Positions 1 to 64,000 of a DNA stretch of 64,000 nt are shown here, piece by piece. A program made the position numbers and the translations under genes. The notes under the pieces are model-generated. The model made no database searches and was not told the origin of the DNA. It saw only the letters and a program-made list of their open reading frames with translations. The stretch's first letter is position 1. The number at the start of each line of letters is the position of its first letter. The DNA is from Schizophyllum amplum (taxonomy: Eukaryota > Basidiomycota > Agaricomycetes > Agaricales > Schizophyllaceae): positions 62,001 through 126,000 of the forward strand of contig VDMD01000068.1 in assembly GCA_007026445.1 (NCBI GenBank), written 5' to 3'.

Positions 1-636
1 TGGTGCCACTAATTATCGAAGATGTTGATTGACGAAATTTGAACCACTATATTTTCTTGATTTCCAGACATTGTGACTGTGAGCCATCCTAATTACCGAG
101 CAGCTGCAATTTCTTTTGGGAATTGGTGAGATTTTCGTCGAATTTATACTACAGCCGAAATCCAAACCTGTCGTACAGTTTCTCACGCCCCTGACAGCCT
201 TCTTCGGCTCCCGTCGAACGCTCATGCTCCTGTTATCACCTCTCAAGATCTCACCCTTCAATCGCTTGCACTTTGTGGTGCTTCGCAGCCGACGTCAACA
301 CTACCGGATCCCTTTGTTCTCGAGAGTCTCTGTCTGTAATCTCAACACGCGCACGGGATCAACTTTCGAGATTCTTCCGGTCGACACGGTGTCGCGCTCT
401 GTCTACCTTCCTTCTCCTTCTCTCCCAGAGTCGCTCTTCTTCAACTTGACCTCATACGCCGGAGTCTCTATCTCATCTCACGTGCCCTCGTCTCCAGGCT
501 CGTTCCTCACCGCCACTGGACTCGCATCTGCATCACCCAAACCAGCATACTGGCCCTTCATCATCCCCACATGTCCTTCACCATGACGCACGCCATCAAC
601 CTGCCCTACCCTCTCCCCACCGTCCTCCACGCCTAG

Positions 637-1445
637 CAAGCGAGGACAAATTGGAACGACTGCAGCGGCTGGCGCCCGAGGCGCAGGTCTTCACGCTATT
701 GCCGGGGGACGAGGTGCGGGTGGAGAGAGAAGTGCTCGCCAAGCTTCAGCGGGAGGCGCACCCGAAGACGGCGCAGGGGTTACCACGGCCGATGGATCTG
801 ACGCCGGTGCATAGCACAGACACACTAGGTGGCGATGGATGGATGGTGGGTGACGGAGAGACTGTGGGCAGCGACGCAGAGACGGTCGCCGGGGGAAAGG
901 CGACGGCGCCAGTCGACAGATCAGTCACCGCCGACACCTTCATCACCCTCCCTCGCACCCACTTCGAATTCTCTGGGACCGTATCTGCGCTCTGCGGGCT
1001 GGTACATTCGCGACTCGGCGTCACTGGGTGTCAGATCGTGTATTCGAGCGCCTCCGGCGTGGCGGAGAGAGGTTGCAGCGCAAACGCGCCCGTCGTCGAC
1101 GCAGACACACTGCTTGACGACGCGGGTGCTGGTGCTGCCGGTCTCCCGAACGCCCATGGCACGCCCATCGTGCTCTTCGAGAGCGCGGTTCAGGGGCGCG
1201 GGATCCGAGAGCTGAAGCTCAGGACGTTCCGAGTGGTGTCCGTCGAGGCGGTCGAGTCGCCGCACGACCGTCCGGGTGGTTCATCTCGCACAAAACCTCG
1301 TAAATCTCTCACCGAAGTTCGCGAAACGGTCTGGGGCACCTGCCCAAACTACCTAGCTCCGCTTCTCCGTGTCCTAGCGCCACGCGTGCATCGCGCACAC
1401 ATGGAGGAGTACTGGAAGTTGTTTGAGGACGAGGAGGGGGCTTGA
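637..1445 (+). CDS. hypothetical protein, 5' end unresolved
   Basis: An uninterrupted frame of about 269 codons ends at TGA 1443-1445. It opens with residues SEDKLERLQRLAPEAQ and closes with an acidic tail. I recognise no domain, membrane segment or signal peptide. The middle (about residues 60-100) is rich in Gly, Asp and Thr. There is no in-frame ATG near its beginning. ATGs at 571 and 583 open a short frame that ends at TAG 634-636. That TAG could be the end of an intron, with this frame as the last exon, but I could not find a convincing donor, so the start at 637 is only the splice-acceptor hypothesis. Codon use is GC-rich like the real genes nearby. The gene may also have been broken by a small insertion at 634-638. 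Confidence 0.45.
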
Positions 1446-3394
1446 GGAGTAAGGGGAAGCAGAGGTGGGAGTGAAGCAGAGTGTAGGCCAGGACTGTGGA
1501 CAGGGTCGCGGATAGACTGAGGCCCGAAGCGACTGATGAGGATACTGTACAGTAGGGAAGCAATTGATGCAGGAGAAGTGGGTATGATAGAGACGAGGGC
1601 ATACGAGGGGTCTATTCTCGACGCAAAGCGACACCGTTATCGTGTCTGCCAAAGCTTTAGCGGGACAAAGATACCTACCGGTAGAAACGAGAGTATAAAC
1701 CGTGGGAACGCTTGAATTGTAACCCCGCTCGGCAAATCCCGATTTCAATCATCCTGTTCGGCGCCCTCATCTGGGCATATATGCGCCCTCGCGATTCTCC
1801 GTCATATGCTGGCTGCTTACGCAAGAACAACAAAGGGCGAATACTTCATCAGATGCACGCTCGCACCAAGGACAGTCAGTCGATCGTCGCGCTCTCAGAC
1901 GCGAGCCGTTGCCATTTTGTGACCGCAATTTGCTTGAATCCTAGCTGCATGAGTGCTTGATCTGAGTGTCGCGTTTCTTCGGCGTTTGAACTTTGTTGCT
2001 CATGCACTGGGTGCCCTCGGTTGCTCGCGCTATCCGACTGCAGACTTGCAAGGAGGCTTGTTCGTTTTTCCCATTCAGGACCACCTCCATTTCTAACTTT
2101 CACTCGCCGGACTCTCGCTATCTGCGCTCGTCGGGGCCTACTCTCTAGCTTTCGAGTGCACGCACTTCGATGATCGAACACGTCATCAGCTAAGTCTTTG
2201 CCGTGAGCCTGTCTGCCTTTACCGCTGACTCATCTGCGTTCGCGGACCGCCCTTTGACTTCTGACGAACGAGAATTCTGGATGTGACTCAGGACCATGCA
2301 TGAAGATGTGCAGATTTATACAGGTCAGCCCTACTGTACTTTTCTACACGTCCCTCAAATCATTGACGATGCTTCAGGTGTAGACGCACGCGTTACGAGG
2401 AGCCTGCGTGTCAAAATATATGCCCGGCTAGATGTCGGCGACATCGTCAGTTACACGCTTGTGAGAGAACCCCTCACGGCCTGATGCACCTTCTTCTGAC
2501 CTTGACACACTGCAATACCGAGACCGCGATGCGCAACGAGCGGCCCTCGATGCCCAACAGTCCCCGCGACGCACAATCGTGATAAATCCTATAGCCCTCA
2601 GCCGGACGCAGTGCCTTCCTCCGCACTTCTACCGTACAATTCGTCAATTTCTCGTGGTCATCCAAGGTACGGCGCTCACGCTGATAGGTACGGTGATCTG
2701 ACTGATTGGGGGCTTAAGCAGGTTGATTGTGCGGCGTCTTCTAGCTGCCTGAATGTACTAAGCGCCCTGACAGCCTTGCCGTCTTTCCTTCTTGATCGGC
2801 GGTTTGGCATCTCGCCGATGTATGACGCTCTCTTCACGGAACAAATCCTTCGCCGCGTAGGCCGTAGCCCACGATGAATGTGTTATAGCGCGCAATGGCA
2901 GATCATCAATATAGAAGTCTCGCTTTCGATGAAGGCCATCCCGTCGAAGACCGCGTTCTGGATTGCAGGTGCGCTGGTCTGGCTTGTTCTTGCGCTCTAT
3001 GAAATAGCGCTCGCGCTCGGTCGTATCGTTTGTGCGCTCAATTGTATCACTCATGCGTCCGTCTGCATTGCTCTTACGCGCATCGCTATTTCTCCAGCGC
3101 CTTTCCTGATTCGATCACTCAGCGCTGACAGAACATCCGCCAGACTAACACATACATCGCAGCTCAGCGCCCTCTAGTCGCGTTGTCAAGCTGCGCTGAA
3201 CGCGGACGCCGCACCGGAGGCCATCACCCTACTTTATGTCTCCACGTAGAATGACTCCTTGGGGTTGGGTCCTGACCTTCAGGGCTTCAGACGCGTAGGT
3301 GAGCGACCCGCTAGCGCCACTTTTGGATCGATGCAGGTCGACTCAATTGTAAGAAAAGAAGTGCTCTTGGACGGACCCCTCCCGCCGAGCGCAT

Positions 3395-4025
3395 AGTCGA
3401 TTATTATTATTCGATTTAGACTGAGGAAGCTGATGGCACTAAAAGTACGTCTTTTCGGTTCCCGCCACCTCAAGTTCCTGCCTTGCTCGGTCCCTGGTGG
3501 CCTTGGCGCCCGTCACCGTGACGCGTCCGGCAACCGCCGCTGTCGCAAAATTCATGTCTTCACCGTTTGTAAGGCCCTGGGGATCCTTTCACGGGCTCTG
3601 TATCACCCTGCTGCGTTTATGGGTGCTAAAATGGTATGTAAATATACAGACGTCTGTGTAAGAGCAAACGGATGTCGAGCTACGAGTTTTTTTGAAGATG
3701 TTGAACATTCACCACGTGCCCAGTCACACCGGCGTGACACGTGGCGGCTACAACATCGGCGACGATGTCGGTGGTCGCGTTCTGCCATGACCGGCAGCCC
3801 TCTAGTGCTTATGTATCCTCAGGTGTGTGCTATGTTTTCCACTATCAACACTGTGCACATCTCAGACAATATAGAGGGCATCCAGCGCGCCTGCAGGTCG
3901 CCGGTGGGTCAAGCAGGAGGCTGCACGTGCCTCCGGTCGCCCTCCGGAGCCGAATTGGGGGCTACCGTTGGGCTGCCGCTCGTTTTCGGGTCCCTGAGAT
4001 TTGGATCGAATAATAATAATCGACT
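3395..4025. repeat. 21-bp perfect inverted repeat flanking a 589-bp spacer
   Basis: The arm at 3395-3415 (AGTCGATTATTATTATTCGA plus T) recurs as its exact reverse complement at 4005-4025. Each arm also contains a short internal palindrome around TCGA...TCGA. Neighbouring bases show weaker similarity. No target-site duplication or transposase is visible. It could be the ends of a small non-autonomous element or a chance A+T-rich match. The spacer holds no convincing gene. Confidence 0.45.
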
Positions 4026-4440
4026 CTCCCCTCCCCTCCCGCCTCCGCCAAGATGAGCGTCAATCACCTCCGCGAATCCCGGAGACGCCACTTGAAGCGC
4101 TATAGTAAGTGTCATATCAAAGAGTTACTGCATACTGAAGCGACATATCAGGCTTCAGATGCGAAGCGCTCACAGAACGGGGACAAGGAACAAGGGCTAT
4201 AGATATCGCTCGAAGGAGGAGGTACGAGAGCTGTGGAGCGCGTGAGTTTCTGAATCCGCGAGCGCCGGCGGACGTGCATTACTTATGCGTCCTTCAAGCA
4301 GTACATATGCACCCCCAGGCAGTACCTGCGTTTCTCCTCAAACTTCCGGTACTACCCTCGCGCGTCAGAAGGTCTTCTTCCTCTCCAGGCTTCCTCTCTC
4401 GACCCTCACTGGACCATAACCATTATCTCTTCTCACGAAG

Positions 4441-6105
4441 ATGACCGAAGCTCGACGGACACCACTCGAAGCGCAGACGACGGTCCTGCTCGAAGCACAC
4501 ACGACCGTTCTGCCCCCGGACAACACCTACCCCCTCTTCATCGTCGGCACGCGGTACCGGCTGCCCTCCCCACACCTCGCCGCCTTCCGCCATGTCGACC
4601 CCTCCGCGCCCACCCTCGTCCTCCTCCACGCCATCGGGTTCCACAAGGAAGTCTGGGAGCCGACGATCGCGGCCCTCCTGGGCGCGGCGGGGCCTGCGGT
4701 GCAGGAAGCCTGGGCCATCGAGTGCCCAAATCACGGTGCGTCGGCGGGGTTGAACAGGGAGAGGCTGGGGGATATGAAACGTGAGTAGGAAGAAGTTCAC
4801 CTGAGCTTTCTCGCAAGCGATGCACTGACGCGTCGTCCCGAATAGTTCAGAGCGCAGGCTACGCAGCTGCGGCGCATCGATTTCTGGAAAATGTCGCCGA
4901 CCTAAGATCGCGCCCGCTGGTTGGCATCGGGCACTCGCTCGGGGGGATTGCGCTGTGCGTGGCACTTTTTTTATCTCGCGCGATTATGCTCGCGCTAGTA
5001 TTTCCCATGCACTAACGCGTCGTCTTACTCAGCACAATCCTCCAGCGCATCCCGCCACTTCTGCCGTTCACATCCCTCATCATTGTTGAGCCCGTTCTCT
5101 TGGCCGTACCTCGGCCACGCATCGAGCGGCTGCGCGTACGGCTGCGTGGCCGGGCGCTGGGGCGGAAGGACGCGTGGCGAACCCGAGAGGCGGCGGAGGC
5201 GTACTTCAGGAAGGCACCGTGGGATGGGAGGGTTGTTGATTTGTTTGTGGTGAGTGTTATGTTCTTGGAGAGTGTGGAGAGTGCGTTCGCCATGGACAGG
5301 ATCACGAGAGGGGGCAGAAGTAGGAGAGGAGACGACGATATGAGAGGGAATGAAGGTTTGAGAGAGAGAATGGGATGATGCTGACGATGGGTGCTTGTAG
5401 GAGCACGGGCTCGTACGGGACGATCGGAGAGGCGGGGTGACGCTGGCGTGTTCGAGGGAGCAGGAGGAGGTGAGTGAGGGCGCCTAGAAGGCGATGCATA
5501 CGTAGCTGCGCTAGGACTGGAGCTAACACTTTACTCGCAGACGATGTACATGGATATGTACGGCCCGACAGCTCCCCTCGACTATCTGCCGCAGATGTGC
5601 TCGGATATTCCGGTACACCTTGTCTTAGGCTCGCCGAACGATGTCATGTGCGTGGCAGCTTCATAGATCTCTCACCATTGCTCCTCGCCGCTGTTGCCTA
5701 CCATCTTCTTCCTCTTCTGCGACGCTGCAAACACTACATCGTCGCGCTCCCCGTCGTAGCTCCTCTGTAGCTGTTAGCTTATCCTCCTCGCCTCGCTGTC
5801 TACACGTCGTACGCCTCTGCTCGCTATGCTAACGCCATCCCCATAGGGCCGCCGACCTCCACGCTGCTCTCCTCACCGGGCGCATCCCCTGGACCTCCGT
5901 CGCTCGCATTCCACAAGCAGGCCACTTCGTCCCAATGGACGCGCCGGACGCGCTCGCGGTGGTCTTGGCGGGCATGCTGCCGAGGATAGAAGGATTGAGG
6001 GCTCCGGGAATACAGCGTGAGAGAGAGCAGCGCGTACATGAAGCGTACGCGATGGAGATGGCTCGGAGAGAGGAGGGGGCGCCCGTTGTTGTGGCGCGGC
6101 TGTGA
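4441..6105 (+). CDS. alpha/beta-hydrolase fold protein
   Basis: Six exons: 4441-4780, 4846-4954, 5033-5249, 5401-5469, 5541-5647 and 5847-6105. They join in frame to 366 residues, and every intron is GT...AG. The N-terminal third has the strand-turn pattern LVLLHAIGFHKEVWEP, typical of the oxyanion-hole loop after strand 3. The nucleophile elbow is G-I-G-H-S-L-G-G, with Ser in exon 2. The acid is probably the Asp in SPNDV at the end of exon 5. The base is the His in AGHFVPMD in exon 6. This is the canonical Ser-Asp-His order and the usual length for the family. Substrate cannot be told: esterase, lipase and haloperoxidase-like members share this layout. No signal peptide or membrane segment is evident, so it is probably cytosolic. 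It precedes the MYND genes but has no visible link to them. Confidence 0.9.
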
Positions 6106-6244
6106 TGACAGCGTAGTGCTTGCCGGTCGTATGGGGCTACATGTCAAACCCACGCCTGACTGGTAGAATCAGACAATATTGCGCTAGGGTGATAAATTGC
6201 GGTGGAACATCCAAACAAAACAAAATTGGTTCAAGTTCGAGTGA

Positions 6245-6289
6245 GTGACGCCAAATCACGTGCCCAAAGGGACAGTGACGTATAATCAC
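6245..6289 (+). promoter_or_regulatory. MYND-family promoter module, copy 1 (doublet)
   Basis: Two inverted-repeat sites lie 30 bp apart. One is GTGACGCCAAATCAC at 6245-6259 and the other is GTGACGTATAATCAC at 6275-6289. The second half-site in both is ATCAC instead of GTCAC. A CACGTG hexamer lies between them. The doublet is about 190-230 bp before the ATG at 6477. The same site occurs once or twice at a similar distance before the other three MYND paralogues. TGACGT is a half-site known for bZIP/CREB-type factors; that reading is inference. Confidence 0.6.
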
Positions 6290-6476
6290 GACTTCTGTTC
6301 TTCGTCGCAAACATCCATCGCGAGGAGCTTTCAAAACTTGCCTGTATCGCTTTGAGTCGCATTCCACGCGGGCCAATACTCCTGCTGCATTGCTTCAGGA
6401 GCCTCCGTGAGTGCTGATACGCATGCCTGGACAAAAATTTTGACTGAGGTCTTGTTCTTTGTTGTTGTAGGCCGAC

Positions 6477-8517
6477 ATGAGCAGAGCAGGGTCGAACCAC
6501 GCCGCGCGTCATCTGGCCAGGAATCCTCACCGAAATCATGATGTGTATATCAGACGTGTTCATGACCTTGGTCTGCAGCTGAACGGTGAACGCGACTGGG
6601 CCGCCGGCCCCGCGTCTAATCCTCGCGATGCTCTATCGAAAATACGAGCTCTCATGAACGACAGAATCGACCCCGTATTCTCCTCGCTATTCGACGATCT
6701 GCCGGAGTCCGGATATCTGCTCGAGGATGACGACGTCGTCGGCGTCGTTCTGGAAGACCTGGATCGCTTCAGCATGATCTGCGAGGCCGTATGCAACGTT
6801 GCGGACTTGGGACCGTATAGCGATCTGGACGATAAACTGTACGCTATGTGGCCTCATGCGCTGAAGTGGCTCGCCTTCTTTCACCCGGGCGACGGAAGGA
6901 TCCGTCCCCCGACGACTGCGCCGAACTTGCACCTCGTCCTTACCAACCTCGCACTCGTCTACCTGTCGATGTTCCAGGCCAACCGGGGTCATGCCGAGCG
7001 TCTGTTTGTCGAACGTCCCGACATGCTGCATCCCGTGTTTGACCTCTGGCTTCACTTCCCGCGATATGTCCCACCTGTCGCACGACAGCCAGAATTCGAC
7101 CCAGTCGATACGATCCACAACATCCTGAATGTCATATCGTACATGCACAACCTCGTAGCCGGGTGGGACCATCCCCATGTCCAGCGTCGCTCGAGAAAGA
7201 TGCCCATCAACAAAGACGACGCTCGCGATCTCTTCATCCGCGAGCTTCAGCGGCACGCTCGCGGCAAAGGTGGCCTGCATGTCCACTTCGCCAAACAGAA
7301 CCAATATCTCGCGGAGCTGCCGATGCCGCCACGGCTAGCCGATCAGGTGTGGTATATCCACTTCCAGCTGCAGACGGAGGTCCTGAACCTTCCCATGTTC
7401 CGGCTCGATGTATCCCCTCGCTCGTTCCTGAGATCTGTCGTCTCCGCCGGAGAGTGCTGTATCGAGCGCGGGATGCACACGTACGCGCTCCGCGCGGTCG
7501 ATATCATCTCGCTGGTTTGCGAGGCTGGTGGCAACAACCGAACACTCATTCGATCCATCGAGGCGGGCGCGTACACCCTGCTCTCAAACGCCGGCGAGGT
7601 TCTCAAAGAGGATCGCTCCGTCGCCGCTTTGTCCCACCGGATATCCCTCGGGATAGCTCAGCAATCGGTCTTGCGCGCGTTCCATCGCATTCACGGTGAT
7701 CGTTTCGTATCCTCTGACAAGCTACCCGGGGATCCGACGCGAGCAACGTACGCCGAGACAGTTTTTTATAACTACTGCTACCGATACACCCTCTACGCGG
7801 CCGTGTGCAAGAAAGGCGCAGGATTGGCGCACATGCCTTGCTCGAACGAGACGGTGGGTTACTGAAACATCATTATATGTGGTCAAATCTAACGCATGAG
7901 TTCGCCAGGGCCCGCACGTGCGCGGCGGGGTTCGTGTCTGTCCTTGTGGAGAGGGATTCTACTGCTCGAAAGAATGTCAACGGAAGCACTGGCGCGCAGG
8001 ACATAGAACAAACTGCTGCGCAGCCGATGGCCCTTGGGGTCTGCATGGTACGTATATCCTTTCTCTGTCCGTTCTCTATCGGGATTCTGTCCACTGCTGT
8101 TACCTGCATCCAGTTCCAAACTGGGTCCATCAAACTCCGAATATTCTCACCTTTTCCCTTCCCAAGCCGTCTCCTGATCTCCCGATAGGTCTCATCAGCC
8201 TGGGCGATATTCTATACCTCAACGTCGAGGCGAACCTGTGCATCCGTCAGCGGCCCCCGGCAGTCGTATCCGGAGTGCTGGAGGTATACAGGCAGGGAAG
8301 ACAACCTATCATCGTCATCGAGGCTATTCAGGAGTATCCGGGAACTTACGCATCGGTGCGATCTTTTGAGGACGATGTATTCGCAGCATTACTTGCAGAT
8401 CCGACAGAGCCCATACATGAAGCGTTCATCGAGGTGCGGATCACTCTGGGGCGCACGAGGCATGCGCGCATCCTTCCCTTTAAGTATGACATCGCGTATT
8501 TTACGAAGACGGCGTAG
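6477..8517 (+). CDS. MYND-type zinc-finger protein, paralogue 1
   Basis: Three coding exons (6477-7853, 7909-8047, 8189-8517) give 614 residues. The first intron is phase 0 and the second phase 1. Residues 1-459 form a helix-rich region shared by all four paralogues. The finger straddles intron 1 and reads C-x-C-x5-YC-x3-CQ-x2-HW-x3-H-x3-C, which is the second half of a MYND finger. Only one Cys (PCSNET) lies where the first C-x2-C pair is expected. The last 110 residues begin LISLGDILYLN and form a second conserved domain that I do not recognise. MYND fingers normally bind proline-rich peptides; the role here is unknown. A 5'UTR intron is likely, with its acceptor at ...GTTGTAG six bases before ATG. 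No membrane segment is seen, so it is probably nuclear or cytoplasmic. Confidence 0.88.
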
Positions 8518-8689
8518 CCTTGCTCTTGCGGTGCAATTTGTTGACCTCACTTCTTGGACACGGCGCGTTTGGATGGTTATATACATCTATATTGCTTGTC
8601 AAGTTGTCGATGCTGTGAAATTGATGATGAACCAGAACTTCCATACACGCGGATGTCAAACGAGTAGCACGAGCGACAGCGTATACTTA

Positions 8690-8960
8690 CAAGCGCTACA
8701 AAACGTGTACATCATGATAGATACGCAGATAAAGTGTACCTACGCAGTACCCGAGGCACCAGATCTCGCCCTCCTCGCGCCAAGCTCAGCCGTCGTCCAC
8801 CACCGACTCCAGGCTCACAAGGGGAGCCAAAGAATGTCGACCGGACATGTTTCCCATGGCCTCTTCATGCGCCATCTCCATCTCTTTGTGCGCCCTCGAC
8901 ACCTCTTTGTGCGCCCTCAACGGCGCCGCCTCTTCGAAGTTTGAGTCTGTTTGAACTTTG
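8690..8960. repeat. MYND 3' flank, duplicated near 12.55 kb
   Basis: The sequence from about 8690, containing AAAACGTGTAC and later CAGATCTCGCCC, reappears at about 12560-12720 downstream of paralogue 2 with small indels. Likewise 8965-9060 (containing TGTGCACACGGAGT) reappears at about 18890-18965 before paralogue 3. These matches show that the MYND genes were duplicated together with their flanks. There is no supportable gene in the flank itself. Confidence 0.6.
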
Positions 8961-9124
8961 ACTGATTAATATGTGTCTAGATGTGCACACGGAGTGTATC
9001 TGTAGTCAATGTCTGCTGCGTCGTGTTACAGCAGTATACTACAATAAGTCGTGCTCGTCAAACTCGAGCTCACCGCCGATGCCTGGCTGAGCTCACCAAT
9101 GACTCTGCCAGTGCCGCGGGAACT

Positions 9125-9159
9125 GTGACATGCGGTCATTAACTGTGACGTGTGGTCAC
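9125..9159 (+). promoter_or_regulatory. MYND-family promoter module, copy 2 (doublet)
   Basis: GTGACATGCGGTCAT at 9125-9139 and GTGACGTGTGGTCAC at 9145-9159 are 20 bp apart. The second is a perfect GTGAC-N5-GTCAC inverted repeat. It lies 175 bp before the ATG at 9334 and is followed by TTTGTTCCAAAC, which also follows the site of paralogue 3. Confidence 0.65.
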
Positions 9160-9333
9160 GACAGTTCTTGCCTTTGTTCCAAACGCGCGGCATCGAGATT
9201 CATCTGCCCCGTTCGCATAGTACCGCGCGAACGACTACTATCCCTGAGTGAGCTCTCTCCAAGTCCTACGTGAGAGTGTATATGCGCATGTCAGTGACAT
9301 TGACTGAGGCTTTTCTTTGTCAGTGTAGGCGAC

Positions 9334-11378
9334 ATGAGCAGCACGTCGTCGAACCGCACCGCACGTCAATTGAGCAGGAAACCTCCCCGAAATCATGATG
9401 TACACATCAGACGGGTCCAGGAACTGGCGATGCAGCTCAACGGCGACCGCGACTGGTCCGCCGGCCCCGCATTTAACCCTCGCGATGCTCTGTCAAAAAT
9501 ACGGGCTCTGATGGACGACAAGGTTGACCCCGTGTTCTCCTCGCTATTTAACGATCTTCCGGAACCCGGATATCTGTTCGAAAATGACGATGTCGTCGGT
9601 GTCGTCTTGGAAGACCTGGATCGCTTCAGCATGACCTGCGAGGCCGTCTGCAATACCACGGACCTTGGGCCCTTTAGCGATCTCGACGATAGACTGTACG
9701 CTATGTGGCCCCATGCGCTGAAGTGGCTCGCCTTCTTTCACCCGGGGGACGGGAGGATCCGGGCCCCAACGACTGCCCCGAACCTGCATTTCGTCCTCAC
9801 CAACCTAGCAATCGTCTACCTATCGATCTTCGGGGCCACTCGAGGTCACGCCGAACGTCTCCTAGTCGAACGCCCTGACATGCTGCATCCCGTCTTCGAC
9901 CTCTGGCTCCGGTTCCCGCGATATGTCCCGCCTGTCGCGCGGCAGTCATTTTTTGACCCAATCAAGCCGATTCAAAACATCCTCAAAGCTGTATCTTACA
10001 TGCGCAACATCGTAGCCGGATGGGACGATTCGCATGTCCAGCGTCGTGCGAGGAGTATGCCAATCAGCGCCCAGGATGCTCGCGACATCTTCATCCGCGA
10101 GCTTCGGCGACATATTCGCGGCAAAGGGGGCCTACATGTGCACTTCGCCAAACAGAATCGATATCTTACGGAGTTGTCAATGCCTTCACAGCTAGCCAAG
10201 AACGTGTGGTATCGCCACTTCGAATTGCAAGCGCAGATCCTGAACCTCCCCGCATTTCGGCTCGATGTCTCTCCTCGCTCGTTTCTGACGTCGGTGGTCT
10301 CTGCCGGAGACTGCTGTATTCAGCGTGGGCTGTACGAATGCGCGGCTCGCGCGGTCTCTATCATCTCGCTTGTTTGCGAGGCCAGCGGCAGTAACCGAAC
10401 ACTCATCCGTTCTATCGAGGCGGGCGCGTACACCCTGCTCTTGAACGCCGGCAATATCTCTGAAAAGGACCACCACGTGTCCGTAGGCTTCTCCCACCGG
10501 CTGTCCCTCGGGCTAGCTCAGCGGTCGGTCCTGCGCACGTTCCACCGCCTCCATGGCGACCGATACGTCCCCCCTGACCAGATTACTGGGGATCCGACGC
10601 AAGCGTCGGATGCCGAGACCGTCTTATACAACTACTGCTATCGGTACACACTCTACGCGGCTGTGTACAAGCGAGGCGGGGGATTGTCGCAGGTACCTTG
10701 TTCAGACGTCGAGACGGTGAGTCGCTAGAACATCATTATGTCTGGTCGAATCTAACACATCAAACCGCAAGAGCCTGCATACGCCCCCTGCGGTTCGTAT
10801 CTGTCCTTGTGGAGACGTCTACTATTGCTCTGAGCCCTGTCAACGAACGCATTGGCAGGCGATACATAGAGAAGCGTGCTGCGCAGCCGACGGTCCCTGG
10901 GGTCTACATGGTTCGTCTCTAATGTCTACACTTGTAATCCCGTCTGCCATTTCCTCCGGTTGCGGGCCCATCGCTCGATGCTCTAACTTCTTCGCTGTTT
11001 GAGAAACGATTTTCTGATTTCTTGACAGGTATCATCAGCCTTAGCGACATCGTATACCTCAACGTCGAGGCGTACTTGTGCATCAGTCGGCGGCCTCCGG
11101 AAATCGTGACCGGCGTGCTGGAGGCACACGCGCAGGGTAAACAACCAATAGTCGTCATCGAGGCTACCCACGTATATCCGGGAGTGTACCTTTCGGTCCG
11201 ATCTGTCGAGGCAGATGAATTTCCAGATCCGACAGAGCCTGTTCGCGAAGCATTCGTCGAGGCGCGCATCACTCTAGGACGCACGCAGCATGTGCGCATT
11301 CTTCCCTTCACGTTCGACATCGCATTTTTCGCAAATGCGTCGAGCGAGTCGCAGACGGTCAGGGAGTCACATGCATAG
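9334..11378 (+). CDS. MYND-type zinc-finger protein, paralogue 2
   Basis: Exons 9334-10716, 10772-10910 and 11029-11378 join to 623 residues with the same intron phases as paralogue 1. The second exon has exactly the same length (139 nt). The finger half reads ICPCG, YYCSEPCQRTHW, then HREACC. The single upstream Cys is in VPCSDVET. The two Gly-Pro residues that start exon 2 in the other copies are replaced by SLHTPP. The second donor is GTTCGT, weaker than GTACGT in the sister copies. The ATG follows a probable 5'UTR intron acceptor (GTGTAG|GCGACATG). The stop is followed by TCGTACGGTATATATG, which also follows paralogue 3 and, with small changes, paralogue 4, and may be part of the 3'UTR. 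Function is not known beyond a possible protein-protein contact role for the finger. Confidence 0.87.
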
Positions 11379-11519
11379 TCGTACGGTATATATGCGCAAA
11401 GCGACTTGTCCCTCATTGCCCTCCTATATATCTGTGATTAATTCACACACTTCGAAGGTGCTGACTACCATATCTATAACGCTACCGCTTCAAGTTCTAC
11501 CTCATCCGATGTTCCCGCC

Positions 11520-12060
11520 TCCGCTGGGTTGACGACGCGAGCTCCCCACCTCCGCCTCCGACGCCACCTCCACCTCCGCCGTCAACGACGCGAGCTCAGC
11601 GCGTAGAGCCCCTTCGAGGCATCGGCGCGGAGCCCCCTCAACACATCGGCGCGGAGCTCCCTCGATGCGTCTCCGCTGAGCTCATTGAGCGCGTTGACGC
11701 GAGGTCCTTCTAGCGCGCTCGCCGCCGAGCTCCCTCGATGCGTCTCTGCTGAGCTCAGGGAACGCGTCGGCGAGCTCCTTCTCCTCGGATGCGTAGAGCT
11801 CCTCCTTTGTCGTCGCCGAGATCCTTCTAGCACGCTCGCCGGTGAGCTCATTGCACATGTTGCCACCTCCGCTGTCGACGACACCAGCTGCTTCGGCGAG
11901 CTCCTCTCCCGACATGTCAGACGCGTACAGGTCCATGGATCCGTCGCCGGCGAACTCCTTCGTCGACGGCGTCGATGCCTAGCTCCCCCGCGGCGTCGAT
12001 GCTGAGCTCCTTCGACATGCCGTACCACAAATGTCTCGCAATCGAGGGGGAATGGCGAGC
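11520..12060. repeat. GC-rich degenerate array with GAGCTC core
   Basis: The array consists of irregular repeats built around GCGAGCTCCTT, GACGCGTC and CTCGCCGG. On the minus strand it reads as repeated helix-like segments such as ELSRDASRELGGE. It is 0.14 kb downstream of paralogue 2. Frames are open over long stretches but are not one clean gene, so I treat the array as repeat DNA derived from coiled-coil coding sequence. Confidence 0.65.
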
Positions 12061-12560
12061 ACAAAAGACGACCACGATTCGCACGGCAGCCAACCAGGAA
12101 AAAGATAACTCACGCTTCTGTACCAGCGTCTGCAGCTCGCGCATCGAGTCTGTCAATGCATCACGCCGGTCGCGCAGCGCGTGCCTCTTTGCGCCCGTCC
12201 TCATCTGCGTGCTCTAGGGCAAAGCGGCGTCTTGAACTTGCTGCTTGGCTCAGCCTTCAACTCGTTGTTCTACTCCGCCTTCGACCTGTCGCTCTGCTCC
12301 TGCGCAGATTCAAGTTCCTGTTGAGCGGCTTTACGATACTGCCAGGCGACGTCACGTTCCTCCCTCAACTGTACGCTCTGCTCCTAGGCGGCGTCGCGCA
12401 CCTCGCCCAGGCGAGCTCCTGGCGGCGTCGACGTGAGCTTCCTGAGTAGCCGCTGTCTCGCGAATTGCTTTGCGATGCTGACATATTGCATACTCTGACG
12501 CTATGATTCTGAACCAAAATTTCCATATATCCGAACGAGTAGCACGAGTGCGTATACTTA
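12060..12560 (-). pseudogene. decayed coiled-coil gene fragment
   Basis: The minus strand contains stretches with clear helix composition. One is EQSVQLREERDVAWQYRKAA, continuing to a run of Gln, Glu and Ser before a TAG. Another is ALTDSMRELQTLVQK, followed by a good donor (GTGAGT). These pieces are in different frames, so several indels or unrecognised introns separate them. It leads into the repeat array at 11520-12060 on the same strand, which suggests one former gene for a long coiled-coil protein. A real multi-exon gene cannot be excluded. Confidence 0.4.
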
Positions 12561-13114
12561 CTTGCAAGCCTTACAAAACGTGTACAACATGAGATAAAAT
12601 GTATACAGTACCTGAATCACCAGATCTCGCCCCTCCTCGCGCCCTGCGCAGTCGTCGCCCACCTCATCCGGCTCCAGGCTCACAAGTTGAACCGATGGAT
12701 GCTGGCAATCCAATGAGTCGGAGCCTGTATGCTGGTTCGAGGGAACCGCGTTGCATGCGGCATTCACGGGTTATGTCGCCTGCGTGCGCTTCACCACTGA
12801 GTGTCTCGCCCCGTCGGGGTCTGCAGTCCCCCTGACCGCCCAGGTTCCCTGTGCGCCCTCGACGTCTCGTAATGAGCCCTCGACGCCTCTTCTGGCGCCC
12901 CCCAGTCGCTTACGCGCACGCGCCGGCGTCTCCGCGGGTCCTGCCGAGCCTGCCATAACCGCACACCCATCGTCCCCGGCCGTCGCGGCGAGTCCACGTC
13001 CACAGATACACAAGGCGCGGACACGCCGTTGTTCGCACTGCGCCCGCGGTGGTACCCAGCGGCAGCTACGAACAACCGAGACGAGGGAGTCGGAGGGCGA
13101 CAATCGCGATGAGG

Positions 13115-13265
13115 GCGTTACTGACGATCGCCACAAGGGCGTTACTGACGATCGCCACAAGGGCGTCACCGACGGTCACCACAAGGGCGTCACCGACGAT
13201 CACGAAAACGACGGCGAGAGAATCCCCGACGCCAGAGATATCCCCGACGCCAAGAGACTTCCCTG
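13115..13265 (+). repeat. 24-bp tandem repeat, about four to five copies
   Basis: The unit approximates GGGCGTCACCGACGATCGCC ACAA and reads as D-D-R-H-K-G-V-T in the plus frame. Copies run from about 13115 to 13200 and grade into a shorter unit containing ATCCCCGACGCC. It sits inside a long open plus frame (12751-13536) that has no other sign of being a gene. Confidence 0.6.
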
Positions 13266-13429
13266 CAACGACGGCGATGAGCGAGAAGGCGATTATGAGG
13301 ATAGCCGACCGGGCCTAGGACAGCCGACCGGGCCTCGGGGAGCCAGATGCTGCCTGAGGACCAACAACGAATGGAAGGTGCTACGCCTTGGCCGATATAC
13401 GTCGTCGGCGTTGGATGAGCAGGGGCAGC

Positions 13430-14520
13430 TCGCGGGCGTCGCGGTGAGTTCCTTGCGGCCGGTGTCGGTGAGCACGTCCTTGCGGGTGGAGGTGGAGCTG
13501 AGCTCCTCGCGGGCGTCTACGGGCGACGGTCGCTGAGGTGAGCTCCTCGTGGAGGGCGTCGCGGTGAGCTCCTCTACGGGGGTGGAGGGGAGCTCCTCTA
13601 CGGGGGTGGAGGGAAGCTCCTCTACGGGGGTGGAGGGGAGCTCCCCTCGCGGGCGTCGGCCGGTGAGGTCCTTGCGGGCGGAGGTCTGTGAGCTCCTCTA
13701 CATGGGTGGAGGGAAGCTCCTCTACGGGGGTGGAGGGAAGCTCCCCTCGCGGGCGTCGGCCGGTGAGGTCCTTGCGGGCGGAGGTCTGTGAGGTCCTTGC
13801 GGGCGGAGGTCTGTGAGCTCCTTGCGGGTGAAGGTCTGTGAGCTCCTTGCGGGCGTCGAGGCGAGTTTTCCGCTGGCGTCGCGGTGAGCTCCTCGTGGGC
13901 GTCGGTGTAGGTGAGCTCTTGGCGTGCTGAGGTGAGTTCCTCGCACGGGGGCGACGAGGTGCCTCGCCGGCATCGGTCGGTGAGCAACTCCTCGCAGGCA
14001 TCATTCGGTGAGCAACTCCTCGCAGGCGTCACGGAGAGCTCCTCGTCGCGGGCGTCAGTGGGGTCCTGCGGGCGATGGTCGCTGAACTCCTCGTCGCCGG
14101 CGTCGGTGGAGGTGAGCTCCTCGCGGGTGAAGGTGAGCTCCTCGCGGGTGAAGGTGAGCTCCTCGTGGACGGGTGAAGGTGACTTCCTCGCGGGTGGAGG
14201 GGGGGTTCCTCGCGGACTCCGCGGTGAGGCGAGCGTCTGGCGTCGGCGAGGTGAGCTCCTACTCGCGGGCGTCGGTCTGTGAGGTTCTCGTGGGTGGAGG
14301 GGAGCTCCTTAGGGATGGAAAGGAGTTCCTCATGGGTGGAGGTGAGGTCCTTGCGGGCGGAGCTTGAGCTCCTTGCGGGGCGTCGGTGGGCGAGCGTCCG
14401 GTGGATGTCGAGTGGCGCGGGCGCCGATCTGAGGTCCATCGGGGTGTTATAGTGAGCTCCTCCTCTTGATGGCGTCGCGATGAGCTCCTGCGAGCGTCGA
14501 AGTGAGCTCCTCGCGGGGTG
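13430..14520 (-). repeat. 21-bp heptad-coding minisatellite, minus-strand orientation
   Basis: The plus strand shows units such as GTGAGCTCCTCGCGGGTGAA. Read on the minus strand, the clearest copies (about 14110-14170) are 21 bp and give E-E-L-T-F-T-R repeated, a seven-residue period. Elsewhere the unit is degenerate, with spacings that shift the frame. A small frame from ATG 14644 runs into the array and ends at 14447. The array is the reverse complement of that at 15200-18400. Confidence 0.7.
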
Positions 14521-14644
14521 GTTCTGCTGATCGTGCGCCTTGAAATACTCGAGGACGGAGATAGGAATATGGCCGGAAAGCTGGCCAAAATTGGGGTTCT
14601 GTCGAGTTCTGCATGCTGGAGGTGAAATGAGTCAAAGAACTCAT
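14447..14644 (-). CDS. small open frame entering the heptad array
   Basis: This frame starts at an ATG just after an intron-like stretch (GTGCGCG...CACCTCCAG) and codes 65 residues. It begins MQNSTEPQFWPAF and enters the repeat as PPREELTSTLAGAHRD. A related start (MQNRQQTRPRL) occurs on the minus strand near 32.05 kb, where the flanks also match. It is probably the first coding exon of a gene whose repeat-coding part has decayed or is unresolved here. Function unknown. Confidence 0.3.
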   Translation of the reverse strand: MSSLTHFTSSMQNSTEPQFWPAFRPYSYLRPRVFQGARSAEPPREELTSTLAGAHRDAIKRRSSL

Positions 14645-14960
14645 TCAGGGTATAGTACGCGCACCTAACAGATCCCTCGTACAGCAACTGACGTTGTTGC
14701 CTATGATTCAAAGCGCAGAAGGCAGTGCGTCGGCGTCGACTGCTTGAGGAAGGAAGACATGAGAGTCAAGAGCGAGATGGAAGAGCAACACGGCGATTCG
14801 GCCCGGACCCTCACGTGTGCGTAAATTGAACTCGTTTTCAAGTTCCTCTTCGTTGTCTCTTTCACTCATCGCTTATCGACACCTTCCGACCACGCTTCTG
14901 GTACATGACCGCCATAACTATGAGCTCTGATGATATCTGAAGTTGGTCCTCCATAATCTA
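14530..14960. repeat. spacer between inverted arrays, duplicated at 32.0-32.5 kb
   Basis: Segments such as AGATCCCTCGT, ATGATTCAAAGCGCAG and GAAGACATGAGAGTC recur in the same order and orientation at about 32090-32300 with moderate divergence. Both copies lie at the upstream (minus-sense) end of a GC-rich array. The match shows that an array plus its promoter-side flank was duplicated. Confidence 0.6.
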
Positions 14961-15199
14961 TCCCCCCCCCTATCCGGCGCCGCCGAGAACATCCCTCGAC
15001 AGACGCTGGGCATTCGTATGAAATGTACAAAGGCAAGCCTGGCAACCTCCTCCAGTGTCTACTCTGCCGACGCCTCCGTTCGTCACACACAACCAACTTT
15101 GACTCATGCCTCATGAATTAGAGTCCCCCGCGCACCACGACGGCGATACCTGCCGGGTCCTCGCATCAATACCCATTCGAGCGAGGGCTTCACCGCAAC

Positions 15200-18100
15200 C
15201 TGTCAGGCGCTCATCTACGTTCACGAAGACCTCCCCGACGCTCACGAAGAGCTCCCCGACGTCCAGGAAGAAGTCATCTCCCACAAGGGCTGGAGCTCAG
15301 CGACGTCCCCCGACGAGGTGCGAACCTCCACCTGTCAGGAGCTCACGCCCACCTGTCAGGCGCTCACGCCCACCTGTCAGGAGCTTGCGCCCACCCGTCA
15401 GGAGCTCACGCCCACCCTTCAGGAACTCACGCCCACCCGTCCGTAACTCGCCTCGACGCCCGCCAGAAGCTCACCTCGCCGACGCCCACGAGGGAGCGAA
15501 CCCCGACACCAGCGGCAGGAGATCATCTCGACGCCCGTGGCAGGAGAGCTCAGCGACTCCTCTACAAGCTCGGCGACGCCCGCGAGGGAGAGCGAGCTCG
15601 ACGCCCTCGAAGAGCTCACCGAAGCCCGTTGCGAGAAGCTCACCGACCGACGATCCGGGAGGGAGCTCAAGCTCCGCCCGCGAGGAGGAGCTCACTGATG
15701 CCCTTCGCGAGCGAACCTCCACCCGTCAGAAACTCAAGCTCCGCCCGCGAGGAGGAGTTCAAGCTGCGTGCTCGCGAGGGAGAGCGAGCTCACCTCGCCG
15801 ACGCCCGCGAAGAGGAGCCCACCGACCGATCGACCCTGCGAGGGAGAGCGAGCTCACCGACGCCTACGAGGGAGAGCTCACCGGCCGACACCCATGCGAG
15901 CAGGTCACCGTGACGCCCGCGCGAGGACCTCACCTCCACCCGCGGGGAGCTCACTGCGACGCCCGCCAGGGAAAGCGAACCTCGCCGACGCCTGCGAAGA
16001 GGACACCGACGCCCGCGAGGGAGCTCAAGCTCCGCCCGTGAGGGAGAGCGAGAAAGCTCCGCCCATGCGAGCGAGGACACCGACGCCCGCGAGGGAGCGA
16101 AGCTCGCCTCGACGCCCCTCTGCGAGCGAACCTCGCCAATGCCCTCGAGGGAGAGCGAGGCTCGCCGACGCCCTGACGAGCGAGGACACCGACGCCTATG
16201 CGAGCTCGCGGCGATGCCCCCCGCCCGCCAGGAGTTCACCTCCATCAGGCAGGAGCTCACCTCGACCCGCGAGGAGCTCACGTCCGCCCGCCAGAAGCTC
16301 ACCGGTCGACGCCTGCGACGGAGAGCGCGGACACCGACGCCCTCGCGATGACAGTGACCTCTCCGACGCCTGCGAAGAGGAGCTCACCGGCCGACGCCTG
16401 CTAGCAGGTCACCGACACCCATGCGAGCGAGCGCCGAGGACACCGACGCCCGCGAGGGAGCTCACTGCGACGCCTGTGAAGAGGACACCGATGCCCTTCG
16501 CGAGCTCGGCAACGCCCTCGCGAAAGAGAGCGAGCTCGACTCCATTTGCGAGCGTGGCTCGACGTCTTCGCGAGGGAGAAGCTCACCGGCCGACGCCACG
16601 AGCGAACCTCGCCAATGCCCTCGAGGGAGAGCTCACCGGCCGACGCCGCCCGCGAGCGAGCTCACGTCGACGCCCTCTGCGAGGAGGGGGAGCTCACCGA
16701 CGATCCGCGAAGCAGAGCGAGCTAGGCGACGCCACGCGAGCGAGGGAGCTAGCTCGGTGACACCTGCGAGCGAGGACACCGACGCCCATGGGAGGGAGCG
16801 AATCTCGCCGACGCTCTCGCGAGCGAGCGAACCTCGCCAATGCCCTCGAGGGAGAGCGAGGACACCGACGCCCGCGAGGGAGAGCGAGCTCGATGCCCTC
16901 GCGAGCGAATCTCGGCGACGCCCGCGAGGGAGAGCGAGGACACCAACACCCGCCCGCCAGGGCTCACCGATGCCCTTCGCGAGCTCGGCGACGCCCTCGC
17001 GAGGAGGAGCTCACCGGCCGACGCCTGCGAGGAGCTCACGTCCGCCCGCCAGAAGCTCACCGGCCGACGACGCCCAAGAGGGAGCGAGGCTCGACGCCCT
17101 CGCGAAAGAGAGCGAGCTCGACTCCATTTGCGAGCGAGGCTCGACGTCTTCGCGAGGGAGAGCGAACCTCGCCAACGCCCCCGAGGGAGCGCGGACACCG
17201 ACGCCCGCCAGGGAGCTCACCGGCCGACGCCCGAGAGGGAGCGTGGACACCAACGCCCGCGAGGGAGAGCGAGCTAGGCGACGTCCGCGAGGGACCGAGC
17301 TAGATGACGCTCACGAGGGAGAGCGAGCTCACCGACGCCCGCGCGTCCGAGCTCACGAAGAGCGAGCTCGACGCCTGCGAAAAGGAGCCCACCGACCGAC
17401 GCCCGCCAGGGAAAGCGAACCTCGCCAACGCCCCCGAGGGAGCTCACCGACCGACGCCCCCCTGCGAGCGAGGACACCGACGCCTATGCGAGCAGGTCGA
17501 GCGAGGACACCAACACCCGCGAGGGAGCGAAGCTCGACGCCCATGCGAGCGAACCTCGCCAACGCCCCCGAGGGAGAGCGAGGCTCGACGCCCTCGCGAG
17601 GAGGAGCTCCTAACGACGCCCACTAGGGAGAGCTCGCCGACGCCCACTAGGGATCACCGGCCGACGCCCTCGCGAGGGAGAGAACCTCGACCCGCGAGGA
17701 GCTCACGTCCGCCCGCCAGAAGCTCACCGGCCGACGACGCCCATGCGAGGGACCGAGCTATGCGACGGTCGCGAGGGGGAGCGAGGCTCGACGCCCGCCA
17801 GGGAGAGCTCACCGCCGCCCGCGCGAGCGAGGGAGCTCCTAACGACGCCCGTGGCAGGAGCGAGCTCGACGCCCACGAGGGGGAGCGAGCTATGCGACGG
17901 TCGCGAGGGAGCGAATTCGCCGACGCCTGCGAGGGAACAGGTCCGACGGTTGCAAGGGAGCGTGGACACCAACACCACGCCAGGAGGAGCTCACCGACGC
18001 CCGCGAAGAGGAGCTCAAGCTCCGCCCGCAAGAGGAGTTCAAGCTGCGTGCTCGCGAGGGACAGCTCGGCGACGCCCACAAGGAGGAGCCCATCGGCCGA

Positions 18101-18400
18101 CGCCCGCGGCAGGAGAGCTCAGCGACTCCTCTGCGAGCGAGCTCACCGGCCGACGATCCGCGAGGGAGCTCACCTCCACGTCCGCGGCAGGAGGAGCTCA
18201 CCGGCCGACGCCACGCGAGGGAGCTAGCTCGGTGACACCTGCGAGCGAGGCTCGACGCCCTCGCGAAAGAGAGTGAGCTCGATGCCCTCTCGCGGGAGAG
18301 CGAACCTCGCCGACGCCTGCGAGGGAGAGCGAACCTCACCGACGCCTGCGAGCGAGGAGGAGTTCACAGACCTACGCCCGCGAGGAGCTCACCCCTGCCT
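15200..18400 (+). repeat. 21-bp heptad-coding minisatellite, plus-strand orientation
   Basis: About 3.2 kb of degenerate copies of GAGCTCACCGACGCCCGCGA plus G. In the best-preserved stretches the plus strand reads E-L-T-D-A-R-E and REELTSARQKLTGRR; the latter recurs near 16270, 17030 and 17700. At 15340-15430 five cleaner units read Q-E-L-T-P-T with period seven. Insertions of GAGAGC and similar pieces shift the frame repeatedly, so no single frame covers the array. It could be a decayed gene for a long coiled-coil protein, or an expanding satellite that began as one. Confidence 0.7.
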
Positions 18401-18580
18401 CGAAGGACGTCCTCATCCCTGCCGCGAAGGACGCCCTCATACCCGCCGTGCGAGACGTAATCCCCGCCGTGCGAGACGTAATCCCCGCCGTGCGAGACGT
18501 TGAAGCCCTCGCCGTTACCGCGAAGGACGCTCTCATCCCCGCCGCGAAGGATGCCCTCATCCCCGCCGCAAGGGCTCTAT
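18400..18580 (+). repeat. 24-bp repeat coding A-K-D-A-L-I-P-A
   Basis: This is the clean end of the long array. About six units alternate GCGAAGGACGCCCTCATCCC and GTGCGAGACGTAATCCCCGC. The plus frame continues open from about 18280 to about 18775, giving DVLIPAAKDALIPAVRDV and then a non-repeat tail (LYMRDVALVGEVGKLKGAV). This tail looks more like real protein than the surroundings and could be the C-terminal part of a coiled-coil gene. Confidence 0.5.
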
Positions 18581-19015
18581 ATATGCGGGATGTGGCGCTT
18601 GTGGGGGAGGTTGGGAAATTGAAGGGGGCGGTGATTGGCACGCTCACGAAGGGACGACACGCTCATGAAGGGGCGAGGTCGGGAGCACGCGGGGTGAGAG
18701 TGCAGAGGCCATGCTCGAGGACAAGCTCGGGGAATGAGCTCGACGAACGAGCTCGGGTGACGCGCCCGGGGACGAGCTAGGGGACGAGCTAGGGGTGAGC
18801 TAGAGATGGCACGCAGAGCGGAGGGAGCGTCGGCTTATGGCGCGGCCTCAGGCTTGATATCAGGGGCAATGTGTGACTGATCAGTGATCAGTATGGGTCT
18901 AGTTGTGCACACGGAGTATGTTTGTAGTCAACGTCTGATGCGTCGTGTTACAGCAGTATACTCAGTCGCGCTCGTCGGACTGGAGCCCGCCACCGATGCA
19001 CGTGCCGAGGGAACG

Positions 19016-19030
19016 GTGACGTATGGTCAC
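19016..19030 (+). promoter_or_regulatory. MYND-family promoter module, copy 3
   Basis: GTGACGTATGGTCAC is a perfect GTGAC-N5-GTCAC inverted repeat. CACGTGCC lies 16 bp upstream, and GAGGGAAC lies between. The site is 169 bp before ATG 19199. It is followed by TTTGTTCCAAAC, as in copy 2. Confidence 0.65.
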
Positions 19031-20476
19031 TTCTGGCCTTTGTTCCAAACACGCGGCATCGGGATTCATCTGCACCGTTCGCGTTGTACCGCGCGAACGA
19101 CTACTATCCCTGCCGCATCACTCGGCAAGTCCTGCGTGGGTGTATATACACATGCCATTGACATTGACTGAGGCTGAATTTCTTTGTAATAGGTCGACAT
19201 GAGCAGCACGCCGTCGAACCGCACCCGGGCCGCGCGTCAATCATCGCCTCACCGAAATCACGATGTATACGTCAGACGCGTTCACAACCTGGTGTTGCAG
19301 CTAAATGGTGACCGCGACTGGTCCGCCGGCCCCGCGTCCAACCCTCGCAATGCTCTATCGAAGATACGGGCTCTCCTGACCGACAAGGTTGACCCCGTGT
19401 TCTCCTCGCTATCTGACGATCTTCCGGACTCTGGATATCTGCTCGAGGATGATGAACTCGTCGGTGTCGTTTTGGAAGACCTAGATTGCTTCAGCATGAC
19501 CTGCGAAGCCGTGGGCAGAACCGCGTCGAACCTCGGACTCTATAGCGACCTCGACGACAGACTGTACGCTATGTGGCCCCATGCATTGAAGTGGCTCGCT
19601 TTCTTCCACCCAGGCAATGGAAGGATTCGTTGCCCGACGGCTGCCTCGCACCGGCACTTTGTCCTTGGCAGCCTCGCCCTCATCTACCTGCTGATCTTCC
19701 AGACCAACCGTGGTCACGTAAAACGTCTCCTAGTCGAACGCCCAGATATGCTGCACCCCATCTTCGACCTCTGGCTGAAGTTCCCGCAGTACGTTCCGCC
19801 TGTCGCGGGGCAGTCAAAATTCGACCCGATTGACACAATCCACAACATCCTCAAGGCTGTAGCGTGCATCTACAACCTCGTAGCCGGTTGGGACAACTCT
19901 CACAACCAGCGAGGCGCAAGATCCATCACCATCAACGGCGACGACGCCCGCGACATCTTCATCCGCGAGCTCCGGCGACACGTTCGTGGCAAGGGGGGCC
20001 TGCACGTGCACTTCGCCAAGCGGAACCAATATCTCCTGGAGCTGCCGATGCCGCCACACCTGGCCGAGGGAACGTGGCATACCCATCTCGAGCAGCAGAT
20101 TCACATCCTGAATCTCCCCGCATTCCAGCTCGACGTCGCTCCTCGCTCGTTCCTCAGATCAGTAGTATCCTCCGGAAATCATTGTATCCAGCGTGGGTGG
20201 CACGAGTGCGCGCTGCGTGCAGTCGCTGTCGTTATTGTCGTTTGCGAGGCCAGCAGCAGCAACCGAACGCTTCGTCGATGCATTGAAGCGGGCGCGTACG
20301 ACCTGCTTCTGGCCGCCGCAAAAATCTCCGAAGGCGATCGCGCCGTGCAGAGTCTATCTTACAAGTTGTCCATCGGGCTCGCTCAGCAGTCGCTTTTGCG
20401 CGCGTTTCACCGCATGCACGGGGACCGGTTCGTCTATCCTGAAAAGCTATCTAGAGACCCCAAGCAGGCGTCATAC

Positions 20477-21473
20477 TAATGAGGATCGAGCGCCTCTGGG
20501 AGGTCCGTGCACGCGCCTGGCTCACACCAAACACAAACACACAAACACAACACAATTAAATGGGGTTTTGACCTCGCCGGGGGCGGCGCGAGTCCGATTT
20601 GTATTGCTTGGGGGCAACTAAATATACCTTGTACTTTGTACTTGCTCTTCGACTGAACAAACACTCAGACACAAAGTCCGGTAGGTTATTCTGTTCTGTC
20701 TCGCTCCTTTCTCTTTTGCCTTTCACTCGATCGGCGACTTCCGGTGTGGAAGGACAACCAAGTAACGGTTTATTTGGTTTACACCGGAAATTCCGGGTGT
20801 TTCCACAGGAGATGGCTCCGGTCAGGTGGGTACCCGGGTGCTCAGAGGTCTCCCAGAACCAGGGAGACCTCCCTCCTTATATACTGCTTGCTTCTTGTAT
20901 TTTAAATACCTCGACTCGAGTCACTTTGAGAACAATGCCGCCCTCGATTCCGCTTATCGCTTTATGGCCAGCCCGGATCATCATCGGGATGATGTCAAGC
21001 CAATCAATCTCGTGCCGTCCTCCGAGAGCGATCCAGATCGCCGGACGCGATCAGGTGATATGCGCGCCACAGCGTGTATCTGGCTGTACCTCTCTCTCTT
21101 TAATTCTTCTGCCTGCGCGCGGCGTGTATGGCTTTATTGGATAATCTGCCTCACTGTTCCAGACAAGTCTAAACATCTTCCGAGAGTATAACGATTTGCG
21201 AGTGGGTTTACTAATCCTTGACGTGGTTCTTACACCACTCTCGGAGAAGCTCTGACTCCGAGGACTCGCATGATGTGTCCAGTGCTCGGTCGGAGTGGCT
21301 ACCGCCTCACAAAGGCCTCAATACTATCCAAGGTACTCGCTCACCGAGCTCTCGATAGCTGCAGCACTCGCTATCCAGCAATATACAGATCCGAATATTT
21401 GTAGCATTTATTTGTTCTTAGCCAAATTGCGTAAAAACGCGAATTTAACGCTGAACGCGCAGCAGGCGTATTA
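20477..21473 (-). repeat. long terminal repeat (element 3' LTR)
   Basis: 997 bp, the left copy in window orientation. Its boundaries are exact, because the bases just outside differ between the two copies on each side. It contains the A-rich stretch ACACAAACACAACACAATTA and several short TATA-like stretches. Shared translated frames are identical to those of the right copy. Confidence 0.92.
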
Positions 21474-22174
21474 TCTCCCCCACACCAAAATCCTGACCGT
21501 CCTCGGTCAGCCGTCCCTGAGGAACGCGTCGCGAGCGCCAAATGATGCGAAGTTCAACTTTGTTCGGCAACTGCCACGATCGGAAGTCGGACCGCAACTC
21601 GGCTCCGAAGTCCTTTGTTCTTTGTTGCATTGTTCTCTCTCGCCGTCTCGGTTATTCTTCCTTGCGCGCGGGGTCTCCCCCACGCCAAAGCTGCTTGCTC
21701 TCTTACTCAGGCCTTGTGTTGACGCCGTTAAGACTGCCGGCTGATGCCAGTTGAGTGCTCGAAGCCCTCGTTCGTCAAAGTAGGCGCCTGATTGATTTTC
21801 CGCGCGCGCCTTCGCCCTTATCCTACTCCTGATCCCACAAACACCAAGTATGTATTGCAACCATCAAGGCAGACCTGGCTAGCAGCGCGCGGACGCTACG
21901 GAGTGCCCCCAAGCACACCTTTCTTGTCGACGAAGCTGACCTACTGTTAGGTAGCCGACTTCGTCGTGGATTGTCTTTGCGCACCCGCGCCTCGCTCCTC
22001 GCGTGAAATCACGCCGTGGACTTTTGTAGAGCTTACTTTGGTGAGTGGCTGCTCTCTCCTTCCCGCTCCATGCTCATTTTACGTACCTTTTGCCTTGCTA
22101 GAGGTACTGTGATGTTGACCGTCAAGGCTCGCTCATGTCAACGGTCGCAACGCGTCTGCCTCGCTCTTACGAGT

Positions 22175-24997
22175 CTAAGGTCTGACATCCCCTTCCAGAA
22201 AGCGTACGCTCCTTCGCGCCTTTGCAACGGACGCTCTGTTGGTGAGTGCTCCATCTTTACTCTGTTGCTCTACGTCCTGCACCAGAGATGCAACTTTCTC
22301 CCTCATCTCCTCATAACTTTGCAGGCCTACAATATCCATGACCCAATCCTGGTCTTGTTCCAGCTTCTGCAGCAGCGCTTCGGGACTATCCACAACACCC
22401 AACACACCCATCTCCTCCAGGAGTGAGCTCCAAAGGAAGGGCTCTCGTGGTGAGCTGAACGGTACTTTTTGTTCGAGAAACCTTCTCATAGGATTCTCAG
22501 ACACGTCAGGCGCCTTTTTCGTGACCAAGGCGGCTCGTACCCGGTCGGCCGCGTCCTCGGCAAGTACGACATTGGTTCGGTACCGGGAACACGCCGGTTT
22601 ACTCGCATCCGCGCTAAGCGCGTCAGCGGTGAGTACCGAGTTCACCGATGCTACGCTGACTCGCATGACTTGCGGCGCTCCGGGCGCTTCGCGCAATGGT
22701 ACACCATCACCAACCCACAAAAGAATTGGCCAACTTTCGACTTCCTCCTCCGTCCACTTGCGACACTCGTCTGCCTCGTCGGCGAGCACAGCGTTATCAT
22801 GTCGCCGGACAATCGCCTTCCTGGTTTTGTGGCACAGGTTATACTGAGCGTAGTGCTCCTCTATATTGCTCTCTGAAGAGTGCAGGTAAGGATCCTCACA
22901 CAAAGTTCCAGCTTCTAACTGCGCTTTCCAAGACAAAGCCTGATCTTGAATAGCCTCATAGCAATCACACCCCAGGAAGTCGAGTATGTCTTCCTTCTTT
23001 GCTTCTACCTCACTGACGACTTTTTCTAGACTAGTGGCAGCGCTGAGGCCGTCGACCTCTGCAAGCAGGTGGTACCAGCAGGTGAGTCCATCTACAAAGT
23101 CGCTAGAACATCCACAATCTTGTAGCTCGGTTTCCAGAAGCCAGCTCATGCGATGTGCGCGAAGATCGGGCAAAATGCGTGAGTTTAGCGACTCCCTTCG
23201 CCTCACCGCCTCTTTTCCCCACAGAGGGTCGTCTGACTCGTCTTCTGACGCGTCCGATGAAGCGGACGGCGAGCGCGCGCGTTCTGCCTCGCTCCCCCGG
23301 CTGCATAGTGAGCCAGCTGTCGCCCAACGCGACTCTCCACCGACTTCTCCTCCTTGAGACTCGCTCTCTTCGTCGTGCTCTCGCGTGAGACTGCGGATCT
23401 CACCCGTTTGGCAGGTCTCCCGGCTCTCGACATCAGGCTTACTCGCGCGAAGGCGCGAGTTCGAAAGCAGATCACCGGGCGCTTTCTGCTGAAGCTGCGG
23501 GGCAACAGGCGCCGCCACCGCCGCTTCTTGCTGCTTCGCAGCTCGGCGCTTCTCACGCGCGAGGAAGCCGCGCGTCACCTTTGTTCTCTTTCTCATTTTA
23601 TTCGTCTCAGGTGCGAGTTCGTTTGTGGCAACTACAGGACCATACTGACGCGTTTTTCTTTGTTTTCCCAGCGCAAACGGACTGGTAGGATCACGCAGGC
23701 CGGCCGCTTTCGAGGTGGAACCGGCTCCTTCCTTCACAACGCGTCTCGCACTGCTACCAGCGTGCCCGGACTCGCTAGTTGCACCCATTGGCACAGGATC
23801 GCGCTTCGGGGGCGGCGACTGCCCTAGAGGAGCGGCGGAGAACTTGGTACGTAGAACACGCACCCTGACGTCCGCTAATGCCTCCTGAATAAGTGCGGCA
23901 CCAGCTAACACATCTCTCGACGCCGGGAATTCTCCCTCGAGGGAAGACGCACGAGGTGTGTCTCCGCTTTCTTTCCTTTCGCTCACAGCGCTAGAGACAG
24001 GTTCTTCGCCGGTCGGCGCACAGGAATCGCTCGCGGGCGCAAGTTCAACACCGAGTGGGCTTGCTGGCGATCTGGGGCGCGCCTTTGAAGCGTACTCCGC
24101 CGCGAAAGCGTGCTGGAGTTCGCCAGGGGCACCTGTTCGCTTGCGCCCGCTGTTGCGAAAGGCGGCTCGCTTTATAGGTAACCCAGAGTTCGAAAAATTC
24201 GTATTACGCATCCGGGCGCCTACTGAAGATTCCTGAGCAGATTGGGCGCACTTCGGCGTTGCGGGCTCATCTCGCAAGACCGCGGTAACTTGTTTACGCA
24301 CCGGCGCGTCCGGTACGTCGCCTCTTTCTTTTTCTTTTCTTACAGCAGCCCTTTCAGCGGCTACTCTCTTGTTTTCCACGCCGGACACGACTTTGGGAGC
24401 GTCAAGGCCGAGCACGCTCAAAGACGCGCTCGCTCGCGCTCCGGAAGCACGGCCAGCAGCGCCAGCGCCCTGACGGGAATCATTACACGCGCTTGACGGC
24501 TTGTGTTCGCGTTCCGGAGACGCAGGACTCGCTAGACCAAATGCAGAGTGCGTAGAATTCGAGTAAGACGACTCTGGACTTATTAACGCTGCCTGGTGTG
24601 GCACAGCATCGCCCGACGCGGCAGCCATGCTGTAAGACGCGAATGGATCTCGCGCCTGGTCTGACGTGCGCGGTACGTCTCTCGCTACCCGCCTCTCGCT
24701 TCTGACCGCCTTCTGGGCAGATAATCTTGTGTCTGGCGCGTAAGACGCGCTCGTACTTTTATTTTCTTTGTAGTCAACCAGCTCTGCACTCGGTGCGTCG
24801 CTCTGCACGTCTTGCGGCTCGTCTGGGATATGCTGACCGCCTCCTCTTGTTCCAGCAACTTTCCTTGAAGGCGCGGCGTTGTCGGGCACGCATTGCATGA
24901 GCGCGCTCGATATTTCGCATGCTCGCACTTCCGGGATGCGACCAATCGTAACAGGAGCGTGCTGAGACACACAAGGTACGTCCCCCTCATTGGGCAC
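22175..24997 (-). CDS. LTR-element ORF2, unknown 940-residue protein
   Basis: A single open frame of 941 codons on the element's coding strand, ending about 700 bp before the purine tract. The first two thirds are rich in Ser, Ala, Arg and Glu and low in structure. The C-terminal third is more globular, with a Cys- and Trp-containing stretch (ETELQDCGCSSDFVDGLTCW) and many acidic helices. No retroviral aspartate, zinc knuckle or polymerase motif is visible. There is no good ATG at its beginning. It overlaps ORF1 by 313 nt in the -1 frame, so it may be made by frameshifting or splicing from ORF1. The tetrad G-D-V-P recurs three times in it. A Gag-like structural role is possible but unsupported by any motif. 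Confidence 0.6.
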   Translation of the reverse strand: MPNEGDVPCVSQHAPVTIGRIPEVRACEISSALMQCVPDNAAPSRKVAGTRGGGQHIPDEPQDVQSDAPSAELVDYKENKSTSASYAPDTRLSAQKAVRSERRVARDVPRTSDQARDPFASYSMAAASGDAVPHQAALISPESSYSNSTHSAFGLASPASPEREHKPSSACNDSRQGAGAAGRASGARASASLSVLGLDAPKVVSGVENKRVAAERAAVRKEKERGDVPDAPVRKQVTAVLRDEPATPKCAQSAQESSVGARMRNTNFSNSGLPIKRAAFRNSGRKRTGAPGELQHAFAAEYASKARPRSPASPLGVELAPASDSCAPTGEEPVSSAVSERKESGDTPRASSLEGEFPASRDVLAGAALIQEALADVRVRVLRTKFSAAPLGQSPPPKRDPVPMGATSESGHAGSSARRVVKEGAGSTSKAAGLRDPTSPFALGKQRKTRQYGPVVATNELAPETNKMRKRTKVTRGFLAREKRRAAKQQEAAVAAPVAPQLQQKAPGDLLSNSRLRASKPDVESRETCQTGEIRSLTREHDEESESQGGEVGGESRWATAGSLCSRGSEAERARSPSASSDASEDESDDPLWGKEAVRRRESLNSRILPDLRAHRMSWLLETELQDCGCSSDFVDGLTCWYHLLAEVDGLSAATSLEKVVSEVEAKKEDILDFLGCDCYEAIQDQALSWKAQLEAGTLCEDPYLHSSESNIEEHYAQYNLCHKTRKAIVRRHDNAVLADEADECRKWTEEEVESWPILLWVGDGVPLREAPGAPQVMRVSVASVNSVLTADALSADASKPACSRYRTNVVLAEDAADRVRAALVTKKAPDVSENPMRRFLEQKVPFSSPREPFLWSSLLEEMGVLGVVDSPEALLQKLEQDQDWVMDIVGLQSYEEMREKVASLVQDVEQQSKDGALTNRASVAKARRSVRFLEGDVRP

Positions 24998-26112
24998 GCG
25001 TTCTGACGACTTAGGCTTCGTCCGGGGACGGCCAGGGAGTCTGAATTCGCGCAGCGTGCCTCAGACATCGACCACTTGTCCCAACGACGCACAAGGTCTT
25101 GCCGTGCAGCCGGTGCGGTCTCGGACTCAGAAGCCGCGCGCCTCTCCGAGAGCGAACACAGTACGTCTTTATTTCCCTCTTCCTTGCTAACCACGCTTCT
25201 TGCAGCTTCTCCTCCATCTTGCGCGAGCGCGCTCACGCTGAATGCGCTCACCGCCATACCCGCCGTTGCCTCGAGAGCGCTACCAACAACCAACGTCGCC
25301 TTCCGTGTCTCGTGCGAAGCGTCCTCCGGCTGGTGCGTTAGCTGTGGCGACTGCGACGGTTCCCGGGGTGCTGTCAGGTGCGTAGTACGCGGGTCGCTTG
25401 TATTGTGATTTACTGACGCCTCCCGCAGCAGAAATGTGTCGCGAGATGGAGCGCGCACGTTCTGCGCAATACGAAGGCCTCGCGCCTCAAGGCGGGCGCC
25501 TTGTACGTCAACTTTCGCTGCCTCCACACCGCTGATGACGCCCTCAGGAGATGGTGATTCGCCCGGCGCGTGAAACGCGACCATGCGCTGACTGTGGATC
25601 TGTTTAGACGGCCAGTAGCCCAGTGCGTCGCTCGAAGCGTAGTTCGAGGAGTGCTCATCGTACTGACAGCGTCTTTTCAATCCAGCAACTTCACCATCGG
25701 GCGCAGAGCACCCGCTCGCACCGCTCCACAGCGTCAACTCTCTTCGCAGCCCATCCTCCCAAGGAGGCGGACGTCGCATTTCTAGTACTTCCAGCTCGGT
25801 CTGCCCCATCTGAGCTTGTGTGGGCTCGTCGGACGCATTTCGAATTGGCCAAAAACCGCGCTTCAGCGGCAGCAGGCTACCGTGAAGGTGATTCTGTACA
25901 GTACTAGACACCATCAATCTTTTTATTTCTTCGTCTCTTCGTACACTGCTTGCTAGCAAGGCAGGTAGACGCAAATTCGGCGTGTTGAAGCGCCGTTGGG
26001 GTGTATTTCCAAGCCCGAAGGCTGGCAAGGTGATGTCTCGCCGTTGAAGACGCGAAATCGTGTTCGATTCTCGAGGATAGCCCGAAAACGAAGATCCCTC
26101 AGATGAAAACAT
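24685..26112 (-). CDS. LTR-element ORF1, unknown protein
   Basis: The frame is open from 26250. The first ATG that looks usable is at 26112 (MFSSEGSSFSGYPRESN), giving about 475 residues. It is the first frame after the primer-binding-site end, the position where Gag is normally coded. The protein is polar and rich in Ser, Arg, Ala and Glu, with no CCHC zinc knuckle. The last 104 codons overlap ORF2 in another frame. Which of the two frames is used in the overlap cannot be decided here. Confidence 0.5.
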   Translation of the reverse strand: MFSSEGSSFSGYPRESNTISRLQRRDITLPAFGLGNTPQRRFNTPNLRLPALLASSVRRDEEIKRLMVSSTVQNHLHGSLLPLKRGFWPIRNASDEPTQAQMGQTELEVLEMRRPPPWEDGLRRELTLWSGASGCSAPDGEVAGLKRRCQYDEHSSNYASSDALGYWPSKQIHSQRMVAFHAPGESPSPEGVISGVEAAKVDVQGARLEARGLRIAQNVRAPSRDTFLLREASVNHNTSDPRTTHLTAPREPSQSPQLTHQPEDASHETRKATLVVGSALEATAGMAVSAFSVSALAQDGGEAARSVVSKEEGNKDVLCSLSERRAASESETAPAARQDLVRRWDKWSMSEARCANSDSLAVPGRSLSRQNACPMRGTYLVCLSTLLLRLVASRKCEHAKYRARSCNACPTTPRLQGKLLEQEEAVSISQTSRKTCRATHRVQSWLTTKKIKVRARLTRQTQDYLPRRRSEARGG

Positions 26113-26638
26113 TATTTGGACGACGGTGGTCAGAGCCGGGAAACTTTCTCTACGAGTCTGAGGTGGGAAAGGGGAGTTGTAGGTGGTGTGTTGGGGTTGT
26201 ATGAGTACAGAGAAAATAGAAACAAGCGCACAGGAGACACAGGAACACAAGAAATCGAGTCAGGACAGTAGCTAGGGTCCGAGATAAGAGAAACGAAACT
26301 TAGAGTCTAGGTAACAAGCCGGGGGCCCACTGGAGTGGGGAGCGCTCCCTCAGAACGAGTCTGAAGGGTGGCTAAGCCTCGGAAGGCCGGGAGTTCGAAG
26401 CTTTTCGAGGGGAGTTCGACGAGGCAGAATGGAGCGTTAACTCCAAGTCCGACAGGATAGAACAGAACTAGCACAGTATATTTGTTTCCCCACTGGGAGA
26501 ATGTGATAGAATATGCAACAGAGCCGATGATATTCAATCGATCCCAGAGCCAATAGTCCGAAGGGCAGTAAGCCGATGGTCACAATGGCTTGGTCCGAGT
26601 GCACAAAGGCAGCTTTAGCAATTTATCAATCAAATTCC

Positions 26639-26656
26639 CCCTCGCGGTGGGCTCCA
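26639..26656 (-). promoter_or_regulatory. candidate primer-binding site of the LTR element
   Basis: On the minus strand, two bases inside the LTR, the sequence is TGGAGCCCACCGCGAGGG. TGG at the start complements the universal CCA end of tRNA. On the plus strand the adjoining bases CAAATTCC resemble a tRNA T-loop, which supports the assignment. The tRNA species was not identified. Confidence 0.55.
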
Positions 26657-26658
26657 GA

Positions 26659-27655
26659 TAATGAGGATCGAGCGCCTCTGGGAGGTCCGTGCACGCGCCT
26701 GGCTCACACCAAACACAAACACACAAACACAACACAATTAAATGGGGTTTTGACCTCGCCGGGGGCGGCGCGAGTCCGATTTGTATTGCTTGGGGGCAAC
26801 TAAATATACCTTGTACTTTGTACTTGCTCTTCGACTGAACAAACACTCAGACACAAAGTCCGGTAGGTTATTCTGTTCTGTCTCGCTCCTTTCTCTTTTG
26901 CCTTTCACTCGATCGGCGACTTCCGGTGTGGAAGGACAACCAAGTAACGGTTTATTTGGTTTACACCGGAAATTCCGGGTGTTTCCACAGGAGATGGCTC
27001 CGGTCAGGTGGGTACCCGGGTGCTCAGAGGTCTCCCAGAACCAGGGAGACCTCCCTCCTTATATACTGCTTGCTTCTTGTATTTTAAATACCTCGACTCG
27101 AGTCACTTTGAGAACAATGCCGCCCTCGATTCCGCTTATCGCTTTATGGCCAGCCCGGATCATCATCGGGATGATGTCAAGCCAATCAATCTCGTGCCGT
27201 CCTCCGAGAGCGATCCAGATCGCCGGACGCGATCAGGTGATATGCGCGCCACAGCGTGTATCTGGCTGTACCTCTCTCTCTTTAATTCTTCTGCCTGCGC
27301 GCGGCGTGTATGGCTTTATTGGATAATCTGCCTCACTGTTCCAGACAAGTCTAAACATCTTCCGAGAGTATAACGATTTGCGAGTGGGTTTACTAATCCT
27401 TGACGTGGTTCTTACACCACTCTCGGAGAAGCTCTGACTCCGAGGACTCGCATGATGTGTCCAGTGCTCGGTCGGAGTGGCTACCGCCTCACAAAGGCCT
27501 CAATACTATCCAAGGTACTCGCTCACCGAGCTCTCGATAGCTGCAGCACTCGCTATCCAGCAATATACAGATCCGAATATTTGTAGCATTTATTTGTTCT
27601 TAGCCAAATTGCGTAAAAACGCGAATTTAACGCTGAACGCGCAGCAGGCGTATTA
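26659..27655 (-). repeat. long terminal repeat (element 5' LTR)
   Basis: 997 bp, the right copy in window orientation and the same sequence as 20477-21473. It is directly followed by the ATAC target duplicate and then by the resumed MYND exon (GCT GAT ACC GTC). Confidence 0.92.
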
Positions 27656-28571
27656 ATACGCTGATACCGTCTTATATAACTACTGCTGCCGGTACAATAT
27701 CTACGCAGCTTCGTGTAGGCGAGGCAAAGGATTGACACGAGTACTTTGCTCGAATACGGCGGTGAGTCGCTGGACTGGCTTGTTATTTTGTCCAAACTCA
27801 CACTTCTTTCTGACTATCAGGGACCCGGATTGCACGTCGGCGGCGCGGTTCGTGTCTGTCCTTGTGGCGACGCGTTCTACTGCTCGAAAACGTGTCAACG
27901 GGCGCACTGGCGTGCAACGCATGGGGACACATGCTGCGCAGCGGAAGGCCCTTGGGGTTTGCACGGTATGTACTAGTAATTTTCGGCCGCCCATTTTATC
28001 TCATCTCTTCCACGATAACTTCTGACTGCATGACAGGTACCATCAGCCTGGGCGACATACTATACCTCAACGTCCAAGCGAGCTATTGCATCGGCCAGTG
28101 TCCGTCGGTGACCATCTCCAACGTACTCGAGGTATACAAGCAGGGGAAGCGACCGATGATCAGTATAGATGCTGCTCGAGAGTATCCGGGCGTACGCATT
28201 GTGGTGCGGTCCCTGGAGGCGGATTCGGTACTTCCACCCCCGATAGAGTCGATTGTGCCGATGGCGGCTGCACACGAAGTGCTCGTCGAGATGCGGATCA
28301 CTCTAGGACAGACGGAGCATGTGCGCATGCTTCCTTTGACGTACGACATCTCTTTCTTTGCGAACATGTTGGTCAAGGCGCAGGCCAACGAGTCACAGAC
28401 GGCAAGGGAGTTACATACGGCAAGGGAGTCACAGACGGCAGGGGAGTCGCAGACATCGAGCGAGTTACAGACAACCATGGAGTCACAGACGTAGTCGTAC
28501 GGTATATATGTGCAAAGCGACTTGTCCCCTCATTGCAATCCTATATATTTTGTTGCTCTCCTATATATTGA

Positions 28572-28960
28572 CTAGGAGAGACCCGTGTTTACAAACCCGA
28601 GTGTCTTCAAAGACTTTTTATCTCCATTCCGTTGCCTGTAGTAAGTCCTTGAGAGGCGTGGTTTGGCATGCATCCAACCCGGTGCATGTGCGAACTGCGA
28701 AGGGATCGTAAGGCAAGAACGGTCCAACGGTATCGACTTGCTACGTCGTCGTGCAATTAAAGGTATGATGCAGGCCTGTGGCGCTCGCGTCGACCCGCGA
28801 CACGCCAAGTCCAAGGTTGCGTTGTTAAGAGAGGTCACCGGACGGTTGAAGGTCGTATGTCACGCAAATGTCACACGCTTTTCGTCTCAGAAAGGCAACT
28901 TTCGAAATCTGTCAAAGCGCGGCAGCTCGGCAAAAAGGGCCTCCTTGCTTATAGAAGGGA
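28572..28960. other. extra segment in the 3' flank of MYND paralogue 3
   Basis: Flanks of paralogues 2 and 3 match up to CTCCTATATAT and again from ACACTTCGAAGGTGCTGAC. About 390 bp between these points is present only here. It contains an open plus frame (from about 28663, ...ACANCEGIVRQERSNGIDLL) with no recognised domain. CTCCTATATATT occurs twice at its left edge. It may be an inserted sequence or a part lost from the other copy. Confidence 0.45.
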
Positions 28961-29439
28961 TGTTCAACTTGTACACTTCGAAGGTGCTGACCACTATACC
29001 TATAACGCTACCGCGTCTACCTCGTGCAGTGTCGCCGCCTCCTTCTCTCCCGCCTTCTTGCCCATGCCCGCCTCCGTCGCCCATACTCCGTCTCCTCCGC
29101 CTCCTCCGCCACCGCCTCCTCCTCCTCCTCCGCCTACGCCGTCGTCGTCGCAAGCTCCTTCTTCGACGTGACCTCCCTCGATGCGTCTCCGCCGAGCCCA
29201 TTGAACGCGTTGCCGCCTAGTTCCTCCTTTGACGCCTAGTTCCTCCTTTGACGCGTAGAAAACTCCCTTTAGCACGCTAGAAAACTCCCTTTAGCACGCT
29301 AGAAAACTCCCTTTGGCACGCTCGCCGGGCAAGGTCCTTCGACGCGTCGAGAGCGGTGCATCCGGGCGAGTCTGGAATGTGCACGCGTCGGCGAGCTCCT
29401 TCTTCGACCGCTTTGAGTTCCTTCTAGCGCGGTCGCCGG

Positions 29440-29905
29440 CGAGCTCTGCGACGCATCTGCACGTCGCCGGCGAGCTCCTTCTTCGACACGTCGCCGGCCA
29501 GCTCCTTCTTCGACACGTCGCCGGCCAGCTCCTTCTTCGACACGTCGCCGGCCAGCTCCTTCTTCGACACGTCAGACGCTGAGCTCCTTTTAGCGTACTC
29601 CCCGGCGAGCTCCTCCTTCATCAAAGACGTCGTCGGCGAGGTCCTTCGACACGCCGAGAGCGAGGTCCTTCGACACGCCGAGAGCGAGGTCCTTCGACAC
29701 GCCGAGAGCGAGGTCCTTCGACACGCCGAGAGCGAGGTCCTTCGACACGTCAGACGCTGAGCTCCTTTTAGCGTACTCCCCGGCGAGCTCCTCCTTCATC
29801 AAAGACGTTGTCAGCGAGGTCCTTCGACACGCCGAGAGCGAGGTCCTTCGACACGCCGAGAGCGAGGTCATTCGACACGCCGAGAGCGGTACGCTCGGAC
29901 GAGTC
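29440..29905. repeat. 27-bp and 25-bp tandem repeats
   Basis: Four 27-bp units of CTTCTTCGACACGTCGCCGG CCAGCTC lie at about 29480-29580. Then five units of a 25-bp repeat containing GACACGCCGAGAGCGAGGTC lie at 29645-29750. A second cluster of the latter follows at 29820-29890 after a duplicated linker (GCTGAGCTCCTTTTAGCGTA), so a larger unit of about 180 bp was itself duplicated. Confidence 0.75.
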
Positions 29906-30160
29906 TGGAGGTGCACTAGGGCGAGTCTGGAGGTGCACTAGGGCGAGTATGGAGGTGCACTAGGGCGAGTATGGAGGTGCACTAGGGCGAGTCTGGAGGT
30001 GCACTAGGGCGAGTCTGGAGGTGCATCAGGGCGAGTATGGAGGTGCATCAGGGCGAGTCTGGAGGTGCACTAGGGCGAGTCTGGAGGTGCGCTAGGGCAA
30101 GTCTGGAGGTGCACTAGGGCGAGTATGGAGGGGCACTAGGGCGAGTATGGAAGTGTACGC
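29905..30160. repeat. 22-bp tandem repeat, about twelve copies
   Basis: The unit is GCACTAGGGCGAGTCTGGAG GT with C/A and T/A variants (GCATCAGGGCGAGTATGG). No reading frame is kept in a way that suggests coding, since 22 bp is not a multiple of three. Confidence 0.85.
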
Positions 30161-30189
30161 GTCGACCTCCGTGGACGGATCGATCTTCA

Positions 30190-30480
30190 GGGACCTTCTT
30201 CGACGCGAGCTCCTCCTTCGACGCGAGCTCCTCCTTCGACGCGAGCTCCTCCTTCGACGCAAGCTCCTCCTTCGACGCGAGCTCCTTCTAGCGCGCTCGC
30301 CGGCGAGCTCCTTCTAGCGCGCTCGCCGGCGGGCTCCTTCTAGCGCGCTCGCCGGCGGGCTCCTTCTAGCGCGCTCGCCGGCGGGCTCCTTCTAGCGCGC
30401 TCGCCGGCGGGCTCCTTCTAGCACGCTCGCCGGCGGGCTCCTTCTAGCACGCTCGCCGGCGGCCTCTATCTGACGCGTCG
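30190..30480. repeat. 18-bp and 25-bp tandem repeats
   Basis: Five copies of CGACGCGAGCTCCTCCTT are followed by about seven copies of a 25-bp unit, CTCCTTCTAGCGCGCTCGCC GGCGG. Both keep the GAGCTC/CTCGCC words seen in the arrays near 11.5 and 29 kb, so all belong to one degenerate family. Confidence 0.8.
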
Positions 30481-30829
30481 ATGGAAGGTGTAGGCGTCGG
30501 CCTGCATGATCGCGTCGACACTTAAAGGGTGCACGCGGTGAGAGATGAACGCGGGCGAGAGATGAACGCGGGCGAGAGATGAACGCGGGCGAGAATTGGC
30601 GGGCTCCTCTTCAGACACGTCGGCGGCGGGCTCCTCTTCAGACACGTCGTTGGCGGGCTCCTTCGACGGCCCTTCCCCGCTGAGCTCCTCGCGAGCTCCC
30701 TGGACCCGTCACCGGCGGGCTCCTCTTTCGACGCGTCAGACGCTGAGCTCCTCTTCAAACACGTCAGTCGCTGAGCTCCTTTTAGCGCGCTCGCCGGCGA
30801 GGTTCTTCGTCAACGCATCGACAAGGTCG

Positions 30830-31345
30830 GATGACGAGCTCCGTGACGGCGACGACCTCCGTGGACGCGGTGACCTCCGTGCACTCGTCGACCTCCGTGC
30901 ACTCGTCGACCTCCGTGGACGCGGTGACCTCCATGAACGCGTCGACCTCCGTGCACAGATCGGCCTCCGTGGACGCGTCGACCTTCGTGGACGCATGAGG
31001 CGACCTCCGTGCACAGATCGACCTCCGTAGACGCGTCGACCTTCGTGGACGCATGAGGCGACCTCCGTGCACAGATCGACCTCCGTGCACGCGTCGACCT
31101 CCGTGCACAGATCGACCTCCGTGGACGCGGCGACCTCCGTGGACGCGTCAGCCTGCATGGACGCGTCGACATCCGTGAACGCATCGGCCTCCGTGCACAG
31201 ACCGACCTCCGTGCACGCATGAGGCGACCTCCGTGGACGCGTCGACCTCCGTGGACGCATGAGGCGACCTCCGTGCACTCGTCGACCTCCATAGACGCGT
31301 CAACCTCCGTGCACGCATCGACTTCCGTGGACGCATCGACACGTA
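30830..31345. repeat. 18-bp tandem repeat
   Basis: The unit is GACCTCCGTGGACGCGTC, varying to GACCTCCGTGCACAGATC, with interposed GCATGAGGC. Higher-order order is visible: the pair CACAGATCGACCTCCGT plus GACGCATGAGG recurs at about 60-bp intervals between 30950 and 31090. Confidence 0.8.
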
Positions 31346-31599
31346 AAGGGTGCAGGCGGTGCGAGGTGCAGGTGGCGAGGGGTGCATGCAACGAGCGTCG
31401 AGAGGTGTACGCGTGCGAGAGTGAATGCGGCGAGAGAGATGAACGCGGCGAGAGAGATGAACGCGGCAGGACTCGAGAGGTGCACTCGGGCGACGTGCTC
31501 GAGCAAGGGAGATGTGGACGCGGGCGACGTGCACGCGGGCGAGGGAGAGATGTGCACGCGGGCGACGTGCACGCGGGCGAGGAAGAGATGTGCACGCGG

Positions 31600-32120
31600 G
31601 CGAGCGGCTGCATGCAGTTCGGCGAGGGCGCAGTTGGATACCGCGAATTCGGGCTGGACCTGAAGCCAGGCGACGTCTTCCTTGTACGGTTGCTGGACGT
31701 CGCCGAGCAAGCGGGCGAGCGCTTCGTTGAGGGTTGGCCGGCATATTGAGCTTCGGCGTAGATGTCGTACTTGTGCTGTCCTTCGGGAGGTCCTGAAGAC
31801 TGGTACAGCGGCGCGAGAGACCGTGCGCGTTGGGGTTCGACGATCGGTGGTCCGTAGGCAATCGCGGTGGCTGCGAAAAGGAATTCAGTGACGCGTATAC
31901 TTGGAGGGTCGTTGGCTACTCACTGTGGGCGTGTTGTTCGCGCACCTGTTGAGGGATTGCTAACCGCGCGCATTGAGTCTAGAAGTACTCGTGGACGGAG
32001 ATGGATCATCGAGCGCTAGCCGAGGTCGGGTTTGCTGTCGATTTTGCATGCTATTGGGGAGTATTTCAGTCAAGGGAGAACCCACGCATTGAGTAGTGCA
32101 CGCACCTAGCGAATCCCTCG
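31600..32120 (-). pseudogene. upstream exons of a repeat-array gene, probably decayed
   Basis: Minus-strand signals include a start MQNRQQTRPRLALDDPS near 32050, preceded by an intron-like stretch (GTGCGTGCAC...CCAATAG). There is also a helix-like frame near 31640-31760 reading NEALARLLGDVQQPYKEDVA and continuing WLQVQPEFA. This last frame runs into the arrays below 31.6 kb. The start and flanks match those at 14.5-14.7 kb. A complete gene model could not be assembled, so it may be a real multi-exon gene or a decayed copy. Confidence 0.4.
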
Positions 32121-33405
32121 TTCAGCAACTTCAAAGTTCAAGGCATTGATGCCTATGGTTCAGATTCAAAGCGCAGGTGGGGTAGAGATAGTCTAGTTAG
32201 TAAGTGGCGGCTTCAGACTTCGTTTGGCGGCTCAGTCCGTTGTCGTTGACCAGGACTGGCTGAGAGTCGGAGAGACAGGAAGACATGAGAGTCGAGAGCG
32301 ACTCAGCGAGAGACGGTTCGAGTCAAGACCACCGCGGCATTTCGGGCCGGAGACGTGCGCGTAAATCGAATTTGGAATGCCTTTTCGTGGTTTCTTTCCT
32401 GTTTCTTTCAGTCATCACCGTGCTTCCGACAGCGTTCGTGAACGCAGACGCTCATGATGATACCACATTAGACACGAAATGCAATACCATCTGATCGTCC
32501 CGCGCCATTCTGCTCGCATCTGCCCGCTCTTCATAATGAGCCTGGCCGCCGCCAGGAAGTTTGTCAAGGCATCTTGACCGCTATTGGACCTTTGACACCC
32601 GTGTGATGTACAAAGACGAGTCCTGCGTCGCGACGCCATTGGTATCAAGTAACCAACCATCCGCTGCCCAGGTCTCCTCTTCCGCCGTATCCGTAAGTCG
32701 CGACCTTCGATCAATTCAGAACTTACCATGGTTCACGTCAGGTTCTCTGACTGCGCACTCTCATCAGCATACTCTGTCATTGCACATGTCATGAACGTAC
32801 TGGCAACTGACTTCCGTGTCAGCGGCCACTGGTACTTACGTGAATTCGTCCCGCCACATCCGACGTCGCCATATAGCTTCACTCGTGCGTGCTCGGGCGC
32901 GAGATCGGCCTCAAGCACATCCCCTGGACAAAATATCCAAGCTTCTATTGGCCCGGCCGCCACCCAACGCCCGCGCCGCTTCGTCCTTGCGCTAGGTGAT
33001 GTCCACATTGACCCGCGCTAGGCGATGTCCACATTGACCCGCGCTCCTCACACCATCCCGGACGCGAACTTTGCAGGATGACTGCGCTCTCATGGCATCT
33101 TCTGCCCCTGTGCACATAGGGTCTCTCCTGGCGACATCGCGGTCACGCCATAGCGCCTTCGACTTACTCAACGTCCCCGCACAGGATCTCGTCGACTCAA
33201 AGCCGCCGCCGCCGTCGCGGTCTGGCTCTTGCACTTATCCTCGCCCTTCACCCCTCCGAGCTGCGCATTTCCTATTGAACCGCCTGCTCGATCTCTGGCC
33301 AGCCGCCTTTTCGATTTCTAGCGAGCGGTCTGCTCGATCACACGCTTCATTACATCAAGCAGTAGACTTCACAACCACAACACAGTAGACGGACGGCGAT
33401 TGAAG

Positions 33406-36400
33406 ATGGGCACCGCACAGTCATCTGGTACGCGTCTCTTAGCCCGTTTCAGACGACGACTGACCCTCGCCTATGCTAGCAGCGACGAGTCAGCCAGACG
33501 GCGCTCCCGCTTCGACGACGTCGTCAGAGAACGAACCTAAAGAGATTGCGATCATAGGAGCCGGGGCTAGCGGTGAGCGACTGTGCTTCGTCCTTTTTGC
33601 CCCCTCTACACGATCGTATTCCTTACTCACGATTGTATCCCTCTACACGATTGTATCCCTCTACACGGTTGCACCTCTTTCGCATGATTGCGCCCCTTCC
33701 GCGTGCCTGTATCTCTCGTCGCAACTGTATCTTTCCTCACGACTGTATCTTTTCTCGCGACTGTATCCCCCCTTGACGAATAGGCCTCTCCTTGCTCGCC
33801 TTTATTGTCCACAATGTCTCCCATCGTCCATAATTCCTCACCTTGCTCGTCTTCATCGCTCGCGGGTCCCCTCAGAGTCGTTCATAAACCCCTCATCGTT
33901 CATAAACCCCTCATCGTTCATAAACCCCTCATCGCCCTTGCCCCTCTTCATCGCCCGTGCCCCTCTTCATCGCCCTTGCCCCTCTTCATCGCCCCTACCC
34001 CTCTTATCCAAGCTCATACCACGCCTCGCCGTACCCAGGCCATATTAGTGATTGCCTCTATCAGGCCTCGCCTCTATCAGGCCTCGCCTCTATCAGGCCT
34101 CGCCTCTATCAGGCCTCGCCTCTATCAGGCCTGTCTCTGACATCGCCCGTACCAAATTTCTCACATCACTGTGAACAGGTCTCGCAGTCCTCAAAGCCGT
34201 CCTCGACGCGCCGCAGTTCAAGGATGGGCGGTGGAAGGTCACGCTGTACGAGGCGCGGGAGGATGTGGGTGGGATATGGTGCGTTTTGGTGTTGCTGCTT
34301 GCGTTTTGGGGCTGCTGCTTGCGTTTTGGGGCTGCTGCCGCTTGTCTCCGACCTCGAGTCCGTTCCACCCGCCGACGAGTCCGTTCCACCCGCCGACGAG
34401 TTCGTTCCACCCGCCGACGAGTCCGTTCCACCCGCCGACGAGTTCGTTCCCATCGTTACTGCATTCTTCTTTTCTCCTTCTGTCGCTCGTCCTCTTCACC
34501 TTTTGTCGCTTCTTCTGTTGCTCCTTTTGTCGTCTTCTTCTCCTTTTGTCGCTTCTTCTGTCGCTCCTCCTCTCCTTTTGTCACTGTGTTGCTGCGCCTC
34601 TCCTTTTGTCACCGTGTCCCAACTTCTGTCGCGGCGTCTCTCTCCTTCTGTCGCCGTCTCCCTCCTTCTGTCGCGGCGCCTCTCTCCACTGCTCTCCGCT
34701 CCCCTCCCGTCCTTTTACCCGTCCCCTCGCCTCGATTCCCGCTTCGTGCTTTATCCACCGACGTCCTTCGCTGATCATTGTCTGCCTTCGCTGATCATCG
34801 TCTTCCTTCGCTGGTTCACGTCTTCCCTCGCTCATCCTATCCAACCTCGATCCCTTAATCATCCTATCCAACCTCGATCCCTTCATCATCCGATTCATCC
34901 TCGCTGATTCCCATCGTGCTCGTTCACTCGATTTACCCAACGCCGTTTACTCGATCCGCCCAACGCCGTTTACTCGATCCGTCCTCGCTCATCTTATCCG
35001 TCCTCGCTCATCTTATCCGTCCTCGCTCATCTTATCTGTCCTCGCTCATTCTGTCCATGCTCATCCTGTCCATCCTCTTCATCCTCGCTTCTTGCTCACC
35101 CCCTCTGCCCCTCCCAGGCTCCCCGCCGAACCCACGCCACTCCCCGACAAACTCACGCCGCTCCTCACTTCCCCGCCCGTCACCCACTCTTCCCCGCCCG
35201 TCACCCACTCTTCCCCGCCCGTCACCCACTCTTCCCCGCCCGTCACCCACTCTTTCCCGCCCTCCACCAAACCCTCCCCGTCCCTGTCCGACTCGCCCGT
35301 CACCGAACCCACTCAGAACCCACCCTCCACTCAGAACCCACCCTCCACGAAACCCACCCCTCCCACCCCCACCCCACCCCTGACCCCGCTCTACGACGCC
35401 GTCTTCACCAACATCCCGCATCCCGCCATGGCGTTCACGAGTTTCGCGTTCAAGCCGGAGACGCCGCTGTTCCCGTCGCATGCGCAGGTGTTGGCGTATT
35501 TTAGGGTGAGTTCGGAGAAGATGGTGTGGGCTCTTTTTCTGCAGGAAGGGGGGCGAGGAAGAGGGAAAGGGGAAGAGGGAAAGGGTGGGTGAGAAGAGGG
35601 AAAGGGTGGGTGAGAAGAGGGAAAGGGGACGGGGAAGGAGGGAGGGGGAGGGGAGTAGGAGCATTAGGGGAGAAGAAGGGGGGAGGCGGCGTTGGGGCGT
35701 TGGGGAAGGGGACGTTGGGGCGTCGCGCAATGGGGGAGGAGCGTTTTGGAAGGTGGGTGGGGAGGGGGGGGAGGAAAGGGGAAGGGGGTCGAGCGAGTTG
35801 AGGGAATTAGGGGGGGAGGGAGTCGAAGGTCAAGGGGGAGGGAGTCGAAGGTCAAGGGGGAGGGTGCTCGAGGGGGAGGGTGCTCGAGGGAGAGGGTGGT
35901 CGAGTGCAGTGAGCGGGAGGGAGTTGAGGAGAGGGGGTCGCAAATCGCACAAAGGGCTGATATTGGCGACTATCATCACTAACTACCCACAGGACTACGT
36001 GGCGCATTTCGGCCTCGGTCCCTATATACGGTTCAATACCCGCGTGCAACTGGTAGAGAGGCGGGAGGGGAGGTGGAGGCTGACGGTGAAGGGCGCCGAC
36101 GAGCAAGATCAGGACGCCGCCGACCTTCAGCAAGACGCTGCTGACCTCGAGCAAGACGCCGCCGACCCCGAACAACTCCCTGCCACCCGCACCCCAGACT
36201 ACGCTGACCTCCTCCTCGTCGCCAACGGGCATTACCGCTACCCCCGCTACCCCGAGGTACCCGGTGTCCAGGCGTGGATCGACGCGGGGAAGGCGCTGCA
36301 TTCGACGTGGTATCGGAGGCCGGCGTCCGCTGGGGGCGGCGGCAACGGTAGCGGTGAAAGGGGAAAGGACGGCGCCGGGGTAGCGGGAGGAGGGATCAGG

Positions 36401-37339
36401 GACGGCCGCGATAAGACAAAGCTACCTCTTCGGCGCAAGCTACTCATCGTCGGTGGGGGCCCCTCCGGCACCGACATCGCTGATGACCTGCGCGGCACGG
36501 CGGACCTCATCCTGCACGCCGCGACTAAGCCTCCCGAGCACCGCTTCGCCAATATTCACGGCCGGCCGCGTGTCATCGCTTTTGAAGATCATGCAGGCGG
36601 CCGAGTGCGGTTCGCGGATGGGTCTGTCGAAGAGGGCGTCGAGTATGTGATTTTGGCGACGGGGTACCAGTTCTGGTTGCCCTTCTTCTCTGAGGAGGTG
36701 CTGAAGGTCGCAGAGCCGCCACGCGCACCACTGCTGCCGGACGCGCTGTACAACTCTACGCACCATCTGTTCCCGCTCGCGAGGAACATCTGGCCCCTGC
36801 AAACGCGGACCGACGAGCAATCGCACGCCCACTATCCGCCACACACGCTCGCCTTCATCGGCCTGGCGAAGCGCGTGATTACGTGGCCCGTGATGGAGGC
36901 GGAGGCGCGTGCCGCGCTCGCGGCGTTCGCTGACCCGAGTATTTTGGAGGGCGAGGCGGACGGGGTGCGCGCGCGCGCCGAGCGCTTCCAGGGCCGGCCG
37001 TATGACATTCACGTCACCGAGGGCTACGAGCAGTTCGTGCACCGCAACGAGCTGTATCATCTTGCCGCGCGCGCGCGGGAGCCCGTCGCAGGGCCGGGGA
37101 GCATCGCGGAGGGAGGCACGTATATCGTGCAGGAATGGGAGAAGGAGCTGTTCGAGCATATGTTTGTGCTGAGGCGGCTGTGGGTGGAGATTGTGGAGCG
37201 GGGGGAGGCGGAGGCGTGGTTGAAGGGCGTGGGGGAGGGAGGGGTGGAGGATTGGATGGAGATGGCGAGGAAGATGTTGAGGGAGGCGGGGGAGGCGGAG
37301 GTGGGGAAGTTGGATAAGGTAGAGGCGGTTGCGATATAG
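33406..37339 (+). CDS. flavin-containing monooxygenase
   Basis: Five exons (33406-33427, 33480-33572, 34179-34278, 35118-35505, 35993-37339) join to 649 residues. An N-terminal FAD-binding glycine motif IIGAGASG is split by intron 2. EAREDVGGIW ends the first Rossmann unit. TNIPHPAMAFTSFAF corresponds to the conserved TN-P-M-F block. An FMO-like signature is seen in HSTWYRRP. A second nucleotide-binding motif GGGPSGTDIADDL is for NADPH, and ATGYQF is the conserved ATG-Y motif. The family uses FAD, NADPH and O2 to oxidise N- or S-containing or ketone substrates; the substrate here is unknown. Exon 4 carries an extra Pro/Thr-rich stretch of about 80 residues, including four 7-residue repeats of P-P-V-T-H-S-S. 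Introns 2-4 are 606, 839 and 487 bp. It converges on MYND paralogue 4, leaving 118 bp between stops. Confidence 0.92.
33573..34178 (+). repeat. repeat-filled intron 2 of the monooxygenase
   Basis: The 606-bp intron contains tandem runs: CCTCATCGTTCATAAAC (17 bp, three copies), CGCCCTTGCCCCTCTTCAT (about five copies) and GCCTCTATCAGGCCTC (15-bp step, five copies). The splice ends are normal (GTGAGC...GAACAG). Ordinary introns in this window are about 50 bp. Confidence 0.8.
34279..35117 (+). repeat. repeat-filled intron 3 of the monooxygenase
   Basis: The 839-bp intron contains TTGCGTTTTGGGGCTGCTGC (two to three copies). It also has a 21-bp unit GAGTCCGTTCCACCCGCCGA C (five copies), many TTTTGTCGCTTCTTCTGTCGC-like pyrimidine runs, and CTCGCTCATCTTATCCGTC (three to four copies). 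The ends are GTGCGT...CTCCCAG. Confidence 0.8.
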
Positions 37340-37457
37340 ATGGGGGGCAGTACCTTCGAAGTGTAGGAATTGAACAATGAAATTATAGGAGGGCAATCAA
37401 TTTGCATATACCGTACGACTAGGTCTGCGACTCCTCGGCCGTCTGCCATGACTTGCG

Positions 37458-39442
37458 CTACGCACTGGTAAAGAATGCGATGTGATACGTGAAGGGAAGG
37501 ACGCGCGCATGCTCGATGTGCCCTAGAGTGATGCGCACCTCGACGAACGCGTCGCGTATGGGCTCTGTCGGATCTGGAAGTGGTGCATCCCCCTCATAAG
37601 AGCGCACCAGAACGCGCACTCCCGGATATTCTGGAATAGCCTCAATGACGACTATTGGTTGCTTCCCCTGCGCAAGCACCTCCAGAACGCCGGATACGAC
37701 TTCCGGAGGCCGCTCACTGATGCACAGGAACGCCTCAACATTGAGGTGTATGATGTCGCTTAGGCTGATGATACCTGTTTCGAAAGATCAGAAAATTGTT
37801 GTGAAAGGGTGATGGTAGCGGTAAAGCAGCAGAAGTAATCGCAAGTGCAGACAGGAAAGAGACGCCAGAAACGTACCATGCAGACCCCAAGGGCCGTCTG
37901 CTGCGCAGCATGTTTTGCGATGCGTCCCGCGCCAGTCCGCCTGTTGACACTTCTTCGAGCAGTAATATACGTTTCCACAAGGACAGACACGAACCGCGCC
38001 ACGGATATGCGGCCCCTGACGGACTATTAAATTCAACCAGACTAGATGATGATCTGGAGACTCACCGTGTCGTTTGAGCAAGGTACATGCGCTAATCCCC
38101 CACCTCGATCGCGCACAGCCGCGTAAAGGGTGTACCGGTAGCAGTAGTTATACAACACGGTTTGGGCGTACGACACTTCTTTGGGATCCCTTGCAATTTT
38201 TTCAGGGGAGACGTATCGATCGCCGTGGAGGCGGTGGAACGTGCGCAGGACCGACTGCTGAGCTAGCCCGAGGGACAACCGACGGGAGAAGTCGAAGACG
38301 GGACGGTTCTCCCCGGACTTACTTCCGGCGTCCACGAGCAGGGTGTACGCGCCCGCCTCGATAGATCGAATGAGTGTTCGATTGCTGCCGCCAGCCTCGC
38401 AAACAGATAAAATGAGAGAGACCGCTTGAGACGCGCACATGTACAGGCCACGCTGGATACAGTAGTCCCCGGCGGAGACCACGGATCTCAGAAACGAGCG
38501 AGGAGAGACATCGAGCCGAAACGTGGGGAGGTGCAGAATCTGCTCTTGCAGCTGGAACTGGACGAACCATACGTCCTGCGCCAGCTCTGGCGAAATCGGC
38601 AACTCTGTAAGATATTGATTTTGCTTGGCGAAGTGCACGTGCAGGCCGCCCTTGCCGCGAACGTGCCGCCGAAGCTCGCGGACGAAGATCATGCGAGCGT
38701 CGCTGGTGCTGATTGGCATAGTTCTCGCACGACGCTGCATGTGTGGATCGTCCCACGCGGATACGAGGTTGCGGATGTACGATACGGCATTCAGGATGTT
38801 GTGAATGGTGTCGACTGGGTCGAATCCTGACGGTCGCGCGATTGGCGGGACATAGCGCGGGAAATAAAGCCAGAGGTCGAACGCGGGGTGCAGCATGTCT
38901 GGGCGCTCGACTAGGAGACGCTCGGCGTGACCACGGTTGGCCTGGAAGATAGACAGGTAGATGAGTGCGAGGTTGGTGAGGACGAGATGCAAGTTCGGCG
39001 CAGTCGTCGGGGCACGAATCCTTCCAGCACCCGGGTGAAAGAAGGATAGCCACTTCAGCGCATGCGGCCACATAGCGTAGAGCCTATCGTCCAGATCGCT
39101 ATAGGGTCCAAGGTCCGCGGTGTTGCATACGGCCTCACAGGTCATGCTGAAGCGATCTAGGTCTTCCAGGACGACGCCGACGAGGTCGTCATCCTCGAAC
39201 AGATATCCAGATTCCGGAAGATTGTCGAATAGCGAGGAGAACACGGGGTCGACCTTGTCGTTCATGAGAGCTCGTATCTTCGATAAAGCGTCGCGAGCGT
39301 TGGATGCGGGGCCGGCGGACCAGTCACGGTCGCCGTTGAGCTGCAGCGCCAGATCATTAACGCGTCTGATGTACACGTCGTGATTTCGATGGGGGTTCCC
39401 GGACGATTGACGCGCGGTACGGTTCGACGCCGTGCTGCTCAT
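37458..39442 (-). CDS. MYND-type zinc-finger protein, paralogue 4
   Basis: Exons on the minus strand are 39442-38066, 38015-37877 and 37774-37458, giving 610 residues. The exon 1 and 2 lengths (1377 and 139 nt) are identical to those of paralogue 1. The finger half reads VCPCG, YYCSKKCQQADW, HRKTCC. The single upstream Cys is in PCSNDT. The C-terminal domain starts IISLSDI and ends YHIAFFTSA. ATG follows a probable 5'UTR intron acceptor (GCTGTAG|CCCGACATG). It is inverted relative to the other three and lies about 9 kb from paralogue 3. No stop or frameshift is present, so it is likely active. Confidence 0.88.
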
Positions 39443-39605
39443 GTCGGGCTACAGCAAAAACAGCCTCAGTCAATGTCAGCGGCATGCGTATATGCACTCA
39501 CGCAGAGCTTGCGGAGCGATGCAGGAAGGAAAGGTCGTCCGCGCAGTATGCGAGCGATGCGACAAGTCTTGAAAGATGGGCGTTTGCGACGAAAGAACAA
39601 AGCTC

Positions 39606-39620
39606 GTGACCGTACGTCAT
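39606..39620 (-). promoter_or_regulatory. MYND-family promoter module, copy 4
   Basis: On the minus strand ATGACGTACGGTCAC (one base from the perfect inverted repeat) lies 164 bp before the ATG at 39442. GGCACGTGCTCGAGGGAACA lies directly upstream and GAGCTTTGTTC downstream. This is the same order of words as in copies 2 and 3. Confidence 0.62.
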
Positions 39621-40149
39621 TGTTCCCTCGAGCACGTGCCCTGGCGATGAACTTGGTCGATTAAACGTTCGATTTACTCGACCAGCGAACTCCCACTTCG
39701 ACGAGCAGAGCCAGGAGCTACGATGACAGCATCGCCATAGTATGCAGCTAGTAAGACATGATACAGCAGATGTCAGCTACAAATGAACTACACAATCGCA
39801 TCAGGTCGAACATAAGCCGAAGACTTATCCAACCATCGTCTTGAATACGCACCAGACGAGATACGGTCCGCACAAATGTGACCGCAAGAGCGCAGGAACA
39901 CGATAACGGATATCGAGAGACGCATATGGTCAGTGATAGTGGCCTGAGGAGCTGAGGAAAACAAGCTTGAAGTCATGGGATAACAACGCCTGCCTACTTA
40001 CAGGCGGGTCACCTCAGTAAAGATAAACGGCGACGGAGGACAGACGTGCGCCAGGTTTAGCCCCCACCCTCGGCAGTGTTGTAGTCGCTCATTCAGGGAC
40101 AAAAGTCAGTATCCCCCTTTGTAAAGCGCTCCTACTATTCGTCACTGAA

Positions 40150-40620
40150 CTACTCTCGATCAACATATGCGGTGCCGCGTCGTTCGGGGTGCAGGTCGTA
40201 GTATCTGAGCGGTTTCTTCTACTGCTGGATGGCATCGAGCACGGGTGGTCGGTGCTCTTCTTCGAGGTCGACCTGTAGACGCTCTTGGATCGTCGGCCCC
40301 GTAACCGCCCTCGAGTCGCGATAGCCCATGGTTCAAGGGCAGCCGCGTCTCGCTCTCCGCATACTCCATCTCTTCAACGCGCCAAAACTCTCCTGGCACG
40401 GCGCCCGGGGTCACTATCAACAGGGCAGTGAAGATTATCCCTTGATCTCGCCGACGTCGTGAACGCCCGCGCGCGGATTCTAACCAAAGTTAGTATCAAC
40501 GTTCCTGAGGTTGTCCCACAAAAGTACGCACTCTGACACTGCGCACCCGGGGCGCCGCAGCTTTGTCCCCTGCCCCGCTGCTGTCTCCCCTGCCCCGCCA
40601 CTTCTTCCCTTGCCACCCCG
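40150..40620 (-). pseudogene. broken gene for a probable mitochondrial protein
   Basis: Minus-strand pieces read as one conserved-looking protein spread over three frames. A targeting-like start is RIRARAFTTSARSRDNLH. A middle stretch is AVPGEFWRVEEMEYAE, then LEGGYGADDPR. The end is LQVDLEEEHRPPVLDAIQQ, a TAG, then KKPLRYYDLHPERRGTAYVD. A perfect intron (GTGCGT...TACTAAC...TTAG, 40480-40531) precedes the targeting stretch. Two single-base frameshifts (near 40395 and 40285) and one in-frame TAG separate the pieces. I do not recognise the family. The pattern of good protein sequence with several lesions is what a recent pseudogene looks like; missed introns are the alternative. Confidence 0.55.
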
Positions 40621-41054
40621 CGACGAGGATATCAGCGGTTCCCCGTCCTATTTCTCCAACCACCTGCGCGTCAAGATCTACCGGACTGTACGATCCACCA
40701 CTTTATCCTCCGCGGGCGACAGATGTGGGCCCGTGCCGCAAGCCGCCGGAAGGACCCGCGGCGTTGCAAGCCGCCGGAAACGAGACGTGTGACTCGTGTC
40801 CTCGCGGTCCCCGTCCTGCTCTCTGCATGAGCGCGTAAATGCAAGTCCACATGTGCTCGCACCTTCAGCTGACTCCCTCCGCCGGTTCCCCATCCTCCTC
40901 GAACGGTTCGTCATCCATTCGGCCGCCCATCCGCCATCCTCCGGGTATCGTTGGCCGTCCTCCTGGGACCGTTCGGCGCCGTCCTCCTCGAAGCCTGAGA
41001 GTCGGATGACTATCGTATCGCTGACGGGGTCGCGATGTCCTTCAAACTCGTGTT

Positions 41055-41210
41055 AGATCGACTGAGAGGTCATGCTGGGTTGTGAGCGATGTAAGGGACA
41101 TACGGCTTGCCGTTGAGGGACGTAAAGCTCGCTGTTGAGGGACGTAGGCCTTGTCATTGAGGGACGTAGAGTTCGCCGTTGAGGGACGTATGGCTTGCCG
41201 CTCAGCGTCG
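41055..41210. repeat. 24-bp tandem repeat, about five copies
   Basis: The unit is GTTGAGGGACGTA followed by about 11 variable bases (for example TGGCTTGCC). It is part of a 2.7-kb run of unrelated minisatellites that fills the space between the broken mitochondrial gene and MUB1. Confidence 0.75.
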
Positions 41211-41689
41211 CCTGGCCGCCTGCTTCCCACCTGCGGCCGACCCTGCGGGCTTTCGTGGGCATCATTGCAGCGAACGGCATCATCGCGACTATCGTGTTGA
41301 GTAAGAATCGACGGGGCATAGAATGAAGGAGGGCAACGTACTTTGATCTAGTCGCATGCACGCGCTGATCCCGCTCGTAATAGCCCCCGGTTCGAGTCGG
41401 CGCTGGGTGACAGTGAGGCGGCGGGGTGAGAGTCAGGCGGCGGGGTGAGACTCGGGCGGCGGGTGACGGTGAGGCGGCGGGTAAAGGTCTGGCAGCGTAA
41501 GTTCCCGATTGGACTGCGTCGCGAAATGATGGGGACGGAACGGACTGGTCAAGTCGAAGGATTTGTTCAAGTCAACTTTGGATCGCGTCAGACGTTTCTC
41601 ATATGCCGCGGGATCTCACTCACGTCCACATGCTGTGCGGTCGGAGTCGCACCAGAGAGCGAGGAAGATTTCCCCTCGAAGGTCTCGAG

Positions 41690-42160
41690 AGAAAACTTTT
41701 CGAAGACATCGAGCAAGGATTCCTCGAAGACATCGAGAGAGGGGACTAGCCAGGACATCAAGAGAGACCTGCTCGAAGACATCTAGAGAGAGCCTCCTCG
41801 ATGAAGCTGTCCGTCCCTCGCAGCGCGTCCAGTGGGAGCGCGAGTGAAATCTGACGGCGGCGAAGTCTACCGAGGGCGCCGCCTGTAATGTCCCAGCCGA
41901 ACGTCTGCATAAATGTTAGCGCCGAGAAGAAGATGGAGACGACGACCACGGGGACGAGGAACACGACCACGGCGACGAGGAAGACGACCAAGGCGACGAC
42001 AAAGACGACCACGGCGACGACAAAGAAGACGACCACGGGGACGACGAAGACGACCACGGCGACGACGAACACGACCACGGCGTGGACGAAGACGACCACG
42101 GCGTGGACGAAGACGACCACGGCGTGAACGAAGACGACCACAGTGACGAAGACGACGGAG
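41690..42160. repeat. GAAGACATCGAGAGAG repeats followed by an 18/15-bp GACGACCACGGC array
   Basis: Near 41700-41790, three to four copies of a unit containing GAAGACATCGAGAGAG are seen. From 41935 to 42150 the array is (GACGACCACGGC + 3 to 6 bp)n. It reads as poly-T-T-T-A in one plus frame and as long Val-rich segments in a minus frame. These long frames are by-products of the repeat. Confidence 0.8.
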
Positions 42161-42209
42161 GCTATCATGATTGGGGTGAGGTTGCGCACCTTGTCCCTAC
42201 TCAATCAGC

Positions 42210-42715
42210 GCCGCGGGGTGCTCCTTGAGAATAATGGTGCTCCTTAAGAATAATGGTGCTGCTTGACCTTGAGAATAATGGTGCTCCTTAAGGATTATGG
42301 TGCTCCTTGACCTTGAAAATAATGGTGCTCCTTGACCTTCTCAATCGACATACCTGCGCAGATGATACCAATGTCAGCTTCCCGGTGCGCTATCTCGCCT
42401 GTACTGTGAGACGTACAGGTTGATTATCCACAGCACAGAACGCAGATCATCCTGTATACTATTGTCGCTGAGTTGTTACGTCGTCGCTGAGTTGTTCCGT
42501 CGTCGCTGAGTCTTTCCGTCGTCGCTGAGTTGTTCCGTCGTTTCTGAGGTTTTCCGTCGTCTCTGGGTTCTCGTCGTCTCTGAGTTGTTCCGTCGTCGCT
42601 GAGGTTTTCCGTCGTCTCTGAGTCTTTCCGTCGTCGCTGAGTCTTTCCGTCGTCTCTGAGTCTTTCCGTCGTCTCCGAGTCTTTCCGTCGTCTCCGAGCT
42701 GTCGTCTAGTCGTCA
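42210..42715. repeat. AATAATGGTGCTCCTTAAG and GTCGCTGAGTCTTTCC tandem repeats
   Basis: Six units built on AATAATGGTGCTCCTT lie at 42220-42345. About thirteen units of a 19-20-bp repeat, CGTCGCTGAGTTGTTC plus CGT, lie at 42465-42705. No gene is seen in this interval. Confidence 0.8.
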
Positions 42716-43129
42716 GCAGCCAGGCAACTCGGACGCAGGCGCGGACTCACCATCGTAGGAGGATGTCCAGGATGAGTATCGTTCCACGAGGATGTCCACG
42801 ATGAGCATCGTTCCACGGGATAGCGCGGGGTGAAATCGGTGAACGAGATAGCGCGGGGTGAAGTCGGTGAACGAGATAATGCCAGAGAAAGTCGTTCTAC
42901 GAGCGAGTCCGAGATGAAGTGGCTCTACGAGCGAGTCCGAGAGGAAGTCGTCCTACGAGGAAGTCACGGATGAGGTCGATCCACGAGATAATCCAGCGGT
43001 GGACTCCACTTGCCTGCGAAGCGCGAGTTCAGCTTGTACACGGACGCGCCTATCAATCAGGTCGAGGTGCGCTCGCGGGATCTACTCACCCCTGGCGCGC
43101 TTTGTCCGAAGGCGACTCACCTGAGCTCG

Positions 43130-43755
43130 TTCCGATTCCGAAGGTGAGCGCGTCGCGAATGTGGGCTCTTCCCGAATGTGAGCGCGTCGCGAACGTGAGC
43201 TCGTTCCGAACGTGAGCTCGTCGCGAACCTGAGCTGGTCGCGAACGTGAGCTCTTCCCGAACGTGAGCGCGTCGCGAATGTGAGCTCGTCGCGAACGTGA
43301 GCTCGTCCCGAATGTGAGCGCGTCGCGTCAGCTCTCCCCGAATGTGAGCTCGTCCCGAACGTGAGCGCGTCCCGAATGTGAGCGATCGTCGCGAACGACT
43401 TGCTCGTCGCGAATGACTTGCTCGTCGCGAACGACTTGCTCGTCGCGAACGACTTGCTCGTTCCGATATAAGTAGGGTTTCTCGACGTATGCAAACGTGC
43501 TGCCAAGGGCCGACGGAGAGAGGCCCTTTGGAAGAGTAGGTGCGTTTTCGGCGGTTATCCTCGGGGTCTGCGAGGGACTATGAGACCGGGCAGCGCGGTA
43601 ACGAAAGCCAAGACTCACGGTAACGGAAGGCAAGGCTCACGGTGACGGAAGCCAAGACTCACGGTAACGGAAGTCAAGACTCACGGTAACGGAAGCCAAG
43701 ACTCACGGTAACGGAAGCCAAGACTCACGGTAACGGAAGTCAAGACTTCATCCGT
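43130..43755. repeat. GAACGTGAGCTCGTCGC and 27-bp CACGGTAACGGAAGCCAAGA arrays
   Basis: At 43135-43470 about eighteen units of a 17-bp repeat (CGAACGTGAGCTCGTCG) occur. The last four change to CGAACGACTTGCTCGTCG. At 43605-43750 six units of a 27-bp repeat, CACGGTAACGGAAGCCAAGA CTCACGG-like, occur. Again no gene is supported. Confidence 0.8.
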
Positions 43756-44584
43756 TGAACGCTTACCTTCGACGGCCTGGGATTCCGAGCGTCTTCCGAT
43801 CAAGTCCACACGATGACGAAGGCCGGAGAACGAGGGTCTGCACACGGGGTCTCTAGATCCATGGAGGGGTGAATAAGGGGAAAGGTAAGTGGGTGCAAGG
43901 GCGCGGGTGACCGTCTGGCTGCAAGGCCCCAGCAGAACGTTGAGGAGAACTTCGGGTACGTCGGTGAAATCTAGACGTACGACGTATACGCTGGCGAGGG
44001 TGTTCACGTTGATCGTGATGCTGTTATCGACGTTGTCTTCTGCAGCAGGCTAAGCTCCGAGTTGCGTTCAAGGAAGCGTTTGCAAGGCGCCGTTTTCTGT
44101 TCAGAAGACAACAGCACTCTCTCAGCCTTTCCGTTCGTATGCGGGCGCGATGCGTATGAGGTTGTGTTATTGAGGCATAGAATGGTACGACATGAGGTGA
44201 GAAGGATCACATATTCCGTCGCCGACCAAGTGAAAGCGCTCGGCCAGGGCCCGATCGGGAACGTTGACAAAGGGTAAGACGCGATTGTCCAAGCGCCGAA
44301 GCGCCACATATTAGTCATCATTACGCTGACTGCGACTGCCCATCGCGTAGCGCCCAGCACGTTTCACGGCTTGTTCTCAACCATCATCTTCACGAACGAA
44401 CTTACGACTTGGCCTGCTCCGCCGCTTTAGAGAGAAAGCTCAACGCAAAGCGTTACGGCGGAGGCTTTACGATCAGTATCAACACCAGCCCGCCAGTCCA
44501 GACACCACAGCCAGCCTTGAAGAACGAGACGCACAGGACCTACGACAGAGCGACGCTCAATCACGACAGAGGAGACGTTTGATC

Positions 44585-47500
44585 ATGCGGGAATCGAATT
44601 TCTGCTTCCCAGCGCAGAACAAGGCGAGCGTGTGCATATCCAGCCAGCTCTATGACCGCAGAGGTGCGCTGCCTATGCTGCAGTCCAGTTCCATCGTGCT
44701 GACCCCTTGTCTTGCACAGCGCTGGATACCTCCTCGCCTTTGCCGCTGTTCAACTCCTTAACGCATCTTACATATCTCACCTCAACATCGCCTCGCATCC
44801 GCGAGATCATGACCATGGACGGTGGCCTCGAACGACTTGTCAAGATCCTCCACGACTTCTGCCTCGCCCCGCCCTCACCAGAGAACCCAGTCCTCTTCTA
44901 CGGGCTTATGCCCAAGCCCGCCAAGGGCCGCGCCTCGCCCGAGCGCGAGTACGTGCTCAACCCCGCCACCTTCGACAAGCACGCCGCCTTCCGCTTCTCC
45001 CTCGCCTTCCAATGCCTCGTCAACATCGGCGTCCGCGGCAGCGAGAACATCCGCTCCCGTGTCGTCCAGGCCGGCACCCTCGACGTCGTCGGCTGCATCC
45101 TCGAAGCCTGGCTCGTCAACCGCGGCTTCGGCCTCGTCGGCCCGCCCGCGGGGATCCCCAGTCGCACCACCACCACCAGCAGCCGCGCCGGCGCGGGCAC
45201 ATCGCGTGCGCCTGCCTCGCGCGCACCGGGGTCCGCGCCGCGCCCGGGCGCTCCGCCTGCCATACCCACCGCGGCAGGGACACCCCTCATGCCGCGGATA
45301 CCGGCGGCCAACGTACCTCCCAGCCGCCCGCGCGCCGTCATCCCGCCCCCGTTCACGCGCCAAAACGCGAGCTGGCTGTACACCGATCAGGACCCGCCCG
45401 CGCCACCGACGCCAACCGCGCCAGCCGCGCCCTTCTACCGCGATCGTAGCCAGACGATCGTCGCGCGGCCGCGGATGCCGGAGACGCGGGACTCATCCCC
45501 AGAGCAACCTGCGAGGCGGCAGCAGCCTGTGGATGTCAGGCCGCTGTCCGCAGATGCCCGTGCGGCGGTGGCGAGCACCTCGGAGACGATGCGCCGCCCT
45601 GGTGACCAGCGTCGCTCGGCATCGGAGGCGCAGCGGAGACCAACACTGGATCGCGTAGGAACATCGAACTCGAGCGCGTCCTTCTCGAGTGAGTGATTGA
45701 TTGGCCTGTATGCGCGGCGCGCGTTTGACTGACTTGGACGCAGCAGATAATACCTCGCCGTCGTCCAGTCGGCCGCAATCACCGCACCAGCACTCGCCGT
45801 CGTCATCGCGCCCTGAGACGGAGACGGAGGACGATGAGGAGCCGGTGTTGGGCGGGGGGTCGGTGTTGGGTGGTGGTCCAGGATCGATGCTGGGCGGTGG
45901 GGTGACGCGCGGGCGGGAGGAGCCGTTGATGAGCGCTATGGCGAGGAGTCGGACCGTGACGCGGCCTGAGCGTTTGGGTCAGGATGGCATGGGACGCGAC
46001 GATATTGGGACGTTGAATGAGATGGGCTTGGAAGGTGAGTCTTTCGTCGTCGCCGGTGTGGTTGAACACAAGGTCGGACTCGTGGGTATGCTTTGCGGCG
46101 TATCGCTCAGGTCTCAGTGCTCTCTCCTGGGATTTTTTTTGGCTTGGTCTGGGAGATCTCCGCGCTTGATCATGTCGTCAATGTGCTGGATATACTTGCT
46201 AATCTCACCGTTCAGGCAACCAGCTTGGCCTGGAGCGGACGGCGCTCGACGAGGACCAGCTCAACACGATCGCCATGGGTGACGGGGATCCGGCGCACCA
46301 GATTGGACTCGCTGATCCTCATATCGGTGGCGAGCCTGGGATTGCTGGAGGTCATCAACTCGGTTAGTCTGTCGATTCTTTTGCTGTCGTCCTTGTCTAT
46401 CTGTTCTTGTACGCCCTTGTCCTTATTTCCTTGTCCACCCTCGTCTTTCTTTCCTTGTACACGTCAGTGAGAGCGTCTTGTTGACGTCTACAAGCAGGGC
46501 ATCTTCATATCGGCTTATCCGACGACCTGGACGGGGCCATGCTGAACGACGACTTTGCGATGGGTGCACCACCTGGCGCGCCGGGCGCTCTTGTCACTCG
46601 TCCAGGCGTTCGATTGCCGACGAGTGGTCCCCTTAGCACGGACGTGAGTGGCAGCGAGGATGAAGGTAAGTCTTTGCACGTCCATAGTCTGACGCGACGA
46701 CTGACTAAGTGACAGGTCCCTCTATGCGTCACTCGCCGCCGTTGCATCTTCATCCACAACAGCAGGCGTCGACGTCTCGTACGCTTCTGCAGCAGATCGA
46801 AGCCACGCCCCGCGCGGGGTCCGTCCCACTTCCGGACGACGAGTACATCTCGCGCCCGGGCAACCGTAGCAGTTTTGCTGGCGCAGCGAGCTTCTCGGGA
46901 GCCAATTACGGGTTTGGGAACGTGACCTTCGGTACTGGAGGTGCTGCGTTTGCTCCCAGCTCGGCAGGCGGTTTCCAGTCAGCGTCGACGTCGGCGAATG
47001 CGGAGCTCGGGCGGCAGGCCGAGTCGTCATCGGCGGGGCCATCCGTCTCCGAGGACCAACATGCGATGCCAAGCTTGCGGACAGGCTTCGCCAGCTATTC
47101 GGGCGCAGGACCCTCGATGTACGTGGACGTCTCGGCCGACGGGGTGTCGTCGACTACGGACTTGGTGACCGGTCGAACCACGGCTGCGGATGAGGACGTG
47201 GAGATGGAGTCGCCCGTGCGTCCGGCTGCGCCGCTGCCTGTGTCTCGGGAAGTGAGCGTGCCGATTATCGCGCATCCGCGCCCGACGCGGCCGTCACCGC
47301 AAGCGGCGCCGCCGACCCCGCAAGCGCCGCAGATCTCGCAAGGTGCTAGTCTTTCGCCTCAGCAAGCGGCGCAGGGCAGCCCGACGCAGCCGCCTGCGCC
47401 GAACCCGTCGCCCTACACTGATTCGGATGTTCTGGTATGCTTTGTTTGAACATGTGTACATGACGAGTTACTGATTGGCTTGCAGCTAGCGCTTCAGCTT

Positions 47501-49083
47501 CTTGCTTATCTCAGCAAGTATCCGCATGTTCGGCAAGCGTTTTACAAGGTCCGCGAGGGGTTCCATCCAGGTGAGGGCGATTGGATCGTTCCGTACGTTA
47601 CGACCGGGTTCTGACTGTTGAACGTAGCGTCGGCGACATACGTCGCGCAGCAGCAAGCGCAGCAGATCAACATCACGCTCTCCGGACAGCCCATCGCGAG
47701 CGCGTCTGGCGGCGGGTCATCGAAGGGGAAGAGCAAGAGCAAGGCAGCTGATGCTGTATCCAGCTTCATCAGCGGTCCCTCATCAGGTTCGTCTTCATTC
47801 ACGTTAGTGGCGCAGAGAAACTGATCCTCTCGCAAGGCAAGGCTTCATCCTCGAAGGCGTCTGGGTCTACTGCGGCTTCGTCTACAACACGCATTCGCCA
47901 AACGAATGTCTTTGCCCTCGTCGAGCGGTTCACCTGGAGACCGAGCTCGTCGCAGATCGCAGCAGCAGCGGCCGCTGCAGCTGCTAACGCTGAAGGTGCG
48001 CGCGAGGCGCTCTTTGCCTTGGCGAAGCTGACGACTAACAGCGACGGGTACCATCGGGAGTTCTTCAAGTTCGGGAACCGCTCAGCCGCCGGCCGCGGGA
48101 CCGGGAGTGCCTGCAGCAGCAGCGACGGCAACCTCGCCGCCCCGACGATTTGTGCCGCCGACGCCACAGCTCCCTCCAGAGATCCAGTATTGGGCCGGCG
48201 TCATCATGCGCAACGCTTGTAGGAAGGACGAGAGCCGCGGCGGTATACGGCAATGCGCCAACAGTGAGTCGCGCCACTTGATGTTCTTTGTTCTGGCTGA
48301 CGCGAACTTTTAGTGCTTTGCGGAAAATGGGAGTCATATCCTCGCGAGTTCGCCAAGTGCCGACGCTGTCGCAAGGCGAAGTACTGCGGGAAGGAATGCC
48401 AGAGCACGGCGTGGAGCGAGGGTCACCGGTTCTGGTGCTCGGCGAAGGAGGGCGACGATGAACGAGCGGATCGGCGCGCGAGTGAAGCTCAGGTACGGTG
48501 ATCGCCCGTGACCGCGAACCCGGCTTGACGTGTGGAGTCGCAGGCGGCTTCTGGGGCAGATGCGGACGGAGACGGTGCGAGCACTGGCACTGTCCGTCGA
48601 CACCATCGCCATCACGACCGCGAAGGGCGCGAGAGGGACCGGGAGCGCGACCGATCGGCGATCGCCACGCTCACTGGGCTCGGCTTCCTCACCGGCGGCG
48701 GCGGCGGCGGTGGGGGAGGTGGCACACGCACGGCGACCCGCAACAGGCCGGGCATCTTCACGCGCGCGGGGCTACCATCTTTCGGGCAGGCGCAGCAGCA
48801 GCAGCAGCAGCCTCCGCCGCAGGAGCCGCTGACGCAGGGGCAGGTACCGTATGCGGTGTATCAGTCGTACGCGACTCGCCAGCAGCAGGAACGTCTTCGG
48901 GCGGAGACCGTGACTGCCGCTCCACGCGCCGCGGAGCAGGAGAGGCGGGAGAACGAGGCGCTGTTGATGCAGTACGGGATACTGGAGGAGCGCGTACGGG
49001 AGATGACGGCGGAGGAACTGGCGGAGGTGGCGGGGCGATTACGGAGGGAGACGGAGGGGGGCGAGGACGTTAATATGGGATGA
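44585..49083 (+). CDS. MUB1: MUB1/SamB-type MYND protein
   Basis: Twelve exons: 44585-44663, 44720-45688, 45744-46034, 46216-46362, 46498-46665, 46716-47434, 47486-47570, 47628-47786, 47837-47995, 48042-48263, 48314-48492 and 48544-49083. They join without a stop to 1238 residues. The start MRESNFCFPAQNKASVC, the block RFSLAFQCLVNIGVRGSE, and EIQYWAGVIMRNACRKDE just before the finger match my memory of the MUB1/SamB family. The finger is C-x10-C-x2-C-x5-C-x3-C-x7-H-x3-C (LCGKWE...KCRRCRKAKYCGKECQ...HRFWC). In yeast Mub1 works with the ubiquitin ligase Ubr2; in Aspergillus SamB affects morphogenesis. Exon 6 and the C-terminus are long, disordered and rich in Ser, Pro, Gly and Gln, including a Gly run and a Gln run. 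Ala runs in exon 9 are also present. The 46-nt intron 9 is needed to keep frame. Confidence 0.9.
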
Positions 49084-49712
49084 GCGTCGGGCTCATCCAG
49101 TGCATTCATCGAGTCGTTGGTAGAAGTCTTCATGAGCGTAATCGTTATTTTGTCCGACCATTTTGCCTTGCGTCGCGTGATGGGGGGCAGAGAGCACCTG
49201 AGTGGGCTCTTGTATAGCCAAGGTCGAACGTACGTTGAACTCGTCGATAAGAGGTTCGCCTGCCACTTTGGAGTGTACACAGAAGTGGATTGAGGAAGCG
49301 GTGTTCCCTATATTGTGGTTTTGTTATGCTCTCGAGAGGCTCTAAGAGATCTTCTGAAGGCTAGGCCCCTTGGCGGCGTACTTGAGGGCTACGCTGGCGA
49401 ATCGATGCCCAAATCGTCGGCTGCTGATGGCGTACGACGCGCAGATAAAGGCGAGGGAATACGACAACAGCGTGCCTGAAATCAACGAGCCGCTTTTGTG
49501 ACCAATGCGGACGATTGGACAAGGGAAGCCGCCGATCATTCCTGATGCGAACGGCACGCCATTTGGGCCATGAATTGCATCTTTCCCTTTTACTTTTGCG
49601 TCAGAAATCTGATAAAAAGCGATGAGTGCCCGGACTCGTCCTCGTCGCTCTTCCCCCTCCCCGTCGTTTCTGCTGGACGCAGCCGTGATTGACAGCAAAA
49701 GCTCGCGACACG

Positions 49713-52469
49713 ATGCCCTCCGCCGATTCCGCGAAGAAGCTGGGCAAGCGAATCATTGCGCACCCCGAGGAGACAGTCCCGGTCGTCTCTACCCGCGATT
49801 GGTTTGAAGAGCGCTCCTTTGACCCCAAGGTTGCGGTGCGTGCCCCTGTTCACGGTGTCGAGATATATTCTCATTCACCCGTATCCAGGTCGTCGATTAC
49901 CTGACCAGCCTGTTCCCTATCTTCGGCTGGATCACGCGCTATAATCTAGGATGGCTCTCGGGCGATATCATTGCAGGCCTCACTGTTGGCATGGTCCTCG
50001 TCCCGCAGGGCATGTCCTACGCGCAAATCGCCACCCTCTCCCCCGAGTACGGGCTCTACTCGTCCTTCGTGGGCGTCTTGATCTACTGCGTGCGTGCTAT
50101 ATCACGGTCGGCTTCGACATACGCGTCTAACACTCTTTTACTAGCTCTTCGCGACATCCAAGGACGTGTCGATCGGCCCCGTCGCGGTCATGTCCCTCAC
50201 GGTTTCCCAAATCATAGCCTCTGTCGAAAGCTCTCACCCCGGCCAGTGGGATGGCCCGCTCATTGCCACTACGGTCGCCTTCATCTGCGGTTTCATCGTC
50301 CTCGGCATTGGTCTCCTTCGCCTGGGCTGGATCGTCGACTTCATCCCCGCGCCTGCCATCTCCGGGTTCATGACCGGCTCCGCGATTAGTATTGTCGCCG
50401 GCCAGGTACCTGGGCTTATGGGCATCTCTGGATTCGAGTGCGTCTTGACTTCGTGATCGTCCTCGTGCATGCATTGTCTGACTGGTTTCCGCAGCACGCG
50501 CGCGTCGACGTACAAGGTCATCATCAACTCGCTCAAGCACCTGCCGAGTACAACCATGGATGCGGCGTTTGGTCTACCGGCGCTCGTCTTCCTCTACGGC
50601 TTCCGCGTCGCCTGCGACAAGCTGTCGAAGCGGTACCCACGGCACTGTCAGTGTCGACTCGATGCTATGTCCTCCAACTGACCTCCCGCAGCACGTCTCT
50701 TCTTTTCGCCTCTGTGCTTCGCAATGCGTTCACCGTCATCGTCCTCACGATCGCCGCCTGGCTCTACTGCCGCCACAACAAGAACGCAGCCGGTAGCTAC
50801 CCGATCAAGATCTTGAAGAACGTCCCGAGCGGCTTCAAGCACATCGGTCAGCCCGTCATCGACAGGGACCTCATCTCTGCTCTTGCCGGCGAACTCCCGG
50901 TGGCGACCATCATCCTCCTGCTCGAGCACATCGCGATCTCCAAATGTACGTCAACTCTCATTGTGGCGTAGTGCGGGGTGTTGACATCGCCTAACAGCTT
51001 TCGGCCGCGTGAACGGGTACAAGATCAACCCGAATCAGGAGCTTATCGCGATCGGCGTCACCAACCTCGTCGGCTCGTGCTTCAACGCGTACCCCGCCAC
51101 CGGCTCGTTCTCTCGCTCGGCGCTCAAGTCTAAGTGCGGGGTACGCACGCCTGCAGCGGGCATCGTCACCGCCGTTGTCGTCCTCGTCGCCCTATATGGT
51201 AAGCAAACCTCGCCCTTTTGTCCTCACCCGAAGCTGATCCCCTCGCCAGGTCTCACTCCCGCTTCTTCTGGATCCCGTCCGCAGCGCTCTCAGCGGTCAT
51301 CATCCACGCCGTCGCCGACCTCGTCGCCTCGCCAGCTCAGGTGTACTCGTACTGGCGCGTCGCGCCGCTCGAGTTCATCATCTGGCTTGCCGCCGTCCTC
51401 ATCACGATCTTCACGACGATCGAAAACGGCATCTACGCGTCCATCTGCGCGTCCCTCGCGCTCATGCTCATTCGCGTCGCTCACCCGCGAGGCAAATTCC
51501 TCGGCAAGGTCATCCTCCGCCGCAGCGCACTCCCTTCATCAAGAACGTCCCACTCCTCAAGCAAGCCAGCGTCCATCAAGTCCGGGCCCGAGAGCGAGTG
51601 CGAGCGCGAGATTTACGTGCCGCTGGCTGAGACGGGCGAGGGCATCGAGGTCATCCCGCCCGCGCCGGGCGTCATCATCTACCGCTTCGAGGAGAGCTAC
51701 CTGTACCCGAACTCGTCGGTCATGAACGAGCGCATCGTGGACTATGTGCGCGCCCGGACGAGGCGCGGGAAGGACTTCAGCAACGTCAGTCTCGCGGATC
51801 GCGCGTGGAATGACCCCGGCCCGCGGGGCGGGTCCGTGGACGAGGAGCGCGAACGAAACGACGCGCTCCCTCTGCTCCGCGCCGTCGTCCTCGACTTCTC
51901 CTCCGTCTCGCATATCGATACCACCGCCGTCCAATCCCTCATCGACACGCGGAACGAGATCGAGCGCTGGACGGACGCGCCGGTTGAGGTGAGTTCTTGT
52001 GCTCTTTGTCATCATCCCAACACGTGTTTAGCTGACCCACGTTTCGCAGTTCCACTTTGCCAGCATCCTGTCGCCGTGGATACGTCGCGCGCTCGTCGCC
52101 GGCGGCTTCGGATTCGAGACGCACGGTGCGGGCCAGTCGCACGAGGTTGCACCTGTGGTGCCGTATCGGGACGGGCTGAGGGAGGGCGACCCGGCGACGT
52201 CGCCTCAGTTGCAGCACGACGTACCGCAGTTGCAGTACGATGCCGAGGCCAAGGGCGGCGATATTGTCGAACGGTCGCGGGGGCGGTCGATCTCGGACGC
52301 TGACCTCAAGCGATTCGAGTCGGATTTGGAGAAGGATGCGGGTGTAGTGGGGGAGAGCGAGGTCGAGATGGCGTCGCTGGTGACGGATGAGACGCCGTTC
52401 TTCCACTTGGACCTGCAGGATGCGGTGCGTGCGGCGGAGGGAAGGGTGCTTGCGCGGAGGTTAAGATAG
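49713..52469 (+). CDS. SLC26/SulP sulfate permease, with an apparent one-base lesion
   Basis: Exons: 49713-49835, 49889-50089, 50145-50437, 50495-50650, 50692-50945, 50998-51198, 51250-51988 and 52050-52469, about 795 residues. The sulfate-transporter N-terminal pattern is clear (IIAGLTVGMVLVPQGMSYAQ, continuing IATLSPEYGLYSSFVG), with many membrane spans to about residue 490. A C-terminal STAS domain contains LRAVVLDFSSVSHIDTTAVQ. It should sit in the plasma membrane and import sulfate with protons. At 51250-51270 the natural acceptor gives L-T-P-A then loses frame; the expected F-F-W-I-P follows one base off. A one-base deletion near 51263, use of a later acceptor at 51284 (which restores frame but drops the conserved stretch), or a very short 35-nt intron could explain it. 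The fourth intron is also short (41 nt). Confidence 0.85.
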
Positions 52470-52884
52470 TTAGTATCCGTCCTCAACAACCTTAGACGAC
52501 CTGCATATCCTCTATGTACATATTCATAAGCATTGTGTAACGCCTTGATAAGGTCAATTCACGAAGAGTCCTGTACGATCTGCACCGTCCTGTACGATGT
52601 GAGTTGTTAGTCATCACGAAAATGCCTCGAGCATTATCCGCGCTTATACGCGGACCAAGCGCTTGCAAGCATCTCGCAAGCGCTGCAAGTACAGACAAGC
52701 ACTTTTAATCGCGTGACGTGAATTTCCAGCCCCTTCGCAAGCCCGTCGCAAGCCACTGACAGCGACCTTGGGAATTTAGTAGTAGCTAGACCTTGGGGAG
52801 AGCGCGGGACGTGCTATAGGAAGTCACGCCCAGCGAGAAGTGCCAATACTGTAGCATTTCGACCGTAGGTTCACCGGGTGTGAC

Positions 52885-52950
52885 CTATCCCCCTTATCCG
52901 CCGTTTTGCTAGCAGAACCGGTTCTGCTGAAAGATGGTTCTGCTAATATT
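52885..52950 (+). repeat. 66-bp terminal-like repeat, copy 1
   Basis: It starts CTATCCCCCTTATCCG and ends TCTGCTAATATT. It contains TTTTGCTAGCAGAAC and further GGTTCTGCT copies. It matches 58162-58227 with a few substitutions in the same orientation. See copy 2 for the insertion evidence. Confidence 0.7.
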
Positions 52951-54326
52951 AGGGAATTATTTGTCGATTTATTATGGAATAAAGTGGGTGTGGGTTGCCA
53001 TTTAGGGGGGTCATCCACCCGGTCCACCGGCCGTCGGGGTCATTTTGGCACCCCTCTTCGCCGTTTTGAACCTTGATGTCGCCTCGCCGGCATCGAATGC
53101 TTCCGTTATCCGGACACCCATGAGCTTTTGTGGGGGTCCTTTCGGCATGTTTTATCAGCCGTGCACTCTACCGACCACCATCAAACCCACTTTTGCAGGT
53201 GACATCAGCTCTGCCGCACATTATTTTCCCTGTTGTGTGACCAACTCCTCGTATCATCTGGCACTGTGTTGTGTTCATCTCAGTTGTGCTGCGGGTCCGA
53301 CCCCGGCATCGTTCTGCTTGCCCGGCTGACGGTTTTGCTCACCTAGACCTGCCGTTCTGCTGGTGTCCATCCGGATTGGTGGGTTAGGAACTAATCCACC
53401 GTTTTATCATCGCCGCCCCCAAGGATTTTGGGTGCATTTTTATGGCCGCATCTAACCGGTGTGATCGCCGGATTTTTTGGATCAATCACCGATCCTGCGG
53501 GCGACAGGTTGCTGCTTCCGTTCAAATTCGATAGTACTGTAGTGACTAGCAGTGCGCGTACTTCTGCAAAAAATGAACTGCATACTCGCCGAACTGTAGA
53601 TGCTACGAGGCTCTCATTTTTTCGTGACGTGTCCAAAATTCCGCGCCGAGTCGGACGCCGAGCGCGGCATTCCGGCAACTTGTCATCCACTTTGCGTACA
53701 CGAAGCGTCGACAGCGTCTTCATCGACGTTCTGCGCGACTTATGCATAAGGCTCCAACCATATAAATTAATTACCATATATATACGGTTTTTACTGTATA
53801 GAATTACTCTCTAATTAGTGGTCTTGTTGTACTGGGTAACTATATAGTATACTATATAGTAAACAGATCTCTCAGATGTTAGATATGTTGTTCTTTTCAG
53901 TCGAGGATGCAGAGGGATTGTGTTTCAGAGCAAGGGAGCACCGGCGCACCTTCCTTTTTCGTGCACCCTGGCCTGGGCGCACGTAAAAGGCAACAGCTTG
54001 GACATTGTGTCACATCACATTGTCACACGGCGAGTGCCGACACTGCCGAGTGCTGCAGCCTGTGTTCTCAGAGTCGGCTGATGAATGAACAATGGAGAGC
54101 TGGACAATATGAAAGACTTGGTAGATAGTAGCTCGCTCCCACCACAGCTTCCCTCAGAAATTGCTGGAACATGGGGGGAACGCCGCACGCGCTTATGTCA
54201 GCACAACGGAATTGACCGCTCAATCTCGTCGTGCCTTGACATCCAGATCTGGCGTGGAATTCACACGGTCGTGGGATGCTGGGCGAGAATTTCTCAATGC
54301 GTCAAGTTCTGTTGTTCTTCTACACA

Positions 54327-55109
54327 ATGGCGTCCTCAGAGGAGCAGCAAGCTCGTCAAGACATAGCTCAAGATATCAAAAGCCTTGTAAAACGCCTTCC
54401 GAGCAGTATTCCAAGTGCAGAGAAGTCCGGCAAGATATACAAGATAATCACTGGCCCACAAAAGGAGTCTGCATGGATGACCTTCAACAGTCGATTCGAT
54501 GTGTTGTTCGGCGAGGATTGCCGTGATGCAGAGGGGAACCTCTTGAACATAGAGAGGGGGCGATTTGGGATGGACGCCGTCAGCAACTATGTCGCCCGCA
54601 CGGTCGTAGCGCAGGGAATGCTTCATGTGCCCATGATGATCAAGCTTGAGCGCTTGAAGACGGCGCTGCAGCTTCTAGTGTGCGTCATCCATTGTAGATT
54701 GAAGAATATATACTAACATATTGTGATAGCAATGGACCTCTGCCACCGCCACCGCCAATGACGACGACGACGACGTCCAGAGATCCAGCGAATGATGGCT
54801 CCCTTCCTACCATCCCCGACAACGACAATGGAAACCCCTCCGCAGTAGCGCCTACGAAGAGGCGTGTTCCTGATGAGAAGAAGCTCGCAGAGAAGGCACT
54901 GCGATCGTTCGGCGTCGGTGCGCTGGCGGAGCACATCCTTCCACCCAATGGTATGCCATCTTCGATCGAAGGAGCGCTGCGTGTCTGACAGTGGTACAGA
55001 TCCTCAGCTACCGGGAGACTCAAAGAAAGATAAGAGTTACGCACCTCCGAAGGATACGAGCGAGTCCGAGGACTCGAATGGCGACGCTATGCTGGTGGTG
55101 GACGAGTGA
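54327..55109 (+). CDS. hypothetical protein, three exons
   Basis: Exons 54327-54679, 54730-54950 and 55000-55109 give 227 residues in frame. The first intron has a perfect TACTAAC branch point and the second ends GTGGTACAG. The N-terminal 115 residues are mixed charged helices (DIAQDIKSLVKRL ... MMIKLERLKTALQLL). Then comes a Pro/Thr-rich linker (PLPPPPPMTTTTT) and an acidic Ser-rich tail ending LVVDE. No signal peptide, membrane segment or known domain is evident. It lies between a 66-bp repeat and the Gypsy element, so it may be a cargo or host gene trapped among mobile DNA. The splice consistency makes the gene itself fairly secure. Confidence 0.7.
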
Positions 55110-55256
55110 CCTGACGAGACTCGAAGCGACCAAACAACAACAACAAACAACCAGAGGCGAACACCACACGTGATCGGCACGTGCAGGGCAGTGGAGGGGA
55201 AGGAGGGGGATCCCGACGGTGTCGACGGCTGAGAAGCGCTAATCGACGAAGACGCG

Positions 55257-55614
55257 TGTTGTGCACACTAGTCCCAATGACCAAGTTAGCATTCCCTTCT
55301 AACTAAAGGTATAGTAAGGCGCACCTAGTCCAATGACCAAGAGGTCGAGATGGGGAACTAGGTGCTGGTACTGTACTTATAAGTAAGGTGTGGGGGAAGC
55401 AGGTTGTAAGGCGTCAGAATGGTGCGATAAGGTGTGATACAGTATAGAGGCAGAGGCGGACGAAAGGGGAAAGCCAAAGTGGGGAGCATGTGATAAGGGT
55501 CGGATCTCGAGATAGCCGGTGGTTCTAGATGCGTAAACAGTCCAAAATAGGGGGAAAAGGAAAATGAAAAGGGACAAACAAGGGAAAATAAGGGTATACG
55601 GGCGTGTCGTGACA
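55257..55614 (-). repeat. Gypsy LTR
   Basis: On the minus strand it begins TGTCACGACACGCCC and probably ends GTGCACAACA, about 358 bp. The end is set by the TG...CA rule and is approximate. TTGGTCATTGGACTAG and TTGGTCATTGGGACTAG are two near-identical words near the end. Confidence 0.7.
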
Positions 55615-55632
55615 TTACCCCCCTGCTAAGAC

Positions 55633-58161
55633 TCATCGTCCTCGATGATCTGCGTAAAGGCCGTCCTCCCAACCGAGTTCCTGGGGTGGGGCAGCTGTGA
55701 AGTTGACAATGGGCTGCCAGGGGAGGGATGCGAAGATGGACGCGTTGATTGCACGCGGGGCGCTCGGGTGCTTTTTGTGGAAAGCATTGAGTTTGCGCTT
55801 GGCGTTTGCCAGGTGAGCCGCGGGTTCCCAGCCGTTATGGCTCTCGTCGTAGCCCTTCCACTTGACGCGGTACTGGAGGACCTTGTTGCGTATACGGCTG
55901 TCAAGGATGTCCTCTACCTCGTATTCCTCCTCGCCTTCCACTTCCACCGGTTCGGGTGGCTGTAGAGTTTCGCCGTTGACATTGTTGCCCTTCCAGGGGG
56001 TCAACTTGTCGATGTGGAAGACATCGTGGATGCCCTTGTGATCGAGGGGAAGTTCGAGCCGATACGCGAGATCTCCAACCTTCTCCTTGATCGAGAAGGG
56101 GCCAAGGTAGCGAGCACCGAGCTTGCGACTGGGAACCTTGATGTTCACGTTCTTCGCATTGAGCCAGACACGGTCACCCACTTCGAAGCGTAAGGGAGGG
56201 GCGTCGCCGTGTGTATGCCGTTCCTGTTGGTGCTTCTTGGCGAGTTCCAAGGCATGAACAGCATCCTCGCGGGCCTCTTTCAGGAGCTCGATGCGCTGGT
56301 CGGCAAGAGGGCTGCGAGATTTCCTGCCGATGGGGATGTTGAAGAGCGGGAGGTACCCGTACATGATCTCGAAGGGGGAGGTACCGAGTGAGGAGTTGGG
56401 GTGCGAGTTGATAACAAACTCGGCCGCGGGGAGGTGCTCATCCCAGTCGTCCTGCCGGTGGCTGACAAACATGCGCAGATACTTCTCCACCTCCTGGTTG
56501 GCACGCTCTGTCTGACCATTCGTGGCAGGGTGGTAGGCAGTGGAGAAGTTGTACTCGATCCCAAGACGTTTGAGCAGGGCGCGCATCATGGCGGCGACGA
56601 ACTGGGATCCACGGTCGCTGATGAAGCGGAGTGGGAGACCATGGAGTCGGAAAATCTCGCGGTAGTAGAGATCGGCGGCATCGCTGGCGGTGAGGTGGGT
56701 GTCGCAGGGAATGGCATGAACCTGCTTGCTGAAGTGGTCCACGCATACGAAGATGGCATTGTATCCGTGCGCCGTCGGGAGGTTTGTGATGAGGTCCACC
56801 CCGACATGTTCCCAGGGGCCGGCCGGCACCTCAAGTGGATGGGTCCCCGTCTGCGGAGTGTGGTGATGCGCCTTGCGGCGTGCACAGGCGTCACAGCCAG
56901 CGACATACTTCTCTACGAAGGAGCGCATGGTGGGCCACCAGAAGTGCGAGTCGACCAGTTGCAGAGTTCCATGAAGACCTGGGTGTCCAGCGGTGGGGAG
57001 GTCGTGGCACTGTTTGACGACCTCACGTCGTAAGTCCTTGTCCGGCGGGATATAGACTCGGCCGCGGTAGTAGATCAGTCCGTTATCCTCTTCCCATTCA
57101 GCGAGTCCGTTTGTCAGCTGACGTAGCCCATTCTTGCGCAAGCTCTCCAGTCCTTCCAGGACTACTGCCTCACGTTCGCTGGCCTGGCGGATGCGATCTT
57201 CGAGCGGGTTGGCCACGAGCGTGTTGGCGGCGAGCTTGGCAAATCGCTCGGGTCCTAAGACAATCTGCTCGCGATTGTCGTCGTTGTCTGAGACACGATG
57301 GTGTGGCATGCGCGAGAGAGGGTCGGCCTGGGTGTTGGCAGCGCCGGGGCGGTGTACCATTCGGAAGTCGAAGCGGGAGAGCCAGAGGGCCCAGCGAGCT
57401 TGCCGTCGGCTAAGGTCCTGTGCCGTGCGCCAATATTCAAGATTGGAGTGGTCGGTGACGATCTCGAAGGGCTGTGGGAGACCTTCTAGAAAGCCGCGCC
57501 AATCTTTGAGGGCTTCAATGATGGCGAGCATCTCGCGATCGTAGATCTCGTAGTTGCGCTCGGCCGGCTGCATGGATGCTGATCGGAATGCCACCGGGTG
57601 CCACAAATCGTCCTCCAACTTCTGCATCAGGGCGCCCCCCGTAGCGTAGCCGGAGGCATCGACCTCGATGCGTGTAGGACGATCTGGGTCCCAGAGTGCC
57701 AGTACGGGTGCGGAGATGAATGCGTCGCGTAGAGTCTCGAAGGCTGTTCGTTGGGGTGCATCCCAATGCCATTTCACGTCCTTCTTGGTTAGGTCGTTGA
57801 GTGGGCGAGCGACCTTGGAGAAGTCCTTAATGAAGCGACGGTAGAAGTTGGCGAAGCCTAAGAATCCGCGAAGATCACGTAGGTTCTTGGGAGACGGCCA
57901 GTCGCGTACTGCGGCAACCTTGACAGGGTCCATGCGGACTTCGCCTTCCCGAATGACGAGACCCAGGTACTCGATCTCCTCGCGCTCGAATTCGCACTTT
58001 TCCGGGCGCAGGTATAGGTCGTGCTTCCGCAGCCGGTCGAGTACTTCACGGACTACGGTGCGGTGGTCCTCGAGCGTCTTGCTGAAGATGAGAATGTCGT
58101 CCAGGTAGACTGCGACCTTCCCTGCGGCGATTAAGTCGGAGAAGATGGAGTTCATGAGCAC
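55633..58161 (-). CDS. Gypsy Pol fragment: RT (C-terminal half), RNase H, integrase, chromodomain
   Basis: An unbroken 842-residue frame with no ATG, because its N-terminal half has been cut off. In order: the catalytic YLDD of reverse transcriptase (about residue 19); RNase H with [13 protein letters not shown] and [12 protein letters not shown] (about 165-220); an HHCC zinc site (H...H...C-x2-C, about 390-430); an integrase core with the D, D and E residues in [15 protein letters not shown] and NGQTERAN; a GPY/F-like module ([11 protein letters not shown]); and a C-terminal chromodomain with [17 protein letters not shown]. Chromodomains of this class steer integration to marked chromatin. 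The lack of internal stops shows the element was intact recently. It cannot be autonomous now. Confidence 0.92.
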
Positions 58162-58227
58162 CTATCCCCCTTATCCGCGGTTCTGCTAGCAGAACAGGTT
58201 CTGCTTCAAGGCGGTTCTGCTAATATT
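58162..58227 (+). repeat. 66-bp terminal-like repeat, copy 2, at the Gypsy break
   Basis: It starts CTATCCCCCTTATCCG immediately after the last pol codon. It contains GGTTCTGCT three times directly and once inverted; GTTCTGCTAGCAGAAC is a perfect 16-bp palindrome. It ends TCTGCTAATATT, followed by an A+T-rich stretch. Iterated sites next to an insertion point are typical of transposase-binding ends. The other end of the inserted element is not seen before 64000. Copy 1 at 52885 has the same orientation. Confidence 0.7.
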
Positions 58228-58779
58228 CATTTATTAAATTGTGATTTATTTGGGCATTAAAATGGGCTCAGCGGACGTTTTGACACGCCGAAATCTCCCA
58301 CCGGACGTCCGCAAGGCTCTGCTTCAGGCCGCCCAGATCGCATTTTGACATTTGCGGACGGCTTTTCAGTGTCAAAACTCGTCCGTGGGCCATCCGACAG
58401 TGGGTTTTGGGGATGGTACTGGATTATATCGGTTGTTTTGGCAGCCCGATGCGCCATCAGTTCAGGCTTGACCCTGCTTGCCGGTGGCACAGACTCTGCC
58501 CTGGTGGTCACCATCGCCCGCGCGGCTCCAGAAGTCGTCCATCTGTTAACAGATTGTCGCTTTCCGGGTCACAATTGGAGTGAAATCCTCAGTTTTGACA
58601 GGGTGATTCGATATCAGGGCGCTCATAGCTATGCCTTTCGGCAGCACAGATGCTTGTTGATGGTGCGGATGTTCTACCACCTCCAAAACCCCACTTTGAC
58701 ATAGCACTGCTTCAGTGCCCTGACCCTGCTGTCCGTGCTCTGACCGCTCCACTGGCACTGCTGTCCTGGCACTGCATCC

Positions 58780-59440
58780 AGCGCCAAAACCGGAACCCGG
58801 CCATTCAGGAACAAATTGCACGGGCACATGGTCTGTGTTCGCCGACATTATTTGTCCTCAATGTAGCCTGACACATGTAAGGATCTTGTCAAATTCTCGT
58901 CCGCAGCTTGCGCAATGTGCAGGCTGTAGATGCCTGTCCTGCAGGACTGCGGATGGAAGCACAAGTGGATGTGGGACGTCGGCATTGCTGTGCTTGTACT
59001 GGCAATGCGTCCAGGGCCAAAGCGGGAACCCGGCCATTCAAGAACGGGTCGCACAGGCACGCGGTCCCTATCTGCTGACATTATTTGTCCTAAATGTAGC
59101 CTGACACATGTAAGGATCATGTCAAATTCTCGTCCGCAGTTTGCGCCATGTGCACGCTCTAGATGCCTGTCCTGCAGGACTGCGGACGTGAGCAACACTG
59201 GATATGCGAGAACGTCCCAGCAGTCGGCATCACGGTTCCTGTGAGGATGCAGAGTCCGGCTGTGGCATTCTGTCTGCCTGGCATCGCTGCCCTTGCACCG
59301 TTTTCAGCGTGTGAGCGGCAATGGGGTCACGCAGGAACATGTCGAGCAGGTGCATGGTCTCCATCCGCCAACGTCATTTGTCCCTGAATGTATGACGACA
59401 GATGTAATGATCTTGTGAAATTCTCCTCCGCAGGTTGGGA
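58780..59440. repeat. three dispersed-tandem copies of a block of about 170 bp
   Basis: A block containing AACCCGGCCATTCA, GACATTATTTGTCCT, TAGCCTGACACATGTAAGGA and TCAAATTCTCGTCCGCAG occurs at about 58795-58955, 59029-59190 and (more divergent) 59320-59440. Spacing is about 234 and 290 bp. Minus frames through it are open but differ between copies, so coding is not supported. No gene is seen between 58228 and 59600. Confidence 0.75.
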
Positions 59441-59603
59441 AAACTGCTTAGACGGCTGAGGATGTGAGGGCGAGCGGTTGGAGGACGGGACTGGGCCAGT
59501 CGTGGTCGCCGTGTTCACAAGTATGTGAACACTAGCTGTGGGGTACCCTTTGCAAGGTGTCAGACCTTTCTCTCGTATGCCGGCACGGTACTGCAATACA
59601 CAC

Positions 59604-59919
59604 CTAATGTCCGCGTTGTGGGGCCGCGGCCCTCCCTCGCTGCCGCGCTTCCATCCACTCCTTGCTTGGCACCCCGCGGCGCCTGGCTGCCATCCAATCC
59701 TCAACCGTTCTGTACGCCTCGTGCAGCTCGAACCGGGCCTGTCTAAACTCCTTCTCCCGCCTTTTTAACTCCTTCTGCTGCTGGCGCAGATGAACCAGCT
59801 GGGCATGCTGAGACCGTAAGGCAGTTGCTCTGAACGAAATCAAGCGGACGTACAAAGTATACCCTGTACCGATAGCATTGTCCCAGGACGCAATCCTGCT
59901 CGGAGCACACGTCGCACAT
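59604..59919 (-). CDS. micro-gene 1: Cys N-terminus plus helix
   Basis: Exon 1 59919-59854 (22 codons) begins MCDVCSEQDCVLGQC. The 46-nt intron is GTACGT...TCTCAG, phase 0. Exon 2 59807-59604 gives HAQLVHLRQQQKELKRREKE and continues to a Trp/Met/Ala/Arg-rich segment (EDWMAARRRG). Total 89 residues. Cys at 2, 5, 10 and 15 could hold a metal. It shares its upstream region with micro-gene 2, which is divergent; 154 bp separate the two ATGs. It has no match in families known to me, and function is unknown. Confidence 0.65.
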
Positions 59920-60073
59920 AGTGTGAGTGATTGAAGTGTGCAGCTGCAGATACTGGAACCGCGGTAGAAAGCAAGACAAGTCGCGTGAGAAAGTGATGCT
60001 GTATAAGGCTTCGTCTGATCGGCGGGCAGGCCTGCTTTGTCATTCTACTAGCACGCACCCCGCCCTGTGCAGT
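59920..60073. promoter_or_regulatory. shared divergent promoter of micro-genes 1 and 2
   Basis: The 154-bp interval between two ATGs that point away from each other contains GCTGTATAAGGC (about 59998-60009), a possible TATA box in the plus direction for micro-gene 2. CTTTCTCACG, read on the minus strand, recalls the pyrimidine stretch before micro-gene 6. Inference from position only. Confidence 0.4.
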
Positions 60074-60477
60074 ATGTGCGTCACCTGTGCTCAACAAGCT
60101 TGCGAGGCCATGCAGCTTCTGAAGGCTATGATGGAGTCTGAGGAGGTCAGCTTCCAGCTTTTGCTTGTCCAACAGTACTCTCATTGGCCTTGGCAGAACC
60201 CGTACACCATAGCGCAGGCGCAAGCCCAGGCAAGCCAGCGGCTGAGAGCACTTGAGGGGACAAGCGGTACTTCCTGAAGGTTGCAGACGATCTGAAGACC
60301 AGGTATCCAAGGGCCTTTTTCTACCATGCGGACGAAGAAGACCAGGACGACGAAGAGGACCCTGAAAGCATGGATATGATGGACAGCAGGGATCAGCCAA
60401 ACGAGCAGGAATTCGCAAAGATGGTGGAAGAAGCGGAGATGTATCAGAATGCGCAGGAGCCCACCAGTGACACGTAG
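60074..60477 (+). CDS. micro-gene 2: Cys N-terminus plus helix, one-base lesion
   Basis: Exon 1 60074-60145 (24 codons) begins MCVTCAQQACEAMQLLKAMM. The intron 60146-60196 is 51 nt, phase 0. Exon 2 begins NPYTIAQAQAQASQRLRALE and then goes out of frame at a run of four G (about 60263). One more G would continue it as KRYFLKVADDLKTRYPRAFF and into an acidic tail ending SDT at TAG 60477. Intact length would be about 118 residues. Either the base was lost here or the sequence has an error. This is the only member on the plus strand. Confidence 0.55.
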
Positions 60478-60559
60478 GAGAATGAGAGGAAGTTATGATT
60501 GTAGCATCCCAGAATGAGAACGCTGAGCCCATTGTTCTAAAGGGCAGTGAAATGCTCTC

Positions 60560-60833
60560 TTTTGAAAACGATTTACGGAATGAGCCTCAATTCGGGCGAG
60601 CCTGCACCCCAACGCGTACTCGCCGCTGGACCATGCAGCTAACATTGCGCCCCTCTGCGGACAAAGTTACGGGACAGCTCGATCTCAACGTGCACCGGTT
60701 GACGACCAGCGCAAGGACACGCTTACGTTGGATGAGGCAAGGACATGAGCGAGGACGAGGAGCAGGTGGAACAGGCAGTGCAGCAGCAAGCATTGGATAT
60801 TGAGGTGAAGGCAACAGATGTGCGGACGTAAGG
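60560..60833 (+). pseudogene. possible decayed small gene
   Basis: Plus-strand pieces with good composition appear in different frames: MSLNSGEPAPQRVLAAG, then APVDDQRKDTLTLDEAR, then MSEDEEQVEQAVQQQALDIE and VKATDVRT before TAA 60831-60833. The order and acidity suggest one former gene with frameshifts. It lacks the M-C-x2-C start, so I do not count it in the micro-gene family. Confidence 0.3.
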
Positions 60834-61029
60834 TTCACGTATGTACGCATATCTAGACCCAGAGCTCTGCGAGCGCCTGTTGGTAAGAAGCCCCAGTGCT
60901 TGCCCACCAGCAATGCACGCTCGAGGACGCTGCTTGTTGGCATGAGTGATTGGTGATCAAAGTTGAAAGCAAAGTTTGAACGTGGGGCGGCAAGCTGCGT
61001 CAGGCGCTTCGTCCGCATTTCGTGCCATG

Positions 61030-61111
61030 CAAGCTCCAAATTTTCAGAGTCCCGCTGTCAAAACCTCGGCTGAGGACGTTCTGACAGCGGGACTCTGAAT
61101 TTTGAGCTTGC
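61030..61111. repeat. imperfect inverted repeat, about 33-bp arms
   Basis: The arm with CAGAGTCCCGCTGTCA at 61045-61060 recurs inverted as TGACAGCGGGACTCTG at about 61081-61096, both inside longer partly matching arms. It lies between the pieces at 60.8 kb and micro-gene 3, downstream of both. A transcript could fold into a hairpin; it might be a termination or RNA-processing structure, or a small element. Confidence 0.6.
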
Positions 61112-61283
61112 TGTCCTTGCGCTCGGATGATGTATAGCCCGCGTGCCTTGATAGATGTCTATAACGTCATGGCCCTCGGAGCTGGGCCCGAGCAGGGGCC
61201 AGTGCCTGGCAGACGGCACGGTCATGCATTCTTGATTGCGGACATGAGTCCTGATTTCTACGCTGCAGCCTTCCAGCATACAC

Positions 61284-61626
61284 TCAGCCGTCCAGCCCAG
61301 TATCTCCCCCGCTCTCGCTGTGGGTTCCCTGACCTTCTTTGCCATCGGACTGCTCGGATTCGGCTCCGCTCTCCGATCGGCTTTCTTCCTCCGTTGTGCT
61401 GTCAGGCTCATAAAGGTCCCGCATCCTGTTGAGATCCCCCTGCAGCCGATTGTTGCGCACGACCAGCGCATCGTTGATCCGCTCAAGACGGCGGCACATC
61501 TCCTCCCATATCGTATAGGTCTACGGTGCGTCAGGTCTCCGTCCTGCTAGTATCTGTGCTTCCACGAACCGTCTGGCCTGAGATGATGGTTTGCTTCTTG
61601 CCACACCGAGTGCAGCGGGCAGACAT
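61284..61626 (-). CDS. micro-gene 3: CxxC N-terminus plus helix
   Basis: Exon 1 61626-61570 (19 codons) begins MSARCTRCGKKQ. The intron is 49 nt (GTTCGT...CCTGACG...CGTAG), phase 0. Exon 2 61520-61284 starts TYTIWEEMCRRLERINDALV and ends with an acidic Ser/Glu/Gly tail. Total 97 residues. The start departs from the family pattern (C at 5 and 8), but the gene structure and the T-Y opening of exon 2 agree with micro-genes 5 and 6. Function unknown. Confidence 0.6.
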
Positions 61627-61853
61627 GGATGATTTGGGCGGTTGAGGCAATGGTGGGCGGGTCCAAGGTGCAAATGTGGATCGGGTGTTTCAGATGTACG
61701 GTGACAAAGTGGCGTTCCATCTGACCGGCCGAGATGTCGTCCGCGTGCCCCGCGTTCGCCCGCCATGAGCACCAAAAATGGCAAAAGCTCGCGCCTCAAC
61801 CTCCAGCCGCCTAGTAGGTCATGAACAGATTCATGATGTCCCCTGCGTCTGAT

Positions 61854-62039
61854 TCAGCAGGCTACCCAGAAGCGTCCACAGCTCAGCGGACGTCCAACAC
61901 GTTCAACCACAGCCACCAGGCGCAGGCGCACCGCCCGCGCAACGTCCTCACTCTGCCCCTCCCTCCCATCTCCAGCGCCCAATAACTCCCAAGCTGGATG
62001 ACGGCAGCGGGTGCAGAGGTGACCTTCTTTGCCTTGCAT
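61854..62039 (-). CDS. possible small Cys-containing ORF
   Basis: ATG 62039 to TGA 61854 codes 61 residues: HLCTRCRHPAWELLGAGDG, then an Arg/Val/Leu-rich end with two more Cys. CTRC also occurs in micro-gene 3. There is no clear intron or second-exon match, so this may be a decayed family member or chance. Confidence 0.25.
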   Translation of the reverse strand: MQGKEGHLCTRCRHPAWELLGAGDGREGQSEDVARAVRLRLVAVVERVGRPLSCGRFWVAC

Positions 62040-62122
62040 CTGCAGTTGGTACTGCGCTTTGGCAACAATATCACTATTCCATCCCGCTTCTGTTCGTCCG
62101 CAGCGCAAAGGTGCACCATATG

Positions 62123-62162
62123 TGTGACAAAAAGCCTGAGGCTTCTCAGGCTTTTTGTCACA
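62123..62162. other. perfect 18-bp hairpin with 4-nt loop
   Basis: TGTGACAAAAAGCCTGAG, loop GCTT, CTCAGGCTTTTTGTCACA. All 18 pairs match. It lies between micro-genes 3 and 4, about 240 bp downstream of the micro-gene 4 stop and about 500 bp upstream of the micro-gene 3 start. It could be a 3'-end signal, a structured RNA, a small inverted-repeat element or a recombination site. Confidence 0.8.
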
Positions 62163-62399
62163 TGTCACGCTGAATGTGTGGCGTCCACGTGGATCAACGC
62201 TGAAGCGCTCCCTTGACGCACTGGAGGGCCAGAACGATGTTCTATAAGGCAGCCGTTGTGCCGCAGTGATAATGATGTACTGCTTGCTTGCGTATGTATA
62301 TGAGTACCGACGCCTCTGTGCGTCCACATTTGAGAAGGCTCATGCGCTGTTCACCCGCAGTGTCAGTTATGATTCTACGTTCAGTGGAGGTGCTCACCA

Positions 62400-62663
62400 C
62401 TAGTCTTTCTGCCTCCTTGCGTTCATCTCGGCCATAATTATTCTCTTGTATTCTGCAATCTCGCCCTTTATGTCGTCCTGCTGCTCCTCCTTATGAATCC
62501 TGTTCCTCCGCAGCGTGCGCCATCTGTCTAGCATGCGGATATACTCCTGGATTGTCTATCAGCCTGAGGTTCAGGAGAGGACTTTGACGCGCACCCCAAC
62601 AGGGACCTGTGTGCCTAGAACGTCCGGCAGCCCACACGCTTTCTCCGGACAGATTTGGCACAT
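62400..62663 (-). CDS. micro-gene 4: Cys N-terminus plus helix
   Basis: Exon 1 62663-62595 (23 codons) begins MCQICPEKACGLPDVLG. The intron 62594-62547 is 48 nt (GTGCGC...ATCCAG), phase 0. Exon 2 62546-62400 gives EYIRMLDRWRTLRRNRIHKE and ends MAEMNARRQKD. Total 71 residues. The sequence E-E-Q-Q-D-D-I-K then E-I-A-E-Y-K-R aligns with E-K-R-N-K-E-M-E then I-Q-Y-K-E-R in micro-gene 5. Function unknown. Confidence 0.65.
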
Positions 62664-62966
62664 TGCGGCCGAGAGGGTCTTGTTTTCTGGGGCTGCGAAT
62701 GCGGATGAGACGGTTGTGGTTGCAGTCAAGACGCAGATCGGACGACGACCATTCAGGCGTCTGCTTCCTGCTGTTATTCTGTCTGCTTATGCAGTTTTGG
62801 CGGCGCCAAATGTAGATGCGGATCAAGTTACCGTGGTAAGAGTCGAGGTACAAAACACGTAAAGGTAATTTAGGTGTCCGTCCCGGCCAGTCCTTGCCGT
62901 CGGTATCTGCGTCACTTCAAGTGGTAACTCCCTCCCTTCGCCCGTTGTCCTTGCCGCGCTTGGTGG

Positions 62967-63231
62967 CTACCGCAAGCCAGTCCGTTGCGCCGCCTTCCAA
63001 GCTTTGATACGCTCCTTGTACTGTATGATGTTGGCCTCCATCTCTTTGTTGCGCTTCTCGAGCGAGACCTTCCATTTGCGCAGTTCGTCCAAGCCGTGCA
63101 TTGCGTACACATAAGTCTTTCCCAACGGTCAGATGCCGTTGTTCGTGGTGCTTGACACTCACCGGCAGCGCGGGAGGTGTTTCCATTGTTTGCCGCAGCT
63201 TGCACTCGCCGTCGTTGCACATGGTGCACAT
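62967..63231 (-). CDS. micro-gene 5: Cys N-terminus plus helix
   Basis: Exon 1 63231-63163 (23 codons) begins MCTMCNDGECKLRQTME. The intron 63162-63117 is 46 nt (GTGAGT...CTGACC...AAAG), phase 0. Exon 2 63116-62967 gives TYVYAMHGLDELRKWKVSLE, continues KRNKEMEANIIQYKERIKAW, and ends RTGLR. Total 72 residues. Exon 2 is almost wholly a charged amphipathic helix with Leu, Ile and Met at heptad-like steps, so a coiled coil is likely. Nearest family neighbours are 4 (downstream) and 6 (upstream), all head to tail. Confidence 0.68.
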
Positions 63232-63352
63232 AGTGATGGTGCGATGGTAGGCAGTGGTGACAGTTGCAGTGTATGGTTGTGGGTGAGAACAGGTTGGCCC
63301 ATTGTGTGTATGGATTTACAGGACATGCGATTATCAAACTGCGCGGATGAAT

Positions 63353-63792
63353 TTACGCCTCATCGTCATCAACCCCGTGTGCCGTCAGCGCGCGCTCCAC
63401 CTCGTCCTCGCTGTCCCCGTCCGCGACAGCCGTCGTGTCGGTATCCTCTCCGCTGTCAAGGATGACTCCCGTGGTCTGCTCGTCGCTTTTCTGTGGTTGT
63501 TCCTCCTCGGCTTTGTTCTGAACACTGTTCTGCCTGCTGTATGTGAAGGCCTCTGGGAATAGCTCCCTCAGATTGATTATCCGGACTTCTAGACACCTCT
63601 GCAGCCTTAATTGCTCATTTACTGCGGCTTCTTCGGCGCGGAACTGCTCCCAGAGATCGATGTATGTCTGCGCTGCGTTAGCCTTTTTCCTTGGCCTGCC
63701 TAGACGGTTGCTCGGCTTACCATCTCTGTCCGCATCACCTCCTTCAGCAGTGGACACATGGCGCATTCTTCAGAGTCACAGATGTGGCACAT
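63353..63792 (-). CDS. micro-gene 6: Cys N-terminus plus helix and acidic tail
   Basis: Exon 1 63792-63721 (24 codons) begins MCHICDSEECAMCPLLKEVM after a CCACC context. The intron 63720-63668 is 53 nt (GTAAGC...GGCTAACGCAGCGCAG), phase 0. Exon 2 63667-63353 starts TYIDLWEQFRAEEAAVNEQL, continues RIINLRELFPEAF, and ends with an acidic Asp/Glu-rich tail (EVERALTAHGVDDDEA). Total 128 residues, the longest of the set. Cys at 2, 5, 10 and 13. LRELFPEAFTYS resembles LKTRYPRAFFYH in micro-gene 2. Function unknown. Confidence 0.68.
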
Positions 63793-64000
63793 GGTGGCGA
63801 AAGTGAAAAGCGTTGGACCTGTTGACTCTTGCAACATACACGGTTCAAGTAATAATTGGGGTTCTTCCCACGATTGTTTGGCGTACGGCCGCTCATTATA
63901 TTTCACCTCCTGTCACCCATCTGCCTTGTTCGTCATGCTACGCGCGCCTTTATCCTTACTCATCGTCCCTGTCGGCTTCCTCTCCGCTGTCTTTCCCTGC

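Follow-up and report, generated by a model that had tools for sequence, protein, structure and literature searches.

What are the small genes with a shared cysteine start that crowd one end of this stretch of Schizophyllum amplum DNA? The window, by which we mean the whole stretch that was analysed, is 64 kb long and lies on a contig that we label C275. We found that its six small genes belong to a single copy of a cassette with the layout A-B-C-D-(E/F divergent pair)n plus H. The best explanation, to which we give a probability of about 0.6, is a subtelomeric cassette of hetero-oligomeric, probably metal-binding coiled-coil proteins with a function that we infer.

Two-exon genes with a common start cluster at the edge of the window

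The exact start M-C-x2-C-x4-C, searched as ATG-TGY-N6-TGY-N12-TGY, occurs five times in the window, at 59919(-), 60074(+), 62663(-), 63231(-), and 63792(-). All five sites lie inside 4.2 kb, and the rest of the window has none. In 200 first-order Markov simulations of the same composition, 0.045 exact motifs were expected per window, with a maximum of 1. Across the whole genome, the exact motif was found 167 times, versus 68 for the reversed pattern.

An earlier note on this DNA had claimed that five of six proteins begin in exactly this way and that the sixth has C-x2-C at residue 5. We found this to be the case; the sixth protein is type H, which starts M-S-A-R-C-T-R-C. The gene structure that it had described also held, as all six genes (types F, E, H, D, C, and B) fit a phase-0 GT-AG intron of 46 to 53 nt placed after 19 to 24 codons. 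The features are as follows.

59604..59919, minus strand: type F, 89 aa (MCDVCSEQDC...); exon 1 59854-59919, intron 59808-59853 (46 nt), exon 2 59604-59807
60074..60477, plus strand: type E; exon 1 60074-60145, intron 60146-60196, exon 2 to about 60477
61284..61626, minus strand: type H, acidic tail; exon 1 61570-61626 (19 codons), intron 61521-61569 (49 nt), exon 2 61284-61520
62400..62663, minus strand: type D, 71 aa (MCQICPEKAC...); exon 1 62595-62663, intron 62547-62594 (48 nt), exon 2 62400-62546
62967..63231, minus strand: type C, 72 aa (MCTMCNDGEC...); exon 1 63163-63231, intron 63117-63162 (46 nt, AAG acceptor), exon 2 62967-63116
63353..63792, minus strand: type B, 128 aa (MCHICDSEEC...), acidic tail; exon 1 63721-63792, intron 63668-63720 (53 nt), exon 2 63353-63667
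63956..64000, minus strand: 3' end of type A, which crosses the right edge of the window; the stop codon ends at 63956

The two ends given in the earlier note, 59604 and 63792, correspond to the stop codon of F and the start codon of B. The type A gene starts at C275:126361 and encodes 117 aa in all, and a second, partial gene set lies beyond the right edge on C275. E and F form a divergent pair in which 154 bp separate the starts. The window copy of E has a frameshift in exon 2. It reads through in L033, a near-identical copy on C300, and in L009, which lies further along C275 in a block of 94.9% identity.

What had been said of exon 2 held in part. It opens with T-Y in B, H, and C and does not in D, E, and F. 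A helix was supported by structure prediction for the two types tested: exon 2 of B is predicted to form a helix followed by a low-confidence tail, and exon 2 of F is predicted to be helical.

The genes belong to a cassette that recurs on 11 contigs

We found copies of the cassette (complete, partial, or rearranged) on 11 of 309 contigs. With seven proteins as queries, every protein match (at least 115 of 115, the counts being lower bounds) fell on these 11 contigs. The order A-B-C-D-(E/F) is present in seven blocks: C30, C164, the second block of C243, the inner block of C254 (where B is interrupted), the first of C275, the right block of C291, and C301. Four others are partial or rearranged: the left block of C291, the block of C242, the first block of C243, and the second set of C275. 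The position of H varies, being outside A on C291 and C301 and between D and E on C275. We concluded that the gene order is mostly, not fully, fixed. The cluster of at least six genes that had been proposed is present, but it is larger than described, an array of seven or more types in mostly constant order and not a loose group.

Several diverged copies of the cassette coexist with recent near-identical ones, and a blastn comparison revealed near-identical multi-kilobase blocks shared by many contigs. A blastp screen for extra conserved genes between copies was noisy but pointed to additional H-type genes.

Types A to F form two subfamilies under coding constraint

Their sequences show that types A to F are paralogues with one plan: a first exon of 22 to 24 codons, Cys at residues 2, 5, and 10, a phase-0 intron of 43 to 58 nt, a second exon predicted to be helical in the types tested, and in some an acidic tail. 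As entered, 33 of 35 gene models fit GT-AG at a codon boundary, GT-AG being required of the intron models. The third motif position is Cys in all 38 A-F proteins; the motif served to find the genes, so these Cys positions are selected. One E subtype lacks two of the three conserved cysteines, and H has only two. Small secreted cysteine-rich proteins carry an N-terminal signal peptide; inspection of the predicted proteins by eye revealed no hydrophobic signal-like N-terminal stretch. The products seem to be small helical proteins tipped with cysteines.

Profile comparison links A, B, and E at 96 to 97% probability and C, D, and F at 94 to 96%. We refer to these related subfamilies as I (A, B, and E, mostly acidic) and II (C, D, and F, mostly shorter). 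Distinct copies of one type are 23 to 82% identical, and identity does not exceed 60% in 77 of 83 within-type pairs. We found dN/dS below 1 in all 69 of these 83 pairs that were unsaturated (range, 0.12 to 0.89; median, 0.35). The conserved layout and the coding constraint despite divergence support the earlier view that the family is old, diverges fast, and has stayed in one place. Motif clustering, synteny, and dN/dS all argue against chance open reading frames, which we rejected.

No described family was found to match the cassette proteins

We scanned eight proteins against Pfam and rejected membership in a known family, as all matches were below cut-off (for example, Med30 at 18.5 bits versus 28.1). 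HNF-1_N, PBC, and Meis_PKNOX_N appeared below cut-off only, no homeodomain was found above it, and none of the eight matched CxC/KDZ. Types A and F gave only weak coiled-coil-like matches in the PDB, the best being occludin for F (E = 0.013) and TONSOKU for A (0.72), and we rejected these as relatives. A viral origin was rejected after types A, B, F, and D found no relatives in IMG/VR, as was a prokaryote origin after type A found none in GTDB genomes. KDZ/CxC transposon genes were also rejected: of 77 KDZ transposase matches, none is on the 11 cassette contigs. Searches of a literature library with few subscription papers gave no account of the family. The best reading, in agreement with the earlier note, is that the family is undescribed as compared with Pfam, the PDB, and this literature.

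E and F are arranged head to head and diversify together

Among 24 mapped E genes, 23 lie head to head with F; the exception is one E in the second C275 set, which has no F. Start-to-start spacing is 114 to 216 bp in 21 pairs. The distances among E and among F proteins correlate (r = 0.89; Mantel p = 5e-5; n = 9 pairs), with the same nearest neighbour for both proteins in only 6 of the 9. Linked duplication would be expected to give such co-diversification even if the proteins never touched. The layout and the co-diversification fit pairing of the two proteins, and linkage alone would also yield both.

The same two observations would suit a selfish or recognition module, in which fast-evolving incompatibility or poison-antidote genes form cognate E/F pairs with a shared bidirectional promoter and specificities EF1, EF2, and EF3. 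Strong divergence with constraint and the multiple subtypes inside one array (C243 and C291) point the same way. However, a two-gene killer would not need as many as six or seven types in its array, the assembly contains several near-identical copies side by side, and Pfam gave no match above cut-off. We consider such a module unlikely.

Cassettes lie near contig ends, several of them with a helicase

C275 ends in TTAGGG repeats 2.7 kb beyond its outermost cassette gene, and the cassettes on this contig are 2.7 to 12.5 kb from the terminal repeats. Eleven of 14 cassette blocks lie within 20 kb of a contig end and all 14 within 41 kb, counts to which no null expectation is attached. Four consecutive TTAGGG units were matched on five contigs, only one of which has a cassette; no cassette contig other than C275 has them. 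The end-nearness of blocks without telomere repeats could reflect assembly breaks in repeats.

We also found seven matches to a RecQ-like helicase. Six are on five cassette contigs, and the seventh is about 1.2 kb from telomere repeats; C275 has none. Pfam names only DEAD and Helicase_C, and "RecQ-like" is used by analogy with published helicase regions. The distance from helicase to cassette varies from about 1 to 27 kb. In the window, a Ty3-type chromodomain retroelement (55633-58161) ends 1.4 kb from the cassette. The claim that the genes are carried by or next to mobile DNA did not stand as worded: the retroelement adjoins this copy, but the features that recur across copies are nearness to contig ends and, for six of the seven helicase matches, a helicase on the same contig.

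The cassette might still be cargo that moves as a unit inside a large subtelomeric transposon or helicase-bearing element. This would agree with the near-identical blocks on many contigs, the helicase on five cassette contigs, and the adjoining retroelement. In contrast, the helicase-to-cassette spacing is variable, the blastn comparison (informal, not a formal test) showed no common boundary, KDZ transposase matches are absent from cassette contigs, and the copies are not scattered but stay no further than 41 kb from contig ends. We regard transport as a unit as doubtful.

The proteins may form a complex at chromosome ends

In the reading that we prefer, a subtelomeric cassette of probably metal-binding coiled-coil proteins, the products would act inside the cell as subunits joined by their coils, a type I chain probably binding a type II chain, most clearly E and F. 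The N-terminal cysteines would bind zinc, possibly shared between chains. Several I/II pairs could assemble into one complex, which would explain the recurring gene set. Subtelomeric exchange would copy the cassette from end to end and let copies diverge, and selection would keep the subunit types. The likeliest task would concern the chromosome end itself, in the maintenance of chromatin or of the telomere together with the helicase. Pairing of members is putative and plausible, and so is a role of the cysteines in metal binding or disulfide bonds.

The conserved N-terminal cysteines number only three, one fewer than in a usual zinc site. A more specific and rather improbable proposal is that a I + II dimer pools 3 + 3 cysteines into a two-zinc centre, a split Zn2Cys6. 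Each chain would carry half of the zinc cluster, dimerisation would occur through the coils, and pairs would be drawn from A, B, and E with C, D, and F. At least three I/II pairs would then make up a chromosome-end complex with specificity diversifying between telomeres.

Alternatively, Cys2, Cys5, and Cys10 could be S-acylated instead of metal bound, anchoring the proteins in a membrane while the helix recruits partners. Only three cysteines are conserved, one of them directly after Met, and other proteins are known to be acylated at N-terminal cysteines. However, in 17 of 38 proteins the residue immediately before the third Cys is D or E, unlike in usual acylation sites, and a metal site would more typically show the constant spacing 2-5-10. 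We find anchoring quite improbable.

It is very unlikely that the genes are decaying, functionless leftovers of an old repeat that only resemble ORFs: the region is repetitive and there are frameshifts or breaks in window E, L009 D, L010 D, and the inner C254 B, but reading frames and splice sites are preserved and dN/dS stays below 1 despite the divergence, and near-identical intact copies of window E and L010 D exist, so sequencing or assembly error also fits.

If the proteins do form one complex, the cassette would be a test system for the co-evolution of multi-subunit complexes. It may also throw light on the roles of some non-helicase genes at the chromosome ends of mushrooms that are so far unexplained.

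Comparison with known systems

Zn2Cys6 cluster regulators carry six cysteines in one chain, and Gal4-type proteins join the Cys cluster to a dimerising coil. The cassette proteins share a short Cys motif but have three conserved N-terminal cysteines per chain (C-x2-C-x4-C) and no Pfam match above cut-off. The CCHC zinc knuckle, C-x2-C-x4-H-x4-C, is also a short Cys motif; in the A-F proteins, the third position is Cys and not His, residue 15 is Cys in only one of 38, and Pfam again gave no match. The CxC clusters of KDZ transposons, common in basidiomycete genomes, are Cys-rich segments of large transposase proteins. The cassette proteins have a Cys-rich segment too, but the eight scanned gave no CxC/KDZ Pfam match and no KDZ match lies on a cassette contig. 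The HD1/HD2 mushroom mating-type genes are divergent pairs in multiple diverged versions. E and F resemble them in layout, but the cassette has no homeodomain above cut-off and is multi-copy near contig ends.

Subtelomeric multigene families usually consist of one family or gene in many versions and variable number. In the cassette, by contrast, a whole set of six or seven paralogous types recurs at several contig ends, mostly in one order and orientation, with each member strongly diverging. Expansion and divergence linked to chromosome ends are common to both; one such family is known from Candida albicans (PMC9713401). Helicase-bearing polymorphic chromosome ends are described for Agaricus bisporus var. 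burnettii, along with many subtelomeric genes without a Pfam hit (PMC7473861), and for Ganoderma leucocontextum (PMC10817607). The cassette may belong to regions of this kind, with six of the seven RecQ-like helicase matches on cassette contigs and none on C275; the available portions of the two reports make no mention of a set of small M-C-x2-C-x4-C two-exon genes (PMC7473861, PMC10817607).

A DNA motif in the C275 region

We rejected GTCCGCA as a conserved upstream motif of cassettes in general, since it has 0 occurrences in the four other cassette stretches counted. The motif is enriched in the C275 region, with 20 occurrences in 13.9 kb versus 7 in 55 kb.

Two-exon genes at the edge of the window

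The assembly that holds the window (C275:62001-126000) comprises 49.65 Mb in 309 contigs; below, C plus a number denotes a contig and L plus a number a stretch of one. The five exact M-C-x2-C-x4-C motifs of the window all fall within 59.9-63.8 kb; simulated sequence gave 0.045 expected per window. The earlier note had proposed six two-exon genes here, and each of them could be modeled with a single phase-0 intron, including the sixth, with C-x2-C at residue 5, which was borne out at 61284-61626. On the plus strand the gene types run in the order F, E, H, D, C, B and then A, which crosses the right edge. The relevant features are as follows.

Window 55633-58161, minus strand: Ty3-type retroelement polyprotein with RT, RNase H, integrase and chromodomain
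Window 58161-62481: copied at C300:97878-102198 (L033:378-4698) with 99.6% identity, the contig end cutting the copy
C275:125956-126361: type A gene at the window edge, with its stop in the window at 63956

The C300 copy is perhaps the other haplotype. Judged from sequence, the DNA of the assembly is fungal by content: it carries a chromodomain Ty3 element, TTAGGG telomeres, 77 KDZ transposase matches and short introns. Richness in KDZ elements is a basidiomycete trait. A 215-nt unit in two direct copies, 84% alike, adjoins the gene cassette at window 58762-59209. Two intergenic hairpins, at window 61043-61099 and 62123-62162, have 25-nt arms that are 92% complementary in the first and 18-nt perfect arms in the second.

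Seven gene types recur as an ordered cassette

Genome-wide, we counted 167 exact motifs versus 68 for a reversed control, with dense runs on a few contigs among the first 100 places listed. We read the motif-dense stretches, built profiles and so distinguished seven types (A, B, C, D, E, F and H). Searches with one protein per type, at E up to 0.1, returned at least 115 exon-level matches (13 A, 16 B, 19 C, 15 D, 22 E, 25 F and 5 H), counts that are lower bounds. All of them fell on 11 of the 309 contigs (C30, C164, C223, C242, C243, C249, C254, C275, C291, C300 and C301). Within groups there are near-identical copies spanning multiple kilobases, and divergence between groups is strong.

Seven blocks show the order A-B-C-D-(E/F), in which E and F occupy opposite strands. 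The position of H varies: on C291 and C301 it sits outside A, and in the window it separates D from E.

Blocks of the cassette by contig
A-B-C-D-(E/F): C30, C164, C243 second, C254 inner (B interrupted), C275 first set, C291 right, C301
B-C-D-(E/F), A not detected: C223-end, C249 and C254-end, the contig end cutting C223 and C254 there
E/F pairs only: C242
Beginning at B, at the contig end: C243 first
H, A, B, D, B, B, C, then three E/F pairs (rearranged or partial): C291 left
A, B, D, E, H (rearranged or partial): C275 second set

Eight of the proteins gave nothing above cut-off in Pfam, types A and F gave only weak coiled-coil-like hits in PDB, and no relatives were found in IMG/VR (types A, B, D and F) or, for type A, in GTDB. 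The novelty is thus that no described family was matched in these four databases as searched. Subtelomeric multigene families are a kind already known; the unusual part is the ordered multi-paralogue cassette.

Gene models and signs of constraint

We entered 35 gene models in a script that required GT-AG, and 33 of them as entered had GT-AG at a codon boundary, their introns measuring 43-58 nt and their first exons 22-24 codons. Of the two E copies that failed as entered, one has a GC donor and the other fits with a 50-nt intron. Identity in the 83 within-type pairs was 23-82%, and at most 60% in 77 of them. dN/dS was finite in 69 pairs and always below 1 (0.12-0.89; median, 0.35; 56 below 0.5), dS being saturated in the other 14; the top values came from F against very distant F copies.

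One rival explanation takes the genes for decaying relics, and some copies are indeed broken. The window E is broken, while its counterpart on C300 and the copy in L009 (on C275) read through; D is broken in L009 and also in L010, of which the near-identical L024 and L029 copies are intact. These broken copies fit either assembly errors or partial decay.

Two subfamilies, an E/F pair and a possible hetero-oligomer

Profile comparison joined A, B and E (subfamily I) at 96-97% probability and C, D and F (subfamily II) at 94-96%, with weaker links between subfamilies (6-80%). H did not join, its profile scoring 4% or less against the other types. Net charge was negative in A (5/5), E (10/10, one only -1) and B (5/6); for C, D and F the ranges were 0 to +7, -1 to +3 and -7 to +13, respectively.

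Of the 24 E genes mapped, 23 lie head to head with an F, with 114-216 bp from start to start (21 pairs, near-identical copies included). The exception is in the second C275 set, where the duplicated block begins between E and F. Distances among E proteins track those among F proteins over nine distinct pairs (r = 0.89; Mantel p = 5e-5, the floor for 20,000 shuffles), and nearest neighbours are concordant in six of the nine. Linkage alone could produce such a correlation. In AlphaFold2 predictions made with no alignment, exon 2 of B forms a helix at residues 3-36 with high confidence and at 38-54 with low confidence, followed by a low-confidence tail, and exon 2 of F forms helices at 2-43 and 48-61. 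An E subtype that starts MSTCAVNQ and has lost the first two cysteines lies beside an F1 gene in L011, L014, L017 and L032 (exon 2 modeled from L032 only).

The recurring set of subunit types, the two related subfamilies, the near-inseparable E and F and the coil-forming second exons together point to a putative hetero-oligomer. The N-terminal Cys 2, 5 and 10 would belong to a putative metal site left incomplete by a single chain, and a candidate site shared between two chains is therefore attractive. Rival readings of the proteins are a recognition or killer module, cargo of mobile elements, and acylated membrane proteins.

The cassettes lie near contig ends

On C275, terminal TTAGGG repeats begin 2.7 kb past the outermost A gene. 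Cassette blocks lie near contig ends, 11 of 14 within 20 kb and all 14 within 41 kb, a nearness that could reflect repeats, where assemblies often break off. Against a link with chromosome ends, no motif among the matches listed, and no family protein match, fell on the four other contigs with TTAGGG x4 (C7, C172, C240 and C248). A short interstitial TTAGGG run lies just beyond the outermost A (L009:5928-5960; C275 about 131928-131960), and GTCCGCA is enriched across the C275 subtelomere. Abutting the telomeric repeats is an ORF with the reverse-transcriptase-like motifs GLAMG and YIDD (L009:7044-8153; C275:133044-134153, minus strand). It had no significant match in Pfam or PDB, and we take it to resemble telomere-associated Penelope-like elements.

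At E up to 1e-10, a DEAD/Helicase_C protein, called RecQ-like by analogy, had seven matches. Of these, six are on cassette contigs (C164, C291 twice, C30, C223 and C254), at distances from the cassette of about 1 to 27 kb; the seventh is about 1.2 kb from the C172 telomere repeats. C275 had no match at this threshold, which also speaks against the link. Passages on Agaricus bisporus (PMC7473861) and Ganoderma (PMC10817607) describe subtelomeric RecQ-like helicases, and the former also counts numerous genes in subtelomeres that lack a Pfam hit. That the blocks lie near contig ends, in one case next to a telomere, and often share contigs with helicases suggests that the cassette proteins may work at the chromosome end. 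A TET/JBP oxygenase domain match also lies near a cassette, at L017:3324-3875 on C223.
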